Origin: Polaromonas sp. JS666
Lineage (GTDB): Bacteria; Pseudomonadota; Gammaproteobacteria; Burkholderiales; Burkholderiaceae_C
Length of the DNA stretch: 64,000 bases
Direction of reading: 5' to 3'
NCBI RefSeq assembly: GCF_000013865.1
Contig: NC_007948.1
Span: forward strand, 3,720,001 to 3,784,000
Under the pieces are notes generated by a model. It did not search any database, had not been told where the DNA came from, and was given only the letters and a program-made list of their open reading frames with translations. Every line of letters begins with the position of its first letter. Position 1 is the first letter of the stretch. A program made the position numbers and the translations under genes. Shown here one piece after another: positions 1 through 64,000 of the stretch.

Positions 1-71
1 CCGCCGCAGGCCGCGAGGCCCGCCACGAGAAGACCGCCCAGGGCCAGTCTTAGAGATTGAAGTAGCTTCAT
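1..71 (-). CDS. Lipoprotein, N-terminal fragment cut by the window edge
   Basis: Only the first 23 or so codons are present, reading leftwards from an ATG at 71. They encode a basic start (MKLLQSLR), a hydrophobic stretch and LAAC, which is a classical lipobox for signal peptidase II with the lipidated Cys at about residue 22. A GAGGTG ribosome-binding site lies about 7 nt upstream of the ATG. The product is therefore an exported lipoprotein. The mature part is outside the window, so its function cannot be judged. Confidence 0.6.
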   Translation of the reverse strand, partial: MKLLQSLRLALGGLLVAGLAACG

Positions 72-473
72 GGAACACCTCATTCAGGTTGATTTGTCGG
101 GACAGTCAGCGGAGCCGGGAGCGAATCCATCGCGCCGCTCGGTAAGCCTACCGATGGCTGCGATACCCGCCCTGTAGGACGCCGCCCCAATCCTGTGCAT
201 GTTCAATGCGGGTGAAGCCGTCGGCGGATACGCGGCCTGAAAGCCGCCGGGCGAGCCAATCAAAAAGGAATGAGGGGAGTGCGCTGGCCAAAGCAGAAGC
301 CGGCGTGCCCCGGCAGCGTCATGGCCTCGCCGCGTTCATACGCGACGGGCAGGCCGGGTGGGGCGAACGCCCTGGCTTCGGGAAGCAACAACAGCACCGA
401 CCGGCTGCGCAATCAGGTCAACACGTCAGCGCATCAGCGCACGCGGCTGACTAATTTGCCTTACCGCCTCGCC
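72..473. other. Intergenic region, no gene seen
   Basis: About 400 bases separate the lipoprotein start from the DUF1415 stop. The open frames here are short or run antisense into DUF1415, have no convincing ribosome-binding site and resemble no family I recognise. The region must hold the promoter of the leftward lipoprotein, but I could not pick out clear -35/-10 boxes. Confidence 0.4.
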
Positions 474-1010
474 TTACAACCCCAGGGCCTTCCACCCTTG
501 CAGCCCCAGTTTTTCCAGCGTCGCAATGTTCTGCTCGAAAATCGCATCAGCCTCGGGAAAGGCTGCCACCGCACGCTCCACACTGCCCTCGCGCAGCAAG
601 TGCAGAATGGCAAACGGCGCGCGGTTGGTGTAGTTGCTGATGTCGTCGGGCTCGGTACCGTCAAACTGGAAGCGCGGGTGGAAACTCGCCAGCTGCACCA
701 CGCCCTCCAGCCCGTGCTCATCCACCACGCCCTCTGCAACCTCCAGGAAATCATTGAAATCCAGGAAGTCGCCGAACAGCGTCGGGTGAATCAGCAGCGT
801 GGTGTCCACCTCTTGCGCCGGTGTGGCCACCAGCAGGTCGAGCTCGCGGTCCAGCTCTTCGAGCAGGTCGTCGGCATGGCGCGCATGGCTCACCACCAGG
901 CGCACCTGGTTCTTGACGTACACCGCCTTGGCAAACGGGCACAGGTTGAGCCCGATCACGGCTTTTTCGAGCCAGTGACGGGTTTGAGTCAGGACTTCGT
1001 CGTCGGTCAT
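474..1010 (-). CDS. DUF1415 domain-containing protein
   Basis: This 178-residue cytosolic protein belongs to the DUF1415 family of unknown function, common in beta- and gammaproteobacteria. The match rests on the start region (RHWLEKAVIGLNLCPFAK), the central ASFHPRFQF and ISNYTNRAPFA motifs, and the usual family length. I chose the ATG at 1010 because family members begin with a short acidic MTDDE-type sequence followed by the W-x-x-K helix, and because GGAG lies just upstream. The open frame extends further upstream, but that part reads through the repeat pair at 1050-1161 and is not credible. Neighbours do not suggest a role. Confidence 0.85.
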   Translation of the reverse strand: MTDDEVLTQTRHWLEKAVIGLNLCPFAKAVYVKNQVRLVVSHARHADDLLEELDRELDLLVATPAQEVDTTLLIHPTLFGDFLDFNDFLEVAEGVVDEHGLEGVVQLASFHPRFQFDGTEPDDISNYTNRAPFAILHLLREGSVERAVAAFPEADAIFEQNIATLEKLGLQGWKALGL

Positions 1011-1049
1011 ACCTATCTCCGCAGAAATTTTGCTCGCATCGGTATTGCT

Positions 1050-1082
1050 CCCTCTCCCTTTGGGAGAGGGCGGGGGTGAGGG
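1050..1082 (+). repeat. REP-like palindromic repeat, copy 1 of an inverted pair
   Basis: The sequence CCCTCTCCCTTTGGGAGAGGG forms a near-perfect hairpin and is followed by a GGGGGTGAGGG tail. Extragenic palindromes of this kind are dispersed in many beta- and gammaproteobacterial genomes. It faces a second copy at 1128-1161 in the gap between the ettA stop and the DUF1415 start, so the pair resembles a BIME-type arrangement. Confidence 0.75.
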
Positions 1083-1127
1083 CCTTCGGCCTTCAACCAA
1101 GCACAGTGCAACATCACACGCCGCCAG

Positions 1128-1161
1128 CCCTCATCCCGACCTTCTCCCAGAGGGAGAAGGA
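1128..1161 (-). repeat. REP-like palindromic repeat, copy 2 of an inverted pair
   Basis: CCCTCATCCCGACCTTCTCC followed by CAGAGGGAGAAGG is the inverted counterpart of the repeat at 1050-1082, with several substitutions. It begins about 40 nt past the ettA stop on the minus strand, so it could act as a 3-prime stabiliser or terminator of the ettA transcript. Confidence 0.75.
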
Positions 1162-1198
1162 GTGGGCTGCTGCGCTCCAGTAGAGCGACCGCGAGAAC

Positions 1199-2860
<1,662 letters not shown>

Positions 2861-3230
2861 CAGGATCAACTTTGGTAAAAATGAAAAACAATGCAAGAAA
2901 ACGGGCTGCACACGGCCTGTAGCTGCTATTTTTACAGGCTTTTTGCAGAGTCATCTGCAGGCTAAAACCACGCGCTGCGCCTCGGGGGCAACGCCTTTTG
3001 GCAAGGCGTGTTTTTTGCGTGAATACTCCGATTATCGTTCCGTGCGACAATACGCGGGTTGCTGGCTCCAGTTGCCTGCAACATTTGGGCACATCCCGGG
3101 TATTACTTTCAGTAGTTGCTTACGATGTTTTTTGGCCCGATTTTCTGATCCCATCTGCCTTTGACTGGCGGGTTGCTTTCAAACAAGGCACCCAACAGGC
3201 CGATCTATAGCACCCCAGCGGTGCAACACC
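2861..3230. other. Divergent intergenic region between ettA and rhlE
   Basis: These 370 bases hold the promoters of both divergent genes but no gene. A hairpin GCCTGTA-N11-TACAGGC lies at 2915-2939, followed by a T run. It includes TAGCTGCTATTTTTA, which may be a diverged relative of the repeat family described at 29886. The roughly 100-200 nt of AT-rich sequence before rhlE would form a long 5-prime leader, as is common for DEAD-box helicase genes. I could not identify a specific regulatory element. Confidence 0.4.
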
Positions 3231-4970
3231 ATGACATTTGAAGAATTGAAATTGGCTCCGGCCATTCTTAAAGCCGTGCTTGAGCAGGGTTACGACACCC
3301 CCACGCCTATCCAGGCCCAGGCGATTCCCGCCGTGCTGGCCGGCAGCGACCTGCTCGGCGGCGCCCAGACGGGCACCGGCAAGACCGCCGCGTTCACCCT
3401 GCCCATGCTGCAGCGCCTGTCTACCGAACCCCGGCTGACCAACCGACGCGGCGTCAACGCCGTGCGCGCCCTCATCATGACGCCGACCCGCGAGCTGGCC
3501 GCGCAGGTTGAAGAAAGCGTACGCACCTACGGCAAATACCTGGATCTCACCTCCATGGTGATGTTCGGCGGTGTCGGCATGGGGGCGCAAATCGACAAGC
3601 TGCGCCGCGGCGTGGACATCCTGGTGGCCACCCCCGGCCGCCTGCTCGACCATGCAGGCCAGGGCACGCTGGACCTGAGCCAGGTACAGATCCTGGTGCT
3701 CGACGAAGCCGACCGCATGCTCGACATGGGCTTCATCCACGACATCAAGAAGGTGCTGGCGCTGGTGCCCAAGCACAAGCAGTCGCTGCTGTTCAGCGCC
3801 ACCTTCAGCGACGAGATCCGCGAACTGGCCAATGGCCTGCTGCGTGACCCCCTGCACATTCAGGTGACGCCGCGCAACACCACCGTGCAGCGCATCACGC
3901 AGACGATCCATCCGGTGGGCCGCAGCAAAAAGAAGGCGCTGCTGACCCACATCATCAACGAGCACAACTGGAGCCAGGTGCTGGTGTTCACGCGCACCAA
4001 GTTTGGCGCCAACAACGTGGCCGAGCACCTGACCAAAAACGGCATTGAAGCCATGGCCCTGCACGGCAACAAGAGCCAGACCGCCCGCACCCAGGCGCTG
4101 CAGGGCTTCAAGGACGGCACGATTCGCGCACTGGTCGCCACGGACATCGCAGCCCGCGGCATTGACATCGACGAATTGCCGCACGTGGTGAACTACGAGA
4201 TTCCCAACGTCAGTGAAGACTATGTGCACCGCATCGGCCGCACCGGCCGCGCCGGCAACAGCGGCGAGGCGGTGAGCCTGGTGTGTCTGGATGAAGAAGG
4301 CTTTATGCAGGACATCGAGCGCTTCACCAAGCAGAACATTGAAAAAGTGCTGGTGCCCGGCTTTGAAGCCGAGCCCGGCGAAAGAGCCGAGCCGCTGGCC
4401 ATGGGCCGCCAGACCATCTGGGGCGGCCTCGGTAAACCCCCAAGCCGTGACGTGATGCAGGCCGCCGCGAAAGCAGCGCGCAGCGAAATGATGCAGCGTA
4501 TCCGTGACACCAAAGGCGCCCAGCCTGCGCGCGGCGCGAGTGGCGGCGGTAATGGTGGCAATGGCGGCAACGGAGGCGGCCGCGGACGCGGCCCCGCCGG
4601 TGGCGGCAATGGCAGTGGTAATGGCAGTGGACGCGGCCCGCGCACCCCCAATCCGGGTCAGCCGCGCCAGAATTCCGGCTATTCGCAAGGCGGCCAGCCT
4701 GCCCAGCCGAGACATGCTCAGGCGCGGCAACGCGACGAGCAACCCCGTGCGCCAAGGAATGACTCACGCAGCGAGCCTCGCAATGACTTCGACAACCAGC
4801 AGCCCGCCAGCCACGCCTCGTCCGGATTCCCGTCTTCCGGCCAACCCACTGGCAACCGCAACAACTTCCGGGGCAACCGCTCCGGCGGTGGCGGCGGCTC
4901 GGGTGGCGCTGGTGGCCGGGGCAACGGGCCTCGTCGGCCAGGCGGTCCTGGCTCGTTTACTGGCCGATAA
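3231..4970 (+). CDS. rhlE: DEAD-box ATP-dependent RNA helicase, RhlE type
   Basis: This 579-residue protein unwinds RNA duplexes, with roles in ribosome assembly and RNA turnover. Visible motifs are the Q motif (TPTPIQ near 23-28), Walker A AQTGTGKT (45-52), PTREL, DEAD (158-161), SAT (about 189-191), ARGIDI and HRIGRTGR. The N-terminal [16 protein letters not shown] is typical of RhlE. After about residue 420 the protein becomes a low-complexity Gly/Asn/Arg-rich tail of about 150 residues, probably RNA-binding. The DNA for the end of this tail also encodes, in another frame, the start of the downstream oxidoreductase. The long antisense open frame across this gene is a shadow of its GC-rich codons. 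Confidence 0.93.
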
Positions 4971-5541
4971 GGCTTACTCGACGGTCCACACTGTGGGCCG
5001 TCGCGCACCAGCCCGGCAGCACGCCCGACTGGTGGTGCAGGTGACGGATTCGTTCAACGGATTCAACGCACCGGCGGTCGATGACGTCTTCATCGCGCTG
5101 GGCACCACGATCAAGGTGGCGGGCAGCCGCGAGGCTTTTCGCAACGTTGATTTTGATGCGGTGGTGGCAGTGGCACGCGCTGCTCGCGCCGCCGGCGCCA
5201 CCCGCCTGGGTGTCGTCAGCGCCATGGGTGCTGATAGCCGGTCGCCGGTTTTCTACAACCGCGTCAAAGGCGAAATGGAAGATGCCGTTAAGGGCTTGGG
5301 GTTTGAGACCGTGGTGATCGCGCGTCCCTCCCTGCTCGCAGGCGACCGCGCCTCGCTGAGGCAGGCGCAACGCCCCGGTGAAAAATGGGCGCTGGCCGCC
5401 ATGACTTTGTTCAAACCGCTGATCCCGAACAATTACCGGGCCATCCCGGCGGACGATGTGGCCGCCGCGCTGATCGCTGCTGTACAGATTGGCCAGCCCG
5501 GCCCTCGCGTGCTGCTTTCAGGCGAGATGCAGTCGCACTGA
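4888..5541 (+). CDS. NAD(P)-binding oxidoreductase, TIP30/HTATIP2-like atypical SDR
   Basis: The protein (about 217 residues) is an atypical short-chain dehydrogenase-like protein with an N-terminal Rossmann motif GATGLVGQ, a conserved AlGTTIK segment and [10 protein letters not shown], which supplies the YxxxK-like pair. Its reaction is unknown. No ATG exists near the Rossmann motif, so the start is a GTG, at 4888 or 4903; both lie inside the last 85 nt of rhlE in a different frame. Length and motif position match relatives of about 215 residues. The overlap implies translation coupled to rhlE. The frame stays open further upstream, but that part is a shadow of the helicase tail. Exact start uncertain. 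Confidence 0.75.
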
Positions 5542-5570
5542 GTTTTCCGGGCCTTTTACACCCTCAGCCC

Positions 5571-5954
5571 TCAACCCTGCACGAACAGGGTCACCAGTGG
5601 ATCCGGCCCCACCTGGCGGCTCCAGTGGCCATGCACTGCCGCGTCAAAGGTGGCGCCCGGCGGAAGCACGTCGGCTGAATAAAAATGCTCACCGGGCTTG
5701 AACACCCGCGACACCCCGCCCTGCAAACCAATCTCCATCTGTCCACCCAGAATGACGACCCACTGCGGCGTCCCCGTGCAATGAAACTGGCTGCGAAACC
5801 CGACCGGGCTGTGGCGTAGCTGGTAGCCTGTGGACGGAAGCACCGGCGACAGCAGGGCTTGCGGCGAGCCCTCCGTCAATGCGACCGCTTCCTCGCGGAA
5901 TTTCGCGCGGCCGTCGGTGCCGGTGTACAGGGTGACTTTGGTGAAGGTGGTCAA
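5571..5954 (-). CDS. Cupin-domain protein
   Basis: This small single-domain beta-barrel protein of about 127 residues has the cupin signature around QFHCTGTPQWVVILGG and a PGEHF turn. It may act as a sugar-acid isomerase, lactonase-like enzyme or sensor; the sequence does not decide. It is the last gene of the minus-strand aldonate operon, just after idnD. I chose TTG at 5954 because GGAG sits 6 nt upstream and the family start (TTFTKVTLYTGTDGR) follows at once. An in-frame ATG at 6029 inside the idnD end would add 25 unconserved residues. Confidence 0.75.
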   Translation of the reverse strand: MTTFTKVTLYTGTDGRAKFREEAVALTEGSPQALLSPVLPSTGYQLRHSPVGFRSQFHCTGTPQWVVILGGQMEIGLQGGVSRVFKPGEHFYSADVLPPGATFDAAVHGHWSRQVGPDPLVTLFVQG

Positions 5955-6009
5955 TGAAATCTCCGGTGTCGTCTTGTTGTAGCTATCAAGGTCGGGGCTG
6001 CGCACATTG

Positions 6010-7059
6010 TCATGCCGCCGCCGGCGCATTGAAATCGATGAGCACTTTCAGCGCCCGGCCCTTGTCGCCCGCCAGCTTGAAGGCATCCGCCGCCTGGTCG
6101 AACTTCAGGGTGTGCGTGATCACCGGCCGGCCGTCGATGAGGCGCTGGTTGAGAAAGCGCACCGCGACCGCAAACTCCTGATGAAAACGGAAGGTACCGC
6201 GCACATCCAGTTCCTTGGCCACCAGCAGGTTCATCGGCACGCTGATATCGCCGCCCAGGCCCACGATCACGACCACGCCGCGCGGCGCCATCACATCCAG
6301 CCCGCCGCGCAAGGCCTTGTCGCTGCCGGAAGCTTCGAACATCACCTCGATCATGCCCTTGTTGAGCGCATAAGGCGCCAGGCCGCCGGGGTGACGGGCT
6401 AGGTTGATGGTCTCGTCCGCACCCAGCGTGGCGGCGCAGACCAGGGGCACGTCGGCAATGTCGGCTGCAATGATGTGCGCAGCACCGGCACGCCGCAGGC
6501 CGGCAATCAACAGCAAGCCGATCGGACCGCAGCCCGTGACCAGCACGCGCTTGCCAAACACCGAGCCGGCGCGTGTGATGGCATGCAGGCCGACCGACAG
6601 CGGCTCGGCCAGCGCCGCCTCGGCCAGCGGCAGCTCGTCGGCGACCAGATGGGCCTGGCTGGCATCAATCACCAGGTGCTCGCGAAACGCGCCCTGCACG
6701 TGGGGGAAGCGCATGGCACTGCCGTAAAAGCGCATTTCCATGCAGTGGTTCTGCAAACCCAGGTTGCAGTAGCGGCAGGTGCCGCAGGGCCGCGAGGGCG
6801 ACACCGCAATGCGCTGGCCAACCTGGAATTGTGTGACGGCGCTGCCCACCGACTCGATCGCGCCCGACACCTCGTGCCCCAGCACCATGGGCTCCCGGAT
6901 GCGCACGGTGCCAAAGCCGCCGTGCTGGAAGTAGTGCAGGTCCGAGCCGCAAATGCCGCCATAGGCAATGCGCACGCCGAGCTCGGTCGGGCCTGGCTGG
7001 TCGGACACGAACGTGTCAAAGCGCAGATCCAGCGGAGCGTGGCAAACAAGTGCGCGCAT
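6010..7059 (-). CDS. idnD: L-idonate 5-dehydrogenase, zinc-dependent (MDR family)
   Basis: This 349-residue zinc alcohol dehydrogenase probably oxidises L-idonate to 5-keto-D-gluconate with NAD(P). It shows the catalytic zinc site (GGICGSD and GHE), the structural zinc cluster of four Cys (CGTCRYCNLGLQNHC) and a Rossmann motif (VTGCGPIGLL). The ATG at 7059 is preceded by GAGGAGAAA at good spacing and gives the usual MRALVCHAP start. The gene lies directly downstream of idnO and gntK, the normal IdnD partners, which supports idonate over other polyols. Sorbitol or galactitol dehydrogenase activity remains possible. Confidence 0.88.
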   Translation of the reverse strand: MRALVCHAPLDLRFDTFVSDQPGPTELGVRIAYGGICGSDLHYFQHGGFGTVRIREPMVLGHEVSGAIESVGSAVTQFQVGQRIAVSPSRPCGTCRYCNLGLQNHCMEMRFYGSAMRFPHVQGAFREHLVIDASQAHLVADELPLAEAALAEPLSVGLHAITRAGSVFGKRVLVTGCGPIGLLLIAGLRRAGAAHIIAADIADVPLVCAATLGADETINLARHPGGLAPYALNKGMIEVMFEASGSDKALRGGLDVMAPRGVVVIVGLGGDISVPMNLLVAKELDVRGTFRFHQEFAVAVRFLNQRLIDGRPVITHTLKFDQAADAFKLAGDKGRALKVLIDFNAPAAA

Positions 7060-7126
7060 GAATTTCTCCTCAAATAGCAAAGTCGGTCAAAAAGTCAAAG
7101 AGTCAAAAAATTAAAAAGTTAAAGAC

Positions 7127-7945
7127 TCAGAGGGTGGCGGTCACGCCGCCGTCGACGTACAGGATGTGGCCATTGACAAAGCTCGATGCATCGCTGGCCA
7201 GGAACACGGCCGCGCCACCCAGGTCCTCGACGTTGCCCCAGCGCCGGCTGGGCGTGCGTCCGATCAGCCAGGCATTGAACTGCTCGTCGGCCACCAGTTT
7301 CTCGTTGAGTTCGGTCCTGAAATAGCCGGGCCCGAGGCCGTTGACATTGATGCCATGCGGGCCCCAGTCAATCGCCATGCCTTTGGTCAGCATCTTGACC
7401 GCACCCTTGCTCGCCGTATAGGGTGCGATGTTGGGCCGGCCCAGCTCGCTTTGCACCGAGCAGACGTTGATGATCCTGCCGCGGCGGCGCTCTATCATTT
7501 TGCGTGCCACGGCCCGGCCCATGAAGAACACGCTGTCGACGTTGGTGCGCATCAGCTCATGCCACTGCTCGGTGGAAAATTCGTGCAGCGGCATGCGGCG
7601 CTGCATTCCCGCGTTGTTCACGAGAATCTCGATGGCGCCGAGGGTGCTCTCGATATCCTGCACCGCGGCCTCTACGGCCTCGGCCTGCGTGACATCAAAC
7701 ATCCGCGTGTGGACCTGCAGCCCTTCGCTGCGCAACACGCCTGCCGCCTGTTCCAGCCTGCCGGCGTCCCGGCCATTGAGGACCAGCGTGGCGCCGGCCT
7801 GCCCAAGCGCGCGCGCCAGCGCGAAACCGATGCCGGCGGAAGATCCGGTGATCAGCGCGAGCCGGCCGTCCAGCCGGAAGGGATTCGAAGTACTCATGGG
7901 AGTGCTCGTGGGAGTGCTCGTGGGAGTGCTCATGAAAATGCTCAT
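7127..7945 (-). CDS. idnO: Gluconate 5-dehydrogenase (SDR family)
   Basis: This classical short-chain dehydrogenase probably reduces 5-keto-D-gluconate to D-gluconate. Motifs are the cofactor loop GSSAGIG, NNAGMQ, the catalytic Ser region and YTASK. The first 17 or so residues consist of four-residue units (MSIF, MSTP, TSTP, TSTP, MSTS) encoded by a 12-bp tandem DNA repeat containing three in-frame ATGs (7945, 7933, 7897). I chose 7945 because it overlaps the gntK stop as ATGA, implying translational coupling. A homologue would normally begin near 7897, so the repeat is an N-terminal extension. Confidence 0.88.
   Translation of the reverse strand: MSIFMSTPTSTPTSTPMSTSNPFRLDGRLALITGSSAGIGFALARALGQAGATLVLNGRDAGRLEQAAGVLRSEGLQVHTRMFDVTQAEAVEAAVQDIESTLGAIEILVNNAGMQRRMPLHEFSTEQWHELMRTNVDSVFFMGRAVARKMIERRRGRIINVCSVQSELGRPNIAPYTASKGAVKMLTKGMAIDWGPHGINVNGLGPGYFRTELNEKLVADEQFNAWLIGRTPSRRWGNVEDLGGAAVFLASDASSFVNGHILYVDGGVTATL
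7893..7945 (-). repeat. 12-bp tandem repeat at the start of idnO
   Basis: Three near-identical 12-bp units (on the plus strand CTCATGGGAGTG once and CTCGTGGGAGTG twice) are followed by a diverged fourth (CTCATGAAAATG). The unit length is a multiple of three, so gain or loss of units changes the length of the IdnO N-terminus without shifting the frame. Two of the units contain an in-frame ATG. Confidence 0.85.
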
Positions 7946-8454
7946 TCAGTGCGGTGGGAAACCGTCATCGCCACGGCTGCGGCGATGACATCGGGGGGCG
8001 TCGTGATGTTGAAGGCCAGTGCGTTCTCGCTGGCGTCGGGCGCCTCGAGTGTCGCCAACTGGCTGTCCAGCAAGGTGGCCGGCATGTAGTGGCCAGCGCG
8101 CTGCGCCATTCGTTCGGCCAGCAGAGCCCGTTCGCCATGCAGGTACACAAAACGCACGGCGGGCGAGCCCTGGCGCAGCACATCGCGGTATGAGCGTTTC
8201 AGGGCCGAACAGGAAAGCACCAGGCCACGCCCCGCGAGGCGCGCCTCGCGGATACGATTGGCCAGCACCTTGAGCCAGCCCTCGCGGTCGGCATCGGTCA
8301 GCGGTACGCCGGCAGCCATACGGGCCACGTTCTCGGCAGAGTGCAGTTCATCGCCCTCGATAAACTCCAGCCCGAGGCGGGTGGCGAGTTGCGACGCAAC
8401 CGTGCTCTTGCCACTGCCGCTGACGCCCATCACGACGAAAATATCCGGCTCCAT
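7942..8454 (-). CDS. gntK: Gluconokinase
   Basis: This 170-residue P-loop kinase phosphorylates D-gluconate to 6-phosphogluconate, the entry to the Entner-Doudoroff genes at 30-32 kb. It shows Walker A GVSGSGKST near the N-terminus, EGDELH, LSCSALKRSYRD and FVYLHG, all typical of GntK, and has normal length. The ATG at 8454 is chosen because MEPDIFVVMGVSG aligns with the family start; the frame open to 8589 reads into the preceding ATPase gene. Its stop overlaps the idnO start (ATGA). Confidence 0.93.
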   Translation of the reverse strand: MEPDIFVVMGVSGSGKSTVASQLATRLGLEFIEGDELHSAENVARMAAGVPLTDADREGWLKVLANRIREARLAGRGLVLSCSALKRSYRDVLRQGSPAVRFVYLHGERALLAERMAQRAGHYMPATLLDSQLATLEAPDASENALAFNITTPPDVIAAAVAMTVSHRTE

Positions 8455-8488
8455 GACACGCGGAACGAACGTGCGCTCTCCGCTTTCT

Positions 8489-9559
8489 TCAGTCAACCCG
8501 GTCGCCGCTGGCAGCATCGAACACATGGGCCTTGCCGGCCGCGATCTCCAGCGTGACGAGTTCATCCGGCTGGACATTGGTACGCCCATGCATCACGACG
8601 ATCAGCTGTTCATCGCCCACCTGCAGCAGCAGCTCGGTCTCCGCGCCGGTTGGCTCCACCACAATGACCTTGGCCGCGATGCCCTGGCCCGTGGTTGAAA
8701 TCTTCAGATCGCCCGGCCGGATGCCATAGTTCACCGCCTGACCGTCGTGGCCGTGCTGGAGAACGCCTACCGGCCAGCGGCTGCCCTGAGCCTCGACCCA
8801 GCTGCCGCCCTGGCCCTGGCGCAATACACCGTTGAGCACGTTCATCGCCGGCGAGCCGATGAACTGCGCCACAAAGAGATTGGCAGGCCGGTCGAACAGG
8901 GCCAGCGGCGTGCCTATCTGTTCAATGATGCCATCGTGCATCACGACGATGCGGTCGGCCATGGTCATGGCTTCGATCTGGTCGTGCGTGACGTAGACCG
9001 TGGTGGTTTTCAGCCGCTGGTGCAGCGCCTTGATCTCGGCACGCATGGCCACGCGCAGTTTGGCGTCCAGGTTGGACAGCGGCTCATCAAACAGAAACAC
9101 CTTGGGGTCGCGCACGATGGCCCGCCCCATCGCGACGCGCTGGCGCTGCCCGCCCGAGAGCTCGCGCGGGAAGCGGTCGAGCAAGGGGTCGAGGTTCAGG
9201 ATGCGCGCCGCATTGCCAACGCGCTTATTCGTCAGGTCGTCGTCGGCCTTGCGCAGCTTCAGGCTGAAAGCCATGTTGTCGCGCACCGTCATGTGCGGAT
9301 ACAGCGCGTAGCTCTGGAACACCATCGCGATGTCGCGGTCCTTGGAGTCGAGGTCGTTGACCACCTTGCCGTCGATCGCGATCTCGCCGCCACTGATTTC
9401 CTCCAGCCCGGCCAGCATGCGCAGCAAAGTCGACTTGCCGCAGCCCGAGGGGCCAACCAGCACGACGAACTCGCCATCGGCAATGTCGAAGCTGATGCCG
9501 TGAATGATCTTGAACTTGCCGAAACTCTTTTCAATTTTCTGGAACGATACGGATGCCAT
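8489..9559 (-). CDS. Sugar ABC transporter ATP-binding protein (MalK/UgpC family)
   Basis: The 356-residue ATPase energises the adjacent permease pair at the inner membrane. Motifs: Walker [10 protein letters not shown], signature LSGGQRQR, Walker B VFLFDEP, H-loop THDQ, then a C-terminal MalK-type regulatory/OB region of about 120 residues (GIRPGDLKI). Organisation with one periplasmic receptor and two permeases makes this a complete CUT1-type importer. Position before gntK-idnO-idnD suggests an aldonate or related sugar as substrate, but the family also carries disaccharides, polyols and glycerol phosphate. Confidence 0.93.
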
Positions 9560-9577
9560 GGGGCTGCCCCTTTTTGC

Positions 9578-10429
9578 TCAGCTCTTGACAGCGCCGGCCG
9601 TGAGGCCAGACACCATGTAGCGCTTGAATGTGTAATAGATTGCCGCCGGCGGCAGCGCGTAGATCAGGCCTGTTGTCATCAGCAGTTCCCACGGCGAATC
9701 GTCGGCCGACAGGAAGTTGCCGAGCGCCACGGCCAGCGTGACACTGGTGTCGTTGGACAGCAGCAGGAACGCATACAGGTACTCGTTCCAGGCCAGCAGC
9801 AACGCGTAGGTACCCACGGCAACGAGCGATGGCACCATCAGCGGCAGGTAGACCAGGCGGAAAAGCTGCAGCGCCGTTGCACCATCCATCTTGGCGGCCT
9901 CGTCGAGTTCGTACGGCAGCTTGTCGGAGGCCTGCTTGAGCACCCAGATGCAATACGGCGAGGCGATCGTCACCATCGCCAGGATCAGCGCCCACTGGCT
10001 GTTGAGCAGGCCGTAGTTGCCCATGGTCTTGTACATGGGCACGGCCAGGAATGCCGCCGGAATGAAGTAGGTGAACAAGGCCATGTTCATGACCGTGCGG
10101 CCGCCGGGAACCCTGAGCCGGCTGATCGCAAACGCCGCCGCCGTAGACACGGCCAGCGTCAGGAAACCGACCGACAGCGCAATCACCAGGGAGTTGCCCA
10201 TCTGCACCCAGAAGTGGTCGAGGTAGAAGTGCTTCTGATGAAAAACAAAAGAGAAGTTGTCCAGCGTCGGGTTCTTCGGCCAGAGCCGGCCCGAGGTCGC
10301 CTGGTCGCGCGGCGAGATGGCGAACAGCACCATGTGGTAGATCGGAATGATGGTCCACAAGAGCACGGGAATGCCGATCAGCAGCAGCTTGGCCTCGGTG
10401 GCCACAGTCTTGAAGGTGATACGTTTCAT
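9578..10429 (-). CDS. Carbohydrate ABC transporter permease (MalG type)
   Basis: This 283-residue inner-membrane protein has six predicted hydrophobic segments and the EAA loop YELDEAAKMDGATALQLFR that docks the ATPase. The C-terminus (YMVSGLTAGAVKS) is typical of MalG-like subunits. The ATG at 10429 has GGAG just upstream and gives the usual start; the extra upstream frame runs through the repeat at 10468. It lies 18 nt before the ATPase gene. Confidence 0.92.
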   Translation of the reverse strand: MKRITFKTVATEAKLLLIGIPVLLWTIIPIYHMVLFAISPRDQATSGRLWPKNPTLDNFSFVFHQKHFYLDHFWVQMGNSLVIALSVGFLTLAVSTAAAFAISRLRVPGGRTVMNMALFTYFIPAAFLAVPMYKTMGNYGLLNSQWALILAMVTIASPYCIWVLKQASDKLPYELDEAAKMDGATALQLFRLVYLPLMVPSLVAVGTYALLLAWNEYLYAFLLLSNDTSVTLAVALGNFLSADDSPWELLMTTGLIYALPPAAIYYTFKRYMVSGLTAGAVKS

Positions 10430-10467
10430 TTGGAGCTCCGACGAGCCGCATCCAGGAGAGCAAATAC

Positions 10468-10510
10468 GCCCTCGGAGGCAGCGCAGTACGCGCGGCGACA
10501 AGCGTAGAGG
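10468..10510 (+). repeat. Intergenic repeat of the CCCTCGGGGG-CAGCGA family
   Basis: The sequence GCCCTCGGAGGCAGCGCAGT followed by ACGCGCGGCGACAAGCGTAGAGG matches the repeats at 33935-34149 and 50549-50812. It occupies almost all of the 82-bp gap between the two permease genes, inside the operon. The palindromic core is degraded here. Confidence 0.7.
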
Positions 10511-10511
10511 T

Positions 10512-11384
10512 TCATTTCGAGAGCCGTTTCATCATGAAATAGACCAGCGGCAGCACCAGCGGCAGCGCCACGACGATGGAGGCCAGCGACAGGTCGACCT
10601 GGTCTAGCCGCAGGTAGCGGATGCCCAGCGTGGCCAGCACGTGCGTCAGGTCAGCCGGGCCACCGCCGGTGAGCAGGTACACGCTATTGAAGTCGCCCAG
10701 CGTCCAGATCATCGACAAAATGGTGGACGTCAGGTAAAGCGAACGCATGGACGGCCAGGTGATGAAGCGGAACTTCTGCCAGTGCGAAGCGCCATCCACC
10801 GACGCCGCTTCGTATTGTTCGGCCGGAATCGCCATGCGGCCGGCCAGCAGGATCAAGGTCCAGAAGGGCAGCGATTTCCAGATGTGGGCCAGCATGGAAA
10901 ACGACAGCGCCAGCGTCGGGTCGTTGAGCCAGTTCGGGCCGTCGATGCCGGTCAGCTTGAAGATCAGGGTGTTGATCACGCCCCACTCGGGATTGAGCAT
11001 GAAGCGCATCGACAGGATGGTCGGGATCGAGGGTACGGCCCAGGGCAGGATGAACACCAGCGACAGCCACTTGACCCACCAGCGTGTATTCAGGAAGAAG
11101 CCCGAGAGAAACAGCGCGACAATCATCTTCAGATTCACCGAGACGATGATGAACACGACGCTGTTGACCATCGTGCGGAAAAATATCGGATCGGCGAAAA
11201 GTCGCACGTAGGTTTGTGGCTCCCGCGCCAGCCACAAACCGTAGCCCACCGGGTAAATCACAAACACCAGAAAAATCAGCAAGTACGGAATGACCAGGAT
11301 CATCCCCCATCGTTCCCACGACGTCATGCCCTTGCTGGCAGACTCCGCGGACGGGCGCACCTGGTCTACAGTGATAGTGCTCAT
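10512..11384 (-). CDS. Carbohydrate ABC transporter permease (MalF type)
   Basis: This 290-residue inner-membrane permease has about six hydrophobic segments and the EAA-type loop EQYEAASVDGASHWQKFRFI. It pairs with the MalG-type permease downstream and the receptor upstream. It lacks the long periplasmic insert of E. coli MalF, as is usual in compact CUT1 systems. The gene follows a strong hairpin at 11397-11431 that separates it from the receptor gene. Confidence 0.92.
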   Translation of the reverse strand: MSTITVDQVRPSAESASKGMTSWERWGMILVIPYLLIFLVFVIYPVGYGLWLAREPQTYVRLFADPIFFRTMVNSVVFIIVSVNLKMIVALFLSGFFLNTRWWVKWLSLVFILPWAVPSIPTILSMRFMLNPEWGVINTLIFKLTGIDGPNWLNDPTLALSFSMLAHIWKSLPFWTLILLAGRMAIPAEQYEAASVDGASHWQKFRFITWPSMRSLYLTSTILSMIWTLGDFNSVYLLTGGGPADLTHVLATLGIRYLRLDQVDLSLASIVVALPLVLPLVYFMMKRLSK

Positions 11385-11396
11385 GGCATCGCTCCT

Positions 11397-11431
11397 CGCG
11401 CAACCGCTCCCGCGAGGGGAACGGTTGCGCG
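11397..11431 (-). terminator. Intergenic hairpin between receptor and permease genes
   Basis: A perfect 10-bp stem CGCGCAACCG/CGGTTGCGCG encloses a 15-nt loop, starting 27 nt after the receptor stop on the minus strand. No T run follows, so it is more likely a partial terminator or mRNA stabiliser that keeps receptor mRNA in excess over permease mRNA. That is a common pattern in binding-protein-dependent transporters. Confidence 0.65.
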
Positions 11432-11458
11432 GCTTTCTTTGATGAACAGACTTGGCTC

Positions 11459-12835
11459 TTAGTTCGCGACGGTCTTGATGCGGGCGATCATTTCGTCGAC
11501 CGCCTTGTCAACCGGCACTTTCTCGTTGAGAACCCGGTTCGCGGCCTTGGCCCAGACGTTCTCGTTGTTGAGAACGGTGAACTTGTAGTTCTTGGTGAAC
11601 TCGAAATTCACCGTGCCGGCCGTGAACTGGTTGTACACGGCTGTGCGATGCGGATCGGCTTTCCAGAACGGGCGCTGCTGCGCCGCCTTCATCACCGGGA
11701 ACCAGCGGCCCAGCGAGCCCTCGACGTACGGCGTGAGGTTTTCATCCTGCAGCAGGAAGGCCACAAACTCCTTGGCGCGGGCCTTGTTCTTGGCCTGGCT
11801 GAAAACCACGCCGGTCTTGATCGCGGCACGATAGACCATCTTGCTGCCATCGGGCTTGCTCGGGAAACCGGCGGTGCGGATGCGCTCCGTGTAGTTCTTC
11901 TTCGCGATCTCCCGATCCTCGGGCTTCAAGGCGGCGTTGTTCATGTCATCGAGCCATTTGGCCGCGATCGAGATGGTCGCATTGTGGGTGAGGACGGTCG
12001 TTTTGTTGTGGAAGGCGACGTTGTTGTCCGGGTCTTTCCAGCTGGTCGACGACGGTGGCGTGCAGCCCCTGGCGTAAATCTGGGTGTAATCGGTCAGGGC
12101 GCCGATGAGGCCGGCGCGCACCTTGGGATCATCCACCAGCAGCTTGCCGCTGTCGCTGACCAGGCTCACGTTATAGGCGTCCATGAACGTGAGGAAGGAG
12201 TAGAACGAGTCGCTGGAATCCACGCCCAGCGGCTGGCCGATGCCGAAAGTGCGGTTGCCGCTTTTCTGACGATAGGCCGGCTGCACCTTGTCGCACCAGA
12301 AGGACCAGTAGTCCTTCCAGGCCGTCGGAATGTCCGACTCCTTGAACCCGGCCTCCGCCAGCATGTCAGCCCAGTACTGGATGTGCATGGTCTGCTGCTT
12401 CATCGGGAAGGCGTAGTACGCCCGCGTCTTGGCCTGGTCGTTGTACAGGAAGGCGGTCTCGACCGTGTTGGGCGCGAACTTGGCGCGCATGGGATTGATC
12501 ACGCTGCTGATGTCTTCGAGCTTGCCGTCGAAAGCCCACTTGCCCGTGACCTGGAAGTCATAGACGTCCGCATAAGCCACGTCGGGCGGGTTGCCCGAGT
12601 CGAGCGCCGCCACGGTCTTCGGAATCATGTCCTGAATCGGGTATTGCGAAAGCTCGATCTTGACACCCTTGTGCTTGTCTTCGTACTTCTTGATGGCCGC
12701 AAACAGGGCATCGTCTTCGGCCTTGTAGAAGCCCTTGACCCACCAGACGGTGAGTTTCTCCTGGGCTGCTGCATGGCCGCCGGCTAAAAGCGCCGTGGTC
12801 ATGAACGCCGCTGTGGCAAGTAGTTTGAACTTCAT
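11459..12835 (-). CDS. Periplasmic sugar-binding protein (family 1 extracellular solute-binding)
   Basis: This 458-residue receptor feeds the adjacent ABC permeases. It has a cleavable Sec signal (basic MKFK, hydrophobic LLATAAFMTTALLAGG, AAAQ cleavage site), then the family-1 fold with KLTVWWVKGFYKAE, PPDVAYADV and a Trp/Tyr-rich binding face. Two Cys (SFWCDK and RGCTPP) could form a disulfide. No lipobox is present, so it should be soluble in the periplasm. Ligand is unknown; position points to a sugar acid or its precursor. The ATG is preceded by GGAG. Confidence 0.92.
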   Translation of the reverse strand: MKFKLLATAAFMTTALLAGGHAAAQEKLTVWWVKGFYKAEDDALFAAIKKYEDKHKGVKIELSQYPIQDMIPKTVAALDSGNPPDVAYADVYDFQVTGKWAFDGKLEDISSVINPMRAKFAPNTVETAFLYNDQAKTRAYYAFPMKQQTMHIQYWADMLAEAGFKESDIPTAWKDYWSFWCDKVQPAYRQKSGNRTFGIGQPLGVDSSDSFYSFLTFMDAYNVSLVSDSGKLLVDDPKVRAGLIGALTDYTQIYARGCTPPSSTSWKDPDNNVAFHNKTTVLTHNATISIAAKWLDDMNNAALKPEDREIAKKNYTERIRTAGFPSKPDGSKMVYRAAIKTGVVFSQAKNKARAKEFVAFLLQDENLTPYVEGSLGRWFPVMKAAQQRPFWKADPHRTAVYNQFTAGTVNFEFTKNYKFTVLNNENVWAKAANRVLNEKVPVDKAVDEMIARIKTVAN

Positions 12836-12878
12836 CGACAGTCTCCTTCTTTGGTTGGTGAGGAAAAGCTTACGGGAA

Positions 12879-13622
12879 TCAGGCCGCCTTCAACGGCAAA
12901 GCAGGTCGGTGGACGCGGGGCAGGCGGCGGCGGGAACCGAGCACCTGCTCGATGTCCTTGTGCGCCCCTTCGATCAACACCAGCACGGCGCGCTCGGCCT
13001 TGACCGGATCGCGCGCCACCACGGCATCGAGCACGGCACGGTGCAAGGGCAGCGAGCTGCGCGGACCGTCCTTCTTGCTCGTGGAGATTTCGAAACTGGT
13101 GCGCAGCAGCGCGCCCAGCGCCTTGCTCATCTGCACCAGCATGCGGTTGTGCGAGGCGCGCAACAGCCCCTGGTGAAAACGCAGGTCGCTGGTCACATAG
13201 TCGCCGCCGCCCATCACGGCGCGATGCATGCCGGCATAGGCCTCTTCGATTTCAGCAATGTCGGCATCGGTAGCGCGGGTCGCCGCCAGCTTCACGGCCG
13301 CCGGCTCAACCACCAGGCGCAGGTCCTGCAGGTCGCGGATGAACTCGGGTGACAGGCCAGCGCGCGACTGCCAGGCAATCACGTCAGGGTCGAACCAGTT
13401 CCACTGATCGGACGGCAACACATGCGTGCCGACTTTGGGGCCGGTATGGATCAGCCCCTTGGCCACCAGCGACTTGACGGACTCGCGCACCACCGTGCGG
13501 CTGACACCGAGCTGCTCGCACAACACCGGCTCGGGCGGGATCGACTGGCCGACCGCATAGCGGCCCGCGACGATGGCTTCGCCTAGCAGGTCTACCGTGT
13601 TGCCGTGGACGTTTTTGATCAT
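12879..13622 (-). CDS. GntR-family (FadR subfamily) transcriptional regulator
   Basis: This 247-residue regulator has an N-terminal winged HTH (GQSIPPEPVLCEQLGVSRTVVRE split across helices, about 25-50) and a C-terminal all-helical FCD ligand domain with Asp/His metal-binding positions (DLRFHQGLL and HRAVLDAV). FadR-subfamily members usually sense organic or sugar acids and repress divergent catabolic genes. It is the first gene of the receptor-permease operon, 43 nt upstream of the receptor. The palindrome ATCATATGAT 25 nt before its start, repeated before the dehydratase gene, is the probable operator, so the protein likely autoregulates. Confidence 0.92.
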   Translation of the reverse strand: MIKNVHGNTVDLLGEAIVAGRYAVGQSIPPEPVLCEQLGVSRTVVRESVKSLVAKGLIHTGPKVGTHVLPSDQWNWFDPDVIAWQSRAGLSPEFIRDLQDLRLVVEPAAVKLAATRATDADIAEIEEAYAGMHRAVMGGGDYVTSDLRFHQGLLRASHNRMLVQMSKALGALLRTSFEISTSKKDGPRSSLPLHRAVLDAVVARDPVKAERAVLVLIEGAHKDIEQVLGSRRRLPRVHRPALPLKAA

Positions 13623-13646
13623 GTTCGGGGAGTCAATTGCGTTGCT

Positions 13647-13656
13647 ATCATATGAT
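13647..13656. promoter_or_regulatory. Putative GntR operator upstream of the regulator/ABC operon
   Basis: ATCATATGAT is a perfect 10-bp palindrome, 25 nt upstream of the gntR-type regulator start. The same 10 bp occur at 14704-14713 in the other promoter region of the locus. AT-rich palindromes of this size are typical FadR-subfamily targets. Assignment to this regulator is inferred from position and repetition. Confidence 0.7.
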
Positions 13657-13694
13657 GATTAGAGCCCCGAAAACCTATGGAAAACCCCGAGCTT

Positions 13695-14642
13695 TTACTG
13701 GCATTCGGGTACTGGCGTCAGCAGGGGTTCACCCGCAAAATGGGCGCGCAGATTAGAGGCCGCCAAGTCGGCCATCGCGCCGCGCGTCTGCCGCGTGGCG
13801 CTGCCAATGTGCGGCGCCAGCACCACGTTGTCCAGGGTCCACAGCGCGGATGGCACGACAGGCTCGTTCTCGAACACGTCCAGCGCGGCACCGGCGATCA
13901 CGCCCTGCTGCAGCGCCTCGACAAGCGCCGCTTCATCGACCACCGAACCACGCGCCACATTGATCAGATAACCCTGCGGGCCCAGCGCCTTGAGCACATC
14001 GGCATTGATCAGCTTGCGCGTGCCGGCGCCACCCGGCGTGATCAGCACCAGAAAATCGACTTCGGCGGCCAGCGCCTGGGCGCTCGGGTAGTAGGCATAG
14101 GGCAGTTCCGCCTTGCGGCTGCGGGCGGTGTACGCCACCGACATGCCAAAGGCCTCTGCCCGGGTGGCGATGGCCTGGCCAATGCGGCCCAGACCCACAA
14201 TGCCCAGACGCTCCCCGGACACCTTGCGCGCCAGCGGCATCGGCCCCTCAGGCCAGCGGCCACTGCGCACATACTGGTCGGCTTGCGGTATGCGGCGCGC
14301 CACGCTCAGCATCAGCCCGATCGCCAGATCGGCCACGTCGTCATTCAGCACGCCGGGCGTGTGCGTCACCCGAATGTTGCGCTCCAGCGCCGCAGTGACA
14401 TCCACGCCGTCGTAGCCCACGCCCATGATGGAAATCATTTCCAGCGCCGGCAATTGCGCCATCAGCGAACGCGGCACCTTGGACTCACCGCTGCCGACGA
14501 TGGCGCGGATACGTCCGGCGGCAGCGGCAAACGCCGCCGGGTCGGTTTGATGGATTTGTTCATGCACGACAAAAATCTCGCGCAGCGGCTCGATCAGGTA
14601 AGGCGGCAGCTTGGCAACGGCCAGGATTTCGGGTTTGGACAA
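13695..14642 (-). CDS. D-isomer-specific 2-hydroxyacid dehydrogenase (2-ketogluconate/hydroxypyruvate reductase type)
   Basis: This 315-residue NAD(P)-dependent enzyme shows GLGRIGQA (cofactor loop), NVARGSVVDE (catalytic Arg), DVFENEP (Glu) and APHIGSAT (catalytic His). In this setting a 2-ketoaldonate reductase making gluconate or a related aldonate is likely; glyoxylate or hydroxypyruvate reductase is the alternative. The start is TTG at 14642, supported by GAGGAGA at ideal spacing. It is divergent from the dehydratase gene and shares the operator at 14704. It could be transcribed into the regulator gene, which also has its own operator. Confidence 0.9.
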   Translation of the reverse strand: MSKPEILAVAKLPPYLIEPLREIFVVHEQIHQTDPAAFAAAAGRIRAIVGSGESKVPRSLMAQLPALEMISIMGVGYDGVDVTAALERNIRVTHTPGVLNDDVADLAIGLMLSVARRIPQADQYVRSGRWPEGPMPLARKVSGERLGIVGLGRIGQAIATRAEAFGMSVAYTARSRKAELPYAYYPSAQALAAEVDFLVLITPGGAGTRKLINADVLKALGPQGYLINVARGSVVDEAALVEALQQGVIAGAALDVFENEPVVPSALWTLDNVVLAPHIGSATRQTRGAMADLAASNLRAHFAGEPLLTPVPECQ

Positions 14643-14703
14643 GGGAATCTCCTCAGTTCAACAGGCTTGACGAATTGCCATAATGGGCCACTATTGTCTT
14701 ATC

Positions 14704-14713
14704 ATCATATGAT
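14704..14713. promoter_or_regulatory. Putative GntR operator in the divergent dehydrogenase/dehydratase promoter region
   Basis: A second copy of the palindrome ATCATATGAT lies roughly midway between the divergent starts at 14642 (minus) and 14783 (plus), flanked by further AT-rich sequence. One site could control both directions. The identical 10 bp at 13647 support regulation of the whole locus by the one regulator. Confidence 0.7.
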
Positions 14714-14782
14714 TGAGCCTCGATTGGCATCCATGCAAACCCTGAATCCTTGACGGAAACTTTTACGGAAACGCAGCACACC

Positions 14783-16522
14783 ATGAGCAACCAGACACCC
14801 AAAAAGAAACCCGAAGAACTACGCAGCCAGCAATGGTTTGGGCGGCAGGACCGCGACGGCTTTGCCTACCGCAGCTGGGTCAAGGGCAAGGGCGTGCCGC
14901 ATGACCAGTTCGACGGACGCCCCGTCATCGGCATCTGCAACACCTTCAGCGAACTCACCCCCTGCAACAGCCACTTCCGCACCATTGCGGAGCAGGTCAA
15001 GATCGGCGTGTACGAGGCCGGCGGTTTTCCGCTGGAGTTCCCCGTGATGTCGCTGGGCGAGACCCTGTTGCGCCCGACTGCCATGCTCTACCGCAACCTG
15101 GCCAGCATGGACGTGGAAGAAAGCATTCGCGGCAACCCGATTGACGGCGTGGTGCTGCTGATGGGCTGCGACAAGACCACGCCCTCGCTGGTGATGGGCG
15201 CGTCCAGCGTGGACCTGCCGACGGTGGGCGTCAGCGGCGGCCCCATGCTCAGCGGCAAGTGGCGCGGCCAGGAGCTCGGCTCCGGCACCGGCGTGTGGAG
15301 CATGAGCGAGCAGGTGCGCGCCGGCACACTCAAGCTGCAGGATTTCTTTGAGGCCGAAAGCTGCATGCACCGCAGCCATGGCCACTGCATGACCATGGGC
15401 ACGGCCTCCACCATGGCCAGCATGGTGGAAGCGCTGGGCATTGGCCTGCCGGGCAATGCAGCCTATCCCGCGGTGGACGGCCGGCGCAATGTGCTGGCCC
15501 GCCTGGCCGGACGGCGGGCGGTCGAGATGGTGCATGAAGACCTCACGCTCTCCAAAATCCTGACACGCGAGGCATTTGAAAACGCCATCAAGACGCTGGC
15601 GGCCATTGGCGGCTCCACCAACGCCGTGATTCACCTGATTGCCATTGCCGGGCGCATTGGCGTGAAGCTGACGGTGGACGACTTTGACCGGCTGGCCAGC
15701 GAACTGCCCTGCCTCGTCAACCTGCAGCCTTCCGGCAAATACCTGATGGAAGACTTCTGCTATGCCGGCGGCCTGCCGGTGGTGATGAAGGAAATTGCGC
15801 AGCACCTGCACACGGACGCCATCACCGCCAACGGCAAGACCATAGGCGAGAACATTGCCGACGCCGAGAACTACAACACCGACGTGATCATGCCGCTAAG
15901 CACGCCATTCAAGGACAAGGCGGGCATTGCGGTGCTGCGCGGCAACCTCTCGCCGCGCGGCGCCGTCATCAAGCCCAGTGCCGCCACACCTGAGCTGATG
16001 GTGCACAAAGGCCGGGCCGTGGTGTTTGAAACCATCGAGGACTTTCACGCCCGCATCGATGACGAAGACCTCGACATCGACGAAACCTGCGTGATGGTGC
16101 TAAAAAATTGCGGACCCAAGGGCTACCCCGGCATGGCCGAGGTGGGCAACATGCCGCTGCCGCCCAAAGTGCTGCGCAAGGGCATTACCGACATGGTGCG
16201 CATCAGCGACGCCCGCATGAGCGGCACCGCTTACGGCACCGTGGTGCTGCACACGGCGCCCGAGGCGGCGGCGGGCGGCCCGCTGGCGCTGGTGCAAAAC
16301 GGCGACATCATTGAACTCGACGTACCCAACCGCCGCCTGCACCTGCACGTGAGCGACGAAGAACTCGCCAAACGCATGGCCGACTGGAAGGCACCGGCGC
16401 CGCCGTTGACGTCCGGCTACTGGAAACTCTACATTGACCATGTGCTGCAGGCCGACGAGGGCGTGGACCTGGACTTTCTGGTGGGCAAGCGCGGCGCTTT
16501 TGTCCCGAGGGATAATCACTGA
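14783..16522 (+). CDS. Aldonate dehydratase, IlvD/Edd family (L-arabinonate/D-galactonate/D-fuconate type)
   Basis: This 579-residue Fe-S dehydratase removes water from a sugar acid to give a 2-keto-3-deoxy acid. Three cluster Cys are at about 61 (LTPCNSH), 129 (GCDKTTP) and 202 (HGHCMTMG), with the spacing I recall for the characterised Rhizobium L-arabinonate dehydratase (also 579 residues). The Lys after GCD and the Ser of RISDARMSGTAYG are also present. Followed by dgoK and dgoA, the likely substrate is D-galactonate or a related acid. The ATG at 14783 fits the family; an upstream in-frame TTG at 14750 is unlikely. It differs clearly from the Edd at 30-32 kb. Confidence 0.9.
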   Translation: MSNQTPKKKPEELRSQQWFGRQDRDGFAYRSWVKGKGVPHDQFDGRPVIGICNTFSELTPCNSHFRTIAEQVKIGVYEAGGFPLEFPVMSLGETLLRPTAMLYRNLASMDVEESIRGNPIDGVVLLMGCDKTTPSLVMGASSVDLPTVGVSGGPMLSGKWRGQELGSGTGVWSMSEQVRAGTLKLQDFFEAESCMHRSHGHCMTMGTASTMASMVEALGIGLPGNAAYPAVDGRRNVLARLAGRRAVEMVHEDLTLSKILTREAFENAIKTLAAIGGSTNAVIHLIAIAGRIGVKLTVDDFDRLASELPCLVNLQPSGKYLMEDFCYAGGLPVVMKEIAQHLHTDAITANGKTIGENIADAENYNTDVIMPLSTPFKDKAGIAVLRGNLSPRGAVIKPSAATPELMVHKGRAVVFETIEDFHARIDDEDLDIDETCVMVLKNCGPKGYPGMAEVGNMPLPPKVLRKGITDMVRISDARMSGTAYGTVVLHTAPEAAAGGPLALVQNGDIIELDVPNRRLHLHVSDEELAKRMADWKAPAPPLTSGYWKLYIDHVLQADEGVDLDFLVGKRGAFVPRDNH

Positions 16523-16530
16523 CTTTTGCC

Positions 16531-16558
16531 CGCAAGGCAATCACCGCATTGCCTTGCG
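16531..16558 (+). terminator. Hairpin after the aldonate dehydratase gene
   Basis: A perfect 11-bp stem CGCAAGGCAAT/ATTGCCTTGCG with a 6-nt loop begins 8 nt after the dehydratase stop. There is no T run, so termination may be partial. A 257-nt gap follows before dgoK, in which I see no other gene; dgoK may therefore have a separate promoter or depend on read-through. Confidence 0.6.
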
Positions 16559-16815
16559 CCGCAAGCACCGGCTGGCGCCACGCTGGCAGTTACCATGGGT
16601 GCAGCTGGCGCGTCCCGGCCCCCATCACATGCCTGAAGGACGCCCAAGCCGCTGTCTTTTTCAGGAAATTCAATGCAAGCCAGGAAATTTGATGGCGTCG
16701 CACATGGCGACACCATCCCCCAATTCAACCCGATCCATACGGGAAGCGCCGAAAACCGGTGCAGCCTGATCGCCACCGCATCGCTGTCGCACCCCCTGCA
16801 CGCGAGGGCCTTGCC

Positions 16816-17703
16816 ATGAGCCGTCTGCTGGCGGTTGACTGGGGCACCTCCTCGCTGCGCGGCGCGCTGCTGGCGCCCGATGGCAAGGTAGTGGAACAAC
16901 GGACCTTTGCACGCGGCATTTTGACGGTCGCGCCGGGTGAATTTCCCGCGGTGTTTGACAGCTGCTTTGGCGCATGGATGAACCCCGAAACCCTGTGCCT
17001 GATCTCCGGCATGGCCGGCAGCCAGCAGGGATGGCTGGAGGCGCCCTACTGCCCCTGCCCCGCAGGCTTCGACGACATCGCCGGTCAGCTTGCCTGGGTC
17101 GAGCCAGGCCTCATCGCCATCGTGCCCGGCTTGAGCATTGAAACCGGCGGTGTGCCGGATGTAATGCGGGGCGAGGAAACCCAGGTGTTCGGCGCGCTGC
17201 AGCTGCTGGGGCTGGACAACGCCCGGCTGGTCTTGCCCGGCACGCACAGCAAATGGGTCACCGTCAGCAATCGCCGCGTCACGGATTTTTCAACCTGGAT
17301 GACCGGCGAGTTTTACGCCCTGCTGCGCCAGCACTCCATCCTGGCCCGTACGCTGCCGGCCACCGATCCCGCTCCCGACGCAGCAGCCTTTGAGCAGGGT
17401 GTGGCCCATGCCCTGCGCAGCCAAGGCCTGCTGCACACGGCGTTCAGCACGCGGACCCTGTCACTCTTCAAGCGCATGGCCACCGGCGCATTGCCCAGCT
17501 ACCTGTCGGGACTGGTCATTGGCGAAGAACTGAAATCCCAAAGCCTGCAGCACGGTGATAGCGTGGTGGTCATGGGCGCGCCAGCGCTGACCTCCCGTTA
17601 TGAGCAGGCGCTGGCGCTGCTGGGTGTCTCGGCCCAGCGCGTCAGCGACGGCGCCACCTGGCGCGGCCTGCGCGCCATTGCCGACACCCTGCCCCAACAT
17701 TGA
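16816..17703 (+). CDS. dgoK: 2-dehydro-3-deoxygalactonokinase
   Basis: This 295-residue sugar kinase phosphorylates 2-keto-3-deoxy-galactonate at O6 using ATP. The phosphate-binding motif LAVDWGTSSLRG is at the N-terminus, followed by SGMAGSQQGW, VPGL and LPGTHSKWV, all typical of DgoK. The ATG at 16816 starts MSRLLAVDWG, the family norm; the frame open from 16759 adds 19 unconserved residues. The gene sits between the dehydratase and the dgoA aldolase, completing a De Ley-Doudoroff type pathway. The dgoA start lies 17 nt downstream. Confidence 0.93.
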   Translation: MSRLLAVDWGTSSLRGALLAPDGKVVEQRTFARGILTVAPGEFPAVFDSCFGAWMNPETLCLISGMAGSQQGWLEAPYCPCPAGFDDIAGQLAWVEPGLIAIVPGLSIETGGVPDVMRGEETQVFGALQLLGLDNARLVLPGTHSKWVTVSNRRVTDFSTWMTGEFYALLRQHSILARTLPATDPAPDAAAFEQGVAHALRSQGLLHTAFSTRTLSLFKRMATGALPSYLSGLVIGEELKSQSLQHGDSVVVMGAPALTSRYEQALALLGVSAQRVSDGATWRGLRAIADTLPQH

Positions 17704-17720
17704 AAAACCAACCAGACGCC

Positions 17721-18359
17721 ATGAACGCACACCAGAAATTCTCCAATGCCCTGCAGACTGTTCCGCTGGTCGCCATCCTGCGCGGGCTGCAGCCTGCAGA
17801 AGCCCTGCCGGTCGGCCAGGCCCTGGCGTCCACCGGCTGGACACTGATTGAAATCCCCCTGAATTCGCCGCAGCCGCTGGACAGCATTGCGGCCATGGCG
17901 GGCGCGTATCCGCAGGCGCTGATCGGCGCCGGGACCGTGCTCACACCCGACGACGTGCGCAACGTGCAGGCGGCCGGCGGCCAGCTGATCGTCTCGCCCA
18001 ACTTCAACCCCGCGGTCGTGCGTGAAGCCGTTCGTCTGGGCATGGTCTGCCTGCCTGGCGTGATGACGGCCAGCGAAGCGTTTGCCGCCCTGGAAGCCGG
18101 CGCCACCGGCCTGAAGATTTTCCCTGCCGAAATGATCACGCCCGCCGTGGTGAAGGCGCTGCGCGCGGTGCTGCCGGCCAGCACCGTGGTGATGCCGGTA
18201 GGCGGCATCATGCCCGGCAACATGGCGCCTTACCTGGCTGCGGGAGCCAACGGTTTCGGCATCGGCTCGGCCCTGTACAAGCCGGGACTGGCAGCCGCCG
18301 ACGTGGCGGAAAATGCCCTGAAATTCATGGCGGCGTGCGCTGGTACCATCCGGGCATGA
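17721..18359 (+). CDS. dgoA: 2-dehydro-3-deoxy-6-phosphogalactonate aldolase
   Basis: This 212-residue class I aldolase (KDPG/KDPGal family) cleaves the DgoK product to pyruvate and glyceraldehyde-3-phosphate. The Schiff-base Lys lies in GLKIFPAE; VAILRG, GAGTVLT and SPNFNPAV are the usual barrel motifs, and GGIMPGNM binds phosphate. The first ATG after the dgoK stop is used; an in-frame TTG at 17700 overlaps that stop and is a weaker alternative. It is distinct from Eda at 29980, which shares the fold but differs in sequence. Its stop overlaps the next gene as ATGA. Confidence 0.93.
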   Translation: MNAHQKFSNALQTVPLVAILRGLQPAEALPVGQALASTGWTLIEIPLNSPQPLDSIAAMAGAYPQALIGAGTVLTPDDVRNVQAAGGQLIVSPNFNPAVVREAVRLGMVCLPGVMTASEAFAALEAGATGLKIFPAEMITPAVVKALRAVLPASTVVMPVGGIMPGNMAPYLAAGANGFGIGSALYKPGLAAADVAENALKFMAACAGTIRA

Positions 18360-19180
18360 ACACTCCAATGCCCGGCTCGTCTTCCGCCATTTCATTCGGA
18401 CTGGCCGACCGTGTCTGTATTGTCACCGGCGGCGCTCAGGGCATTGGCGAGGCCTGCATCCGGCGCTTTGCGCGCGAACAGGCCAAGGTGGTCATTGCCG
18501 ATATCGACGACGCCCGGGGCGCTGCGCTGGCCCGCGAAGTGGGCGGCCTGTATGTGCATTGCGATGTGGGCGACAAGGCTCAGGTCGATGCACTGGTGGC
18601 ACAAACCATCGCCGCGCACGGCCGCATTGATGTGCTGGTAAACAACGCCGGCATTTTCAGGGCCGCCGATTTTCTGGAAATCACGGAAGCCGACTTCGAC
18701 GCGGTGCTGCGCATCAACCTCAAAGGCTCGTTTCTGGTGGGCCAGGCGGTGGCGCGCGAAATGGCCAGAGCCGAAGCAAGACCAGGCATCGGCGGGTCCG
18801 CCTCGCGGGGCAGCATCGTCAACATGAGCTCCGTCAACAGCGTGCTCACAATTCCCACGATTGCCAGCTACAACGTGAGCAAGGGCGGCATCAACCAGCT
18901 CACGCGCGTGATGGCGCTGGCGCTGGCGGACAAAGGCATACGCGTCAATGCGGTCGCCCCTGGCACCATCGCCACCGACCTGGCCGCCAAGGCCGTGCTG
19001 ACCAGTGAAGAGGCCAAAGCCCGCATCATGAGCCGCACGCCGATGAAGCGCCTGGGTGAACCCTCGGAAATTGCCGACACAGTGGCCTATCTGGCCAGCG
19101 ATGCGGCCAGCTACATCACCGGCGAGATCGTGATGGTCGACGGCGGGCGGATGACGCTGAATTACACCGTGTCGGTCTGA
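18356..19180 (+). CDS. SDR-family sugar/aldose dehydrogenase
   Basis: This 274-residue classical short-chain dehydrogenase has TGGAQGIG (cofactor), NNAGIF, MSSVNSV and YNVSK (catalytic). Being translationally coupled to dgoA (ATGA at 18356-18359), it probably supplies the pathway by oxidising an aldose to its lactone or by interconverting sugar acids, for example a galactose, arabinose or fucose 1-dehydrogenase. The Asp after the second strand (VVIADIDD) favours NAD over NADP. The substrate is not determined by sequence. Confidence 0.85.
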   Translation: MNTPMPGSSSAISFGLADRVCIVTGGAQGIGEACIRRFAREQAKVVIADIDDARGAALAREVGGLYVHCDVGDKAQVDALVAQTIAAHGRIDVLVNNAGIFRAADFLEITEADFDAVLRINLKGSFLVGQAVAREMARAEARPGIGGSASRGSIVNMSSVNSVLTIPTIASYNVSKGGINQLTRVMALALADKGIRVNAVAPGTIATDLAAKAVLTSEEAKARIMSRTPMKRLGEPSEIADTVAYLASDAASYITGEIVMVDGGRMTLNYTVSV

Positions 19181-19558
19181 AGGGCAAGTCCCGCTCGCGG
19201 CAGGTTTGCCGCGGGTCAGAGTCTGGCGGGCACAACAAACATTGAGGTTGGGCGAGTCGCCACGCTGCAAGAACCCGCTGAAATCGCTGTGCGCGGCACG
19301 CTCGCTTGCCTCAGCGTTGCCATAAACCGCTCCGACCGCTTTGCGTTCCTGTGCCGCCCGGCCGGAAGCTGGGCATCGAACGACAGGCAAGCGCTCCATT
19401 TTGAGTGGGCCGATTCCAGCGCTGCGCGAGAACCGGAACCCGCATCTTGAAAGACACCAATCCTGCCCACTTTTTTTGAGTTATTTCGCTTGTCCTGTAC
19501 ACGCATGGTCCGATTCAGCCGTTATGAAGGTGTCGCGGAATGCGAGGGAGACATCACC
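19181..19558. other. Intergenic region with weak hairpin; content unexplained
   Basis: A short stem CGCGGCA/TGCCGCG at 19196-19213 follows the SDR stop by 15 nt and may end the operon. The rest (to 19558) has open frames on the minus strand, such as 19216-19506, but none has a ribosome-binding site or a recognisable domain. The region could be a decayed gene or a dispersed non-coding element. The promoter of the small gene at 19559 must lie near its right end. Confidence 0.35.
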
Positions 19559-19837
19559 ATGCAAGTTCACGCAGAACAAGCCAAACGGGTTGATCAAGCG
19601 GTACACCACGCCGACGAGCAAGTTTTGCTGCTGGCGGAAGTCGATTTCAAGTGGCTGATGGCGGGACTCGGCTGGTGGATTGACACGGCCCGATTTCATA
19701 GCGACCCTGCATATGCCGCCGGCCTCCTGCGATTGGCCATGGCATCACCCTCTTTTGCGTTGCGGGACTGTGCCGCTTCGTTGGAGACTCGAATGAGCCA
19801 CCCTGCTGCATGCAATGCCGGGCGAACCGGCCCCTGA
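19559..19837 (+). CDS. Conserved-looking small hypothetical protein
   Basis: This 92-residue protein has no domain I recognise. It is predicted cytosolic and helical, with an aromatic patch (DFKWLMAGLGWWIDTARF) near the middle. The ATG at 19559 is preceded by GAGGGAGA at good spacing, strong evidence that it is translated; an upstream in-frame ATG at 19505 is less well supported. The tail after about residue 75 looks unconserved. Its neighbours, a Cys-rich zinc-ribbon-like protein and a CBS protein, might suggest a stress context, but nothing shows this. Confidence 0.6.
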   Translation: MQVHAEQAKRVDQAVHHADEQVLLLAEVDFKWLMAGLGWWIDTARFHSDPAYAAGLLRLAMASPSFALRDCAASLETRMSHPAACNAGRTGP

Positions 19838-19910
19838 CGGGCTACGGTCCAGAAATACAGACGTACAGACGTCAATAACCCCAAAACCTTGATCTGGGAT
19901 GACTCCGGCC

Positions 19911-20123
19911 TCAGTCACAGCACCCGGGCTGCTCCTGCTTTGATGGGCACTTGACGGAGCCGTAGGAACAGTGGACGCAGCAGTCCCCGCCTTTGGGCCT
20001 CAGCATCGCCTTGCAGTTTTCGCATTCGTACAAAAACTGGCATGCATCGGTTGGCATGGTCTCCCGTTTTGCATGGCCGCACAGCGGACACGCCAGGATC
20101 GACTCAAGGATTGGCGTGTTCAT
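19911..20123 (-). CDS. Small Cys-rich zinc-ribbon-like protein
   Basis: This 70-residue protein has two CxxC knuckles (ACPLCGH and YECENCKAM), then GDCCVHCSYGSVKCP and a terminal GCCD, nine or more Cys in all. It resembles a small proteobacterial family recognised by a GDCCVFCSYG-type motif, often found near metal-resistance genes; function unknown. Metal binding is a safe inference. The ATG at 20123 gives a compact protein starting just before the first CxxC; the frame extends upstream without Cys or conservation. Confidence 0.75.
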   Translation of the reverse strand: MNTPILESILACPLCGHAKRETMPTDACQFLYECENCKAMLRPKGGDCCVHCSYGSVKCPSKQEQPGCCD

Positions 20124-20217
20124 GCGGACGGCCCCATTGCGCGATCCCGATTGCCCGGGTCCTGAAAAGGCAGGCCCTGGGGCCCGGAGCACTACTCGCC
20201 CGTCGCCGGATGATCCG

Positions 20218-20658
20218 TCAGCCTTTTACGCCCGCAATGTAGTGTTCGAGCTGCTGGATGATGAAACCCTGCTCGGAAATGATGTCCTTGACCAGATCAC
20301 CGATGGAAACCAGGCCGATGAGCTTGCCGTTGTCTATGACGGGTAAGTGGCGAAGGCGCTTGTCTGTCATCAGCGCCATGCATTCCTCGTTGGTATGGCG
20401 GGGGCCCACGTACTGCACCGGTGAACTCATGATGTCGCGCACCGGCGTTTCCCTGGGCAAGCGGTCCGCCAGGAGCATTTTCCGCGTGCAATCGCGTTCG
20501 CTGATGATGCCCACGAACTCTTCGCCGTCCAACACCAGGAGCGCACCGAGGTTCTTCTCCGCCATCAACTTGACGGCATCCAGCACCGGCGCCAACGGTG
20601 AAACGGTGTAGACCTTGTGATCTGCCTTCGACTTGAGGATTTGTGCAACGTCTTTCAT
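20218..20658 (-). CDS. CBS-domain protein
   Basis: The 146-residue protein is made of two CBS repeats (about 8-65 and 75-135) and nothing else. Such proteins bind adenine nucleotides and act as energy or stress sensors. Motifs: ALLVLDGEEFVGIISERDC in the first repeat and HLPVIDNGKLIGLVSIGDLV in the second. AAGGAA upstream of the ATG at 20658 supports the start. The partner is unknown; stand-alone CBS pairs of this type are widespread in betaproteobacteria. Confidence 0.9.
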   Translation of the reverse strand: MKDVAQILKSKADHKVYTVSPLAPVLDAVKLMAEKNLGALLVLDGEEFVGIISERDCTRKMLLADRLPRETPVRDIMSSPVQYVGPRHTNEECMALMTDKRLRHLPVIDNGKLIGLVSIGDLVKDIISEQGFIIQQLEHYIAGVKG

Positions 20659-20973
20659 GGTTATTCCTTCGTGGTCTGCAGTGCGGATGAGCTGCTTCCC
20701 GACCCGAACAAAGCGCTCACGCCGATCACCCGCAGCGCATCCGCCACGGTGACCCAGTCCGGCAACCAGGAGATGGCTACCTCTCAATTTCATTCTAGGT
20801 GTCGCCATGCCCCTCGTCAAACGGGCTCAGCGACCCCCGCACTGCAACCCGGCAATCCAGACATGAACGCATGCCTTCGCGTCCCTGGTGGCTTGCAAAG
20901 CCCTGTCGGCGTACCTGCATGCGGCGCCGAACATCCTTAAAAAACCACCCCATCAAGGGGCCTAAAATTTCGT
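20659..20973. other. Divergent intergenic region, no gene seen
   Basis: These 315 bases separate the CBS gene from tag. The CBS reading frame stays open to 20820, but its sequence there is Arg/Gly-rich and unlike the family, so I treat it as non-coding. The region should contain both promoters; a TTAAAAAACC-rich stretch near 20937 lies before tag. I found no repeats or RNA structure that I would call. Confidence 0.4.
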
Positions 20974-21648
20974 ATGACCTCTGACACCACCGCAGCTGAA
21001 AAAACAATGTCGCCCGAGGCGACCGCCGGCCTGTTCACGGACGACGTCCGCACCGCCCGCTGCGCCTGGTGCCAGGCCACGCCGCTGTACCGCCACTACC
21101 ATGACAGCGAGTGGGGATTCCCGGTGGCGGACGAGCGCCGGCTGTTCGAAAAAATATGCCTTGAAGGCTTTCAGTCGGGCCTGAGCTGGCTGACCATCCT
21201 GAACAAGCGCGAAGCCTTCCGCAGCGCTTTTGCCAATTTCGAGGCCGAACAGGTGGCCGAGTTTGGCGAGAGCGACGTCAAGCGCCTGCTGGGCGACGCC
21301 GGCATCGTGCGGCACGCCGGCAAGATTGCCTCGACCATCAACAACGCCCGGCGCGTGATCGAACTGCGCCGCGAGTTCGGATCGCTGGGCGCCTTCGTCT
21401 GGCGGCTGGAGCCCGAGGCGACCAGCCGGCCCAAGCGCATCACACAGGAAGCCGTCAGGGCCATGCCGACATCGGCCGCCTCCATCGCGCTGTCCAAAGA
21501 TCTGAAAAAACGTGGCTGGACCTTTGTGGGGCCAACCACCCTGTACGCCTTCATGCAGGCCATGGGGCTGGTCAATGACCATCTGGAAGGTTGCGCCAGC
21601 CGGCAAAAGGCCCTGGCCGCCCGTGCAGCGTTCAAGCCACCGCGTTAG
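20974..21648 (+). CDS. tag: DNA-3-methyladenine glycosylase I
   Basis: This 224-residue base-excision enzyme removes 3-methyladenine from alkylated DNA. It shows the N-terminal zinc Cys (RCAWCQ, about 30), YHDSEWGFPV, FEKICLEGFQSGLSWLT and the C-terminal NDHLEGC that supplies the other His and Cys zinc ligands, all diagnostic of Tag. It is about 35 residues longer than E. coli Tag because of a variable N-terminal extension and a basic tail. An alternative ATG at about residue 12 is possible. Confidence 0.94.
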   Translation: MTSDTTAAEKTMSPEATAGLFTDDVRTARCAWCQATPLYRHYHDSEWGFPVADERRLFEKICLEGFQSGLSWLTILNKREAFRSAFANFEAEQVAEFGESDVKRLLGDAGIVRHAGKIASTINNARRVIELRREFGSLGAFVWRLEPEATSRPKRITQEAVRAMPTSAASIALSKDLKKRGWTFVGPTTLYAFMQAMGLVNDHLEGCASRQKALAARAAFKPPR

Positions 21649-21700
21649 AGCCAGAGAGATACCCTGCGCGGCATCCGCCCGCCTTTCCCCTATCCTGTCC

Positions 21701-22675
21701 CTACAGCCACCGTGCGCGCTTGAAGCGCCAGTAGAGCAGCGAGCAGGCCACGACGATCAGGCCCAGCGCCATTAGATAGCCGTAGCGCCACTTGAGTTCC
21801 GGCATGCTTTCAAAGTTCATGCCCCAGATGCCCGCAAACGCGGTGCACACGGCAAAAATACTGGCCCAGGCCGCCAGGCGTTTGGTGACTTCGCTCTCTC
21901 CAATCGTGACCATCGCCAGGTTGACCTGGATGGCCGTGCCAATGGTGTCGCGCATGTTGTCAATCTGCGCATTGATGCGCGTGAGGTGATCCACCACATC
22001 GCGAAAATACTCCTGCACGCCGGCGCACATGTGCGGCACCCGGCCGCCATACAGTTTGCTCGCGGCTTCAAGCAGCGGCGCCACCGCATGCTTGAGCACC
22101 ATCACCCGGCCCTTGAGCTCATACAGCCGCTCGATGTTGGAGCGGGCCGAGCCTTTCGAAAAGATGTCCCGTTCGATGGTTTCCAGCTCGGTCTCGAGCT
22201 GGTCGATGATGGGAAAGTAGCGGTCCACCACCGCATCCATCAATGCATACAGCACAAAGCCGGAGCCGTGCCGCAACAGCTCGGGCTCCCCCTCGCAGCG
22301 AGCGCGTACACCCAGGAAGCCTTTCTGGCTGCGGTTACGCACCGAGAGCACATAGTTGCTCCCGGTGAACACATCGACCTCGCCGATGTTGAGTTCGCCG
22401 GGATGGTCCGGCACCGGCTCGACCAGTTGCAGCACGGAAAACAGCGAAGCGCCGTACTCCTCGATTTTGGGCCGCTGATGGCCATGCCGCGAATCTTCGA
22501 CCGCCAGCTCATGCAGGTCAAACTCACGCTGCATTTCCTCGAGTTCTTCCGGCGTGGCGTCCCGCAGCGCCACCCATACGAAGGCATCGGGGTGCGAAAG
22601 ATATTCGCTGATCTCGCTGACGGGAATGTCGGCCAGTTTGGTGCCGTTCTGGTAGACCACGCAATTGATGAGCAT
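21701..22675 (-). CDS. corA: Magnesium/cobalt transporter CorA
   Basis: This inner-membrane divalent cation channel has a large N-terminal cytoplasmic funnel (long helices rich in Glu and Arg), then two C-terminal transmembrane segments. The selectivity motif GMNFESMPEL follows the first. About 324 residues, normal for CorA. I chose the ATG at 22675 (MLINCVVYQNG), where family similarity begins; an in-frame GTG at 22723 would add 16 residues and cannot be excluded, because neither start has a clear ribosome-binding site. The basic C-terminus (RFKRARWL) matches other CorA proteins. Confidence 0.93.
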   Translation of the reverse strand: MLINCVVYQNGTKLADIPVSEISEYLSHPDAFVWVALRDATPEELEEMQREFDLHELAVEDSRHGHQRPKIEEYGASLFSVLQLVEPVPDHPGELNIGEVDVFTGSNYVLSVRNRSQKGFLGVRARCEGEPELLRHGSGFVLYALMDAVVDRYFPIIDQLETELETIERDIFSKGSARSNIERLYELKGRVMVLKHAVAPLLEAASKLYGGRVPHMCAGVQEYFRDVVDHLTRINAQIDNMRDTIGTAIQVNLAMVTIGESEVTKRLAAWASIFAVCTAFAGIWGMNFESMPELKWRYGYLMALGLIVVACSLLYWRFKRARWL

Positions 22676-22793
22676 AGGAGGCGTCGCCGGAATATGCAGG
22701 TTAGGTTGAGACGATTCTGGCACACCGAAGCGGGCTGGCGTGACAGGGACAGCCCTATGCCCTGACCATCCCTACCCTCTCACGCCCGCAGGC

Positions 22794-24197
22794 TCACCCG
22801 GACTGGAGACGGCGCAGCAGCGTTGCCGTGCTGCACGGCCAGCCGACCCGGCCGAACCAGGCCCCGCCGGCAATGGCAGCGGCAATCACCACGCCATACA
22901 CCACCAGCGCCGCGCCCTGTGCGGCATACACCTGAACCAGGCCCCCGCCCCAGCGAATGGCCAGCCAGCCGCCCAGTGCGGCGACCACAAGGCGCGCCAG
23001 GTTGCCCATCACGGGCCAGAGCAGGCGGGCCGCACCCTGCGAGGCGAAATACAGCACGAGGCCGAGGCCGAAAAATCCATAGAGCGGGCCGACCGCGCGC
23101 AGGTAAAGCGTTCCGGCTTCAAGCATTGCGGGGTCATTGCCGAACAGCGAGAGCCAGGCCCGCGGAAATGCGGCCGCCACCAGGCCAATCGATTCGGTCA
23201 GCGCAAAGGCGATGGCCGCGCCTGTCCAGGCCGCACGCAATGCGCGTTCATGCTGGCCCGCCCCCATGCAGGTGCCCACCATCGCCACGAGCGGCGCACC
23301 CAAACCAAAAACCAGGGGCACCAGCAAATACTCCAGGCGCGACGCCGTGCCGTAACCGGCAATAGCCGCAGGCCCAAATCCGCCCGCCAGCGATGTCGCC
23401 ACCGCAATCGAGAGATTGGTCGCAACGGTGGAAATGGAGCCAAGAAGGCCAATGCGCAGAATGTCCCGAAAAAACAGCCAGCGCAACTGGACGTTTTTCA
23501 GCGAAGGTTTGAGCAGGCTGCGGCTCGACCCGAGATAGACAAGCAGTGCAATGCTGCCGGCCAGGTAATACAGCAGCAGCGCAATCGCGCCGCCCGCAAT
23601 GCCCAGCGCCGGAACCGGGCCCCAGCCAAAAATCAGCAAAGGCGACAGCGGCACCAGCGCCAGGACGCCCGCTACCGTGACGTTGGCCGGTACCGCCATG
23701 TTGCCGGTACCGCGTATGACCGCCGCCAGCGAGTTGAACAGCCACACCAGCACTGCGCCGGCGAACACCCAGTTTGAATAGACCAGTGCCGCCTGCAGCG
23801 AGGCGCCGCTGCCGCCCATTTGCGCATACAGCCAGCGGCCGCCCAGCAGCAGGCACAGACTGAAGGCCAGGCCAAAACCCAGCGCGATCACCATGGCATG
23901 CAGGACCAGCGCATTGGCATCATCGCGCCGGTTTGCGCCCAGCGCCCGCGCCACCGCCGAGGCGATGCCCCCGCCCATCGCACCGGCCGAGGTCATCTGC
24001 ATCAGCATCACGAGGGGAAACACCAGCGCCATGCCGGCCAATGCATCGGTGCCCAGCTTGCCGACGAACCAGGTTTCGATCAGGCCCACGGCGGCCTGCG
24101 CGACCATCACCAGCACATTGGGTGCGGCAAGGCGCAGCAGCGTGGGGCCGATCGGCGCTTCCAGCAACATGCGCGTACGCTGGTCAATACCTGTCAT
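22794..24197 (-). CDS. MATE-family efflux transporter
   Basis: This 467-residue inner-membrane protein has 12 predicted segments in two similar halves, characteristic of Na+- or H+-driven multidrug/toxin exporters (NorM/DinF type). Family features include ETWFVGKLGTDALAG near the start, GxAxAxR-type GGGIASAVARALG, and the second-half repeat ATSLAGGFGPAAIAGYG. It lies 35 nt downstream of the MaoC gene and may be the last gene of the MarR-headed operon. Substrate unknown. Confidence 0.9.
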   Translation of the reverse strand: MTGIDQRTRMLLEAPIGPTLLRLAAPNVLVMVAQAAVGLIETWFVGKLGTDALAGMALVFPLVMLMQMTSAGAMGGGIASAVARALGANRRDDANALVLHAMVIALGFGLAFSLCLLLGGRWLYAQMGGSGASLQAALVYSNWVFAGAVLVWLFNSLAAVIRGTGNMAVPANVTVAGVLALVPLSPLLIFGWGPVPALGIAGGAIALLLYYLAGSIALLVYLGSSRSLLKPSLKNVQLRWLFFRDILRIGLLGSISTVATNLSIAVATSLAGGFGPAAIAGYGTASRLEYLLVPLVFGLGAPLVAMVGTCMGAGQHERALRAAWTGAAIAFALTESIGLVAAAFPRAWLSLFGNDPAMLEAGTLYLRAVGPLYGFFGLGLVLYFASQGAARLLWPVMGNLARLVVAALGGWLAIRWGGGLVQVYAAQGAALVVYGVVIAAAIAGGAWFGRVGWPCSTATLLRRLQSG

Positions 24198-24232
24198 GCC
24201 GTTCCCGCTTCAAACCACGAGCAGACCACGAA

Positions 24233-24697
24233 TCAGGTCGGCCGGCGGGGCACGACCACCTTGTTGACAGAGATTTGCAGCACCTCGCCGCGCTGGTTGC
24301 GCGTCTCGCAGCGCACCGTCACCATGCCGCGGTCGGGCCTGGAGCGCGAGGGCACAATGCCGGTGATCTCGCTCTGGACCTGCAGGAGGTCCGTGGCGCG
24401 TGTGGGGTGAGGCCAGCTGAGTTCGACGCCGGCACCCACGATGCCGCCGGCAATCGGCAAACCGCCGGTCACCAGCAGGCGCATGGTCACGGCAGCGGTA
24501 TGCCAACCGCTGGCGGCCAGCCCGCCAAACAGCGTGGCCTTGGCCGCCTCATCGTCAAGATGAAAGGGTTGAGGGTCGAACTGCGTGGCAAAGGCCTTGA
24601 TCTGTGCTTCGTCCATGGCGTGCTCGGCGCTGGTGAATTTCTCGCCCACCTTGAGATCCTCGAGGTAGAGCGCGGCTGAAGGAGAGGCGTTTGTCAT
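24233..24697 (-). CDS. MaoC-like hot-dog dehydratase
   Basis: This 154-residue single hot-dog domain protein probably hydrates or dehydrates an acyl-CoA. The (R)-hydratase motif is recognisable: F-D-x-Q-P-F-H (TQFDPQPFHLD) followed by GLAASGWHTAA, with the catalytic Asp and His. The ATG at 24697 is preferred over the ATG at 24706 because AGGA lies 9 nt upstream of it. Its place between an MFS and a MATE transporter is unusual for MaoC genes, so a role in modifying an exported or imported acid is a guess. Confidence 0.9.
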   Translation of the reverse strand: MTNASPSAALYLEDLKVGEKFTSAEHAMDEAQIKAFATQFDPQPFHLDDEAAKATLFGGLAASGWHTAAVTMRLLVTGGLPIAGGIVGAGVELSWPHPTRATDLLQVQSEITGIVPSRSRPDRGMVTVRCETRNQRGEVLQISVNKVVVPRRPT

Positions 24698-24754
24698 GGG
24701 GTCCATTCCTGATGTTCTGGTGACCTGACGGACTGATGGGCAGGAGCGCCGTGG

Positions 24755-26005
24755 TCAGGCCGCCGCAGACATGGCGCGGCGCGGCAGACCGGCTTCGCGG
24801 ATCGGCAGGTTCACCAGCGCAGCGCCAGCGGCCAGCACAATGTCGATGTACCAGACCCAGTCGTAGCTGCCGGTCACCTGAAACACATAACCGCCGAGAT
24901 AGGCGCCGAGAAAGCCGCCGACCTGGTGCGCCAGCATCACCACGCCAAACAGCATGGCCATGTTGGAGGTGCCGAACATCTTGGCGACCAGCCCTGCGGT
25001 TGGCGGAACCGTCGAGAGAAAAGTCACGCCCATGACGGCCGCAAAGACCAGCATGACGGCCGGCGTTTTGGGCGCCAGCAGGAAGGCCAGCACGGCCAGA
25101 CCACGCGTGGTGTACAGCAGGGCCAGCAGCGACTTCATGCGCCAGCGGCCGACAGCCCAACCCATCGCCAGGCTGCCGACGATGTTGAACAGGCCGATCA
25201 TCGCGAGCGCCCAGCCGCCCACCTCGGGCGGCAGGCCGCAGGCCGCCACCACGCCCGGCAGGTGCGTGGCCAGGAAGGCGACGTGAAAACCGCACACCAG
25301 GAAGCCCAGGCTCAGGTAGCGGTAGCTGGGCGTGGCAAGCGCCTCGCCAATCGCCTGGCGGGCGCTGAGCGCCTTGGTGCCCGAAGCCGCCGCGGCCTGC
25401 GCGGCCAGGGCTTTCGCGTTGCCCCTGAGCGCCCACACCGCCGGCAGCGCCAGCAACACCAGCACGCCAAGCCATTGCATCGCGCTGGCCCAGCCCACGG
25501 CGGCCGTCAGGCCAATGGCGATGGGCGCCATGGCGAACTGGCCGAAGGAGCCGCCGGCGTTGACGATGCCGGTGGCCAGACCCCGTTTTTCAGGCGGCAC
25601 CAGGCGCGTGCTCGCGGCCATCAGGACCGACGGACCGGCCATGCCGGCGCCGCCCGCGGCCAGTACGCCGATGGCAAAAATCAGGCCGGCCGTGCTGGTC
25701 ATGAGCGGCGTGATGATGGTGCCCACGGCGACCAGCAGCACGCCGATGAAAATCACGCGACCGGTGCCGATGCGGTCGGCCACAGCGCCGGCAAAGGGCT
25801 GTGTCAGGCCCCACCAGAGCTGGCCGAAGGCAAAGGCCAAGCTGATGCTGCCGATGCCCAGCGCGGTCGAAGTGTTAAGCGCCGACAGGAACAGGCCCAT
25901 GGTCTGGCGCACACCCATCGTCAGGGCAAAGGCGCCGCCGGCTGCCAGCAGCACCAGCCAGAGTGCGGCCTTGCGCGGGCCAGCGGTTTGGGGCTTATTC
26001 ATCAT
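24755..26005 (-). CDS. MFS transporter (anion/monocarboxylate type)
   Basis: About 416 residues with 12 predicted transmembrane segments. It begins with GVRQTMGLFLSAL and has the loop GAVADRIGTGRVI between helices 2 and 3, as in the oxalate/formate and monocarboxylate-like MFS groups. The start ATGATG at 26005 overlaps the marR stop, so the two are translationally coupled. Control by MarR plus a MaoC and a thioesterase nearby suggests uptake or export of an organic acid that the regulator senses. Confidence 0.9.
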   Translation of the reverse strand: MMNKPQTAGPRKAALWLVLLAAGGAFALTMGVRQTMGLFLSALNTSTALGIGSISLAFAFGQLWWGLTQPFAGAVADRIGTGRVIFIGVLLVAVGTIITPLMTSTAGLIFAIGVLAAGGAGMAGPSVLMAASTRLVPPEKRGLATGIVNAGGSFGQFAMAPIAIGLTAAVGWASAMQWLGVLVLLALPAVWALRGNAKALAAQAAAASGTKALSARQAIGEALATPSYRYLSLGFLVCGFHVAFLATHLPGVVAACGLPPEVGGWALAMIGLFNIVGSLAMGWAVGRWRMKSLLALLYTTRGLAVLAFLLAPKTPAVMLVFAAVMGVTFLSTVPPTAGLVAKMFGTSNMAMLFGVVMLAHQVGGFLGAYLGGYVFQVTGSYDWVWYIDIVLAAGAALVNLPIREAGLPRRAMSAAA

Positions 26006-26480
26006 CAGTTCCAGTTCCAGGTTCAGTGGGAGACAAGAGTTCAAGCGATTCATTGATCAGCCGGTGCAAGGCCAGCACACGTGCGACGCCCAACCGCTGG
26101 TTCAGGCTTTCCTGCGCGACCTTCCAGCGCAGGCGGGCCTCTTCACGTTTGGCGCGACCTGCCGGCGTGATGGTCACAATGCGGCTGCGCGCATCGGTGC
26201 CGGCCGCCAGCTCGACCCAGCCCGCGTCAATCAGCGGCTTGAGGTTGCGCGTGAGAGTGGAGGCACTGAACTTCATGCTCTGCGCCAGTTCACCGGGACG
26301 CAGGGGGCCTAGTTTCAAAACATGGCTCAGCAGCGAGTACTGCGTGGTCTTGAGCCCCGCCTTGGCCATTTCAAGGTCATAGTGCTGGGCCACGCGCCGC
26401 ATCAGCTGGCGCAGCCTCAGGTTGGTGCAACCCTGGGCTTTCAATTCGGCTTCGATTGACAGGGATGATTTATCGCTCAT
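25995..26480 (-). CDS. MarR-family transcriptional regulator
   Basis: This 161-residue winged-helix repressor has recognition region QSMKFSASTLTRNLKPLIDAG (in pieces) and the wing DARSRIVTITPAGR, both typical of MarR. Dimerisation helices are at both ends. The ATG at 26480 fits family length; the frame stays open upstream into the divergent thioesterase gene as a shadow. It is divergent from the thioesterase by only 39 bp and heads the MFS-MaoC-MATE operon. The palindrome in that gap is the probable operator. MarR proteins usually respond to phenolic or fatty acids. Confidence 0.92.
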   Translation of the reverse strand: MSDKSSLSIEAELKAQGCTNLRLRQLMRRVAQHYDLEMAKAGLKTTQYSLLSHVLKLGPLRPGELAQSMKFSASTLTRNLKPLIDAGWVELAAGTDARSRIVTITPAGRAKREEARLRWKVAQESLNQRLGVARVLALHRLINESLELLSPTEPGTGTDDE

Positions 26481-26487
26481 AATTTGA

Positions 26488-26499
26488 TTGTACCTACAA
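26488..26499. promoter_or_regulatory. Putative MarR operator in a 39-bp divergent gap
   Basis: TTGTACCTACAA has 5-bp arms TTGTA/TACAA and a 2-bp spacer, and lies inside a longer AT-rich, loosely symmetric stretch (ATTTG at 26482 mirrored by CAAAT at 26512). The gap is so short that both promoters must overlap it or the coding starts, making a single bound repressor able to block both. Confidence 0.65.
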
Positions 26500-26519
26500 T
26501 TATTGCATATACAAATTAA

Positions 26520-27077
26520 ATGAACACAAAGACCCCACAAGACACGTTGACACAATGGCAGGAACAAAGCGCAGCCGTGCGCGCCCGCATGCTGGCGGGC
26601 GGTGGCAAGCCAGGCCTTGCCGGCCCCGAACAGGTGGCGGGCAAGACCGGCATGGAGGTGATGCAGGCCATGCTGGCCGGTGAGTTTCCCTACCCCCACA
26701 TTGCGGAAACGCTGGACTTCGCGCTGATTGAGGTGGAGCCCGGAAAAGCCATCTTCCAGGGAACGCCGCAGCTCAAGCACTACAACCCGCTGGGTACGGT
26801 GCATGGCGGCTGGTACGCCACGCTGCTCGATTCAGCCGTAGGCTGCGCCGTGCACACCATGATGCCCGCAGGGCGGGCCTACACGACGGCCGAGTTGAGC
26901 CTCAACATTGTGCGGGCAGCGTCGCACCAATCCGGGCCGCTGCGTGCCATCGGCACCGTCATCCACTGCGGCAGGCAACTCGCCACGGCCGAGGGCCGCA
27001 TCGTCGGGCCGGACGGCAAGCTGTATGCGCATGCCACGACAACCTGCCTGGTCTTTGAGCTGCCGAAGTTGGGGTAA
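26520..27077 (+). CDS. PaaI-family hot-dog thioesterase
   Basis: The 185-residue cytosolic protein carries a hot-dog fold with HGGWYATLLDSAVGCAVHT, the PaaI/acyl-CoA thioesterase motif containing the conserved HGG and an Asp on the central helix, followed by TTAELSLNIVRA. It probably hydrolyses an acyl- or aryl-CoA. About 60 residues precede the domain. It is divergently transcribed from marR and probably under its control. The ATG at 26520 follows the AT-rich operator directly, so the transcript may have a very short leader. Confidence 0.88.
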   Translation: MNTKTPQDTLTQWQEQSAAVRARMLAGGGKPGLAGPEQVAGKTGMEVMQAMLAGEFPYPHIAETLDFALIEVEPGKAIFQGTPQLKHYNPLGTVHGGWYATLLDSAVGCAVHTMMPAGRAYTTAELSLNIVRAASHQSGPLRAIGTVIHCGRQLATAEGRIVGPDGKLYAHATTTCLVFELPKLG

Positions 27078-27117
27078 CCCGGGCGAACCGGGCGAAGCGC
27101 GGCTGGGCAAAAGAAAA

Positions 27118-27903
27118 TCAGGAGGTCGACTTGTCTGCGCCCTGCTTCAGTCTTGCCAGGAAAGGCGTCAACAGATCAAGGGGAAGCGGGAAAACGATGG
27201 TCGTATTCTTGTCCGCACCAATGACCGTCAGTGTTTCCAGATAACGCAACTGGATCGCCTGCGGCTCCTGCGCGAGGATTTTGGCCGCCTGGAACAGCTT
27301 CTCGGAAGCCTGCAGTTCGCCCTCGGCGTGTATCACCTTGGCGCGGCGTTCACGCTCCGCTTCCGCCTGCCGCGCGATCGCCCGGATCATGGACTCTGTC
27401 AGGTCGACCTGCTTGATCTCAACATTGCTGACCTTGATGCCCCAGGAATCGGTCTGCGCATCGAGCGCCTGCTGGACATCCATGTTCAGCTTCTCCCGCT
27501 CAGCCAGCATGTCGTCGAGCTGGTGCTTTCCCAGCACCGACCGCAACATGGTCTGGGCAAGCTGGCTGGTGGCATTGAGGTAATCAACGACCTGGATGAT
27601 GGCCTTTTGCGGGTCGATGACGCGCAGGTAGACGACCGCGCTGACTTTGACCGACACGTTGTCGCGCGAGATGACGTCCTGGGTCGGGACTTCCAGCACC
27701 ACGGTGCGCAGGTCCACCCGCACCACCTGCTGGATGATCGGGATGATGATGACCAGACCCGGCCCCTTGACCTGCCAGAAGCGCCCGAGGGTAAAGACAA
27801 CGCCGCGCTCGTACTCGCGGAAGATGCGCACCGCTTGAAACAAAAAAGCGATGGCCAGGAGCACAACAAGGCCACCGCCCAACAAGCCAAATTCGATGTT
27901 CAT
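27118..27903 (-). CDS. Slipin/stomatin-like SPFH membrane protein
   Basis: This 261-residue protein has one N-terminal membrane segment ([20 protein letters not shown]) followed by an SPFH/band-7 domain ([30 protein letters not shown]) and a coiled, Glu/Ala-rich C-terminal helix that drives oligomerisation. Its start overlaps the NfeD stop (ATGA), the standard NfeD-slipin operon in which the protease partner cleaves the slipin C-terminus. The role is in membrane microdomains or quality control. Confidence 0.93.
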
Positions 27904-29261
27904 TTTTCGTCTCCTTCCAGGCGGGTGGGCTCGACGGTCAGCACCAGCCCGTTGATGCCGACCACCCTGACTGATTCACCGATACCGAGTGGAGTGTTCG
28001 CGCTTACTTTCCACATTTCGCCATGGACGCGCGCGAACACGCCGTCTTCGGTGTTCGCAAGAACTTCTCCGCTCGCGCCGAGCATCTGCTCGCGGCCGCT
28101 CACCACCGGCCGCTGGCGCGCGTGCATCGCGAAGTTCAGCACGACGAGCAGGAACCCGATGCTCGCCGCGGTCACACCCGCAATCAGTTGCCAGGGGATA
28201 CGGTAGCCGGGCACATCGGTGTCGATCAGCATGATCGAGCCCATCACGAAGGCCACGATGCCCCCCATTCCCAGAATGCCGAAGCCCGGCGCCAAGTGCT
28301 CCGCGATGAGCAGGCCGACACCCAGCACGATCAGTGCAAGGCCGGTATAGCTGACCGGCAGCAGCTGCAATGCGAACAGCGCGACCAGCAGGCTGATGCC
28401 GCCGATGACGCCCGGCGCGACGAAACCCGGGTTATAGAACTCGAACAGCAAGCCATAGAAACCAAGCATGAGCAATAGATAGGCAATGCCCGGGTCGGTG
28501 ATGACGACCAGCAGCCGGGTGCGCCAATCCGGCTGGTATTCGACGACCGCGGCAGCGCCGGTGGCGAGCTGCCTTTCCTTACCCAGCACCTGAATCTTTC
28601 GGCCGTCGAGCTGCCTGAGCAGCTGCGCAACATCGGTTGCGATCACATCAATGACGTTCAGCTTGAGCGCCTCCTCCGCGGACAGGCTGACCGCCTCGCG
28701 CACCGCCTTGTCGGCCCAATCGGCATTGCGGCCGCGCAGTTGTGCGAGCCCGCGGATGTACGCTGCGGCATCGCTTGTCTGCTTGCGCGTCATCGATTGC
28801 GTGGTGGATGGGGCGTCGGAGGCGCGGTCGCCCTCCTTCTCGGCCTTGCCCTTGGCCGCACCGGGCTCGCGCGGTTCGGACTGTGGCCCGATGCTCACCG
28901 GCGTCGCCGCGCCCAGGTTGGTCGCAGGCGCCATGGCGGCGATATGGCTCGCATACAAAATGTAAGTACCGGCGCTCGCTGCGCGCGCGCCTTCCGGTGC
29001 CACGAAGCTGGCGACCGGAACCGGCGAAGCGAGAATGTCCTTGATGATCGTGCGCATCGAGAGGTCCAGGCCGCCCGGCGTATCCATTTTGAGCACGACG
29101 AGCTGCGCCTTGAGCTCGACCGCTTTCGCCAGGCCGCGCTGCACGTAGTCGGCGTTGGCAGGTCCGATGGCCCCGCTCTGCGTCAGGACAACAACGGGGG
29201 CAGCCGGCTGTGCAACAGCCAGCGACGACCAGAGGATCAATAACAGCGCGATGATCCGCAT
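27900..29261 (-). CDS. NfeD-family membrane-bound ClpP-class serine protease
   Basis: This 453-residue protein has a signal-like start ([20 protein letters not shown]), a periplasmic ClpP-like protease domain ([16 protein letters not shown]; catalytic Ser in [14 protein letters not shown]; downstream Lys) and four or more central transmembrane segments (about 235-370). It ends in an NfeD OB-fold (about 390-453). The Pro/Glu/Lys-rich insert with [17 protein letters not shown] after GAATPV is a variable loop. The ATG at 29261 starts the signal sequence. Co-translation with the slipin supports the function. Confidence 0.92.
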
Positions 29262-29468
29262 CAATCCGCCTCCAGGCCAGCAGCCCATTCAACGAACCTG
29301 TATAGCTAACTGTGCCACAAATCGCGCCATCGAGACAGATAAAAGAAGAGGGGGCAAAAAGCGGTGAAAAAGCGGCTTTCCGAAGGTCTGCCGGGCGACC
29401 GCGGCCAACCACTCCAGGGTGCTGAACACGCCCCTGCAAACTTCCCCCGGTAGCGGGATAATCCGCGC

Positions 29469-29879
29469 ATGCGACTACTCCACACCATGCTGCGCGTTGG
29501 CAATCTCCAGCGCTCCATCGACTTCTACACCCAGGTGCTCGGCATGAAGCTGTTGCGCACCTCCGAAAACCCCGAATACAAGTACAGCCTGGCTTTCGTC
29601 GGCTATGAAGGCAACCCGGCGCAGGCCGAGATTGAGCTGACCTACAACTGGGGCACCGAAAGCTATGAGCTGGGCACGGCCTATGGCCACATTGCGCTGG
29701 GCGTGCCGGACGCTTATGCGGCCTGCGAAAAGATCAAGGCCGCGGGCGGCAATGTGACGCGCGAAGCCGGCCCCGTCAAGGGCGGCAAGACGGTGATTGC
29801 CTTTGTGACCGACCCGGACGGCTACAAGATTGAGTTGATCCAGCGCGCTGAAGATGGCGGCGGCGCTGGTTTGCGTTGA
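29469..29879 (+). CDS. gloA: Lactoylglutathione lyase (glyoxalase I)
   Basis: This 136-residue metalloenzyme converts the hemithioacetal of methylglyoxal and glutathione to S-lactoylglutathione. Metal ligands visible: His of [10 protein letters not shown] (5), Glu of IELTYNWG (about 56), His of YGHIALGV and Glu of YKIELIQ. The short form without extra loops is the Ni/Co-dependent class, as in E. coli. Sugar-acid catabolism nearby makes triose phosphates and hence methylglyoxal, but that link is only contextual. Confidence 0.96.
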
Positions 29880-29885
29880 GGCTTA

Positions 29886-29942
29886 CAGGAGCTATATCTC
29901 ATATAGCTCCTTGCGCCCATTTTTATTGGGCTAGAAGCTGAT
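29886..29942 (+). repeat. Dispersed repeat, intergenic copy; also a terminator-like hairpin after gloA
   Basis: A perfect 9-bp stem GGAGCTATA/TATAGCTCC (29888-29910) is followed by TTGCGCCCATTTTTATTGGG and CTAGAAGCTGAT. The layout GCTAyA-N5-AGCT-TGCGCCC-N9-GGGCTAG recurs at 34850-34901 and 49011-49066, there inside coding sequence. Here it lies 6 nt beyond the gloA stop, where the hairpin plus following T run could terminate transcription. Confidence 0.65.
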
Positions 29943-29979
29943 TTCGCTCATGAACGCCCGAGTTTGAGTGTTCCCCGGC

Positions 29980-30642
29980 TCAGGTAGCCTGCCGCTTCAA
30001 CTGGCAGGCCTGCTGCGCCAGCGCAGTGATGTGTACCCAGTCGCCGCGCGCCAGCGCGTCCGCTGGCGTGAGCCAGGAGCCGCCAACACAAACCACATTG
30101 GGCAACGCCAGAAACTCGGCGGAATTGGCCGTTGAGACGCCGCCGGTCGGGCAAAACTTCACATCGCCAAACGGGCCGCTCCAGGCCTTGAGCATGGCCG
30201 GACCGCCGGCCTGCATGGCCGGGAAAAACTTGAGCTCGGTCAGCCCGTCTTCCTGCGCCATCATGATCTCGCTGCCAGTCGCCACGCCGGGCAGCAGGGG
30301 CAAGCCTGCATCACGGCAGGCCTGGCCCACTGAGTGGGTATAGCCCGGACTCACGGCAAAACGGGCGCCGGCCATCGCACAGGCCTGCGCATCGGCGGCG
30401 CTTCGCACCGTGCCCGCGCCGACCACGGCTTCAGGCACATCGCGCGCAATCGCCTCGATGCAGGCCAGCGCCTGCGGCGTGCGCAGGGTGACCTCCAGCA
30501 TGCGGATGCCACCCGCCACGAGCGCGCGCGCCAGTAGAACCGCCTTATTGACGTCGGTCAGCACAATCACGGGAATCACGGGCGCATCCCGCATGACCTG
30601 CAAGGCCGTCAGCTTGCCACTGACATCCAGATTTACATCCAC
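29980..30642 (-). CDS. eda: 2-dehydro-3-deoxy-phosphogluconate aldolase (KDPG aldolase)
   Basis: This 220-residue class I aldolase cleaves KDPG to pyruvate and glyceraldehyde-3-phosphate, the last step of the Entner-Doudoroff pathway. The Schiff-base Lys is in [20 protein letters not shown] and GAGTVRS are typical, and CPTGGV binds phosphate. The start is GTG at 30642, inside the last 10 nt of edd, with AAGGAG 8 nt upstream; there is no suitable ATG. The overlap couples its translation to edd. Confidence 0.95.
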
Positions 30643-32450
30643 GATAAAGCTCCTTCTTCTGCCGTCAGGGCATGGCGGCGCATGCCGGTAAACAATTCGC
30701 GGCCCAGGCCAATGCCGTTGTCCCGTCGCAAGGCGGGCGGCATGGTGTCAACCTGCCGTGCCACCCATTCTGCTTCAGGCACGAGAACCTGCAACTCGCC
30801 CGTGACGGCATCGAGCCGGATCATGTCGCCGTCACGCACCTTGGCCAGCGGTCCGCCCGCAGCGGCCTCGGGCGACACGTGGATGGCCGCCGGCACCTTG
30901 CCCGACGCGCCACTCATGCGGCCATCGGTGACCAGTGCCACCCGGAACCCCTTGCCCTGCAGCACCGCCAGCGGCGGCGTGAGCTTGTGCAATTCCGGCA
31001 TGCCATTGGCCTGCGGCCCTTGCCAGCGCACCACGCACACCATGTCGCGGTCCAGCTCCTTGGCATTGAAGGCGGCGTGCAAGGCTTCCTGCGAATCGAA
31101 CACGCGGGCGGGCGCTTCTATCACATGCCGGTCATCGGGCACGGCGGAGACCTTGATCACACTGCGGCCCAGGTTGCCCTGCAGCAACTTGAGCCCGCCG
31201 CTGGGGCTGAAAGGCTTGCCGGCAGAACGCACAATCGACTCATCTTTCGAAGCGCCGATTTCATGCCAGGCCAGCGAAGCCCCGGCCAACGCCGGTTCAC
31301 GCGTGTATTCGCGGATGCCGCCCTCGCGCACCGTCAGCACATCCTCATGCATCAGGCCGGCGTCCAGCAGTTCGCGAATGATCAGCCCGGGGCCGCCTGC
31401 CGCCTGGAACTGGTTCACGTCGGCACTGCCGTTGGGGTAGACATGCGCCAGCGTCGGCACCACATCGGACAAGTCGGAAAAATCATTCCAGTCAATCACG
31501 ATTCCGGCCGAGTGGGCCACCGCGACCCAGTGAATCAGGTGGTTGGTGGAGCCGCCCGTGGCGAGCAGGGCCACCATGGCGTTGACGATGGCCCGTTCGT
31601 CGACGATCTGGCCGATGGGCGCAAAGCGTTTGGACTTGGTGATTCCCAGCACCGTGCGCGCCGCCTCGCGGGTGAGCTGCTCGCGCAACTCATTACCGGG
31701 GTTGACGAAGGCGGTACCGGGCACGTGCAGGCCCATGGCTTCGAGCAGCAGCTGGTTGCTGTTGGCCGTGCCGTAAAACGTGCAGGTGCCGGGGCTGTGG
31801 TAGGACTTGAGTTCGGCATCGAGCAAGCCCTCGCGCCCGACCAGCCCCTGCGCCGCCTGCTCGCGCACGCGGGCTTTTTCCTTGTTGGGCAAGCCCGTGG
31901 TCATCGGGCCCGCCGGTACAAACACGGTGGGCAAGTGACCAAAGTGGAGCGCACCGATCAGCAGGCCCGGCACGATCTTGTCGCACACGCCGAGCATCAG
32001 CGCCGCGTCGAACATGTCGTGTGAGAGCGCCACGGCGGTGGCCATGGCAATCACGTCGCGGCTGAACAGGCTGAGCTCCATGCCGGGCGTGCCCTGCGTG
32101 ACGCCGTCGCACATGGCGGGTACGCCACCGGCTACCTGCGCCGTCGCGCCCAGCTTGCGCGCCTCGTCCTTGATCAGGGCCGGGTAGCCCTGCAGGGGCA
32201 CATGCGCCGACAGCATGTCGTTGTAGGCATTGACGATGCCGATGTTGGGCGCCTTGTGGGTGATGACCTTGAAACGGTCGTCGAGCGGAATGCCAGCCAC
32301 CGCGTGGGCCACGTTGGCGCAACCCATGCGGTCGACGCCTGGATCACGCCGGGCCGCCACCTGCAGCTGCTGCAGGTAGGCGCCGCGTGTGGGACGGCTG
32401 CGCTCGGCAATACGGGCCGTGATGTGTGAGATTGCGGGATGAAGAGCCAT
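30633..32450 (-). CDS. edd: 6-phosphogluconate dehydratase
   Basis: This 605-residue Fe-S dehydratase of the IlvD/Edd family forms KDPG from 6-phosphogluconate. Cluster Cys candidates: [19 protein letters not shown] and [12 protein letters not shown]; the GTANSNQ motif and long C-terminal domain separate Edd from IlvD-like aldonate dehydratases. The ATG at 32450 (MALHPAISH) is used; an upstream in-frame GTG at 32459 is unlikely. With eda it forms the pathway fed by GntK. Its upstream region (32451-32651) carries a HexR-like site and repeated GGTTACC half-sites, implying control by sugar phosphate or gluconate. Confidence 0.95.
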
Positions 32451-32468
32451 GCGTTGCACCTTAGATCA

Positions 32469-32483
32469 TGTAACTTTATTACG
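32469..32483. promoter_or_regulatory. HexR-like operator upstream of edd
   Basis: TGTAACTTTATTACG contains the inverted pair GTAA-N5-TTAC and matches the pattern TGTAA-N5-TTACA known for HexR, the KDPG-responsive regulator of central sugar catabolism in gammaproteobacteria. It lies 18 nt upstream of the edd start. The match is by eye; whether this organism has HexR cannot be seen here. Confidence 0.5.
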
Positions 32484-32491
32484 GACTCTAT

Positions 32492-32542
32492 GGTAACGGG
32501 TTACCGACGCTTTTGACACCCCCGGGTTACCGTATGGTTACC
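32492..32542. promoter_or_regulatory. Cluster of GGTTACC half-sites upstream of edd
   Basis: GGTAACGGGTTACC (32492-32505) is an inverted repeat with 6-bp arms and a 2-bp spacer. Two more GGTTACC copies follow at 32525-32531 and 32536-32542, an 11-bp period that places them on the same helix face. Such GC-centred palindromes are typical of LacI-family regulators of gluconate and sugar genes. No LacI gene lies in the window. Confidence 0.6.
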
Positions 32543-32651
32543 AAAACAGGACCGGGAAACACCCAAAAAGCTCGTGCACAGCGCCTGTCCGGCTGGTTTT
32601 TTAACAGGCGAGCCGATGCCGTCGAGCGCTTGCGAGACTCTCGCAAGACGC

Positions 32652-33242
32652 CTATTGAATGCTGATTTCGACACGCCGGGCGTCGGCATCGCTTCCGCTG
32701 CCGGCCATTTGCTCGGGCTTTTTCAGCTCGATCTGCCGCTCGGCAACACCCGCGGCCTTCAGGGCGTCCCGCACCGCGAGGGCGCGCTGCCGGGCCAGAC
32801 TGGCATTTTTTGTCGCGTCGCCGGTGGCATCATGAAACCCGGCAATGACCAGCCTGCGGCCGGACTTTGCGGCTTTGACCAGATCAGCCATGGCGTCGCC
32901 AGCGCCTGCGGCAAGGTCTGCCTTGCCGGACGCGAAGTAAAACTTCACGACTCCGTATTCAACCTTGACGCTGGCTGCATCGGCGGCCGCCTGCGCGGCG
33001 CTGCGGCTGATATCTGCCGGCGCCGCGCTGGGGGCATCCGGTGGTGTGGCGTCGGGCACAGCGTCGGGCACAGCCATGGGGACGGAGATGGCGGAAGGCG
33101 CAGGCGCAGACGCCGGAACGCCGCGCGGGTCAACACGAAAGCTGATCACCACGGCCATCAGCAAGGCAATCACCAGCGCCACCAGGCCAAAGACGACCGT
33201 CAACACCAGGCCCAGCTGGCCGTCATCGTCCTGAGAAAACAT
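32652..33242 (-). CDS. OmpA-like protein with N-terminal membrane anchor
   Basis: The 196-residue protein has one transmembrane segment near the N-terminus (LGLVLTVVFGLVALVIALLM), a Pro/Ala-rich linker of about 50 residues and a C-terminal OmpA-type peptidoglycan-binding domain (YFASGKADL, ATGDATKNASLARQRALAVR, RRVEISIQ). It should tether the inner membrane to peptidoglycan or sense cell-wall state. The ATG at 33242 follows GGAGTGAG. It is convergent with edd's upstream region and divergent from the ChaC-like gene. Confidence 0.85.
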   Translation of the reverse strand: MFSQDDDGQLGLVLTVVFGLVALVIALLMAVVISFRVDPRGVPASAPAPSAISVPMAVPDAVPDATPPDAPSAAPADISRSAAQAAADAASVKVEYGVVKFYFASGKADLAAGAGDAMADLVKAAKSGRRLVIAGFHDATGDATKNASLARQRALAVRDALKAAGVAERQIELKKPEQMAGSGSDADARRVEISIQ

Positions 33243-33352
33243 CAACTCACTCCCGTCGCAAAAACTCGGACCATTGTAAAGTGTGGGTCGTGGCAGACTC
33301 CGCAAAATCAATCAGCTTTCCGCCCCCTTCCCCCTCACGCAATCCGGCTCAC

Positions 33353-33901
33353 ATGCTGGAAACCGTGATACGCGAATGGGGTGGCCACACCGACCTCTGG
33401 ATCTTTGCCTACGCGTCGCTGATCTGGCGGCCCGAATTCGAATTTTCGGAAGAGCGTTTTGCCACCATCCATGGCTACCACCGGGCGCTAAAAATGTGGA
33501 GCAACCTGAACCGCGGCACACCCGAGTGCCCGGGCCTGGTATTTGGGCTGCTGCACGGTGGCAGCTGCAAGGGCGTGGCGTTTCGCATCCCGCGGGCGGG
33601 CGTGGCCGCAGCCCTGCCCGCCCTGTGGGAGAGGGAAATGCCCAATGGCGTCTACGACCCGAAATGGTTGCGTTGCCAGACCGCACTGGGCGACGTGCGG
33701 GCCCTGGCCTTCACGCTGTCCAAGCGCAGCCCCAGCCACACCGGCGTGCTCCACGAAGACACCTACCGGCAAATTTTTTCAGACTCCTGCGGGCGCTACG
33801 GCACAACCCGCGACTACGCCCAATTGACGTACGACAAACTGCGCACCCTGGGCATTCACGACCACGCCCTCGGAAAACTGTTGCAGCTGGCCTGCAGCTG
33901 A
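33353..33901 (+). CDS. Gamma-glutamylcyclotransferase, ChaC-like
   Basis: This 182-residue protein of the ChaC family is expected to release 5-oxoproline from glutathione or gamma-glutamyl peptides. The N-terminal glycine motif, usually YGSLIW, reads FAYASLIWRPEF here; the catalytic Glu is probably that of ALWEREMPNGVY. The C-terminal region LGIHDHALGKLLQLA is also typical. I used the ATG at 33353 (MLETVIREWGG); an in-frame GTG at 33281 would add 24 Pro/Ser-rich residues. The altered glycine motif is common in betaproteobacterial relatives as far as I recall, so it may be active. Confidence 0.82.
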   Translation: MLETVIREWGGHTDLWIFAYASLIWRPEFEFSEERFATIHGYHRALKMWSNLNRGTPECPGLVFGLLHGGSCKGVAFRIPRAGVAAALPALWEREMPNGVYDPKWLRCQTALGDVRALAFTLSKRSPSHTGVLHEDTYRQIFSDSCGRYGTTRDYAQLTYDKLRTLGIHDHALGKLLQLACS

Positions 33902-33934
33902 AAACCCGGTGGGCCGGCCCAGGGGGGGGAATGC

Positions 33935-34149
33935 GCCCTCTCGGGAGCAGCGCAGTACACGAAGCGACAACCAGGGGGCTAACGAGCGCAGCGAAGGGCC
34001 GCCCCGAGCAAGTTCAGCCCCCTCGGGGGCCAGCGAGTTACGCGAAGCGAACGAGCGTGGGGGCCGGCAATTTCCCGCCGGGCCGCCCCAAGGGAAATTA
34101 GCCCCCTCGGGGGGCAGCGAGCTACACGCAGTGAGCGAACGTGGGGGCC
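33935..34149 (+). repeat. Three tandem copies of an intergenic repeat (CCCCCTCGGGGG-CAGCGA family)
   Basis: Copies lie at 33935-33979, 34017-34065 and 34101-34149. Each has a C-run/G-run palindrome (GCCCCCTCGGGGGG), then CAGCGAGCTACACGCAGTG, then CGAACGTGGGGGCC or a close variant, so the ends can also pair. The copies fill the 328-bp gap between the ChaC-like gene and sodC; the spacer 33980-34016 has another GAGCGCAGCGAAGGGCC fragment. The last copy ends 80 nt before sodC, so the sodC promoter must lie just downstream of or within it. Confidence 0.8.
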
Positions 34150-34229
34150 ATATTGCCATCCCGGACATTGCCGCTTAAAGTAGGCCCCTGACCTTTCCCC
34201 TGACCAACAACGAACAACAGGAAAACACC

Positions 34230-34745
34230 ATGAAATCCCGTTTGACACTGCTTGCCAGCGCCCTTGTTCTGACAGCCTGCGCCTCCATGACCAGCGGCCC
34301 GCGCGCCGTGGCCCAGCTCCAAAGTACCACGGGCAACACCGCCACCGGCACCGTCAGCTTTACCAAGAGCGGGGACAAGGTGGTCGTGAAGGGTGAAGTG
34401 CGCGGCCTCAAGCCCAACGCCGAGCACGGCTTTCACGTGCATGAAAAAGGCGACTGCTCCAGTGGCGACGGCTTGAGCGCGGGCGGCCATTTCAACCCCG
34501 ATGGCAAGCCCCATGGAAATCATTCCGACATGGCTCACCATGCCGGCGATTTGCCCAGCCTGAAAGCCGATGCCAGCGGCGTCGCGAAATTCAGCTTTGA
34601 AACCACCTCCATCGCCGTCGGCAGCGGCCCCAGCGACGTGACGGGCCGCGGGCTGATTGTTCACCGTGACCCGGACGATTACAAGACCCAACCCACCGGC
34701 AACGCCGGCCCACGGCTGGCTTGCGCTGTGATCGCGCGGGGCTGA
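34230..34745 (+). CDS. sodC: Cu/Zn superoxide dismutase, lipoprotein form
   Basis: This 171-residue envelope enzyme dismutates superoxide. The signal peptide ends in the lipobox LTAC (Cys at about 17), so the protein is likely lipid-anchored. Metal ligands are visible in GFHVHEKGDCSS, GGHFNPDGKPHG and HAGDLPSL, with the late VHRDPDDY; the two conserved Cys (GDC and RLACAVI) form the structural disulfide. GGAAAA precedes the ATG at 34230. Confidence 0.94.
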   Translation: MKSRLTLLASALVLTACASMTSGPRAVAQLQSTTGNTATGTVSFTKSGDKVVVKGEVRGLKPNAEHGFHVHEKGDCSSGDGLSAGGHFNPDGKPHGNHSDMAHHAGDLPSLKADASGVAKFSFETTSIAVGSGPSDVTGRGLIVHRDPDDYKTQPTGNAGPRLACAVIARG

Positions 34746-34760
34746 GCTCTTCGGACTGCT

Positions 34761-35309
34761 TCAGCGCTGGCCGAGCAGCATTTCGGCCCGGCGCAAGTCT
34801 TCCAGCGTATCGATGTCGGTGACCGTGCCGGGGTCAGTGACGTCGATAAACGCTACAGAATTGACAGCTTCCTGCGCCCGTACGACCGAAGCTGCACCCT
34901 GATCTCCCTTTAAACCCAGAAGACCGGCACGGCACGGGGCCGAGAAACCCACCGGGTGGCCGCGCACTCCGTTGAACACCGGAATCACCACCGCATGCTG
35001 CGCCAGCGCTTGGGCAACCGCCCGCAGCGTGCTGCCCTGCACCAGCGGCAAATCGCCCGGCAGAATCAGCCAGCCCGAAGCCTCGGGCGTGGCCCGCACG
35101 GCCGCGGCAATCGAATCGCCCATGCCCGGGTGGCCCGCATTCTCGAGATGCCAGGGCAGTCCGCTGGCAGCCACGGCGTCCAGCGTGTGCTGCAACACCG
35201 GCCTGCCCGCCAGCAGCGCCTGCAGCTTGTGCGTGCTGCCGCCGGACGCGATGAAGCGCTCGCCCCGGCCCGAAGCCAGCACCAGCACGGTGGGTCCGGT
35301 GCCGTCCAT
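34761..35309 (-). CDS. MobA/MocA-like molybdenum-cofactor nucleotidyltransferase
   Basis: This 182-residue protein of the MobA family probably adds CMP to molybdopterin for the adjacent hydroxylase. The N-terminal nucleotide-binding motif VLVLASGRGERF is present, followed by KLQALLAGRPV, PGDLPLV (metal-binding Asp) and VRGHPVGF. Its ATG overlaps the stop of the large subunit gene (TGATG), a strong functional link: xanthine-oxidase-family enzymes need the MCD cofactor made by MocA. The C-terminal part (34850-34901) is encoded by sequence resembling a dispersed repeat. Confidence 0.85.
   Translation of the reverse strand: MDGTGPTVLVLASGRGERFIASGGSTHKLQALLAGRPVLQHTLDAVAASGLPWHLENAGHPGMGDSIAAAVRATPEASGWLILPGDLPLVQGSTLRAVAQALAQHAVVIPVFNGVRGHPVGFSAPCRAGLLGLKGDQGAASVVRAQEAVNSVAFIDVTDPGTVTDIDTLEDLRRAEMLLGQR
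34850..34901 (+). repeat. Dispersed repeat embedded in the MocA-like coding sequence
   Basis: ACGCTACAGAATTGACAGCT, TCCTGCGCCCGTACGACCG and AAGCTGCACCCTGA align in order with the intergenic copy at 29886-29942 and with 49011-49066. The homology is by eye over about 50 nt, with strongest agreement at GCTACA, CAGCT and TGCGCCC. In the gene it encodes the segment around RAQEAVNSVAFIDV on the minus strand without disrupting the frame. Confidence 0.5.
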
Positions 35310-37594
35310 CACGCCAGCTTGAAGGGCAGCTCGCGCGGCGCCTTGCCCGTGAGGCGCGCGACCGCGTTGGCAAATGCCGGGGCCAGCGGCGGCAGGCCCG
35401 GCTCACCCAGGCCCGTGGGCGCATCGGCGCTGGGCACGATAAACACCGCCACCGCGGGCATATCGGTGATACGCGGCACCGGGAAGTCGCCAAAGTTGCT
35501 CTGCTCGACCACGCCGTCCTTCAAGGTGATGGCAGCGCCCGGCAGGCACATCGACAGACCCATCAGCGCCCCGCCCTGAATCTGAGCTTCGATGCTGGTC
35601 GGGTTGATGGCAAGATTGCAGTGCACCCCGGCGGTGACGCTGTGCAGCACCGGCGTGTTGTCCTTGACGGAGGCTTCGACCACGTAGGCCACCACGGTGT
35701 TGAAGGACTCGTGGACCGCCACGCCCCAGGCACGTCCGGCGGTCAGCGTACGTTTGCCGTAGCCGGACTTGCTCACTGCCAGCTGCAGCGCGGCGGTGTG
35801 GCGCGGGTGTTTCGTGCCGAACTGCCTGAGGCGGTAGGCCACCGGATCCTGGCCCGTGCCGCGGGCGATCTCGTCAATCAATGTTTCCATCACATAAGCG
35901 GTATGGGTGGAACCTACACTGCGCCACCACAGCACCGGCACGTTCAGCTTGGGGTGGTGCACCGACAGCCGCATCGGAATCTCGTAGGGCTCCTTCATGC
36001 CCTCCACCATGGTGCCGTCCACACCGTCCTTGACCATGAAGCCTTCAAAAGGCGTGCCCCCCACAATGGACTGGCCGACGATCACGTGGTCCCAGGCCAG
36101 GATCTCGCCCTTCGCGTCGAAACCAATCTCGGCGCGGTGCACATGCATGGGGCGGTAGTAACCGCCCTTGATGTCGTCCTCGCGGCTCCACAGGGTGCGC
36201 ACCGCGGCCGTCAGCCCGGCGCCGCGCGCGGCCTTCGCGACGTTGCAGGCTTCGACCACGTAGTCACTGCTCGCAATGGCGCGGCGGCCGAAGCCGCCAC
36301 CGGCCATCTGCACATTCATCTTGACGTTTTGCGGCGCCACACCCAGCACCTTGGACGCCGCCATGGCGTCCAACCCCGGCATCTGCGTGCCCAGCCAGAG
36401 TTCAGCGCGTGCGTCTGCGCCCTGCCCGCTGAGCTGCACCGTGCAGTTCAGCGGCTCCATGGGTGCATGGGCCAGGTAAGGGAACACGAATTCGGCGCTG
36501 ATTTTCTTGGGTGCCGCGGCCAGCTTGCTGACGTCGGCGTCGTATTTGAGCGTGCCGGTTTTCTGCGCCAGCGCGCGATAGCTGGTGAGTTGCTGCGCGC
36601 TGTCCACTTTTTCGATGCCGCTGGTGTCCCAGTCGACCTTGAGCGCATCTCGGCCTCGCTTGGCGGCCCAGTAGCCTTCCGCCACCACCGCCACGCCCTC
36701 CCCCCCGCGATCGAGCGGCACACGCAGCACGGCCTTCACGCCGGGGATGGCTCGAGCCGCCGCGTCATCCAGCGATTTGACCTTGCCGGCAAATACCGGC
36801 GGATGCGCGACCACCGCCGTCAGCATGCCGGGCAGGCGCACGTCGATGCCGTAGCTTTGACCGCCACTGGATTTGGCGCGCGCGTCCAGGCGGCCCGTGG
36901 GCTTGCCAATGATGCGGAACTGTTTGGGGTCCTTGAGCGTGACCGCCTCCGGCACCGGCAGCTTCATGGCCGCTTCGGCCAGTTCACCGTATGTCAGGCG
37001 CTTGCCGCCAGGGCCTACCACCACGCCCTGCTGAGTACGCAGGCTGCCTGCATCGACGCCCCATTGCGCGGCGGCCGCCGAGACCAGCATGGCCCGGGTG
37101 CGGGCGCCGAGTTCGCGGTACTGCGTGTAGGAGTTCTTGATCGAGCCCGATCCGCCCGTGAGGTGCATGCCGAATGCCGGGTCCACATAGGCGGGGTCGG
37201 CATTGCCGTGCTGACTCTTCACCAGGCGCCAGTCCGCATCGAGTTCCTCGGCCAGGATCATGGGCAAACCGGTTTGCACGCCCTGCCCGAACTCCAGCCG
37301 GTTGATGGTGACGGTCACCGTGCCGTCCCGGTCGATGCGTACAAAGGCCGAAGGCTGCTGGGTCGGCTTGAGGCTGGATGCTGCGGTTGTGGACGCCGTT
37401 GCCTGTGCATGCGTCAGCAGCGGAAAAACCCCCAGCGCAAAACCGCTGGCCGTGGCGACCTTGAGGAAGCTGCGACGCGGCAGTGCCGCCATGGCTCCAA
37501 TTTCAGTACCCTCTTGTGCTTTGTGCATCAGGGCCTGCAGGCCTTTTGGCAATTGCCCGGTGATGTCCAGGGTGTCTGTTGAGTTGGAATACAT
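35309..37594 (-). CDS. iorB: Isoquinoline 1-oxidoreductase-type molybdenum hydroxylase, large subunit
   Basis: This 761-residue subunit of the xanthine oxidase family holds the molybdenum cofactor and hydroxylates an aromatic N-heterocycle or oxidises an aldehyde. A twin-arginine signal (LPRRSFLKVATASGFALG, about 40-57) predicts folded export to the periplasm. Cofactor motifs include NRLEFGQGVQTG, GGGFGRR and the late GLGEPGLPPLAPA with the catalytic Glu. It lacks its own Fe-S domain, which is supplied by iorA 11 nt upstream. The ATG at 37594 has GGAGAA upstream. IorB-like dehydrogenases often pass electrons to a cytochrome, not seen here. Substrate unproven. Confidence 0.9.
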   Translation of the reverse strand: MYSNSTDTLDITGQLPKGLQALMHKAQEGTEIGAMAALPRRSFLKVATASGFALGVFPLLTHAQATASTTAASSLKPTQQPSAFVRIDRDGTVTVTINRLEFGQGVQTGLPMILAEELDADWRLVKSQHGNADPAYVDPAFGMHLTGGSGSIKNSYTQYRELGARTRAMLVSAAAAQWGVDAGSLRTQQGVVVGPGGKRLTYGELAEAAMKLPVPEAVTLKDPKQFRIIGKPTGRLDARAKSSGGQSYGIDVRLPGMLTAVVAHPPVFAGKVKSLDDAAARAIPGVKAVLRVPLDRGGEGVAVVAEGYWAAKRGRDALKVDWDTSGIEKVDSAQQLTSYRALAQKTGTLKYDADVSKLAAAPKKISAEFVFPYLAHAPMEPLNCTVQLSGQGADARAELWLGTQMPGLDAMAASKVLGVAPQNVKMNVQMAGGGFGRRAIASSDYVVEACNVAKAARGAGLTAAVRTLWSREDDIKGGYYRPMHVHRAEIGFDAKGEILAWDHVIVGQSIVGGTPFEGFMVKDGVDGTMVEGMKEPYEIPMRLSVHHPKLNVPVLWWRSVGSTHTAYVMETLIDEIARGTGQDPVAYRLRQFGTKHPRHTAALQLAVSKSGYGKRTLTAGRAWGVAVHESFNTVVAYVVEASVKDNTPVLHSVTAGVHCNLAINPTSIEAQIQGGALMGLSMCLPGAAITLKDGVVEQSNFGDFPVPRITDMPAVAVFIVPSADAPTGLGEPGLPPLAPAFANAVARLTGKAPRELPFKLA

Positions 37595-37605
37595 GGTGTT
37601 CTCCT

Positions 37606-38064
37606 TCAGGCCAGGGCCAGGGCGGCGTCTTTGATGGCGGCGCGAATGCGCACATAGGTGCCGCAGCGGCAGATGTTGCCGGCCATGGCGGCGTCGATGT
37701 CTGCGTTGGTTGGCTTGGCCTTGGCCTTGAGCAGGGCGGTGGCGCTCATCACCTGGCCGCTCTGGCAATAACCGCATTGCGCCACGTCGTGCTTGACCCA
37801 GGCGTCCTGGACGGCCTTGCCTACCCGATCGGAAGCCACGGCTTCGATGGTGGTAATTTTCTGGCCCACGGCAGCCGATATCGGCGTCACGCAGGAGCGG
37901 ATGGCCGCGCCGTTGAGGTGCACGGTGCAGGCGCCGCACAGCGCCGCGCCGCAGCCGAACTTGGTGCCTGTCATGCCCAGCGTGTCACGCAGGGCCCAGA
38001 GGATGGGGGTGGATTCGTCGGCATTGACGGGCGTGTCCTTGCCATTGATGTTGAGGGTGGGCAT
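37606..38064 (-). CDS. iorA: Isoquinoline 1-oxidoreductase-type [2Fe-2S] small subunit
   Basis: The 152-residue subunit carries two [2Fe-2S] clusters: a plant-ferredoxin type ([13 protein letters not shown], plus CVTP) and a C-terminal type ([10 protein letters not shown] and NICRCGTY). It transfers electrons from the IorB molybdenum site. The ATG at 38064 (MPTLNING) follows GGAG; the frame beyond it is unconserved. The upstream region holds the palindrome CGAAT-N4-ATTCG shared with the TetR gene promoter. Confidence 0.93.
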
Positions 38065-38123
38065 CGTGGAGCTCCTTGCGGGGGGCAAAACTGGGGAATG
38101 GAATTGCTGGGGGGACTACTTGA

Positions 38124-38137
38124 CGAATTTATATTCG
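38124..38137. promoter_or_regulatory. Putative TetR operator upstream of iorA
   Basis: CGAATTTATATTCG is a palindrome with 5-bp arms and a 4-bp spacer, followed by CTT. The same CGAAT-N4-ATTCGCTT arrangement appears at 38795, upstream of the adjacent TetR gene. It lies 60 nt before the iorA start, in an AT-rich promoter region. Confidence 0.7.
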
Positions 38138-38204
38138 CTTAAATTCGGGTTTTATCAAAAAAACTTGGCCTACGAAAAATAGGGGTATTAGGTTTTCGAG
38201 CGAT

Positions 38205-38777
38205 TCACGCCTTGATGGCGTCCCAGCACAAGGTGAAGGCCGCCTGGTGCACGGCTTCGTCGTCGGGCAGCACCTGGGTGCGTATCAGGTTGGCGGTTTC
38301 CCGCACCGAGCCCACCACGCTGGCCGTCAGCAGGGGCAGGGGCACGGGCTTGAGAATCTCCTGCTGCTGGCCCTCTTCCATCAGCGCCAGAAAGCCCGCC
38401 ATCAGCCGGGTAGACAATTCACGGTTACCCTGCGTGAACCACGGGGAGTTGTAATACTGCTCCTGAAACACCACTTCGGCATACCGGTCCAACCGGTGCC
38501 GCAGCAGGTTGCCCCAGATGCGACGCACCCGGCTGCGCAGCGAAGCGCCGGGTCCGACGCCTTCCATCAGGCGTTGCATGGTCGCGGTCTTGGCTTCTTC
38601 GTAGAGCTGGCTGATCAGTTCGTCCTTGGACGGGTAATAGACGTACAGGGTGCTCGTGGCAATACCCGCCGCCCTGGCAATATCGGCCATGGTCAAACCG
38701 CTCAAGCCGGTCTGGGCCACCAGGTTGAAGGTGGCTTCGGCGATGGCACGCTGCTTTTCCTCATCTTTGGGTTTCAT
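38205..38777 (-). CDS. TetR-family transcriptional regulator
   Basis: The 190-residue repressor has an N-terminal HTH ([21 protein letters not shown], recognised in pieces at about 28-48) and a C-terminal helical ligand domain rich in aromatic residues ([11 protein letters not shown]). It is transcribed in the same direction as, and just upstream of, iorA-iorB-mocA. The palindrome CGAAT-N4-ATTCG found before both its own gene and iorA implies autoregulation and control of the ior operon. The ATG at 38777 fits the family start [12 protein letters not shown]. Confidence 0.92.
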
Positions 38778-38794
38778 GTCAGGCGAAATATAAC

Positions 38795-38808
38795 CGAATA
38801 TTAATTCG
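38795..38808. promoter_or_regulatory. Putative TetR operator upstream of the tetR-type gene
   Basis: CGAATATTAATTCG has the same arms and spacing as the site at 38124 and is again followed by CTT. It lies 18 nt before the regulator start, where a bound dimer would block transcription. A wider symmetry GCGAA...TTCGC surrounds it (38783-38809). Confidence 0.7.
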
Positions 38809-38902
38809 CTTTCAAGCACCCCTCAAACAGGCCATGAACAGCGCCATGCCAGCCTGGAACAACCACGCAGGGGCACCCCCTGAACCGTGCACAATCACAA
38901 GC

Positions 38903-39553
38903 ATGAGCAACCCCATCATTGACATTGCAGCCCTGCGCAAAAGCTACGAACGCGCCGAGCTCAATGAGGACGCGTCGCATGCCGATCCCTTGAAGCAGTT
39001 CGACCAGTGGCTGAACGAGGCGATTGCCGCGCAGGTGCCGGAGCCCAATGCGATGACGCTGGCGACCGTGGACAGCAAGCTGCGACCCTCCACCCGTGTG
39101 GTGCTGGTCAAGGGTTATGACGCGCGCGGCATTGTCTGGTTTACCAATTACAACAGCCGCAAGGGCCTCGAGCTGGCCGGCAACCCCTATGCAGCCTTGC
39201 AGTTTCACTGGGTAGAACTGGAACGCGTGGTGCGCATCGAAGGCGTGGTCGAAAAAGTCTCCGCGGAAGAAAGTGATGCCTACTTCAACAGCCGCCCGCT
39301 GGATTCTCGTATTGGCGCCTGGGCCAGTCCGCAAAGCGAAGTCATTGCCAGCCGCAGTGTGCTGGTGACCAATGCGGCCAAATATGGCGCCAAATTCCTG
39401 CTGCAGCCGCCGCGCCCGCCGCACTGGGGTGGCTACCGCCTCCAGCCCGACAACTGGCAGTTCTGGCAGGGCCGCAAAAGCCGGCTGCATGACCGCCTGC
39501 GTTACACGCTGCAAGCCGACTCCAGCTGGCTGCGCGAGCGCCTGGCGCCCTGA
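38903..39553 (+). CDS. pdxH: Pyridoxamine 5'-phosphate oxidase
   Basis: This 216-residue FMN enzyme oxidises pyridoxine or pyridoxamine phosphate to pyridoxal phosphate. FMN/PLP-binding motifs: [21 protein letters not shown], and the C-terminal [20 protein letters not shown] region. Length matches E. coli PdxH (218). The ATG at 38903 begins [15 protein letters not shown], the family start; the frame open from 38834 adds unconserved residues. Convergent with folK. Confidence 0.96.
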
Positions 39554-39562
39554 GCTTTCTTC

Positions 39563-40069
39563 TCAGACCGTGAAGTCGCCCAGCCGCTCAATGGCCTGGT
39601 GCGCCACCGCCGCGAGCTGTTCGGGGCTCACCCGCTCCGGTGCAATTTCCGCCAGCGGCACCAGCACAAAAGCCCGCAGCAGCATGCGTGGATGCGGCAC
39701 CGTCAGTTGCGCTGACTCAATGCGGGCGCTGCCATAGAGCAGCAGATCCAGGTCCAGCGTGCGCGGGGCGTTCCGGTAGGGTCTTTGGCGGCCGGCCTCC
39801 TGCTCGATCCGCTGCAGTTGCTCCAGCAACGCCGGCGCGGCCAGGCCTGTTTCCAGTTCGACCACCGCATTGAGGTAGTCGCCGCCCGGCGCGATGGCCT
39901 CGCCCGAATCGGTGTCCAGCGGTGCTGTTTTGTAGAGGCCGGACATCCGGCGGACTCGCGTGAGCGGCAGACGGTCCAGGGCGCTTGCCGCCCGTCTCAG
40001 CGCGGCCGCCGCATCACCGAGGTTGGCTCCCAAGGCGATATAGGCCTGGACGACGCGCTCAGCGGCCAT
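39563..40069 (-). CDS. folK: 2-amino-4-hydroxy-6-hydroxymethyldihydropteridine pyrophosphokinase
   Basis: This 168-residue enzyme transfers pyrophosphate to the pterin in folate synthesis. Motifs: AYIALGANLGD at the start, SGLYKTAPLD, LNAVVELET, RYRNAPRTLDLDLLLYG (substrate and Mg binding) and VPHPRMLLRAFVLVPL. It follows pcnB by 20 nt, the conserved pcnB-folK order of proteobacteria. Confidence 0.96.
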   Translation of the reverse strand: MAAERVVQAYIALGANLGDAAAALRRAASALDRLPLTRVRRMSGLYKTAPLDTDSGEAIAPGGDYLNAVVELETGLAAPALLEQLQRIEQEAGRQRPYRNAPRTLDLDLLLYGSARIESAQLTVPHPRMLLRAFVLVPLAEIAPERVSPEQLAAVAHQAIERLGDFTV

Positions 40070-40089
40070 GGCTTACGGCTCAACAAGGC

Positions 40090-41742
40090 TCAAGGGTTGG
40101 AGGCAACACCGGGCGAGGACTGGTCGCCGCCACCAGCGCCGCCTTCTGCACTGCCGGAATCGGTCGCATTGGCGCGATTCGCCGGTTTGCGACGCCGGCG
40201 ACGTTTTCGGGCCGGCGCCATGTCACCTTGTTCTGACGAGGTTTCGGGTTGATCGGCGTCCGTGCGGACACTGGGCGGACTGGCGGATGACCCGTCCGCC
40301 TCCACGTCCTGGCGCTTCACGCGCGTGCGCGGATGCTGCGGCTTTTGCAGTTGCTCCTGGCGCGCCTCTTCAATCATGGCGTGGCGCTCATCGTCATACG
40401 CGGTGCTGAATTTTTCCCACCACTCGGCCAGCGCCATGTCGACTTCGCCGGTCTGCGCGCGCAGGCGCAAAAAGTCGAACCCGGCGCGAAAGCGCGGCTG
40501 CTCCAGCAATGAATAGGGTGAGCTGCCCACACGTTTTTCAAAACGCGGCTGCATGGTCCAAATTTCGCGCATGTCGGCACCCAGCTTGCCGCGGCCCGAG
40601 ACATCGCCGATCTTGGCATTGAACGCATCATCAATCGCGTCCTGCAGCGCCGGCATCAGGTGCTCGCCCCGCTTGCGGCGCCGTGCCCAGCCGTCGCGCA
40701 CATCGGACCACAGAATGCACGACAGCAAAAAGCTGGGCGCCACCGGTTTGCCTTCGCCCACGCGGCGATCGGTGTCCTTGAGCGCCAGGTTCAGGAAGGG
40801 CTCATGGGCGGCCTCGACCACCACATCCAGCAGCGGGTAGATGCCAGTACCCAGGCCCAGGGTCTTGAGTTGCTCAACGCTGGCCAGCGAATGGCCTGTT
40901 TGCAGCAGCTTGAGCATTTCGTCGAACAGTCGCGACTGCGGCACATCGGCGAGCAGGCTGCTCATCTCGCGCAAGGGCGCTGAGGTCTTGTCTTCAAACT
41001 TGAACCCCAGCGCGCTGAGCTTGGCACCGAAGCGCACGGCGCGAATGATGCGCACCGGGTCTTCACGGTAGCGCACGGCCGGGTTGCCAATCATGCGGAT
41101 GATCTTTTTCTTGGCATCGCGAATGCCGTTGTGGTAGTCGACCACGATCTGGGTTTCCGGGTCGTAGTACATGGCGTTGATGGTGAAGTCGCGCCGCGCC
41201 GCGTCTTCTTCCAGCGGACCCCAGACGTTGTCGCGCAGCACGCGGCCCGAGCTGTCGACGGCATGCTTCATGCCGGCGAGTTCGCTCTTGCTGGTGCGCT
41301 CGTTGCCGCCCACCTGTTCGGCCAGACTGCTGTCCAGGTGCGCGCGGAAGATCGAGACCTCAATGACTTCATGCTCGCGGCCACGGCCGTAAATCACGTG
41401 AACGATGCGAAAGCGCCGGCCGATGATGAAGGCGCGGCGAAAGAGGCTCTTGACCTGCTCGGGTGTGGCATCGGTGGCCACATCAAAGTCCTTGGGGCGC
41501 AGGCCGACCAGCAGGTCGCGCACGGCACCACCCACCACATAGGCTTCAAACCCGGCCTGCTTCAAGGTACGCACGACATCCATGGCACGATCGTCGACCA
41601 GCTTGGGGTCGATGCCGTGTTCTTTGAGGCCGACGTCCTGGCGCTTGCCGAAGGGTAATTTTTTGATCCGTTTGCTTTCGGAAGCAGCGGACCCGGTGCT
41701 GCCGGATTTGCCAAACAGCTTGTCGATGAATTTTTTGATCAT
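40090..41742 (-). CDS. pcnB: Poly(A) polymerase I
   Basis: This 550-residue nucleotidyltransferase adds 3-prime A tails that mark RNA for decay. The catalytic head shows VGGAVRDLLVGLRPKDFDVATDA (motif in pieces, with the DxD pair), RRDFTINAMYYD and RYREDPVRIIRAVRF. The Arg/Lys-rich end (ARKRRRRRKPAN) is the usual RNA-binding tail. The ATG at 41742 starts MIKKFIDKLFGK. It is distinguished from tRNA CCA-transferase by this start and tail. It is preceded by the HAD and nucleotidyltransferase genes in one direction. Confidence 0.95.
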   Translation of the reverse strand: MIKKFIDKLFGKSGSTGSAASESKRIKKLPFGKRQDVGLKEHGIDPKLVDDRAMDVVRTLKQAGFEAYVVGGAVRDLLVGLRPKDFDVATDATPEQVKSLFRRAFIIGRRFRIVHVIYGRGREHEVIEVSIFRAHLDSSLAEQVGGNERTSKSELAGMKHAVDSSGRVLRDNVWGPLEEDAARRDFTINAMYYDPETQIVVDYHNGIRDAKKKIIRMIGNPAVRYREDPVRIIRAVRFGAKLSALGFKFEDKTSAPLREMSSLLADVPQSRLFDEMLKLLQTGHSLASVEQLKTLGLGTGIYPLLDVVVEAAHEPFLNLALKDTDRRVGEGKPVAPSFLLSCILWSDVRDGWARRRKRGEHLMPALQDAIDDAFNAKIGDVSGRGKLGADMREIWTMQPRFEKRVGSSPYSLLEQPRFRAGFDFLRLRAQTGEVDMALAEWWEKFSTAYDDERHAMIEEARQEQLQKPQHPRTRVKRQDVEADGSSASPPSVRTDADQPETSSEQGDMAPARKRRRRRKPANRANATDSGSAEGGAGGGDQSSPGVASNP

Positions 41743-41802
41743 GAAAACAGAATTTTTCGGGGGAACCCGTCGTTGCGGGGCGGCTGGCGCCGCCCTTGCC
41801 AA

Positions 41803-42546
41803 TTAGAACAGGTCAAGTATGCGCCATCCGCGCTCGGTGGCGATGGCCCGCAGGCGTTCATCCGGATTGGTGGCCACCGGGCAGCTCACCTTCTCCAGCA
41901 GCGCCAGATCGTTGAGGGAATCGGTGTAAAAGCAGGTGTGCACATCGTGCCAGCCCAGTTCGCGGGCAGCCAGCCATTGCTCCACGCGGGCAACCTTGCC
42001 TTCCCGGAAGGAGGGGGTGCCCTTGATTTCACCGGTCAGCTGGCCCTGGGCGTCACGCGCCAGTTCAACCGCGATCAGTTCCTTCACCCCAAAAGCCTCG
42101 GCAATCGGGCGGGTCACGAACTCATTGGTGGCCGTCACGATCACCAGCTCGTCACCGGCCTCGCGGTGCTGCTGAACCAGCGCCTGGGCTTGCGGCGTAA
42201 TGATCTTCTGAACGACATCCCGCATGAAACTGGCGTGGGCAGCTACTGATTTAGTAACACCCTGTTCGCGGATGGCCCGTGTGGCAAAGCGCACATAGGC
42301 GTGGATGTCGAGCGTGCCGGCGCGGTATTGTGCAAAGAATTCAGCGTTGCGGCGCTTGAACTCGGTGGCTTCGCACCAGCCTTGCGCAATGGTGAACTCG
42401 CCCCATTCGTAATCCGAATCGATCGGGATCAGTGTGTGATCCAGGTCGAACAAAGTAATGCGCGCCCCGGCGCTTTTCGCCACGTACGATTCGCTGCTGT
42501 CCGGATGGGGTAATTTTTTTTCTGGTGGCACTGTGGAAATTTTCAC
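41803..42546 (-). CDS. HAD-IB family phosphatase (SerB-like)
   Basis: This 247-residue hydrolase has motif I FDLDHTLIPIDSD (about 33-42), motif II in VIVTATNEF and motif III YTDSLNDLALLE. HAD-IB enzymes include phosphoserine phosphatase and other small-molecule phosphatases; the exact substrate is not evident. Its GTG start at 42546 overlaps the stop of the upstream nucleotidyltransferase gene (GTGA), implying coupled translation. Segment GVTKSVAAHASF is encoded around 42240 by a small inverted repeat. It stands 60 nt before pcnB. Confidence 0.88.
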   Translation of the reverse strand: MKISTVPPEKKLPHPDSSESYVAKSAGARITLFDLDHTLIPIDSDYEWGEFTIAQGWCEATEFKRRNAEFFAQYRAGTLDIHAYVRFATRAIREQGVTKSVAAHASFMRDVVQKIITPQAQALVQQHREAGDELVIVTATNEFVTRPIAEAFGVKELIAVELARDAQGQLTGEIKGTPSFREGKVARVEQWLAARELGWHDVHTCFYTDSLNDLALLEKVSCPVATNPDERLRAIATERGWRILDLF

Positions 42547-43604
42547 GTCACGACTCCTGTCAACATCTCTCCCAACTTGAGCTCGGGATGCACCCGCTGC
42601 AGGGCAATCAGACCCTCCAGCGCCCGTTTGCGCCAGTCAGGGCCGCGATCCAGCGCGTCGCGCCAGGCATCATGCAGACTTTCCGGCTGCGTCGCCAGCA
42701 GGTAATCAAACAAGGCCGCTGCCTGCTGCAAGTCTTTGTTGGCCTTGGTCCGCATGGCCCCCGACCGCTCACCCACGATCAGCAGCTTGTGCACCGCGTA
42801 ACGTTCCGGCGCGGGAATACTCACCGTCACGGCGCCGCCGTTGCGGTCAACCAGCACCGCCTGCGTCACTCTTTCGAGGGAAAACTCCATGAAACGCAAC
42901 GGCTGCAGGCCGACATTGAGGTTCGGTATGACGATAGGCCCGTCGCCACCCCGGTGAGCCGAAGTCAGGAAATCGATCTGGAATTCCGGATCCCCGCTGA
43001 GCTTGTAGGAAGCACCCGCACCTCCACTGAGCTGGACCAGCGGTATGAAGCCCTGTTCAAAGCTCGTGAGCGCGGCATGCACGTCAATCTGCACATTCGC
43101 CGGCAGCGCGACCGAGATATTCTTGCCGGCGTGCGCGAAATCCACGTCGGTAGTCGCCCCGCCAGCAAACCATTTGACGCCCAGCATGTTGCCAAGAGCG
43201 ATGAAAGCGTGCGTGCCGACCAACACCCCGCCGGCGCGAAAAAAACCATAGTCGGACAGGCGACGGACCGCGCGTACATGCTTGGGCAGGGCCGGGGCGC
43301 ACCCGAGAGCCACTGCGGCCTTGGCTAGCGGCGACAGGGCCGCGTCCGGTTTGATGGTGGGGTTCCGGGCGCGCTCGACCGCCGTGCGGACGGCATCGGT
43401 GTCGGGCCCGACATAGAGCTGGCGCAATTGTCCGTTCAGGTCGCGATAGGAAAAATACCAGTACACCGCACCCTGCACCGTCTTGCGCGAAAAACTGCCA
43501 TGCAGGTTTTCGATGCTGCGGTTTAGCTCCAGCGAAGTCGCCACGTCCGCCAGTTGGGCATAAGCCGTCTGGGCAGAAAGGGGAAGTTCAGCATGCAGGA
43601 GCAT
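42543..43604 (-). CDS. Nucleotidyltransferase-fold protein of the GSU2403/NTP_transf_8 type
   Basis: This 353-residue protein has a DNA polymerase-beta-like nucleotidyltransferase core: LVGTHAFIALGNMLG (hG-x motif, about 129-142) followed by TTDVDFA with the metal-binding DxD at 153/155. The N-terminal 100 residues (VYWYFSYRDLNGQLRQLYVG) are typical of proteins I know as GSU2403-like. Their biochemical role is unknown; related folds include antitoxin and RNA-modifying transferases. It is coupled to the HAD gene and preceded, 8 nt upstream of its ATG, by a perfect 30-bp palindrome. It is an accessory insertion between hda and pcnB. Confidence 0.75.
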   Translation of the reverse strand: MLLHAELPLSAQTAYAQLADVATSLELNRSIENLHGSFSRKTVQGAVYWYFSYRDLNGQLRQLYVGPDTDAVRTAVERARNPTIKPDAALSPLAKAAVALGCAPALPKHVRAVRRLSDYGFFRAGGVLVGTHAFIALGNMLGVKWFAGGATTDVDFAHAGKNISVALPANVQIDVHAALTSFEQGFIPLVQLSGGAGASYKLSGDPEFQIDFLTSAHRGGDGPIVIPNLNVGLQPLRFMEFSLERVTQAVLVDRNGGAVTVSIPAPERYAVHKLLIVGERSGAMRTKANKDLQQAAALFDYLLATQPESLHDAWRDALDRGPDWRKRALEGLIALQRVHPELKLGEMLTGVVT

Positions 43605-43612
43605 GGCCCGAA

Positions 43613-43642
43613 CTATACAACAAATTAATATTTGTTGTATAG
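43613..43642. promoter_or_regulatory. Perfect 30-bp AT-rich palindrome before the nucleotidyltransferase gene
   Basis: Arms CTATACAACAAAT and ATTTGTTGTATAG (13 bp, no mismatch) enclose TAAT. On the minus strand the proximal arm contains TATAGT 9 nt before the ATG, which would serve as a -10 box and imply a leaderless or nearly leaderless mRNA. The palindrome overlapping a -10 box is the layout of an operator. Its AT-rich stem and lack of a GC core argue against an hda terminator. Confidence 0.7.
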
Positions 43643-43662
43643 AGCAATACTTATCCGAGTAC

Positions 43663-44349
43663 TTATCCGTTTTCCAGCATGGATTTGATCAGCGGGATCG
43701 TGATGGCCCGCTTGGTTTGCAGGGCGTAGCTGTCGAGCTGGTCCAGCAGTTGCATGAGGCTTGCGAGGTCGCGCGAAAACCGTGTCAGCATGAAGTCCAT
43801 GGCGTCATCGCCCAGAAACACACCGCGCGCATCGGCTTCGCGCCTGAGCACGGCACGGCGCTCCGCTTCGGTCAGGGCCTGCAGGGCAAACACGTGACCC
43901 CAGCCCAGCCGCGTGCGCAAGTCCTCACGCAAGGCCAGATCGGCGGGCGGCACCAAGCCGGCCGCCAGCACCCAGCGCGGTCGGCCATCGGCCGAATTAA
44001 GAGCATTGACAAACCAGTTGAACGCGGCCTGCTGCTGCACCGCCGTGTAAAGATGACAGTCGTCCAGAATCACGGCGGCCCAGGATTCGCTGAATTCCGG
44101 CGGTTCGAGCACGAACGCATCCATCCAGCCCACCGGGGCGCCCTGCTCCCGCAGCGCCTCGCTGACGGCCCGGAGCAAATGGGTTTTGCCGCTGGCCGGC
44201 TCGCCCCACAGGTAGGTCGGCACCGGTGAACGCAGGGTGTTGCCAGCCCAAAGCTCCAGGTGCTTAAGCGCCGCCTCGTTCGGTCCGCCAAAGAAATTGG
44301 CAAACGACGGGGCGGAGGCCAGCCCGATATCAAGCGCTATCTGTTTCAT
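43663..44349 (-). CDS. hda: DnaA regulatory inactivator Hda
   Basis: This 228-residue AAA+ protein promotes hydrolysis of DnaA-bound ATP with the sliding clamp, limiting re-initiation. It shows MKQIALDIGL (clamp-binding start), Walker A GEPASGKTHLL, Walker B VILDDCHLY and LREDLRTRLGWG (arginine-finger region). It lacks the DNA-binding domain of DnaA, as expected. It follows the AI-2E-family gene by 40 nt in the order usual for betaproteobacteria. Confidence 0.93.
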   Translation of the reverse strand: MKQIALDIGLASAPSFANFFGGPNEAALKHLELWAGNTLRSPVPTYLWGEPASGKTHLLRAVSEALREQGAPVGWMDAFVLEPPEFSESWAAVILDDCHLYTAVQQQAAFNWFVNALNSADGRPRWVLAAGLVPPADLALREDLRTRLGWGHVFALQALTEAERRAVLRREADARGVFLGDDAMDFMLTRFSRDLASLMQLLDQLDSYALQTKRAITIPLIKSMLENG

Positions 44350-44389
44350 GCCTGCACGCTGCCGGTTTCACGTCTGCCCATGGAAGCCC

Positions 44390-45460
44390 TCAGGCCGTGT
44401 AAAGCCTGCTGGCGATGTAGCTGGCCTTGAGGCGACGAATACCCACCAGCAACACGGCGCTTACCGGCAGTGCCACCAGCACGCCGACAAACCCGAACAT
44501 CTGACCAAATGCCAGCAAGGCAAAGATAACCGCCAGCGGGTGCAGGCCAATGCGCTCCCCCACCAGCCGCGGCGTAAGGTACAGGCTTTCAATCACCTGC
44601 CCCAGCCCATACACCACCGCTACCATGACCAGCGCCTTGAGGGAGGCGAATTCCAGCACGCCGGCCAGCATCGCCAGCACCAGCCCCAAGCCAAAACCCA
44701 GGTAGGGAATGAACATGGCCAGCCCGGTAAAAACGCCGATGGGTACCGCCAGGTCCAGGCCAAACAGCGCCAGCCCAGTGGCATAGAAAACGGCCATGAT
44801 CAGCATGACCAGCAACTGTCCGCGCAGGTATTGACCCAGCACCGAATCGGCCTCGCTGGTGAAGCTGTCGAAACCCTCGCGCAGGCGCGGCGGCACCAGT
44901 TCGAGCGCGCGGGCGACAAAGCTGTTCCAGTCCATCAGCAGGTAAAAAAGTGCCACCGGGATCAGCACGGCATTGCCCATGATGGCCAGCGCCACGCTGC
45001 CGCCGAGCTTGAGCGAGGACAGCAGCGAACCGAAGACGTCCTCAAAATTGGCGTTGAGGTACTTGAGCACAAAGGCCTTGATGCTGGCCACGTCGAGCGA
45101 CACCCGAAAGCCGAACTTCGCCAGCCATGGCGCCAATTCGGTGTTGAGGCGGTCCGCCAGCAGCGGCACCTGTTCGCGCAGCAGCGGCAGTTCCTTGGCC
45201 ATGATGGGCACGATGAGCAGAAACAGGCCGAGCAGCACCACGATAAACAAAAACTCCACCAGCAACACCGCCACCACGCGCGGCAGGCGGCCCTTGCCGA
45301 GGCTGTCCAGCCTGTTCACCAGCGGCGTCAGCGCATAGGCCAGCACCGCCGCCACCACAAAAGGCGTCAGCACCGGGCCCAGCAGCCACAGCGCGACAAC
45401 GGCCAGCGCCGCAATCAGGCACCAGGCGGCGACGCTTTTTTGGGTGTGGGTGAATTGCAT
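44390..45460 (-). CDS. AI-2E family transporter (PerM-like)
   Basis: This 356-residue inner-membrane protein has about eight segments. Characteristic regions: LGPVLTPFVVAAVLAYALTPLV near the start (in pieces), the long amphipathic middle with PLLREQVPLLADRL, and the C-terminal half FIPYLGFGLGLVLAMLAGVLEF and TPRLVGERIGLHPLAVIFAL. Some relatives export autoinducer-2 or act as Na+/H+ antiporters; function here is not known. It is divergent from purM with hda downstream. Confidence 0.9.
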   Translation of the reverse strand: MQFTHTQKSVAAWCLIAALAVVALWLLGPVLTPFVVAAVLAYALTPLVNRLDSLGKGRLPRVVAVLLVEFLFIVVLLGLFLLIVPIMAKELPLLREQVPLLADRLNTELAPWLAKFGFRVSLDVASIKAFVLKYLNANFEDVFGSLLSSLKLGGSVALAIMGNAVLIPVALFYLLMDWNSFVARALELVPPRLREGFDSFTSEADSVLGQYLRGQLLVMLIMAVFYATGLALFGLDLAVPIGVFTGLAMFIPYLGFGLGLVLAMLAGVLEFASLKALVMVAVVYGLGQVIESLYLTPRLVGERIGLHPLAVIFALLAFGQMFGFVGVLVALPVSAVLLVGIRRLKASYIASRLYTA

Positions 45461-45533
45461 AAAGCCTTGCGTTGAGCTTGCCGGAGGAGGCTGGTCAGGG
45501 TCTGCCAGAGAGTTTGGCAGGGCCCAGACACGC

Positions 45534-45553
45534 AGCCTTTAGAATCTAAGGCT
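45534..45553. promoter_or_regulatory. Near-palindrome in the perM-like/purM divergent region
   Basis: AGCCTTTAGAATCTAAGGCT is symmetric with a 6-bp outer arm (AGCCTT/AAGGCT) and inner AGA/TCT, offset by one base. A smaller hairpin CTGCCA/TGGCAG lies at 45502-45520. The 180-bp gap must hold both promoters; a regulatory role for the palindrome is only possible, not shown. Confidence 0.35.
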
Positions 45554-45640
45554 GAATTCTATCGGGCTTGCAGGGCTGCTCCAGACTGCAGCCCCCGCCC
45601 ACCCGACCGACCGCACCCCATCGCATCAGAGCCCCACCCC

Positions 45641-46681
45641 ATGACCACCTCCTCCTCTTCTCCCCTGAGCTACAAAGACGCCGGCGTTGACATTGACGCA
45701 GGCGACGCCCTGGTTGAACGCATCAAGCCGCTGGCCAAGAAAACCATGCGCGAAGGCGTGCTGGCCGGCATTGGCGGTTTTGGCGCGCTGTTTGAGGTGC
45801 CCAAGCGCTACAAGGAACCGGTGCTGGTGAGCGGCACGGACGGCGTGGGCACCAAGCTGCGCCTGGCCTTTGAATGGAACATGCACGATACCGTCGGCAT
45901 CGACCTGGTGGCGATGAGCGTCAATGACGTACTGGTGCAAGGCGCCGAGCCGCTGTTTTTCCTGGATTACTTCGCCTGCGGCAAGCTCGATGTGGACACC
46001 GCCGCGGCGGTGGTCGGCGGCATTGCCAAAGGCTGCGAATTGAGCGGTTGCGCGCTGATTGGCGGCGAAACCGCCGAAATGCCCGGCATGTACCCCGAGG
46101 GCGAGTACGACCTGGCCGGTTTTGCCGTGGGTGCCGTGGAAAAGTCGAAGATCCTGACCGGCAAGGAAGTGCAGCCCGGCGATGTGGTGCTGGGCCTGGC
46201 CAGCAGCGGCGTGCACTCCAACGGCTTCAGCCTGGTGCGCAAATGCATCGAGCGTGCCGGCGCCGACCGCCCCGCCACGCTGGACGGCAAGCCCTTCAAG
46301 CAGGCCCTGATGGAGCCGACCCGGCTGTACGTCAAAAACGTGCTGGCCGCGCTGGCCGCGCATCCGATCAAGGCGCTGGCCCACATCACCGGTGGCGGCC
46401 TGCTGGAAAACATCCCACGCGTGCTGCCCGAGGGCACGGCGGCCCACCTCAAAAAAGGCAGCTGGCCGCAAACGGAGCTGTTTGCCTGGCTGCAAAAGAC
46501 GGCCGGCATCGATGACTTTGAGATGAACCGCACCTTCAACAACGGCATCGGCATGGTGGTCGTGGTGGATGCCGCCAACGCCCAGGCCACGGCCAAAACC
46601 CTGCGCGACGCCGGTGAACAGGTTTATGAGATTGGCGTGATTGCCCCCCGCGGCGAGGGCGCCGCCGTCATCGTCGGCTGA
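45641..46681 (+). CDS. purM: Phosphoribosylformylglycinamidine cyclo-ligase (AIR synthetase)
   Basis: This 346-residue enzyme closes the imidazole ring in step 5 of purine synthesis with ATP. Diagnostic motifs: [65 protein letters not shown] and [13 protein letters not shown]. Length is the family norm. The divergent neighbours perM-like and hda are the usual betaproteobacterial arrangement. Confidence 0.97.
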
Positions 46682-46734
46682 TCCGGCTGCGATGGCTGGC
46701 CGGCAACAAGCGCTTCCGGTAAAGCCCACGGCCC

Positions 46735-47943
46735 ATGGCTGATAAACCCGGCCACTCGCAGCGTCTTCCGGCGGGCATCTGGGCGCTGGGCTTTGTCAGC
46801 CTGCTCATGGACATTTCTTCCGAGATGATCCACAGCCTGCTGCCGGTCTTCATGGTCACGGTGCTGGGCACCAGCATGTGGGCCGTCGGCCTGATCGAGG
46901 GCTTTGCCGAAGCCACGGCGCTCATCGTCAAAGTGTTCTCGGGCGTGCTCAGCGACTACTGGGGAAAGCGCAAACCGCTGGCGGTGCTCGGCTACGGCCT
47001 GGGTGCGCTGTCGAAACCCCTCTTTGCCCTGGCCACGACCACCGGCATGGTGCTGGCCGCCCGCCTGATCGACCGCGTCGGCAAAGGCCTGCGCGGCGCC
47101 CCGCGCGATGCACTGGTGGCCGATCTGGCGCCGCCCAGCCTGCGCGGCGCGGCGTTCGGGCTGCGCCAGTCGCTCGATACCGTGGGGGCCTTTCTCGGTC
47201 CGCTCGTCGCCATGGGCCTGATGCTGCTCTGGGCCAATGACTTTCGGGCCATTTTCTGGGTGGCCATCATTCCGGGCTTTCTGGCCGTGGCCCTGCTGCT
47301 GTTCGGCGTGCGCGAGCCCGCGACAGGCAGGCAGGCACCGCGGCTCAACCCGATCAGCAAAGACAACCTGAAGCGCCTGAGCGGACCGTACTGGCGGGTG
47401 GTTGCCATCGGCGCGGTGTTCACGCTGGCGCGCTTCAGTGAAGCGTTTTTACTGCTGCGGGCGCTGCAGGGCGGCCTGCCGGTCGCCTACACGCCGCTGG
47501 TGCTGATCGGGATGAACGTGGTCTATGCCCTGGGCGCCTACCCGTTTGGCAAGCTGTCGGACTCGGTGAGCCACACCACACTGCTGGCCTGGGGGCTGGT
47601 GGTGCTGATTGGCGCCGATGTGCTGCTGGCCTCCAGCAGCCACTGGACCTGGCCAATGGCGTGGATAGGGGCCGGCATCGCGCTGTGGGGCCTGCACATG
47701 GCCATGACCCAGGGTTTGCTGGCCACCATGGTGACCAACGCCGCACCGGCTGACCTGCGCGGCACGGCATTCGGTTTTTTCAACCTGATGAGCGGCCTGG
47801 CAATGCTGCTGGCCAGCACGCTGGCCGGGGTGCTCTGGGACCAGCTCGGCGCACCGGTGACCTTTGCCGCTGGCGCGGCCTTCTGCCTGGTGGCGCTGGC
47901 CATGCTCTGGCGCTGGCGCGGCACCCAACTCTGGAGCACCTGA
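46735..47943 (+). CDS. MFS transporter
   Basis: This 402-residue protein has 12 predicted transmembrane segments. Family features are FVSLLMDISSEMIHSLLPVF at the N-terminus, the loop GVLSDYWGKRKPLA between helices 2 and 3, and RVGKGLRGAPRDALVAD, which I associate with a widespread uncharacterised MFS group in proteobacteria. The substrate is unknown. It follows purM by 53 nt in the same direction and may be read through from it. Confidence 0.88.
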   Translation: MADKPGHSQRLPAGIWALGFVSLLMDISSEMIHSLLPVFMVTVLGTSMWAVGLIEGFAEATALIVKVFSGVLSDYWGKRKPLAVLGYGLGALSKPLFALATTTGMVLAARLIDRVGKGLRGAPRDALVADLAPPSLRGAAFGLRQSLDTVGAFLGPLVAMGLMLLWANDFRAIFWVAIIPGFLAVALLLFGVREPATGRQAPRLNPISKDNLKRLSGPYWRVVAIGAVFTLARFSEAFLLLRALQGGLPVAYTPLVLIGMNVVYALGAYPFGKLSDSVSHTTLLAWGLVVLIGADVLLASSSHWTWPMAWIGAGIALWGLHMAMTQGLLATMVTNAAPADLRGTAFGFFNLMSGLAMLLASTLAGVLWDQLGAPVTFAAGAAFCLVALAMLWRWRGTQLWST

Positions 47944-48017
47944 CAAAGGGAGAATGAGAGGACACGATCCTGAGGCGGTCACCGATCCCTTTGGCCGGCC
48001 GGGCGCCCCAGGTCAAG

Positions 48018-48866
48018 TCAGTGTTTTCCCCGCAACTGGGACACGCGCTCGCTCATCGCGTCAATGTCCAGTGCGTCCTCGGCATGCGCCAGGTAGGTTT
48101 CCAGGTCGGATATTGCACGGGTCGCTTCCCCCTGCGCTGCCCAGGCCAGCCCGCGGTCACGGTACTCGGGCCAGGCGTCGGGCTGCAGCACGATCAGGCG
48201 GTCCTGCACGGCAATCAGGCGCGGCCAGTCTTCCTGGGTTTTATGGATTTCCTTCAGGTTGCGCAGCATGCGGCTGATGATGTCGCGCGGCGGCGCAGAC
48301 TGCAAGTACAGACCCATAGGCACCTCGAACTCTTCCGCCATGCTGCCGCGCTGGCGGAACGGCTCCAGCCGCTCGGCCAGCTCTTCGCGGCTCAGGGACT
48401 GCCCGCTGAACGGATCAATCACCACCTGGCCCTTGGGCAAATTGACCTTGACCATGAAATGCCCCGGAAAGGCCACCCCGCGCGCGTTCAGGCCCAGCCC
48501 CAAGGCCAGTTCCAGCCACAGCACGGCCAGCGTGATGGGAATGCCGCGGCGGGTGCGCAGCACGGCGTTCAGGTAGCTGTTGTCGGGGTCGTAGTAATCG
48601 TTGACATTGCCGCCAAAACTCAGATCATGGAAAAAAAACTGGTTCAGCGCGCGCAGGCGTTGCAGCGCGGGTGCGTCCGCCGGCAGGCGGCGCTTGAGGC
48701 GGGCCAGCAACTGGTCCACATCGCCCAGCACCTGCTGCACGTCAAGGTCAGGGTATTCATCCTGGGCCAGGCTGATGGCGGTTTCCAGCAGCGGGAAATG
48801 CTCATCGCTTTGCACCAGACTGGAGAAATACTGCAACGGGGACGGTACGGCCAGATTTAATTGCAT
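48018..48866 (-). CDS. SirB1-family transglutaminase-like/TPR protein
   Basis: This 282-residue cytosolic protein has a transglutaminase-like region (LNQFFFHDLSFGGNVNDYYDPDNSYLNAVL, in pieces; RRGIPITLAVLWLELA; VAFPGHFMVKV) followed by two short TPR-like helical repeats (EDWPRLIAVQDRLIVLQP, DRGLAWAAQGE). SirB1-like proteins are widespread and lack a proven reaction. It has the usual family length, and lies 100 nt downstream of murJ in the same direction. Confidence 0.88.
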   Translation of the reverse strand: MQLNLAVPSPLQYFSSLVQSDEHFPLLETAISLAQDEYPDLDVQQVLGDVDQLLARLKRRLPADAPALQRLRALNQFFFHDLSFGGNVNDYYDPDNSYLNAVLRTRRGIPITLAVLWLELALGLGLNARGVAFPGHFMVKVNLPKGQVVIDPFSGQSLSREELAERLEPFRQRGSMAEEFEVPMGLYLQSAPPRDIISRMLRNLKEIHKTQEDWPRLIAVQDRLIVLQPDAWPEYRDRGLAWAAQGEATRAISDLETYLAHAEDALDIDAMSERVSQLRGKH

Positions 48867-48967
48867 GGCACTACTTTCTCACAAACTGACACCCCTGTGG
48901 GGATCAGGAATACCCCCGGTTCGTCCCAGCCGACCAAAGGCAGGCTGGACCAACCGCGCCGGCCGGA

Positions 48968-50533
48968 TCAGCGCCTGACCAGCTGGCGCAACTTCAGCCC
49001 GGAGAGCCAGAGCGCTACAAAATAAATAGCTGCCGACACCAACAAAACAAGGGCTAGCAACCAAATTCGTTCCAAATAGGCGCTTTTGAGGCCGGTCCAG
49101 CTCACCCGGCCTGCGGCCCACAGCAAAAACACCGCCAGCAAGGCGCTGGCGGCGAGGACCTGGCAGGCGAAAGCACCCCAGCCAGGCGCAGGCGTGTAAC
49201 TGCCGCGCCGCATCAGGCCCACCAGCAGCCACAGCGCATTGATCAGCGCCCCGATGCCAATGGCGAGCGCCAGCCCGGCGTGCTGCAAAAGAGGCACCAG
49301 CGCCACATTGAGCAATTGCGTGATGACCAGCACCACCACCGCAATGCGCACAGGCGTGCGGATGTCCTGGCTGGCATAAAAACCCGGCGCCAGCACCTTG
49401 ATGGCCACCAGGCCCAGCAGGCCTGCGCCGTAGCCCATCAGCGCAATCGTGGTCTGCTGCACGTCCCGGTCGGTAAAAGCGCCGTAGTGGTAGAGCGTCG
49501 CGACCAGCGGCTGTGCAAAGGTCAGCAGGGCTACGGCGCAAGGCACGGCAAGCACGACCACGATGCGCAGGCCCCAGTCCAGCATGGCCGAGTATTTGGC
49601 AGCGTCGCCGGCTGCCTTGGCGGCCGCCAGCTGTGGCATCAGCACCACACCGATGGCCACGCCCAGCATGGCCGTCGGGAACTCCATCAGCCGGTCGGCA
49701 TAGGTCAGCCAGCTCACGCTGCCAGGCGTCAGGTGCGAGGCAATCTGGGTGTTGATCAGCAGGGAAATCTGCGCCACGCTGACACCCAGCAAGGCGGGAA
49801 CCATCAGTGTGGCGATGTTTTTTGTCGCCGTGTCCGCCCAGGCAGCCTGGATAAGCGCCCAATTGAAGCCAATTTTTGGCAGCAGGCCCAGGCGCAGCAA
49901 GGCCGGCACCTGCACTGCCAACTGCAAAACCCCACCAAGCATCACGCCGGCGCCCAGGGCGTAGACCGGCTCGATGCCCTGTGCCCGGAACCAGGGCGCG
50001 CCCAGCCAGGCGGCCGCAATCATGGCCAGGTTCAACAGCACCGGCGTCGCCGCCGGCACCGCAAAACGCCGCCAGGTATTGAGTACGCCGGACGACAGCG
50101 CCACCAGCGACATGAAGGCGATGTAGGGGAACATCCAGCGGGTCATGAAGACAGCAGCTTCAAAGCCGCGCGGTTCCTGCTTCAGGCCGCTGGCCATGGC
50201 CCAGACCAGCACCGGCGCCGCCGCCACGCCGATCACGCAGGTCAGCAGCAGCGCCCAAGTCAACAGCGTCGCAACCCGGTCGATCAACAGCCTGGTCTCG
50301 GCGTCGCCGTTTTTGGCCTTGCTGGCCGCCAGCACCGGCACAAAGGCCTGGCTGAAGGCGCCCTCGGCAAACAGGCGGCGAAACAGGTTGGGGATGCGAA
50401 ACGCCACGTTGAAGGCGTCGGTCATGGCGCTGGCGCCAAAAGTTGAGGCAATCAGCAGTTCACGCACCAAACCGGTGATCCGGGAAACCAGGGTGAGCAG
50501 GGAAACGGTGGAGGCGGCTTTGAAAAGTGACAC
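48968..50533 (-). CDS. murJ: Lipid II flippase MurJ
   Basis: This 521-residue inner-membrane protein of the MVF/MOP superfamily has 14 predicted segments and flips lipid II for peptidoglycan synthesis. Start SLFKAASTVSLLTLVSRITG, then RIPNLFRRLFAEGAFSQAFVPVL and a conserved Arg-rich cavity region are diagnostic. The start codon is GTG at 50533, immediately beside the repeat at 50549, with no obvious ribosome-binding site. The last transmembrane segment (IWLLALVLLVSAAIYFVALW) is encoded largely by the repeat-like sequence at 49011-49066. Confidence 0.94.
   Translation of the reverse strand: MSLFKAASTVSLLTLVSRITGLVRELLIASTFGASAMTDAFNVAFRIPNLFRRLFAEGAFSQAFVPVLAASKAKNGDAETRLLIDRVATLLTWALLLTCVIGVAAAPVLVWAMASGLKQEPRGFEAAVFMTRWMFPYIAFMSLVALSSGVLNTWRRFAVPAATPVLLNLAMIAAAWLGAPWFRAQGIEPVYALGAGVMLGGVLQLAVQVPALLRLGLLPKIGFNWALIQAAWADTATKNIATLMVPALLGVSVAQISLLINTQIASHLTPGSVSWLTYADRLMEFPTAMLGVAIGVVLMPQLAAAKAAGDAAKYSAMLDWGLRIVVVLAVPCAVALLTFAQPLVATLYHYGAFTDRDVQQTTIALMGYGAGLLGLVAIKVLAPGFYASQDIRTPVRIAVVVLVITQLLNVALVPLLQHAGLALAIGIGALINALWLLVGLMRRGSYTPAPGWGAFACQVLAASALLAVFLLWAAGRVSWTGLKSAYLERIWLLALVLLVSAAIYFVALWLSGLKLRQLVRR
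49011..49066 (+). repeat. Dispersed repeat embedded in the 3' end of murJ
   Basis: AGCGCTACAAAATAAATAGC, TGCCGACACCAACAAAACAA and GGGCTAGCAACCAAATT follow the same order as the intergenic repeat at 29886-29942 (GCTAyA-N5-AGCT...GGGCTAG). Base composition is more AT-rich than the flanking murJ sequence. On the minus strand it encodes the final hydrophobic segment without breaking the frame. Homology is by eye. Confidence 0.5.
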
Positions 50534-50548
50534 CCGTGGAGTTTATAG

Positions 50549-50630
50549 CCCCCACGGTCGCTCACTGCGTGTAGCTCCCTGCCCCCCGAGGGGGCCGCCC
50601 GCCTGCGGCCCGGCAGAGCCGGTTCCGCGG
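50549..50630 (-). repeat. 82-bp inverted repeat between murJ and rpsT, left copy
   Basis: Begins CCCCCACGGTCGCTCACTGC and ends CCGGTTCCGCGG. It is an almost exact inverted copy of 50731-50812, with about 100 bp between them. Its half with GCTCACTGCGTGTAGCTCCC and CCCCCCGAGGGGGCC is the same family as the repeats at 33935-34149 and 10468-10510. It starts 16 nt from the murJ start codon. The spacer 50631-50730 contains no gene. Confidence 0.85.
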
Positions 50631-50730
50631 CTCGACCTTGAAGTTCTGCGTTGCGCGCCGTGACGTGATTTGCGCCACCGTCGCCTAAGGCCTACTTGGC
50701 GATCAGCGAGGACCTCTTCACCAGCAGGGG

Positions 50731-50812
50731 CCGCGGAACCGGCTTCGCCGGGCCGCAGGCGCAGCGGCCCCCTCGGGGGGAGGGAGTGACACGAAGTGCA
50801 CGACCGTGGGGG
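50731..50812 (+). repeat. 82-bp inverted repeat between murJ and rpsT, right copy
   Basis: Begins CCGCGGAACCGGCTTCGCCG and ends CACGACCGTGGGGG, mirroring 50549-50630. It directly abuts the TATAAT box of rpsT at 50815, so the upstream half of that promoter lies inside the repeat. The two copies could form a large cruciform or RNA hairpin between the divergent genes. Confidence 0.85.
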
Positions 50813-50814
50813 TA

Positions 50815-50820
50815 TATAAT
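50815..50820 (+). promoter_or_regulatory. Predicted -10 box of rpsT
   Basis: A consensus TATAAT lies 55 nt before the rpsT start, in the sequence TATATAATGCTAGG. No good TTGACA box is seen at 16-18 bp spacing because that position lies inside the repeat (50731-50812); the promoter may rely on the perfect -10 element. Confidence 0.65.
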
Positions 50821-50875
50821 GCTAGGTTTGCTGCAACATCCACAGACTCCTCCCCAGGATTAAAGGAAACTATAT

Positions 50876-51187
50876 ATGGCCACCGCCAAACCCAAGAAAA
50901 AGAACCCGCGCCTTGCGTCGGGCCGCAAACGCGTCCGCCAGGACACCAAACTCAACGCTGCGAACACCTCGCTGCGCTCCAAATACCGTACCGCTGTGAA
51001 AAACGTCGAAAAAGCCGTTGCAGCCGGTGACAAGGACAAGGCCAAAGACCTGTTCGCCAAGGCCCAGAGCATTGTGGACATCGTGGCCGACAAAGGCATC
51101 TTCCACAAGAACAAGGCAGCGCGCGATAAAAGCCGCCTGTCCGCCAAGGTGAAAGCCCTGGCACTGGCCCCCGCAAAGGCCGCCTGA
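50876..51187 (+). CDS. rpsT: 30S ribosomal protein S20
   Basis: This 103-residue basic protein binds 16S rRNA in the small subunit. It starts [19 protein letters not shown], and the helices [20 protein letters not shown] and [20 protein letters not shown] are typical. It is slightly longer than E. coli S20 (87) because of an Ala-rich tail. AAAGGAAA precedes the ATG. It is divergent from murJ and followed by a strong terminator. Confidence 0.97.
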
Positions 51188-51263
51188 TCAGCCTGATCAA
51201 TCAGGCAAACCGCCCGGACTGATTTTTCGGTCCGCCGTTTTGTAGGGTGCGCTGCAGCAAAGC

Positions 51264-51290
51264 AAAAAGCCGTCGAAAGACGGCTTTTTT
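51264..51290 (+). terminator. Rho-independent terminator of rpsT
   Basis: Stem AAAAAGCCGTC/GACGGCTTTTT with a GAAA tetraloop, followed by TGTTTT, lies 77 nt after the rpsT stop. This is a textbook intrinsic terminator. The A/T flanks make it partly bidirectional, so it could also serve the convergent DUF3579 gene. Confidence 0.95.
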
Positions 51291-51376
51291 GTTTTCTGCT
51301 CCGGTTGCGGCTGGGTGAGCCTGAAAGCGTAGCGAGCGGGTATGCGGCAACCGCGCATCGTGCCCGCGCCGCCGCT

Positions 51377-51688
51377 TTACGGCTTATCGGGAATCAGGCA
51401 GGCTTCAGCCACCTGCAGTTCGTTGTCCTTGGCAAAGTTGATCACAAAGTCCCAGGCCATGGGTTCGACATCGCGCAACTCGGCGTTGACGACCACGCAC
51501 TTGAGGCCATTGATGACCGTGGGGACGCACCAGGGCGAATAGGTGAGATGGCTGCCCGGCTGCGGCCCGCCGGGACGGAACTGGCTCATCACACCGCACA
51601 ACCTGTCGGCCCAGTCGCTGGGCCGGAAGGTTTTGCCGTCTCGGGTAATGCCCTGAATAAAGACTTCTTTGGCGGAGTTGGAGACCAT
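51377..51688 (-). CDS. DUF3579 domain-containing protein
   Basis: This 103-residue protein belongs to a betaproteobacterial family of unknown function. It shows EVFIQGITRDGKTFRPSDWA, SYSPWC-like LTYSPWCVP and VVVNAELRDVEPMAWDFVINFA, which are the conserved segments. The ATG at 51688 gives the usual length; the open frame upstream is unconserved. It commonly neighbours argD-argF in related genomes, as here, where it is divergent from argD. Confidence 0.88.
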   Translation of the reverse strand: MVSNSAKEVFIQGITRDGKTFRPSDWADRLCGVMSQFRPGGPQPGSHLTYSPWCVPTVINGLKCVVVNAELRDVEPMAWDFVINFAKDNELQVAEACLIPDKP

Positions 51689-51915
51689 CTGATGGAGGGT
51701 TTGTCGCGTGCCAGGAGCTGGGGGTATTGCGCCATGCTGCACCGCACCATGATTGTATCTTATATAAGACTCAAGTCCTGACTGTCACTCCAATTCTGCA
51801 CATTGCTGTGATGCACTATCGTCACAAAAGCCCGCAAAGTCTGCGCCTAAAATTGCCGCATGCCCGTCGGCTTCCCGGCGGCCGCCTGTTCCCTGCCTTG
51901 CCCGGAGTTTTTGCC

Positions 51916-53130
51916 ATGAACGCAGCCCTGCCCCAGCCCATCGAAGCCGCCTCACCCCACGTCATGAACACCTATGGCCGCCTGCCCATCGCGTTGTCGC
52001 ATGGCCAAGGTTGCCGCGTCTGGGACGTCAACGGCAAGTCCTACCTGGACGCGCTGGGCGGTATTGCCGTGAACACCGTCGGCCACAACCACCCGAAACT
52101 GGTGCCCGCGCTGCAGGAGCAGATCGGCCGGCTGATCCATACCTCCAACTACTACCATGTGCCGCTGCAGGAAACGCTGGCGGCCAAACTGGTGGAGCTG
52201 TCGGGCCTGGAGAACGTATTTTTCTGCTCCACCGGCCTTGAAGCCAACGAGGCCGCGTTGAAACTGGCGCGCAAGTTCGGCCATGACAAGGGCATCGAGA
52301 GGCCGGAGATCGTGGTCTATGAAAAAGCCTTCCATGGCCGCAGCATCGCCACCCTGAGCGCCACCGGCAACCCCAAGGTGCAAGCCGGCTTTGGCCCGCT
52401 GGTCGAAGGTTTCATCCGTGTGCCGCTCAACGACCTGGAGGCCCTGAAGGCCGCCACGGTCGGCAACCCCAACGTGGTCGCCGTGTTCTTTGAAGCCATC
52501 CAGGGGGAAGGCGGCATCAACAGTATGAAGGACGAGTACCTGCGGGAGGTGCGCGCCCTCTGCGACGAGCGCGACTGGCTGCTCATGATCGACGAAGTGC
52601 AGTGCGGCATGGGCCGTACCGGCAAATGGTTTGCCCACCAGTGGTCCGGTATCAAGCCCGATGTCATGCCGCTGGCCAAGGGGCTGGGATCGGGCGTGCC
52701 GATCGGCGCGGTGGTGGCCGGCCCCAAGGCTGCCCATATTTTTAGCCCCGGCAACCACGGCTCGACCTTTGGCGGCAATCCGCTGGCCATGCGCGCCGGC
52801 GTGGAAACCCTGCGCATCATGGAAGAAGAAGGCCTGCTGGCCAATGCGGTCAAGGTGGGCGACCACCTGCGGGCGGCGCTGACGCGCGAGCTGGCCGACG
52901 AGCCGGGCTTGAAGGAAATCCGCGGCCGCGGCCTGATGCTGGGCATTGAGCTGACCAAGCCTTGCGGGGAACTGCTTGCCCGCGCTGCCGAGAAAGGCCT
53001 GCTGCTGAGCGTGACGGCCGACACCGTGATCCGCCTGGTGCCGTCGCTGATCATGACCACCGCCGAAGCCGATGAAGTCGTGGCGATTGTGGTCCCGCTG
53101 ATCAAGCAGTTATTGAAAGAGAAAGCATGA
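51916..53130 (+). CDS. argD: Acetylornithine aminotransferase
   Basis: This 404-residue PLP enzyme makes N-acetylornithine in arginine synthesis. Motifs: STGLEANEAALKLAR, FHGRSIATLSATGN, EAIQGEGGI, DEVQCGMGRTG and the PLP-binding Lys in PLAKGLGSGVPIGA. The ATG at 51916 is used because MNAALPQPIEAASPHVMNTYGR (in pieces) fits the family; the frame open from 51727 is not conserved. Its stop overlaps the argF start (ATGA), so the two are coupled. Confidence 0.95.
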   Translation: MNAALPQPIEAASPHVMNTYGRLPIALSHGQGCRVWDVNGKSYLDALGGIAVNTVGHNHPKLVPALQEQIGRLIHTSNYYHVPLQETLAAKLVELSGLENVFFCSTGLEANEAALKLARKFGHDKGIERPEIVVYEKAFHGRSIATLSATGNPKVQAGFGPLVEGFIRVPLNDLEALKAATVGNPNVVAVFFEAIQGEGGINSMKDEYLREVRALCDERDWLLMIDEVQCGMGRTGKWFAHQWSGIKPDVMPLAKGLGSGVPIGAVVAGPKAAHIFSPGNHGSTFGGNPLAMRAGVETLRIMEEEGLLANAVKVGDHLRAALTRELADEPGLKEIRGRGLMLGIELTKPCGELLARAAEKGLLLSVTADTVIRLVPSLIMTTAEADEVVAIVVPLIKQLLKEKA

Positions 53131-54116
53131 CCAAGAGCGCGACCAAGGCAACGAAATCCGGGGCCGGCGAATCAGCCGAAGCGAAAAGCACCGCGGCCAG
53201 GCCCATCAGACACTACCTGCAGTTCAGCGACCTGAATGCCAGCGAATACGCCTACCTGTTCGAACGGGCGGCGGTCATCAAGAAAAAATTCAAGGCCTAC
53301 GAAAAGCACCAGCCGCTGGCGGACCGCACGCTGGCAATGATTTTCGAAAAAGCCTCGACCCGCACCCGCGTCAGCTTTGAGGCCGGCATGTACCAGCTCG
53401 GTGGCAGCGTGGTGCACCTCACCACCGGCGACAGCCAGTTGGGCCGCGCCGAGCCGATTGAAGACAGCGCCAAGGTCATCAGCCGCATGGTCGACCTGGT
53501 GATGATCCGCACCTTCGAGCAGACCAAGATCGACCGCTTTGCCGAGCATTCGCGCGTGCCGGTCATCAACGGCCTGACCAACGAATTCCACCCCTGCCAG
53601 ATCCTGGCGGACATCTTCACCTACATCGAGCACCGCGGCTCCATCCTGGGCAAGACTGTGGCCTGGGTGGGCGACGGCAACAACATGGCCAACACCTGGC
53701 TGCAGGCCAGCGAAATCCTGGGCTTCAAGGTGCATGTGAGCACACCTGGCGGCTATGAGGTCGACCAGTCCATTGCCGGTATCCGCTCGGCCGAAAGCTA
53801 CCAGGTGTTCAAGGACCCGATGCAGGCCTGCGCCGGCGCCGACCTGGTCACCACCGATGTGTGGACCAGCATGGGCTATGAAGCCGAAAACGAAGCGCGC
53901 AAGAAAGCCTTTGCCGACTGGTGCGTCGATGCCGACATGATGCGGGCCGCCAAGCCCGATGCCCTGTTCATGCACTGCCTGCCCGCGCACCGCGGCGAAG
54001 AGGTCGAAGCCGACGTGATTGACGGGCCGCAGTCCGTGGTGTGGGACGAGGCGGAAAACAGGATGCACGTGCAGAAGGCACTCATGGAGTTCCTGCTGCT
54101 CGGACGGGTCGAATGA
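53127..54116 (+). CDS. argF: Ornithine carbamoyltransferase
   Basis: This 329-residue enzyme forms citrulline from ornithine and carbamoyl phosphate. Carbamoyl-phosphate motif EKASTRTRVSFE, ornithine-site HPCQ (NEFHPCQILAD), WVGDGNNMANTW and HCLPAHRGEE are all intact. The first 25 or so residues (Lys/Ala/Thr-rich) are a variable extension before HYLQFSDLNASEY. Translation is coupled to argD. No arginine operator was recognised upstream of argD. Confidence 0.96.
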   Translation: MTKSATKATKSGAGESAEAKSTAARPIRHYLQFSDLNASEYAYLFERAAVIKKKFKAYEKHQPLADRTLAMIFEKASTRTRVSFEAGMYQLGGSVVHLTTGDSQLGRAEPIEDSAKVISRMVDLVMIRTFEQTKIDRFAEHSRVPVINGLTNEFHPCQILADIFTYIEHRGSILGKTVAWVGDGNNMANTWLQASEILGFKVHVSTPGGYEVDQSIAGIRSAESYQVFKDPMQACAGADLVTTDVWTSMGYEAENEARKKAFADWCVDADMMRAAKPDALFMHCLPAHRGEEVEADVIDGPQSVVWDEAENRMHVQKALMEFLLLGRVE

Positions 54117-54333
54117 AATTCGGCCCGGTGGCGCATTAGTGCATTAGCGCCGGCATTCTGTTTCGGCACAGGCTCATGTGCGCGCAGCGCACGTTAGCTC
54201 TAGGTGACGACGGCCAGGCAGCCGGTATCGCTCGATGCATTGGCCATCGCGCCGTGGTCGGGCGGGCTGTTTGCGGTAGAGGTGAATTGACTCGATAGCG
54301 CAGCGGAACCGCGCGAAGCCCGGTACGCCGCTA

Positions 54334-55404
54334 TCACGCGCCAGTTGCCTTGGCACTCCTGGCACTCCTGGCGCTACTGGCTTGCTTGCTCCCTTTCTTT
54401 GCCAGCTTCTGTGCCGGCTTAAGCACCGCGGCCCGTGTCGATTTCTGGCCCGGCGTCTGACTCTCTTCGTTGTGAACGTCTTCGGCGACCAGGCGCAAAC
54501 AGTCCATCAATTGCTCACTGCTCGGCGTCAGCCGCCGCCCCCGCACGGTGATGAGGCCGATGGGGGGCAGCTCAATCGGTACCTCGATGGGCAAAATGTC
54601 AAACAGGCCCTCCCTCTCGAAGTGCAGGGCCACCGAGCGCGCCAGGAAACCGGCCGCCTCGCGCTGCTGCACAAAAGTGCTGAGCACCAGGAAGGACGAG
54701 GTCTCGACAATATCGACCGGCGGGTTCAGCCCGTGGCGAAAGAAAGTCTGCTCGATCTTCACACGCAGTGAAGCCCAGGGCGGCGGCAATACGCAGGGCA
54801 TGGCGGCCAGATCGGCCCAGCCCGGGGTTTTGCGCCGCGCCAGGGCATGGCCGCGCCTGACCACCACCTTCATCGGTTCGTTGAACAGCGCCTCGGTCAC
54901 CAGGTCCGGCGCGGCGTAGCCAGGCTCCAGCCGGCCGACAAACAGGTCCAGTTCGCCCAGGCGCAGTTTGGGCAGCAGGTGCGTGAGGTCGCCCTCCTCC
55001 ACCAGCACCGTGGCCTGCGCCGAACGCTGCTTGAGCAACTTGACCGCACCGGCCAGCAGGACCGGCATGGCCACCACCATGGCACCAACGCGGGTGCGGC
55101 CCGCCGCCCCGCTGGCCACCGCTGCAATTTCATCGCGCGTGCGTTCGTATTCCGCCAGCACCGAGCGCGCAAAACGCACGATGGCCTGGCCGCTGGATGT
55201 GGGAACCGTGCCGCGCGTGGAGCGCTCAAACAGCGTCAGGTCGAGCATGCTCTCGACCTCGGTGAGCATTTTCGAGACGGCCGGCTGGCTGACCGACAGG
55301 AACTCGGCCGTTCGGCCCAGATGGCGAAACTGGTCCAGCGCCACCATCAGTTGCAGGTGGCGCAGTTTGATGTTGGAGCGAAGGACACGGTCAATCTGGG
55401 CCAT
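54334..55404 (-). CDS. LysR-family transcriptional regulator
   Basis: This 356-residue regulator has an N-terminal winged HTH (LRHLQLMVALDQFRHLGRTAEFL in pieces; SVSQPAVSKMLTEVE, about 35-52) and a periplasmic-binding-protein-like effector domain. A Lys/Ala/Ser-rich tail of about 40 residues makes it longer than usual (about 310). The start IKLRHLQLMVALDQFRHLG resembles the GbpR/galactose-binding group, which senses sugars and sugar acids. It is divergent from the Bug-GarD-GarL operon and very likely controls it. The 171-bp gap contains a 12-bp tandem repeat. Confidence 0.92.
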   Translation of the reverse strand: MAQIDRVLRSNIKLRHLQLMVALDQFRHLGRTAEFLSVSQPAVSKMLTEVESMLDLTLFERSTRGTVPTSSGQAIVRFARSVLAEYERTRDEIAAVASGAAGRTRVGAMVVAMPVLLAGAVKLLKQRSAQATVLVEEGDLTHLLPKLRLGELDLFVGRLEPGYAAPDLVTEALFNEPMKVVVRRGHALARRKTPGWADLAAMPCVLPPPWASLRVKIEQTFFRHGLNPPVDIVETSSFLVLSTFVQQREAAGFLARSVALHFEREGLFDILPIEVPIELPPIGLITVRGRRLTPSSEQLMDCLRLVAEDVHNEESQTPGQKSTRAAVLKPAQKLAKKGSKQASSARSARSAKATGA

Positions 55405-55482
55405 GGTTCATATTAACCCAGAGGCTATGAAGCTATTCCACTATTCGATTAGATTGTTATGAAGAATCGGGCAAGAATCGCT

Positions 55483-55539
55483 GCATAAGACGCGGCATAA
55501 GACGCGGCATAAGACGCGGCCATAAGACGCTGCATAAGA
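55483..55539 (+). repeat. 12-bp tandem repeat in the LysR/Bug divergent gap
   Basis: GCATAAGACGCG is repeated three times exactly (55483-55518), then once with an inserted base and once partly, about 4.7 units. It lies 37 nt before the Bug receptor gene, between the divergent starts and probably overlapping the promoter or leader of the operon. Confidence 0.9.
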
Positions 55540-55575
55540 ATTTCATCCGTATCCATCCACCCGAGGCAGACAAAC

Positions 55576-56586
55576 ATGAAAATTTCCACCCTTCCCGCCG
55601 GGGTCAGGCGCCGCGAACTGCTCATCGGCGCCGCCGCTACGGGCGTCGGGGCACTGGCACTCATGAACCCCTTGCGCGCACAGGCGCAGGCCTATCCCGA
55701 CCGGCCGATCACCTTCATCTGCCCCTGGCCGGCCGGCGGCACGGCGGACCAGTCCATGCGCGCACTGTGCCAGATCGCCGCGCGCGTGCTGGGCCAGTCC
55801 ATCGCGGTTGAAAACAAGGCCGGCGCCTCCGGCATGATTGGCACCAAGGCCATGGCCTCTGCCAGGCCCGACGGCTACACCATCGGCCAGATACCGATTT
55901 CCGTCACGCGTTTCTCGCAGCTCGGCACACTGCAACTGGACCCGCTCAAGGATTTCACCTACCTGGCGCGCACCTCGGGCCAGACCTTCGGCATTGCCGC
56001 CCCGGCCGACTCGCGCTTCAAGTCGCTGCAGGAAGTCGTGGCTTTTGCCAAAGCCAACCCCGGCAAGCTGACCTATGCCCATGCGGGCATCGGCGGCGCC
56101 ACGCACGTCGGCATGGAGGAGTTCGCCCTGGCGGCGGGCGTCCAGTTCAACCATGTGCCCTACAAGGGGGGTGCCGAAGCGCTGCAGGTGGTGCTCGGCG
56201 GCCATGTCGACCTGCTGGCCGACTCCAGTTCCTGGGCACCGCATGTCGAGGCCGGCAAGCTCAAGCTGCTGGCCACCTGGGGCGAACGGCGCACCGCACG
56301 CTTCAAGGATGCGCCCACGCTCAGGGAACTGGGCTACAACGTGGTGGTGGATGCGCCCAACGGCATCGGCGCCCCGAAAGGCATGGACCCGGCCATCACC
56401 CAGAAACTGCGCGAAGCGTTTCGCGTGGCCGTGGCCAGCCCCGAGTTCAAACAGGTCGCCGACAAGATCGATGCACCGGTGCTTTACCTGGACGGCCCGG
56501 ACTACGAGAAGTATGTGGCCAGCGTCTACCAGAAAGAAACCGTGCTCATTGAAAAGCTCAAGCTCAGGGAATTGATGAAGAGCTGA
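55576..56586 (+). CDS. Tripartite tricarboxylate transporter receptor (Bug/TctC family)
   Basis: This 336-residue periplasmic protein has an N-terminal signal with twin Arg (VRRRELLIGAAATGVGALAL), then the Bug fold: YPDRPITFICPWPAGGTADQ (ligand loop, in pieces), ENKAGASGMIG, YAHAGIGGATHVGMEEF and VPYKGGAEALQ. Bug proteins bind carboxylates such as aldarates, citrate or amides. No TctA/TctB membrane genes are adjacent, which is common for Bug proteins in this group. Placement before a galactarate-type dehydratase suggests an aldarate ligand. Confidence 0.92.
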   Translation: MKISTLPAGVRRRELLIGAAATGVGALALMNPLRAQAQAYPDRPITFICPWPAGGTADQSMRALCQIAARVLGQSIAVENKAGASGMIGTKAMASARPDGYTIGQIPISVTRFSQLGTLQLDPLKDFTYLARTSGQTFGIAAPADSRFKSLQEVVAFAKANPGKLTYAHAGIGGATHVGMEEFALAAGVQFNHVPYKGGAEALQVVLGGHVDLLADSSSWAPHVEAGKLKLLATWGERRTARFKDAPTLRELGYNVVVDAPNGIGAPKGMDPAITQKLREAFRVAVASPEFKQVADKIDAPVLYLDGPDYEKYVASVYQKETVLIEKLKLRELMKS

Positions 56587-56657
56587 GCGCCACCCGCGTT
56601 GCCTTTCCCAACTCAGCCCACCCCTTCCAGACCTTTCCAGACCTTCCCAGTCCAGCC

Positions 56658-58190
56658 ATGCCTTCCCCCACCGCCAGTCCGCTGATCCGCCTGCACGCCA
56701 ACGACAACGTGCTGGTGGCGAAGACCCCGCTCGCACTGGGCCAGGCGCTGCCGGAGATTGATGCGCGTGCGCGCGCCCAGGTGCCGGCCGGTCACAAGAT
56801 CGCCGCCTGCCGCATCGCCGGGGGCGAGCGCATCATCAAGTACGACACCGTGATCGGCATCGCCGCGCGCGACATCGAGGCGGGCGACCATGTGCACGCG
56901 CACAACCTGACGCTGGTGAACTTCGAGCGTGACCCGGCTTTCGGCCAGGACGTGCGGCCAGTCGAGTATGTGACGGATGCCGAGCGCGCCACCTTCATGG
57001 GTTTTGTGCGCCCCGACGGCCGCGTCGGCACCCGCAACTTCATCGGCATTCTGTCGTCGGTCAACTGCTCCGCCACCGTCATCAAGAACATTGCGGCCCA
57101 CTTCACGCCAGAGCGGCTGGCGGACTTTCCACACGTGGACGGCGTGGCCGCCTTTGCGCAAACCAGCGGCTGCGGCATGTCGTCGCCCAGCGAACATTTT
57201 GATGTGCTGCGCCGCACGTTGGCCGGCTATGCCCGCCATCCCAACCTGGCAGGGGTGCTGATTGTGGGGCTGGGCTGCGAGCGCAACCAGGTGGCGTCGC
57301 TGGTGGAATCGCAAGGCCTGCCTGAAAGCAAACTCATGCGCACGCTGGTAATGCAGGAGGTGGGCGGCACCCGCGTAACCATTGAAGCCGGCATAGCCGC
57401 CATCCGGGAGATGCTGCCTGAAGCGAATGCCGCCCGGCGTCAGCCCGTGCCGGCCAGCCATTTGAAGATTGGCCTGGAGTGCGGCGGCTCCGACGGCTTC
57501 TCCGGCATCACGGCCAATCCGGCGCTGGGCGCGGCCATGGACATTCTGGTGCGCCACGGCGGCACCGCCATCCTGTCGGAAACGCCCGAGATCCATGGTG
57601 TGGAATACATGCTGACCCGCCGCGCCGTGACCCCGGAAGTCGGCCAGAAACTGCTGGACCGGCTGGCCTGGTGGGAGCACTACACGGCGGGCCACAACGC
57701 CCAGTTCAATGGCGTGGTCGGGCACGGCAACCAGGCGGGCGGGCTGGCCAATATCTTTGAAAAATCGCTGGGCTCGGCCATGAAGGGCGGCACCACGCCG
57801 CTGCAGGCCGTGTATGAATACGCCGAGCCCATCGACCGCCACGGTTTCGTGTTCATGGATTCGCCGGGCTACGACCCGGTGGCCTCGACCGGGCAAATTG
57901 CCAGCGGCGCCAACCTGATTTGTTTTACCACTGGCCGCGGCTCGATGTTCGGCTCCAAGCCGGCGCCCACGATCAAGCTGGCCAGCAACACGCCCATGTT
58001 CACCCGCCTGGAGGAAGACATGGACCTCAATTGCGGCGCCATCCTGGACGGCAAGCTGGACGTGCCGCAAATGGGCCAGCGGATTTTCGAGGCCATCCTG
58101 CGCCATGCCTCGGGCGAGCCGACCAAAAGCGAGGCACTGGGCCTGGGCGATCACGAATTCGTGCCCTGGCACCTGGGCATTGTGAGCTGA
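56658..58190 (+). CDS. UxaA/GarD-family sugar-acid dehydratase (probable galactarate dehydratase)
   Basis: This 510-residue iron-dependent hydro-lyase has an N-terminal SAF-like domain (LHANDNVLVAK, GHKIAAC, HVHAHNL), then FMGFVRPDGRVGTRNFIGIL, the QTSGCGMSS Cys motif, VGLGCERNQ and ECGGSDGFSGITANPA. UxaA (altronate) and GarD (galactarate) share this layout; the sequence is closer in feel to UxaA, but the following GarL aldolase and the Bug receptor favour galactarate or glucarate. The ATG at 56658 is the first with the family start. Confidence 0.87.
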   Translation: MPSPTASPLIRLHANDNVLVAKTPLALGQALPEIDARARAQVPAGHKIAACRIAGGERIIKYDTVIGIAARDIEAGDHVHAHNLTLVNFERDPAFGQDVRPVEYVTDAERATFMGFVRPDGRVGTRNFIGILSSVNCSATVIKNIAAHFTPERLADFPHVDGVAAFAQTSGCGMSSPSEHFDVLRRTLAGYARHPNLAGVLIVGLGCERNQVASLVESQGLPESKLMRTLVMQEVGGTRVTIEAGIAAIREMLPEANAARRQPVPASHLKIGLECGGSDGFSGITANPALGAAMDILVRHGGTAILSETPEIHGVEYMLTRRAVTPEVGQKLLDRLAWWEHYTAGHNAQFNGVVGHGNQAGGLANIFEKSLGSAMKGGTTPLQAVYEYAEPIDRHGFVFMDSPGYDPVASTGQIASGANLICFTTGRGSMFGSKPAPTIKLASNTPMFTRLEEDMDLNCGAILDGKLDVPQMGQRIFEAILRHASGEPTKSEALGLGDHEFVPWHLGIVS

Positions 58191-58379
58191 CCGCCGCGCC
58201 CCTAAGGCTGCCCCAAGACTGCCCTGAGACTGGTATCGTCGGCATTCGCGACAGCACGCTTTGGACAAGGGACACGAGGGATCGCGTCGCGGCCTCAGGA
58301 TGTCCGATAGACGATGATCCCAGCCGCGCGGCCCGCACTCCGTCAATGACCGTCAACGACCATTTCAAAGGATGAACTC

Positions 58380-59183
58380 ATGAGCACCGGCAACCCCTTC
58401 AAGGCCGCACTGGCCAGTGGCCAACAGCAAATCGGCCTGTGGCTGTCCATGGCCGACCCCTATCTTGCAGAAGTCAGCGCCACCGCCGGATTCGACTGGC
58501 TGCTGATCGACGGCGAGCATGCACCCAATGACCTGCGCAGCACACTGGCCGCCCTGCAGGCCGTGGCGCCCTACCGTTCCCAGCCGGTCGTGCGGGCGGT
58601 AGCCGGCGACGTGCCGCTGATCAAGCAGCTGCTGGACATTGGCGCGCAAAACCTGCTGGTACCCATGGTCGACACAGCCGCTCAGGCCCAGGCCATCGTG
58701 GACGCGACGCGCTACCCGCCTCGGGGCATCCGGGGCGTAGGCAGTGCGGTGGGACGCGCTTCACGCTGGAGCGCGCGCACCGACTACCTCGACCACGCCG
58801 ACAGCGAGGTCTGCCTGCTGGTGCAGGCGGAAACCGTCACGGCGCTGAAAAACCTGGAAGCAATTTGCGCGACAGATGGTGTGGATGGGGTGTTCATTGG
58901 CCCCGCCGATCTGGCGGCGTCCATGGGGCACCGCGGCAAACCGGGCCACCCCGAAGTGCAGGCGGCCATCGAGCAGGCCATGAAAACCATCATCGCCTCC
59001 GGCAAGGCAGCGGGCTCGCTGACCTCGGACCCGGCGCTGGCACGGCACTACCTGGCCCTGGGCTGCACCTTTGTGGCCACCGGCGTCGATGTGCTGGTCT
59101 ATGCCAATGCGGTTCGGCGCATGGCGGCTGATTTCATCTCGCCCGGCGCCGGACAAGCGGTCATCCCGAGCGCAGCCTACTGA
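58380..59183 (+). CDS. garL: HpcH/HpaI-family aldolase, probable 5-keto-4-deoxy-D-glucarate aldolase
   Basis: This 267-residue class II aldolase cleaves 5-keto-4-deoxyglucarate (the GarD product) to pyruvate and tartronate semialdehyde. Motifs: [30 protein letters not shown] (catalytic His), [12 protein letters not shown] (metal Glu), [18 protein letters not shown] (metal Asp) and [22 protein letters not shown] precedes the ATG. An HpaI activity on aromatic-derived acids is the alternative, but the operon favours GarL. The 189-nt gap before it holds no visible gene. Confidence 0.87.
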
Positions 59184-59345
59184 CCGGCAAGGCTGCTCCT
59201 CGGCATTAACGGCCGGGAAGGCCAACAAGACCGATAACGCCGGTAAGACTGGGCACGCCGGCATTGCCCTGAAGGCTCACCAAAAAACGCTGCCGACCGA
59301 CCCACGGCGCAGCGAGGGAGCGCGCTCGGCCCAATGGCATGAAAC

Positions 59346-59384
59346 ATGCTGCACCGCAGCATCAGGCCACGGGTAAACCCGTGG
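59346..59384 (+). terminator. Double hairpin, possible terminator of the aldarate operon
   Basis: Stems of 7 and 8 bp sit 4 nt apart, the second with only a 2-nt loop, followed after GATCGAA by a T-rich stretch. The distance from the garL stop (162 nt) is large for a simple terminator, so a leader or attenuator role for the NCS1 gene is also possible. Confidence 0.5.
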
Positions 59385-59413
59385 ATCGAAGTTTTCATTT
59401 CTGAGTACAGTCG

Positions 59414-59421
59414 TGTATACA
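59414..59421. promoter_or_regulatory. Short palindrome TGTATACA upstream of the NCS1 gene
   Basis: TGTATACA is perfectly symmetric and sits between the double hairpin and the NCS1 start. Related TTGTATACAA-like sites are bound by GntR/FadR-type repressors. Chance occurrence of an 8-bp palindrome is not negligible, so this is tentative. Confidence 0.35.
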
Positions 59422-59500
59422 AAATTGACCGGCCCGCCGATCAGCCGTTTGTAACCCGTCCCCCTGGCCCTGCATTCACCCTCTGCATTGGAGATCACCC

Positions 59501-60961
59501 ATGGACATTCGCAACCCATCGCCCGACCTTTACAACGAAGACCTGGCCCCGGCAAAAACGCGGAACTGGGGCACCTTCAGCATCTTCAATGTGTGGACCT
59601 CGGACGTGCACAGCCTCTGGGGTTATTACCTGGCAGCCAGCCTGTTCCTGCTGTGCGGCAGTTTCACCAACTTTCTGCTGGCCATCGGCCTGAGCTCGAT
59701 GGTGATCTTTTTCCTGATGAACCTGGTCGGCTATGCCGGCGTTAAAACCGGCGTTCCCTACCCGGTGCTGGCCCGCGCCTCCTTCGGCGTGTGGGGTGCC
59801 AACCTGCCCGCGCTGGTGCGTGCGGTGGTGGCCTGCTTCTGGTACGGCGCACAAACTGCCGCGGCCTCGGGCGCCATCGTGGCCCTGCTCACCCGCTCCG
59901 ATGCCATCATGGCGTTTCACAAATCAACGCATATGCTGGGCCATTCGGGCCTGGAGGTGATTTGCTTCGTCGTCGTCTGGGCCTTGCAGCTGCTGATCAT
60001 CCAGAACGGCATGGAAACCGTGCGCAAGTTCCAGGACTGGGCCGGCCCGGCGGTGTGGGTGGCCATGCTGGTGCTTGCCGTGGGCCTATGCGTCAAGGCC
60101 GGCGGCTTCTCGTTTGACCACGGCATTCCGCAGGATGTGCTGCTGGCCAAGACCAAGGATGCCGGCGTCCCCGGCGAGCCCGGCTCGTTCTGGGCACTGA
60201 TGGCCGTGGGCGCCACCTGGATCACCTACTTCGCCGCGCTGTACCTGAACTTCTGCGATTTCTCGCGTTATGCCAAAGACAAGGCCACCGTCAAGAAAGG
60301 CAACCTCTGGGGCCTGCCGATCAACCTGATCCTGTTCTCGCTGGTGGCTGGCGTAACGACGATTGCCGCCTTCAAGGTGTATGGCGAGGTGCTGCTGCAC
60401 CCCGAGCAGATTTCCGCCAAGTTCGACAGCTGGTTCCTGGCGCTGCTGGCCGCGCTGACCTTTGCCGTGGCGACGCTGGGCATCAACGTGGTGGCCAACT
60501 TCGTCTCGCCCGCCTTTGACTTTGCCAATGTGTTCCCGCGCAAGATCAGCTTCAAGACCGGCGGCTACATCGCGGCAGGCATCGCGCTGGTGCTCTACCC
60601 GTTTGCGCCCTGGGAAGGCAACGCGGCAACGTTTGTCGGCGCCATCGGCGCCACCATGGGGCCGCTGCTGGGCATCATCCTGGTGGACTACTACCTGATC
60701 GCCAAAGGTGAGGTCAACGTGGAAGCGCTCTACCACGAGGACGGCGAATACCGCTACCAGGGCGGCTGGAACCCCAATGCCCTCATCGCCACCTTCATTG
60801 GCGCAATGTTCTCCAGCATATTGCCCAACTTCACCAGCCTGCTGCCGTCCTGGTGGGGCATTTATGGCTGGTTCTTTGGCGTGGCCATTGGCGGCATTGC
60901 CTATTACGCGCTGGCCATGGCCATGCCCCGGGCGGCGGCTGCGGCACACGCCAAGGCCTGA
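59501..60961 (+). CDS. NCS1-family nucleobase/allantoin symporter
   Basis: This 486-residue inner-membrane protein has 12 predicted segments. NCS1 features: YNEDLAPAKTRNWGTFSIFNVW near the start (in pieces), SVWG-type SFGVWGANLPALVRAVVACFWYG in helix 3, and the hinge region with LYLNFCDFSRYAKDKATVKKGNLWGLP. These proteins import cytosine, uracil, hydantoin or allantoin with a cation. No catabolic gene for such a substrate lies in the window, so the ligand is open. GGAG lies upstream of the ATG. Confidence 0.92.
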   Translation: MDIRNPSPDLYNEDLAPAKTRNWGTFSIFNVWTSDVHSLWGYYLAASLFLLCGSFTNFLLAIGLSSMVIFFLMNLVGYAGVKTGVPYPVLARASFGVWGANLPALVRAVVACFWYGAQTAAASGAIVALLTRSDAIMAFHKSTHMLGHSGLEVICFVVVWALQLLIIQNGMETVRKFQDWAGPAVWVAMLVLAVGLCVKAGGFSFDHGIPQDVLLAKTKDAGVPGEPGSFWALMAVGATWITYFAALYLNFCDFSRYAKDKATVKKGNLWGLPINLILFSLVAGVTTIAAFKVYGEVLLHPEQISAKFDSWFLALLAALTFAVATLGINVVANFVSPAFDFANVFPRKISFKTGGYIAAGIALVLYPFAPWEGNAATFVGAIGATMGPLLGIILVDYYLIAKGEVNVEALYHEDGEYRYQGGWNPNALIATFIGAMFSSILPNFTSLLPSWWGIYGWFFGVAIGGIAYYALAMAMPRAAAAAHAKA

Positions 60962-61121
60962 CACCTCAGCACGGCGGCCTCGGGCGACATCAGCCCACGC
61001 ATGGCATCTGTATTGCAGGTGGAGACTGGCCGGAATCCCCATCAGGAGATGCGTGCCGTAAAGACCATCTAGACCATCGCAGACCGTTTATCCCACGCAT
61101 AGGTGGTTGATTTATTTCACC

Positions 61122-61352
61122 TCAGAATTGAATTGCGATACTCAACAGAGCTAGCGTAATTCCAGCCCACTTTGTCCAATTAAATAAATCGCGTTTGAAC
61201 CGGTGCTCTGACGGACATTCAGCTCTTGACACCGTTAAATACTCTGCATGCTTTCTCCATATAAAAAGCATGCAACACATAGCTAAGATCAAAAAAATTA
61301 GAATCGCCGAAGTTATCGGCCGACTCGTTGCCCACAATTGCAATCGATTCAT
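61122..61352 (-). CDS. Small AT-rich membrane protein, unknown
   Basis: This 76-residue protein has two predicted transmembrane segments: PITSAILIFLILAMCCMLFIW near the N-terminus and WTKWAGITLALLSIAIQF at the C-terminus. A charged loop with one Cys (RAECPSEHRFKRDLF) separates them. I know no family. The DNA is distinctly more AT-rich than its surroundings, suggesting transfer. Its ATG is only 16 nt from the end of the IS630 element, so its native promoter has been displaced by the insertion. The ribosome-binding site is weak. Either a real small protein or a remnant. Confidence 0.5.
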   Translation of the reverse strand: MNRLQLWATSRPITSAILIFLILAMCCMLFIWRKHAEYLTVSRAECPSEHRFKRDLFNWTKWAGITLALLSIAIQF

Positions 61353-61369
61353 AAATAGCCCTTTCTTAC

Positions 61370-61708
61370 TCAGCAGTCCGAAATATAGGCGACAGAAGAA
61401 GCCTCGAAAAATGAACGAACGAGGCGACGATTCTTCTTCACATCTAGCAGTTGCTGCTCGACGCGAATCTCCAGCTTTTCGCCCGCACGCAACGGATTGC
61501 GAGCAACACCGGTGCGCTTGACATGACTCCAGACCAACTCGTCGGGGTTCAAATCTGGCGCGTAGCCCGGAAGAACATGCATCGTCAGCTTTCCATTGGT
61601 ACTGGCGATGTACTCCTTGACGTTGGCTTTCTTGTGGGCTGGCAACCCGTCCACGATCAGGTGAACCGCACTGGTGCGCCCACGCATCATTTTCTTGAGC
61701 ATCTCTAC
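61370..61708 (-). pseudogene. IS630 transposase, C-terminal fragment
   Basis: Encodes the last third of a DDE transposase: VHLIVDGLPAHKKANVKEYI (second catalytic Asp), PGYAPDLNPDELVWSHVKR (third acidic residue in the NPxE-type motif) and the terminal helices. The fragment starts at the IS3 insertion point with no start codon of its own in the right place. It continues in frame from the fragment at 62975-63674 once the IS3 element and one CTAC copy are removed. The stop lies inside the element's terminal repeat. Confidence 0.9.
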
Positions 61709-61758
61709 TGTGGTGGTCTAATTTAAACAGACACAACGATAGGTTTTTTCAAACCTAA

Positions 61759-62966
<1,208 letters not shown>

Positions 62967-62974
62967 CCACCACA

Positions 62975-63674
62975 CTACAAACAGCTCTGCCGTCAGACCC
63001 CCTTGGTAGGTGGCAAACCAGAAGCCCCCCTTGGCATTGACCGCCGAGGCCGCCGAGATCGACTGGCGCTGGCCGGGACGCTCGATGACGGGCGTCTTGC
63101 CCTTGACGCCCCAAGTCTTGCCATGCACTGTGTCGGCACGAAAGCCCGACTCGTCCCAGAAATAGATGTCTGCGCCGCTTTGCCGCGCAGCCGCCGCAAT
63201 GCCCGGATAGGTTTCGCGCTGCCAGCGCTCGATGGCTTGCGGGTCGCGCTGGTAGGCACGCTGCAGTGGCTTTTGCGGGCTCAAGCCCAGACGGGCCAGC
63301 ATTCTGCCGACGGCCGTGACGCCCAGCTTCAGACCAAACTTTTTCTCGATCAGGGTGGCTGCGATCTGGCGTGTCCACAATCCGAAGTCCAGCCCGTACT
63401 GCCTGGGGTCCTTGCCGTTGATCCAGCGAAAGACCTGAGCTTGCTGGGTCGCTGTCAATTTGCAGGGGCGTCCCGTGGCAGGACGCGAGGCCAGCGCCCG
63501 CTCTCCTTTGCCGCGTCCCGATGCCGCTTTGAGCCAGCGGTAGATCGAGGTGCGGTTCATGCCCAGGGACCTCACCACCGCCGAGGGCTTCTCGCCTTCG
63601 CGCACCCGGCGCAGCGCCAGCAGGCGAAATTCTTCCAGCGTGGCGTGGTCCAGGGTGCGGCCGTCTCTTTTCAT
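62975..63674 (-). pseudogene. IS630 transposase, N-terminal fragment
   Basis: Encodes about 233 residues: two HTH domains (KPSAVVRSLGMNRTSIYRWL and the winged LTATQQAQVFRWI region) and the first catalytic Asp in FWDESGFRAD. It is broken after LTAELFV by the IS3 insertion; the frame then runs into IS3 sequence and stops at 62901. Joined to 61370-61708 it gives GLTAELFVEMLKKMM and a full-length transposase of about 345 residues. Confidence 0.92.
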
Positions 63675-63803
63675 GCACCATCAGACTATCACCTCTCGCT
63701 CAAGTTCCCAACTTGTCGCTCTAATTTCGGACTGGTGAGTAAGTTCAATTTTCACGGCGGGTAAAGTCGAGCCAGTGACGGTCTTACAGCTCAAACAGCA
63801 GCA

Positions 63804-64000
63804 TCATCTTTCCCTCAAACCTTCATTGCCTGCCCGCTGAATCGGGCTCAGCAAATACTCAATCACTCGCCGCTGCCCAGTCTTGATTTCCGCCGTCAGG
63901 TTCATCCTCGGCATCAGCTGAATCAGCTTGCCGTTCACATCGATCTGCTTGGTTTTTAAAGCCAGCGTCACCGGGAAGATCGCGCCGCGCTTTTCGCCGT
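63804..64000 (-). CDS. HlyD-family type I secretion membrane-fusion protein, C-terminal fragment
   Basis: The window edge cuts the gene; only the last 64 codons are present. They encode GAIFPVTLALKTKQI, MNLTAEIKTGQRRVIEYLLS and the ending RAGNEGLRER, typical of the C-terminus of HlyD/LapC-type periplasmic adaptors. These proteins link an inner-membrane ABC exporter to an outer-membrane channel. The partner genes should lie to the right. The stop is 64 nt from the IS630 end. Confidence 0.85.
   Translation of the reverse strand, partial: GEKRGAIFPVTLALKTKQIDVNGKLIQLMPRMNLTAEIKTGQRRVIEYLLSPIQRAGNEGLRER

Follow-up and report, generated by a model that had tools for sequence, protein, structure and literature searches.

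A probable self-repressing nucleotidyltransferase without a recurrent partner gene, its N-terminal domain predicted to read a palindrome at its own start codon

The transferase locus between hda and pcnB

On the minus strand of the window (the whole 64,000-nucleotide stretch of Polaromonas sp. JS666 DNA that was analysed), hda is followed by a 58-nt gap, a gene for a 353-aa nucleotidyltransferase, a gene for a HAD-family protein and pcnB (Table 1). A GSU2403-like transferase had been predicted between hda and pcnB, and the gene order was borne out, the protein matching Pfam profile PF12281 (NTP_transf_8) with 209.1 bits against a cut-off of 26.3 (E 1e-61); its only other match falls far below that family's own cut-off. 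The gap, from the hda stop (43663) to the transferase ATG (43604), is the site of a palindrome, CTATACAACAAAT-nnnn-ATTTGTTGTATAG, whose length and perfect arms are as originally described, and the GTG of the HAD gene does overlap the transferase stop codon as GTGA (42543-42546). A whole-genome search allowing up to 3 mismatches found the palindrome as a single copy in the 5.9-Mb genome. In this clade the putative operator lies inside the hda-to-pcnB row, and binding of a protein at 43605-43662 could also impede transcripts that run on from hda to pcnB and the gene for the histidinol phosphatase.

Table 1 Features of the transferase locus in window coordinates, with the basis of each assignment
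Feature	Position	Strand	Basis
hda, neighbour upstream, outside the unit	43663..44349	-	Gene call
Palindrome of 30 bp with perfect arms of 13 bp and half-site TATACAAC, candidate private operator	43613..43642	.	Inverted-repeat recurrence in PF12281
TATAGT hexamer overlapping the right arm, originally predicted as -10 box	43612..43617	-	Chance-level match
PF12281 (GSU2403-type) nucleotidyltransferase, 353 aa	42543..43604	-	Pfam profile; AlphaFold2 model
N-terminal domain, residues 1-100, proposed operator reader	43305..43604	-	AlphaFold2 model; coupling
Residue 52 codon (Ser in the window protein), top-ranked column for operator base 6	43449..43451	-	Tree-aware scan
Residue 54 codon (Arg here), first column for bases 8 and 9, not significant	43443..43445	-	Tree-aware scan
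Residue 60 codon (Leu in the window protein), top-ranked column for operator base 7	43425..43427	-	Tree-aware scan
Nucleotidyltransferase domain, residues 109-318; G130-T131, D153-x-D155, D211 conserved	42651..43280	-	Profile, conservation, fold
HAD-family histidinol phosphatase, housekeeping neighbour, probably outside the unit	41803..42546	-	NCBIfam; genus survey

The AlphaFold2 model of the transferase is confident (pLDDT 88, pTM 0.86) and has two domains. The N-terminal one is predicted as alpha-beta-beta-beta-alpha (H9-27, E37-43, E46-54, E60-67, H70-80). In the catalytic core, G130 and D155 are invariant among 80 sequences and T131, D153 and D211 are conserved in at least 90%, giving the G-[ST] motif and three acidic residues; we take G130-T131, D153, D155 and D211 to be the catalytic residues from the fold. 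The best structural matches of the core include MenT toxins, a likeness in transferase fold that makes toxicity of the enzyme conceivable, although we lean slightly against it.

Recurrence and diversity of the palindrome in PF12281

Upstream regions were scored by their best inverted repeat near the start codon and counted as positive at a score of at least 8. Such a repeat was detected at 105 of 114 loci, compared with 2.3% of shuffled regions; none of these loci was dropped, and several are copies of one another (109 distinct upstream regions). Among the best 80 of at least 556 database relatives, 74 transferase starts were positive, against 16 of 476 starts of neighbouring ORFs. Further PF12281 genes, mostly distant and drawn from class and phylum samples, carried the repeat in 33 of 39 cases against 20 of 780 shuffles (two of 41 loci had no usable row), and a later held-out set did so in 53 of 62 against 23 of 1240, after 13 duplicates, 3 loci with short upstream sequence, 4 partial genes and loci with no matching ORF had been left out. 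Pooled over all distinct upstream regions, window included, the repeat recurs in 208 of 240, the shuffles (about 2%) having been run on the three component sets only. Three misses of a narrower scan (L098, L108 and L125) have inverted repeats scoring 7, 11 and 9 that end 45-47 nt before the assigned start. PF12281 is a widespread family: with the genome of the window included in every sample, matches occurred in 53 of 399 genomes at the level of the order, 12 of 369 at that of the class and 53 of 398 at that of the phylum. This recurrence fits the earlier suggestion that a protein bound here would occlude expression, and the palindrome is very probably a DNA operator of the transferase gene.

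The half-sites themselves are diverse. Within the subfamily of the window they include TATACAAC, TATACTAC, TATACTCC, GTTACTATAC and GTTGCTAAAC, among others, and more distant members have many half-sites with no resemblance to these, such as TTTCCGTCAAATT and GATTTGTAGTAGAC; TATAC is kept in some distant members. Two more PF12281 genes are present in the window genome, with palindromes GTCTTCAA.. and ATTGGCCGTA.. at their starts, such that its three PF12281 genes have three unlike palindromes.

Several single loci deserve mention. The upstream regions of L070, L080, L093, L100 and L112 hold extra alternating half-sites or two neighbouring palindromes, and are candidate binding-site arrays. One relative (L023:1480-2529) lacks the D-x-D motif and also has a poor palindrome (score 5, reaching 8 in another scan only by entering coding sequence), which would look like a joint decay of enzyme and operator. 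Two genomes hold near-identical PF12281 copies at more than one site (L024, L025, L030 and L031), all with a TTTCAGTAA palindrome. A mobile element with its end at the palindrome was considered and rejected, as these copies share sequence on either side of the gene and no clean ends are visible. Among L136, L138 and L124, one upstream palindrome and protein start is shared by entries titled Piscinibacter and Verrucomicrobia, and another relative bears a Planktophila title; these titles are probably metagenome binning errors.

A promoter had been read at the palindrome, with TATAGT as the -10 box 9 nt before the ATG of a leaderless mRNA. The distance is in fact 7 nt, and the sigma-70-like match (TATACA-18-TATAGT, 9/12) is one site against a shuffle mean of 0.5 (sd 0.8), hence the promoter call is not above chance. 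In 23 of 78 measured family members, the right arm either enters the start codon or leaves no more than 0-4 nt in front of it, and so lies too close to be the -10 box of that start. A leaderless promoter built on this hexamer is thus not a conserved feature and was rejected. A -35-like hexamer (at least 4/6) is correctly spaced from the left arm in 18 of the 78 and from the right arm in 12 (background 8%), making the left arm a slightly better -10 box, though not decisively.

An inverted repeat over an mRNA start could instead act as an RNA hairpin, through which the transferase protein or a ribosome-level effect would control translation. The arms do change while staying complementary, often against the start codon, and the N-terminal domain offers some encouragement, since a dsRNA-binding domain would show its elements in the same order and the top profile hits by sequence are the dsRNA-binding domains of RNA helicase A (E 0.013 and 0.031), which leaves the argument from homology for a DNA role weak. 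The mismatches can be compared directly, as an RNA hairpin would tolerate G.U pairs and not A.C. In an earlier count of 84 arm mismatches, 24 were G.T, above the 13% predicted from composition, but A.C was as common (n = 23), and both exceeding 13% would be expected of transitions in a DNA dyad. Within the arms of all 208 palindromes, G.T occurred 8 times and A.C 15 times; with the first flanking mismatches on either side added, the counts were 112 and 97 (p 0.33). Spacing also counts against a hairpin: among the 109 distinct regions, TATAC..GTATA pairings have a span of 28 bp (16 cases), 29 bp (38) or 30 bp (5), with 7 shorter ones, a nearly constant spacing that places the half-sites about two helical turns apart. 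In addition, many members keep the letters of the TATAC core, and coupling to protein residues extends to two further bases, as described below. Spacing and mismatches therefore favour a DNA element over an RNA hairpin, and we regard the hairpin as unlikely.

Coupling of operator bases to N-terminal residues

Of 172 distinct proteins, 79 have genes whose operator shows the TATAC..GTATA pair, and co-variation between protein and operator was examined in these; the other 93, with no such pair of the right span, were left out. The tree was built from the catalytic domain alone, and 335 variable columns were compared with labels evolved at random on it, a simulated set of labels being retained when its balance was close to that of the observed labels, in 400 null runs at first and then in a repeat with 1000 simulations. 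Rows whose two half-sites differed were dropped for each base, which kept 77, 69, 55 and 46 of the 79 for bases 6 to 9. An early coupling at the level of half-site classes, which left out loci with repeat scores below 7, identities below 42% and L137, was set aside as evidence because the three broad classes are single clades, requiring only two changes on the tree.

For base 6, residue 52 ranked first of the 335 columns (information 1.147, next column 0.895, family-wise p 0.009), and for base 7 residue 60 did so (1.227, next column 0.86, p 0.003). Residue 54 ranked first for bases 8 and 9 and was non-significant family-wide (p 0.14 and 0.24). Several columns outside the N-terminal domain, some of them in the catalytic domain, also exceeded all 400 null runs, with less information; examples are columns 191, 179 and 339 (base 6) and columns 206 and 135 (base 7). 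Residues 52, 54 and 60 are located in strands 2 and 3 of the predicted N-terminal sheet, at positions along the sequence that would fit one face of it.

Sequences fetched after the scan provided 17 usable rows of 62 for a held-out test. The rules held there: Gln52 went with T6 in 9 of 9 rows, against 1 of 7 others (three of these being alignment gaps); Arg60 went with C7 in 3 of 3, against 0 of 12 others; and Leu, Val, Ile or Met at residue 60 went with A7 in 7 of 8, against 0 of 7 others. Fisher values for these counts take no account of kinship. Of the three Arg60 rows, two are related to a clade already present in the first set and the third (L309) is distant. Taking both sets together, C7 with Arg60 is found in four separate clades, two of them adjoined by sisters with A7 and Leu60; the placing of L309, one of the C7-Arg60 cases, is poorly supported on the tree. 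The code has exceptions, namely C7 with Thr60 (L202), Arg60 with G7 (L199) and A7 with Ser60 (L074 and L269), and Gln52 also occurs with G6 in 3 of 5 cases.

The palindrome alone names no binder, and a regulator encoded elsewhere in the cell could in principle control such genes, with the transferase merely its target. Such a regulator would have to bind half-sites that differ between PF12281 subfamilies and among three paralogues of one genome, at a palindrome with no second copy in that genome, and would leave unexplained why two operator bases co-vary with residues of the transferase's N-terminal domain, one of them in four separate clades. We consider it improbable. The possibility raised originally, that the transferase binds its own promoter, is the better reading: judged from sequence co-variation it is the likely binder, and we think it quite likely that the transferase protein itself reads the palindrome.

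Partner genes, proposed model and related systems

The HAD protein scores 286.5 against the NCBI histidinol-phosphatase model (NCBIfam; cut-off 280), and the model begins at residue 29 of the ORF, suggesting that translation may natively begin elsewhere than at the coupled GTG. Of 61 genomes sampled from the genus, 58 have the gene, and hda and the HAD gene adjoin with no transferase between them in all 29 congener loci examined (loci having been obtained for the best 30 matches). Of the best 80 of at least 556 transferase relatives, only five have the transferase between hda and the HAD gene (L062-L065 and L106), all close kin of the window transferase (72-95% identical) from Polaromonas, Ramlibacter and an unclassified Pseudomonadota bin; L003 is a further locus with the two genes adjacent, giving six related loci. 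No such HAD gene was found near the transferase in the other 75 of the best 80, within the DNA examined (flanks of at least 1 kb on both sides in 63 of the 80). The HAD gene is thus probably a bystander, and the pairing of transferase and phosphatase as a modification/demodification or toxin-antitoxin pair, to which the GTGA overlap and the six adjacent loci had lent appeal, was rejected as very improbable. In Polaromonas sp. P2-4 (L106:4900-6100) the transferase frame is broken at the hda/HAD site, with a palindrome-like sequence still readable upstream.

A recurrent partner of any other kind was not found among ORFs of at least 45 aa within 4 kb in the best 80 of at least 556 loci (L106 and L109 were left out of the protein list for alignment). 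The largest cluster comprised 11 of the 80, at varying distance, and appeared by eye to consist of polysaccharide genes. The same survey revealed no recurrent adjacent ORF that could be an antitoxin, the neighbours in the window being hda and the histidinol phosphatase.

We therefore propose, as the probable reading of the locus, a self-repressing nucleotidyltransferase with no recurrent partner gene, whose own N-terminal domain would read the palindrome at the start codon. Two copies of the predicted sheet domain would sit there on the same face of the DNA, and the bound transferase would block the promoter and ribosome-binding region of its gene; that reading of the palindrome represses the transferase gene is itself probable. 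The enzyme would be harmful enough to need tight control, its substrate perhaps being a tRNA end, as for MenT, and the HAD gene would probably take no part. A broader and more doubtful extension is that PF12281 genes make up a large family of one-gene toxin-like modules with private operators, in which the DNA-binding role of an antitoxin has been built into the enzyme and no antitoxin is needed. If true, each copy would have a private operator, read by a small code in the sheet that matches residue 52 to base 6, residue 60 to base 7 and perhaps residue 54 to bases 8-9, allowing several PF12281 copies to share one cell without cross-talk. Palindrome and code suggest how a toxin-like enzyme could be controlled with no antitoxin, and PF12281 might, if the reading is right, be a source of mutually blind DNA-reading domains. 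Palindrome and residue-to-base code together give this family of unknown role a sharp and cheap test.

In the AbiE and MenAT (DUF1814) systems the antitoxin gene is adjacent, whereas PF12281 has no recurrent antitoxin gene among the 80 loci surveyed. The reader of the AbiE repeats is an antitoxin protein of its own, carrying a winged helix-turn-helix; in PF12281, the reader would be a predicted sheet domain fused to the transferase itself. The catalytic core has a transferase fold like that of MenT in the predicted model. No DUF1814 match was obtained up to E 10 in a Pfam scan of 20 members of alignment A1, window protein included, all 20 of which matched PF12281, the only family to match well; no AbiE or MenAT system was listed by PADLOC. 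Some relatives carry precomputed PF20586 labels, which could not be reproduced in the six checked.

The three-stranded sheet on a helix that is predicted for the N-terminal domain is also the arrangement of integrase arm-binding domains (Tn916 and P4 type) and plant AP2 domains, with no confident structural or sequence match to either. A comparison of the domain with the PDB likewise gave no confident structural match and no known fold. The arm-binding domain of tyrosine integrases differs in being fused to a recombinase, the N-terminal domain of PF12281 being fused to a transferase. In the papers searched, neither the PF12281 accession nor its name occurred, GSU2403 occurred in one paper whose title is on another subject, and nothing direct came up on the binding mode.

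BirA and PutA are enzymes that repress their own genes, each combining enzyme and DNA-binding regulator in a single protein, as proposed here. PF12281 differs from them in being a scattered gene family, through which the arrangement recurs with operators that are private and diverge from one another. In HEPN/MNT modules (PMC7641770), a nucleotidyltransferase-fold protein likewise stands in a toxin-antitoxin setting, and PF12281 differs in having no recurrent neighbour family among the best 80 of at least 556 loci. At one locus, the second PF12281 gene of the window genome (L177:1502-4661), the transferase lies 14 nt after a short RloB-like (AbiL-type) ORF and has a HipA_C ORF downstream, surroundings that look like a defence or toxin-antitoxin neighbourhood.
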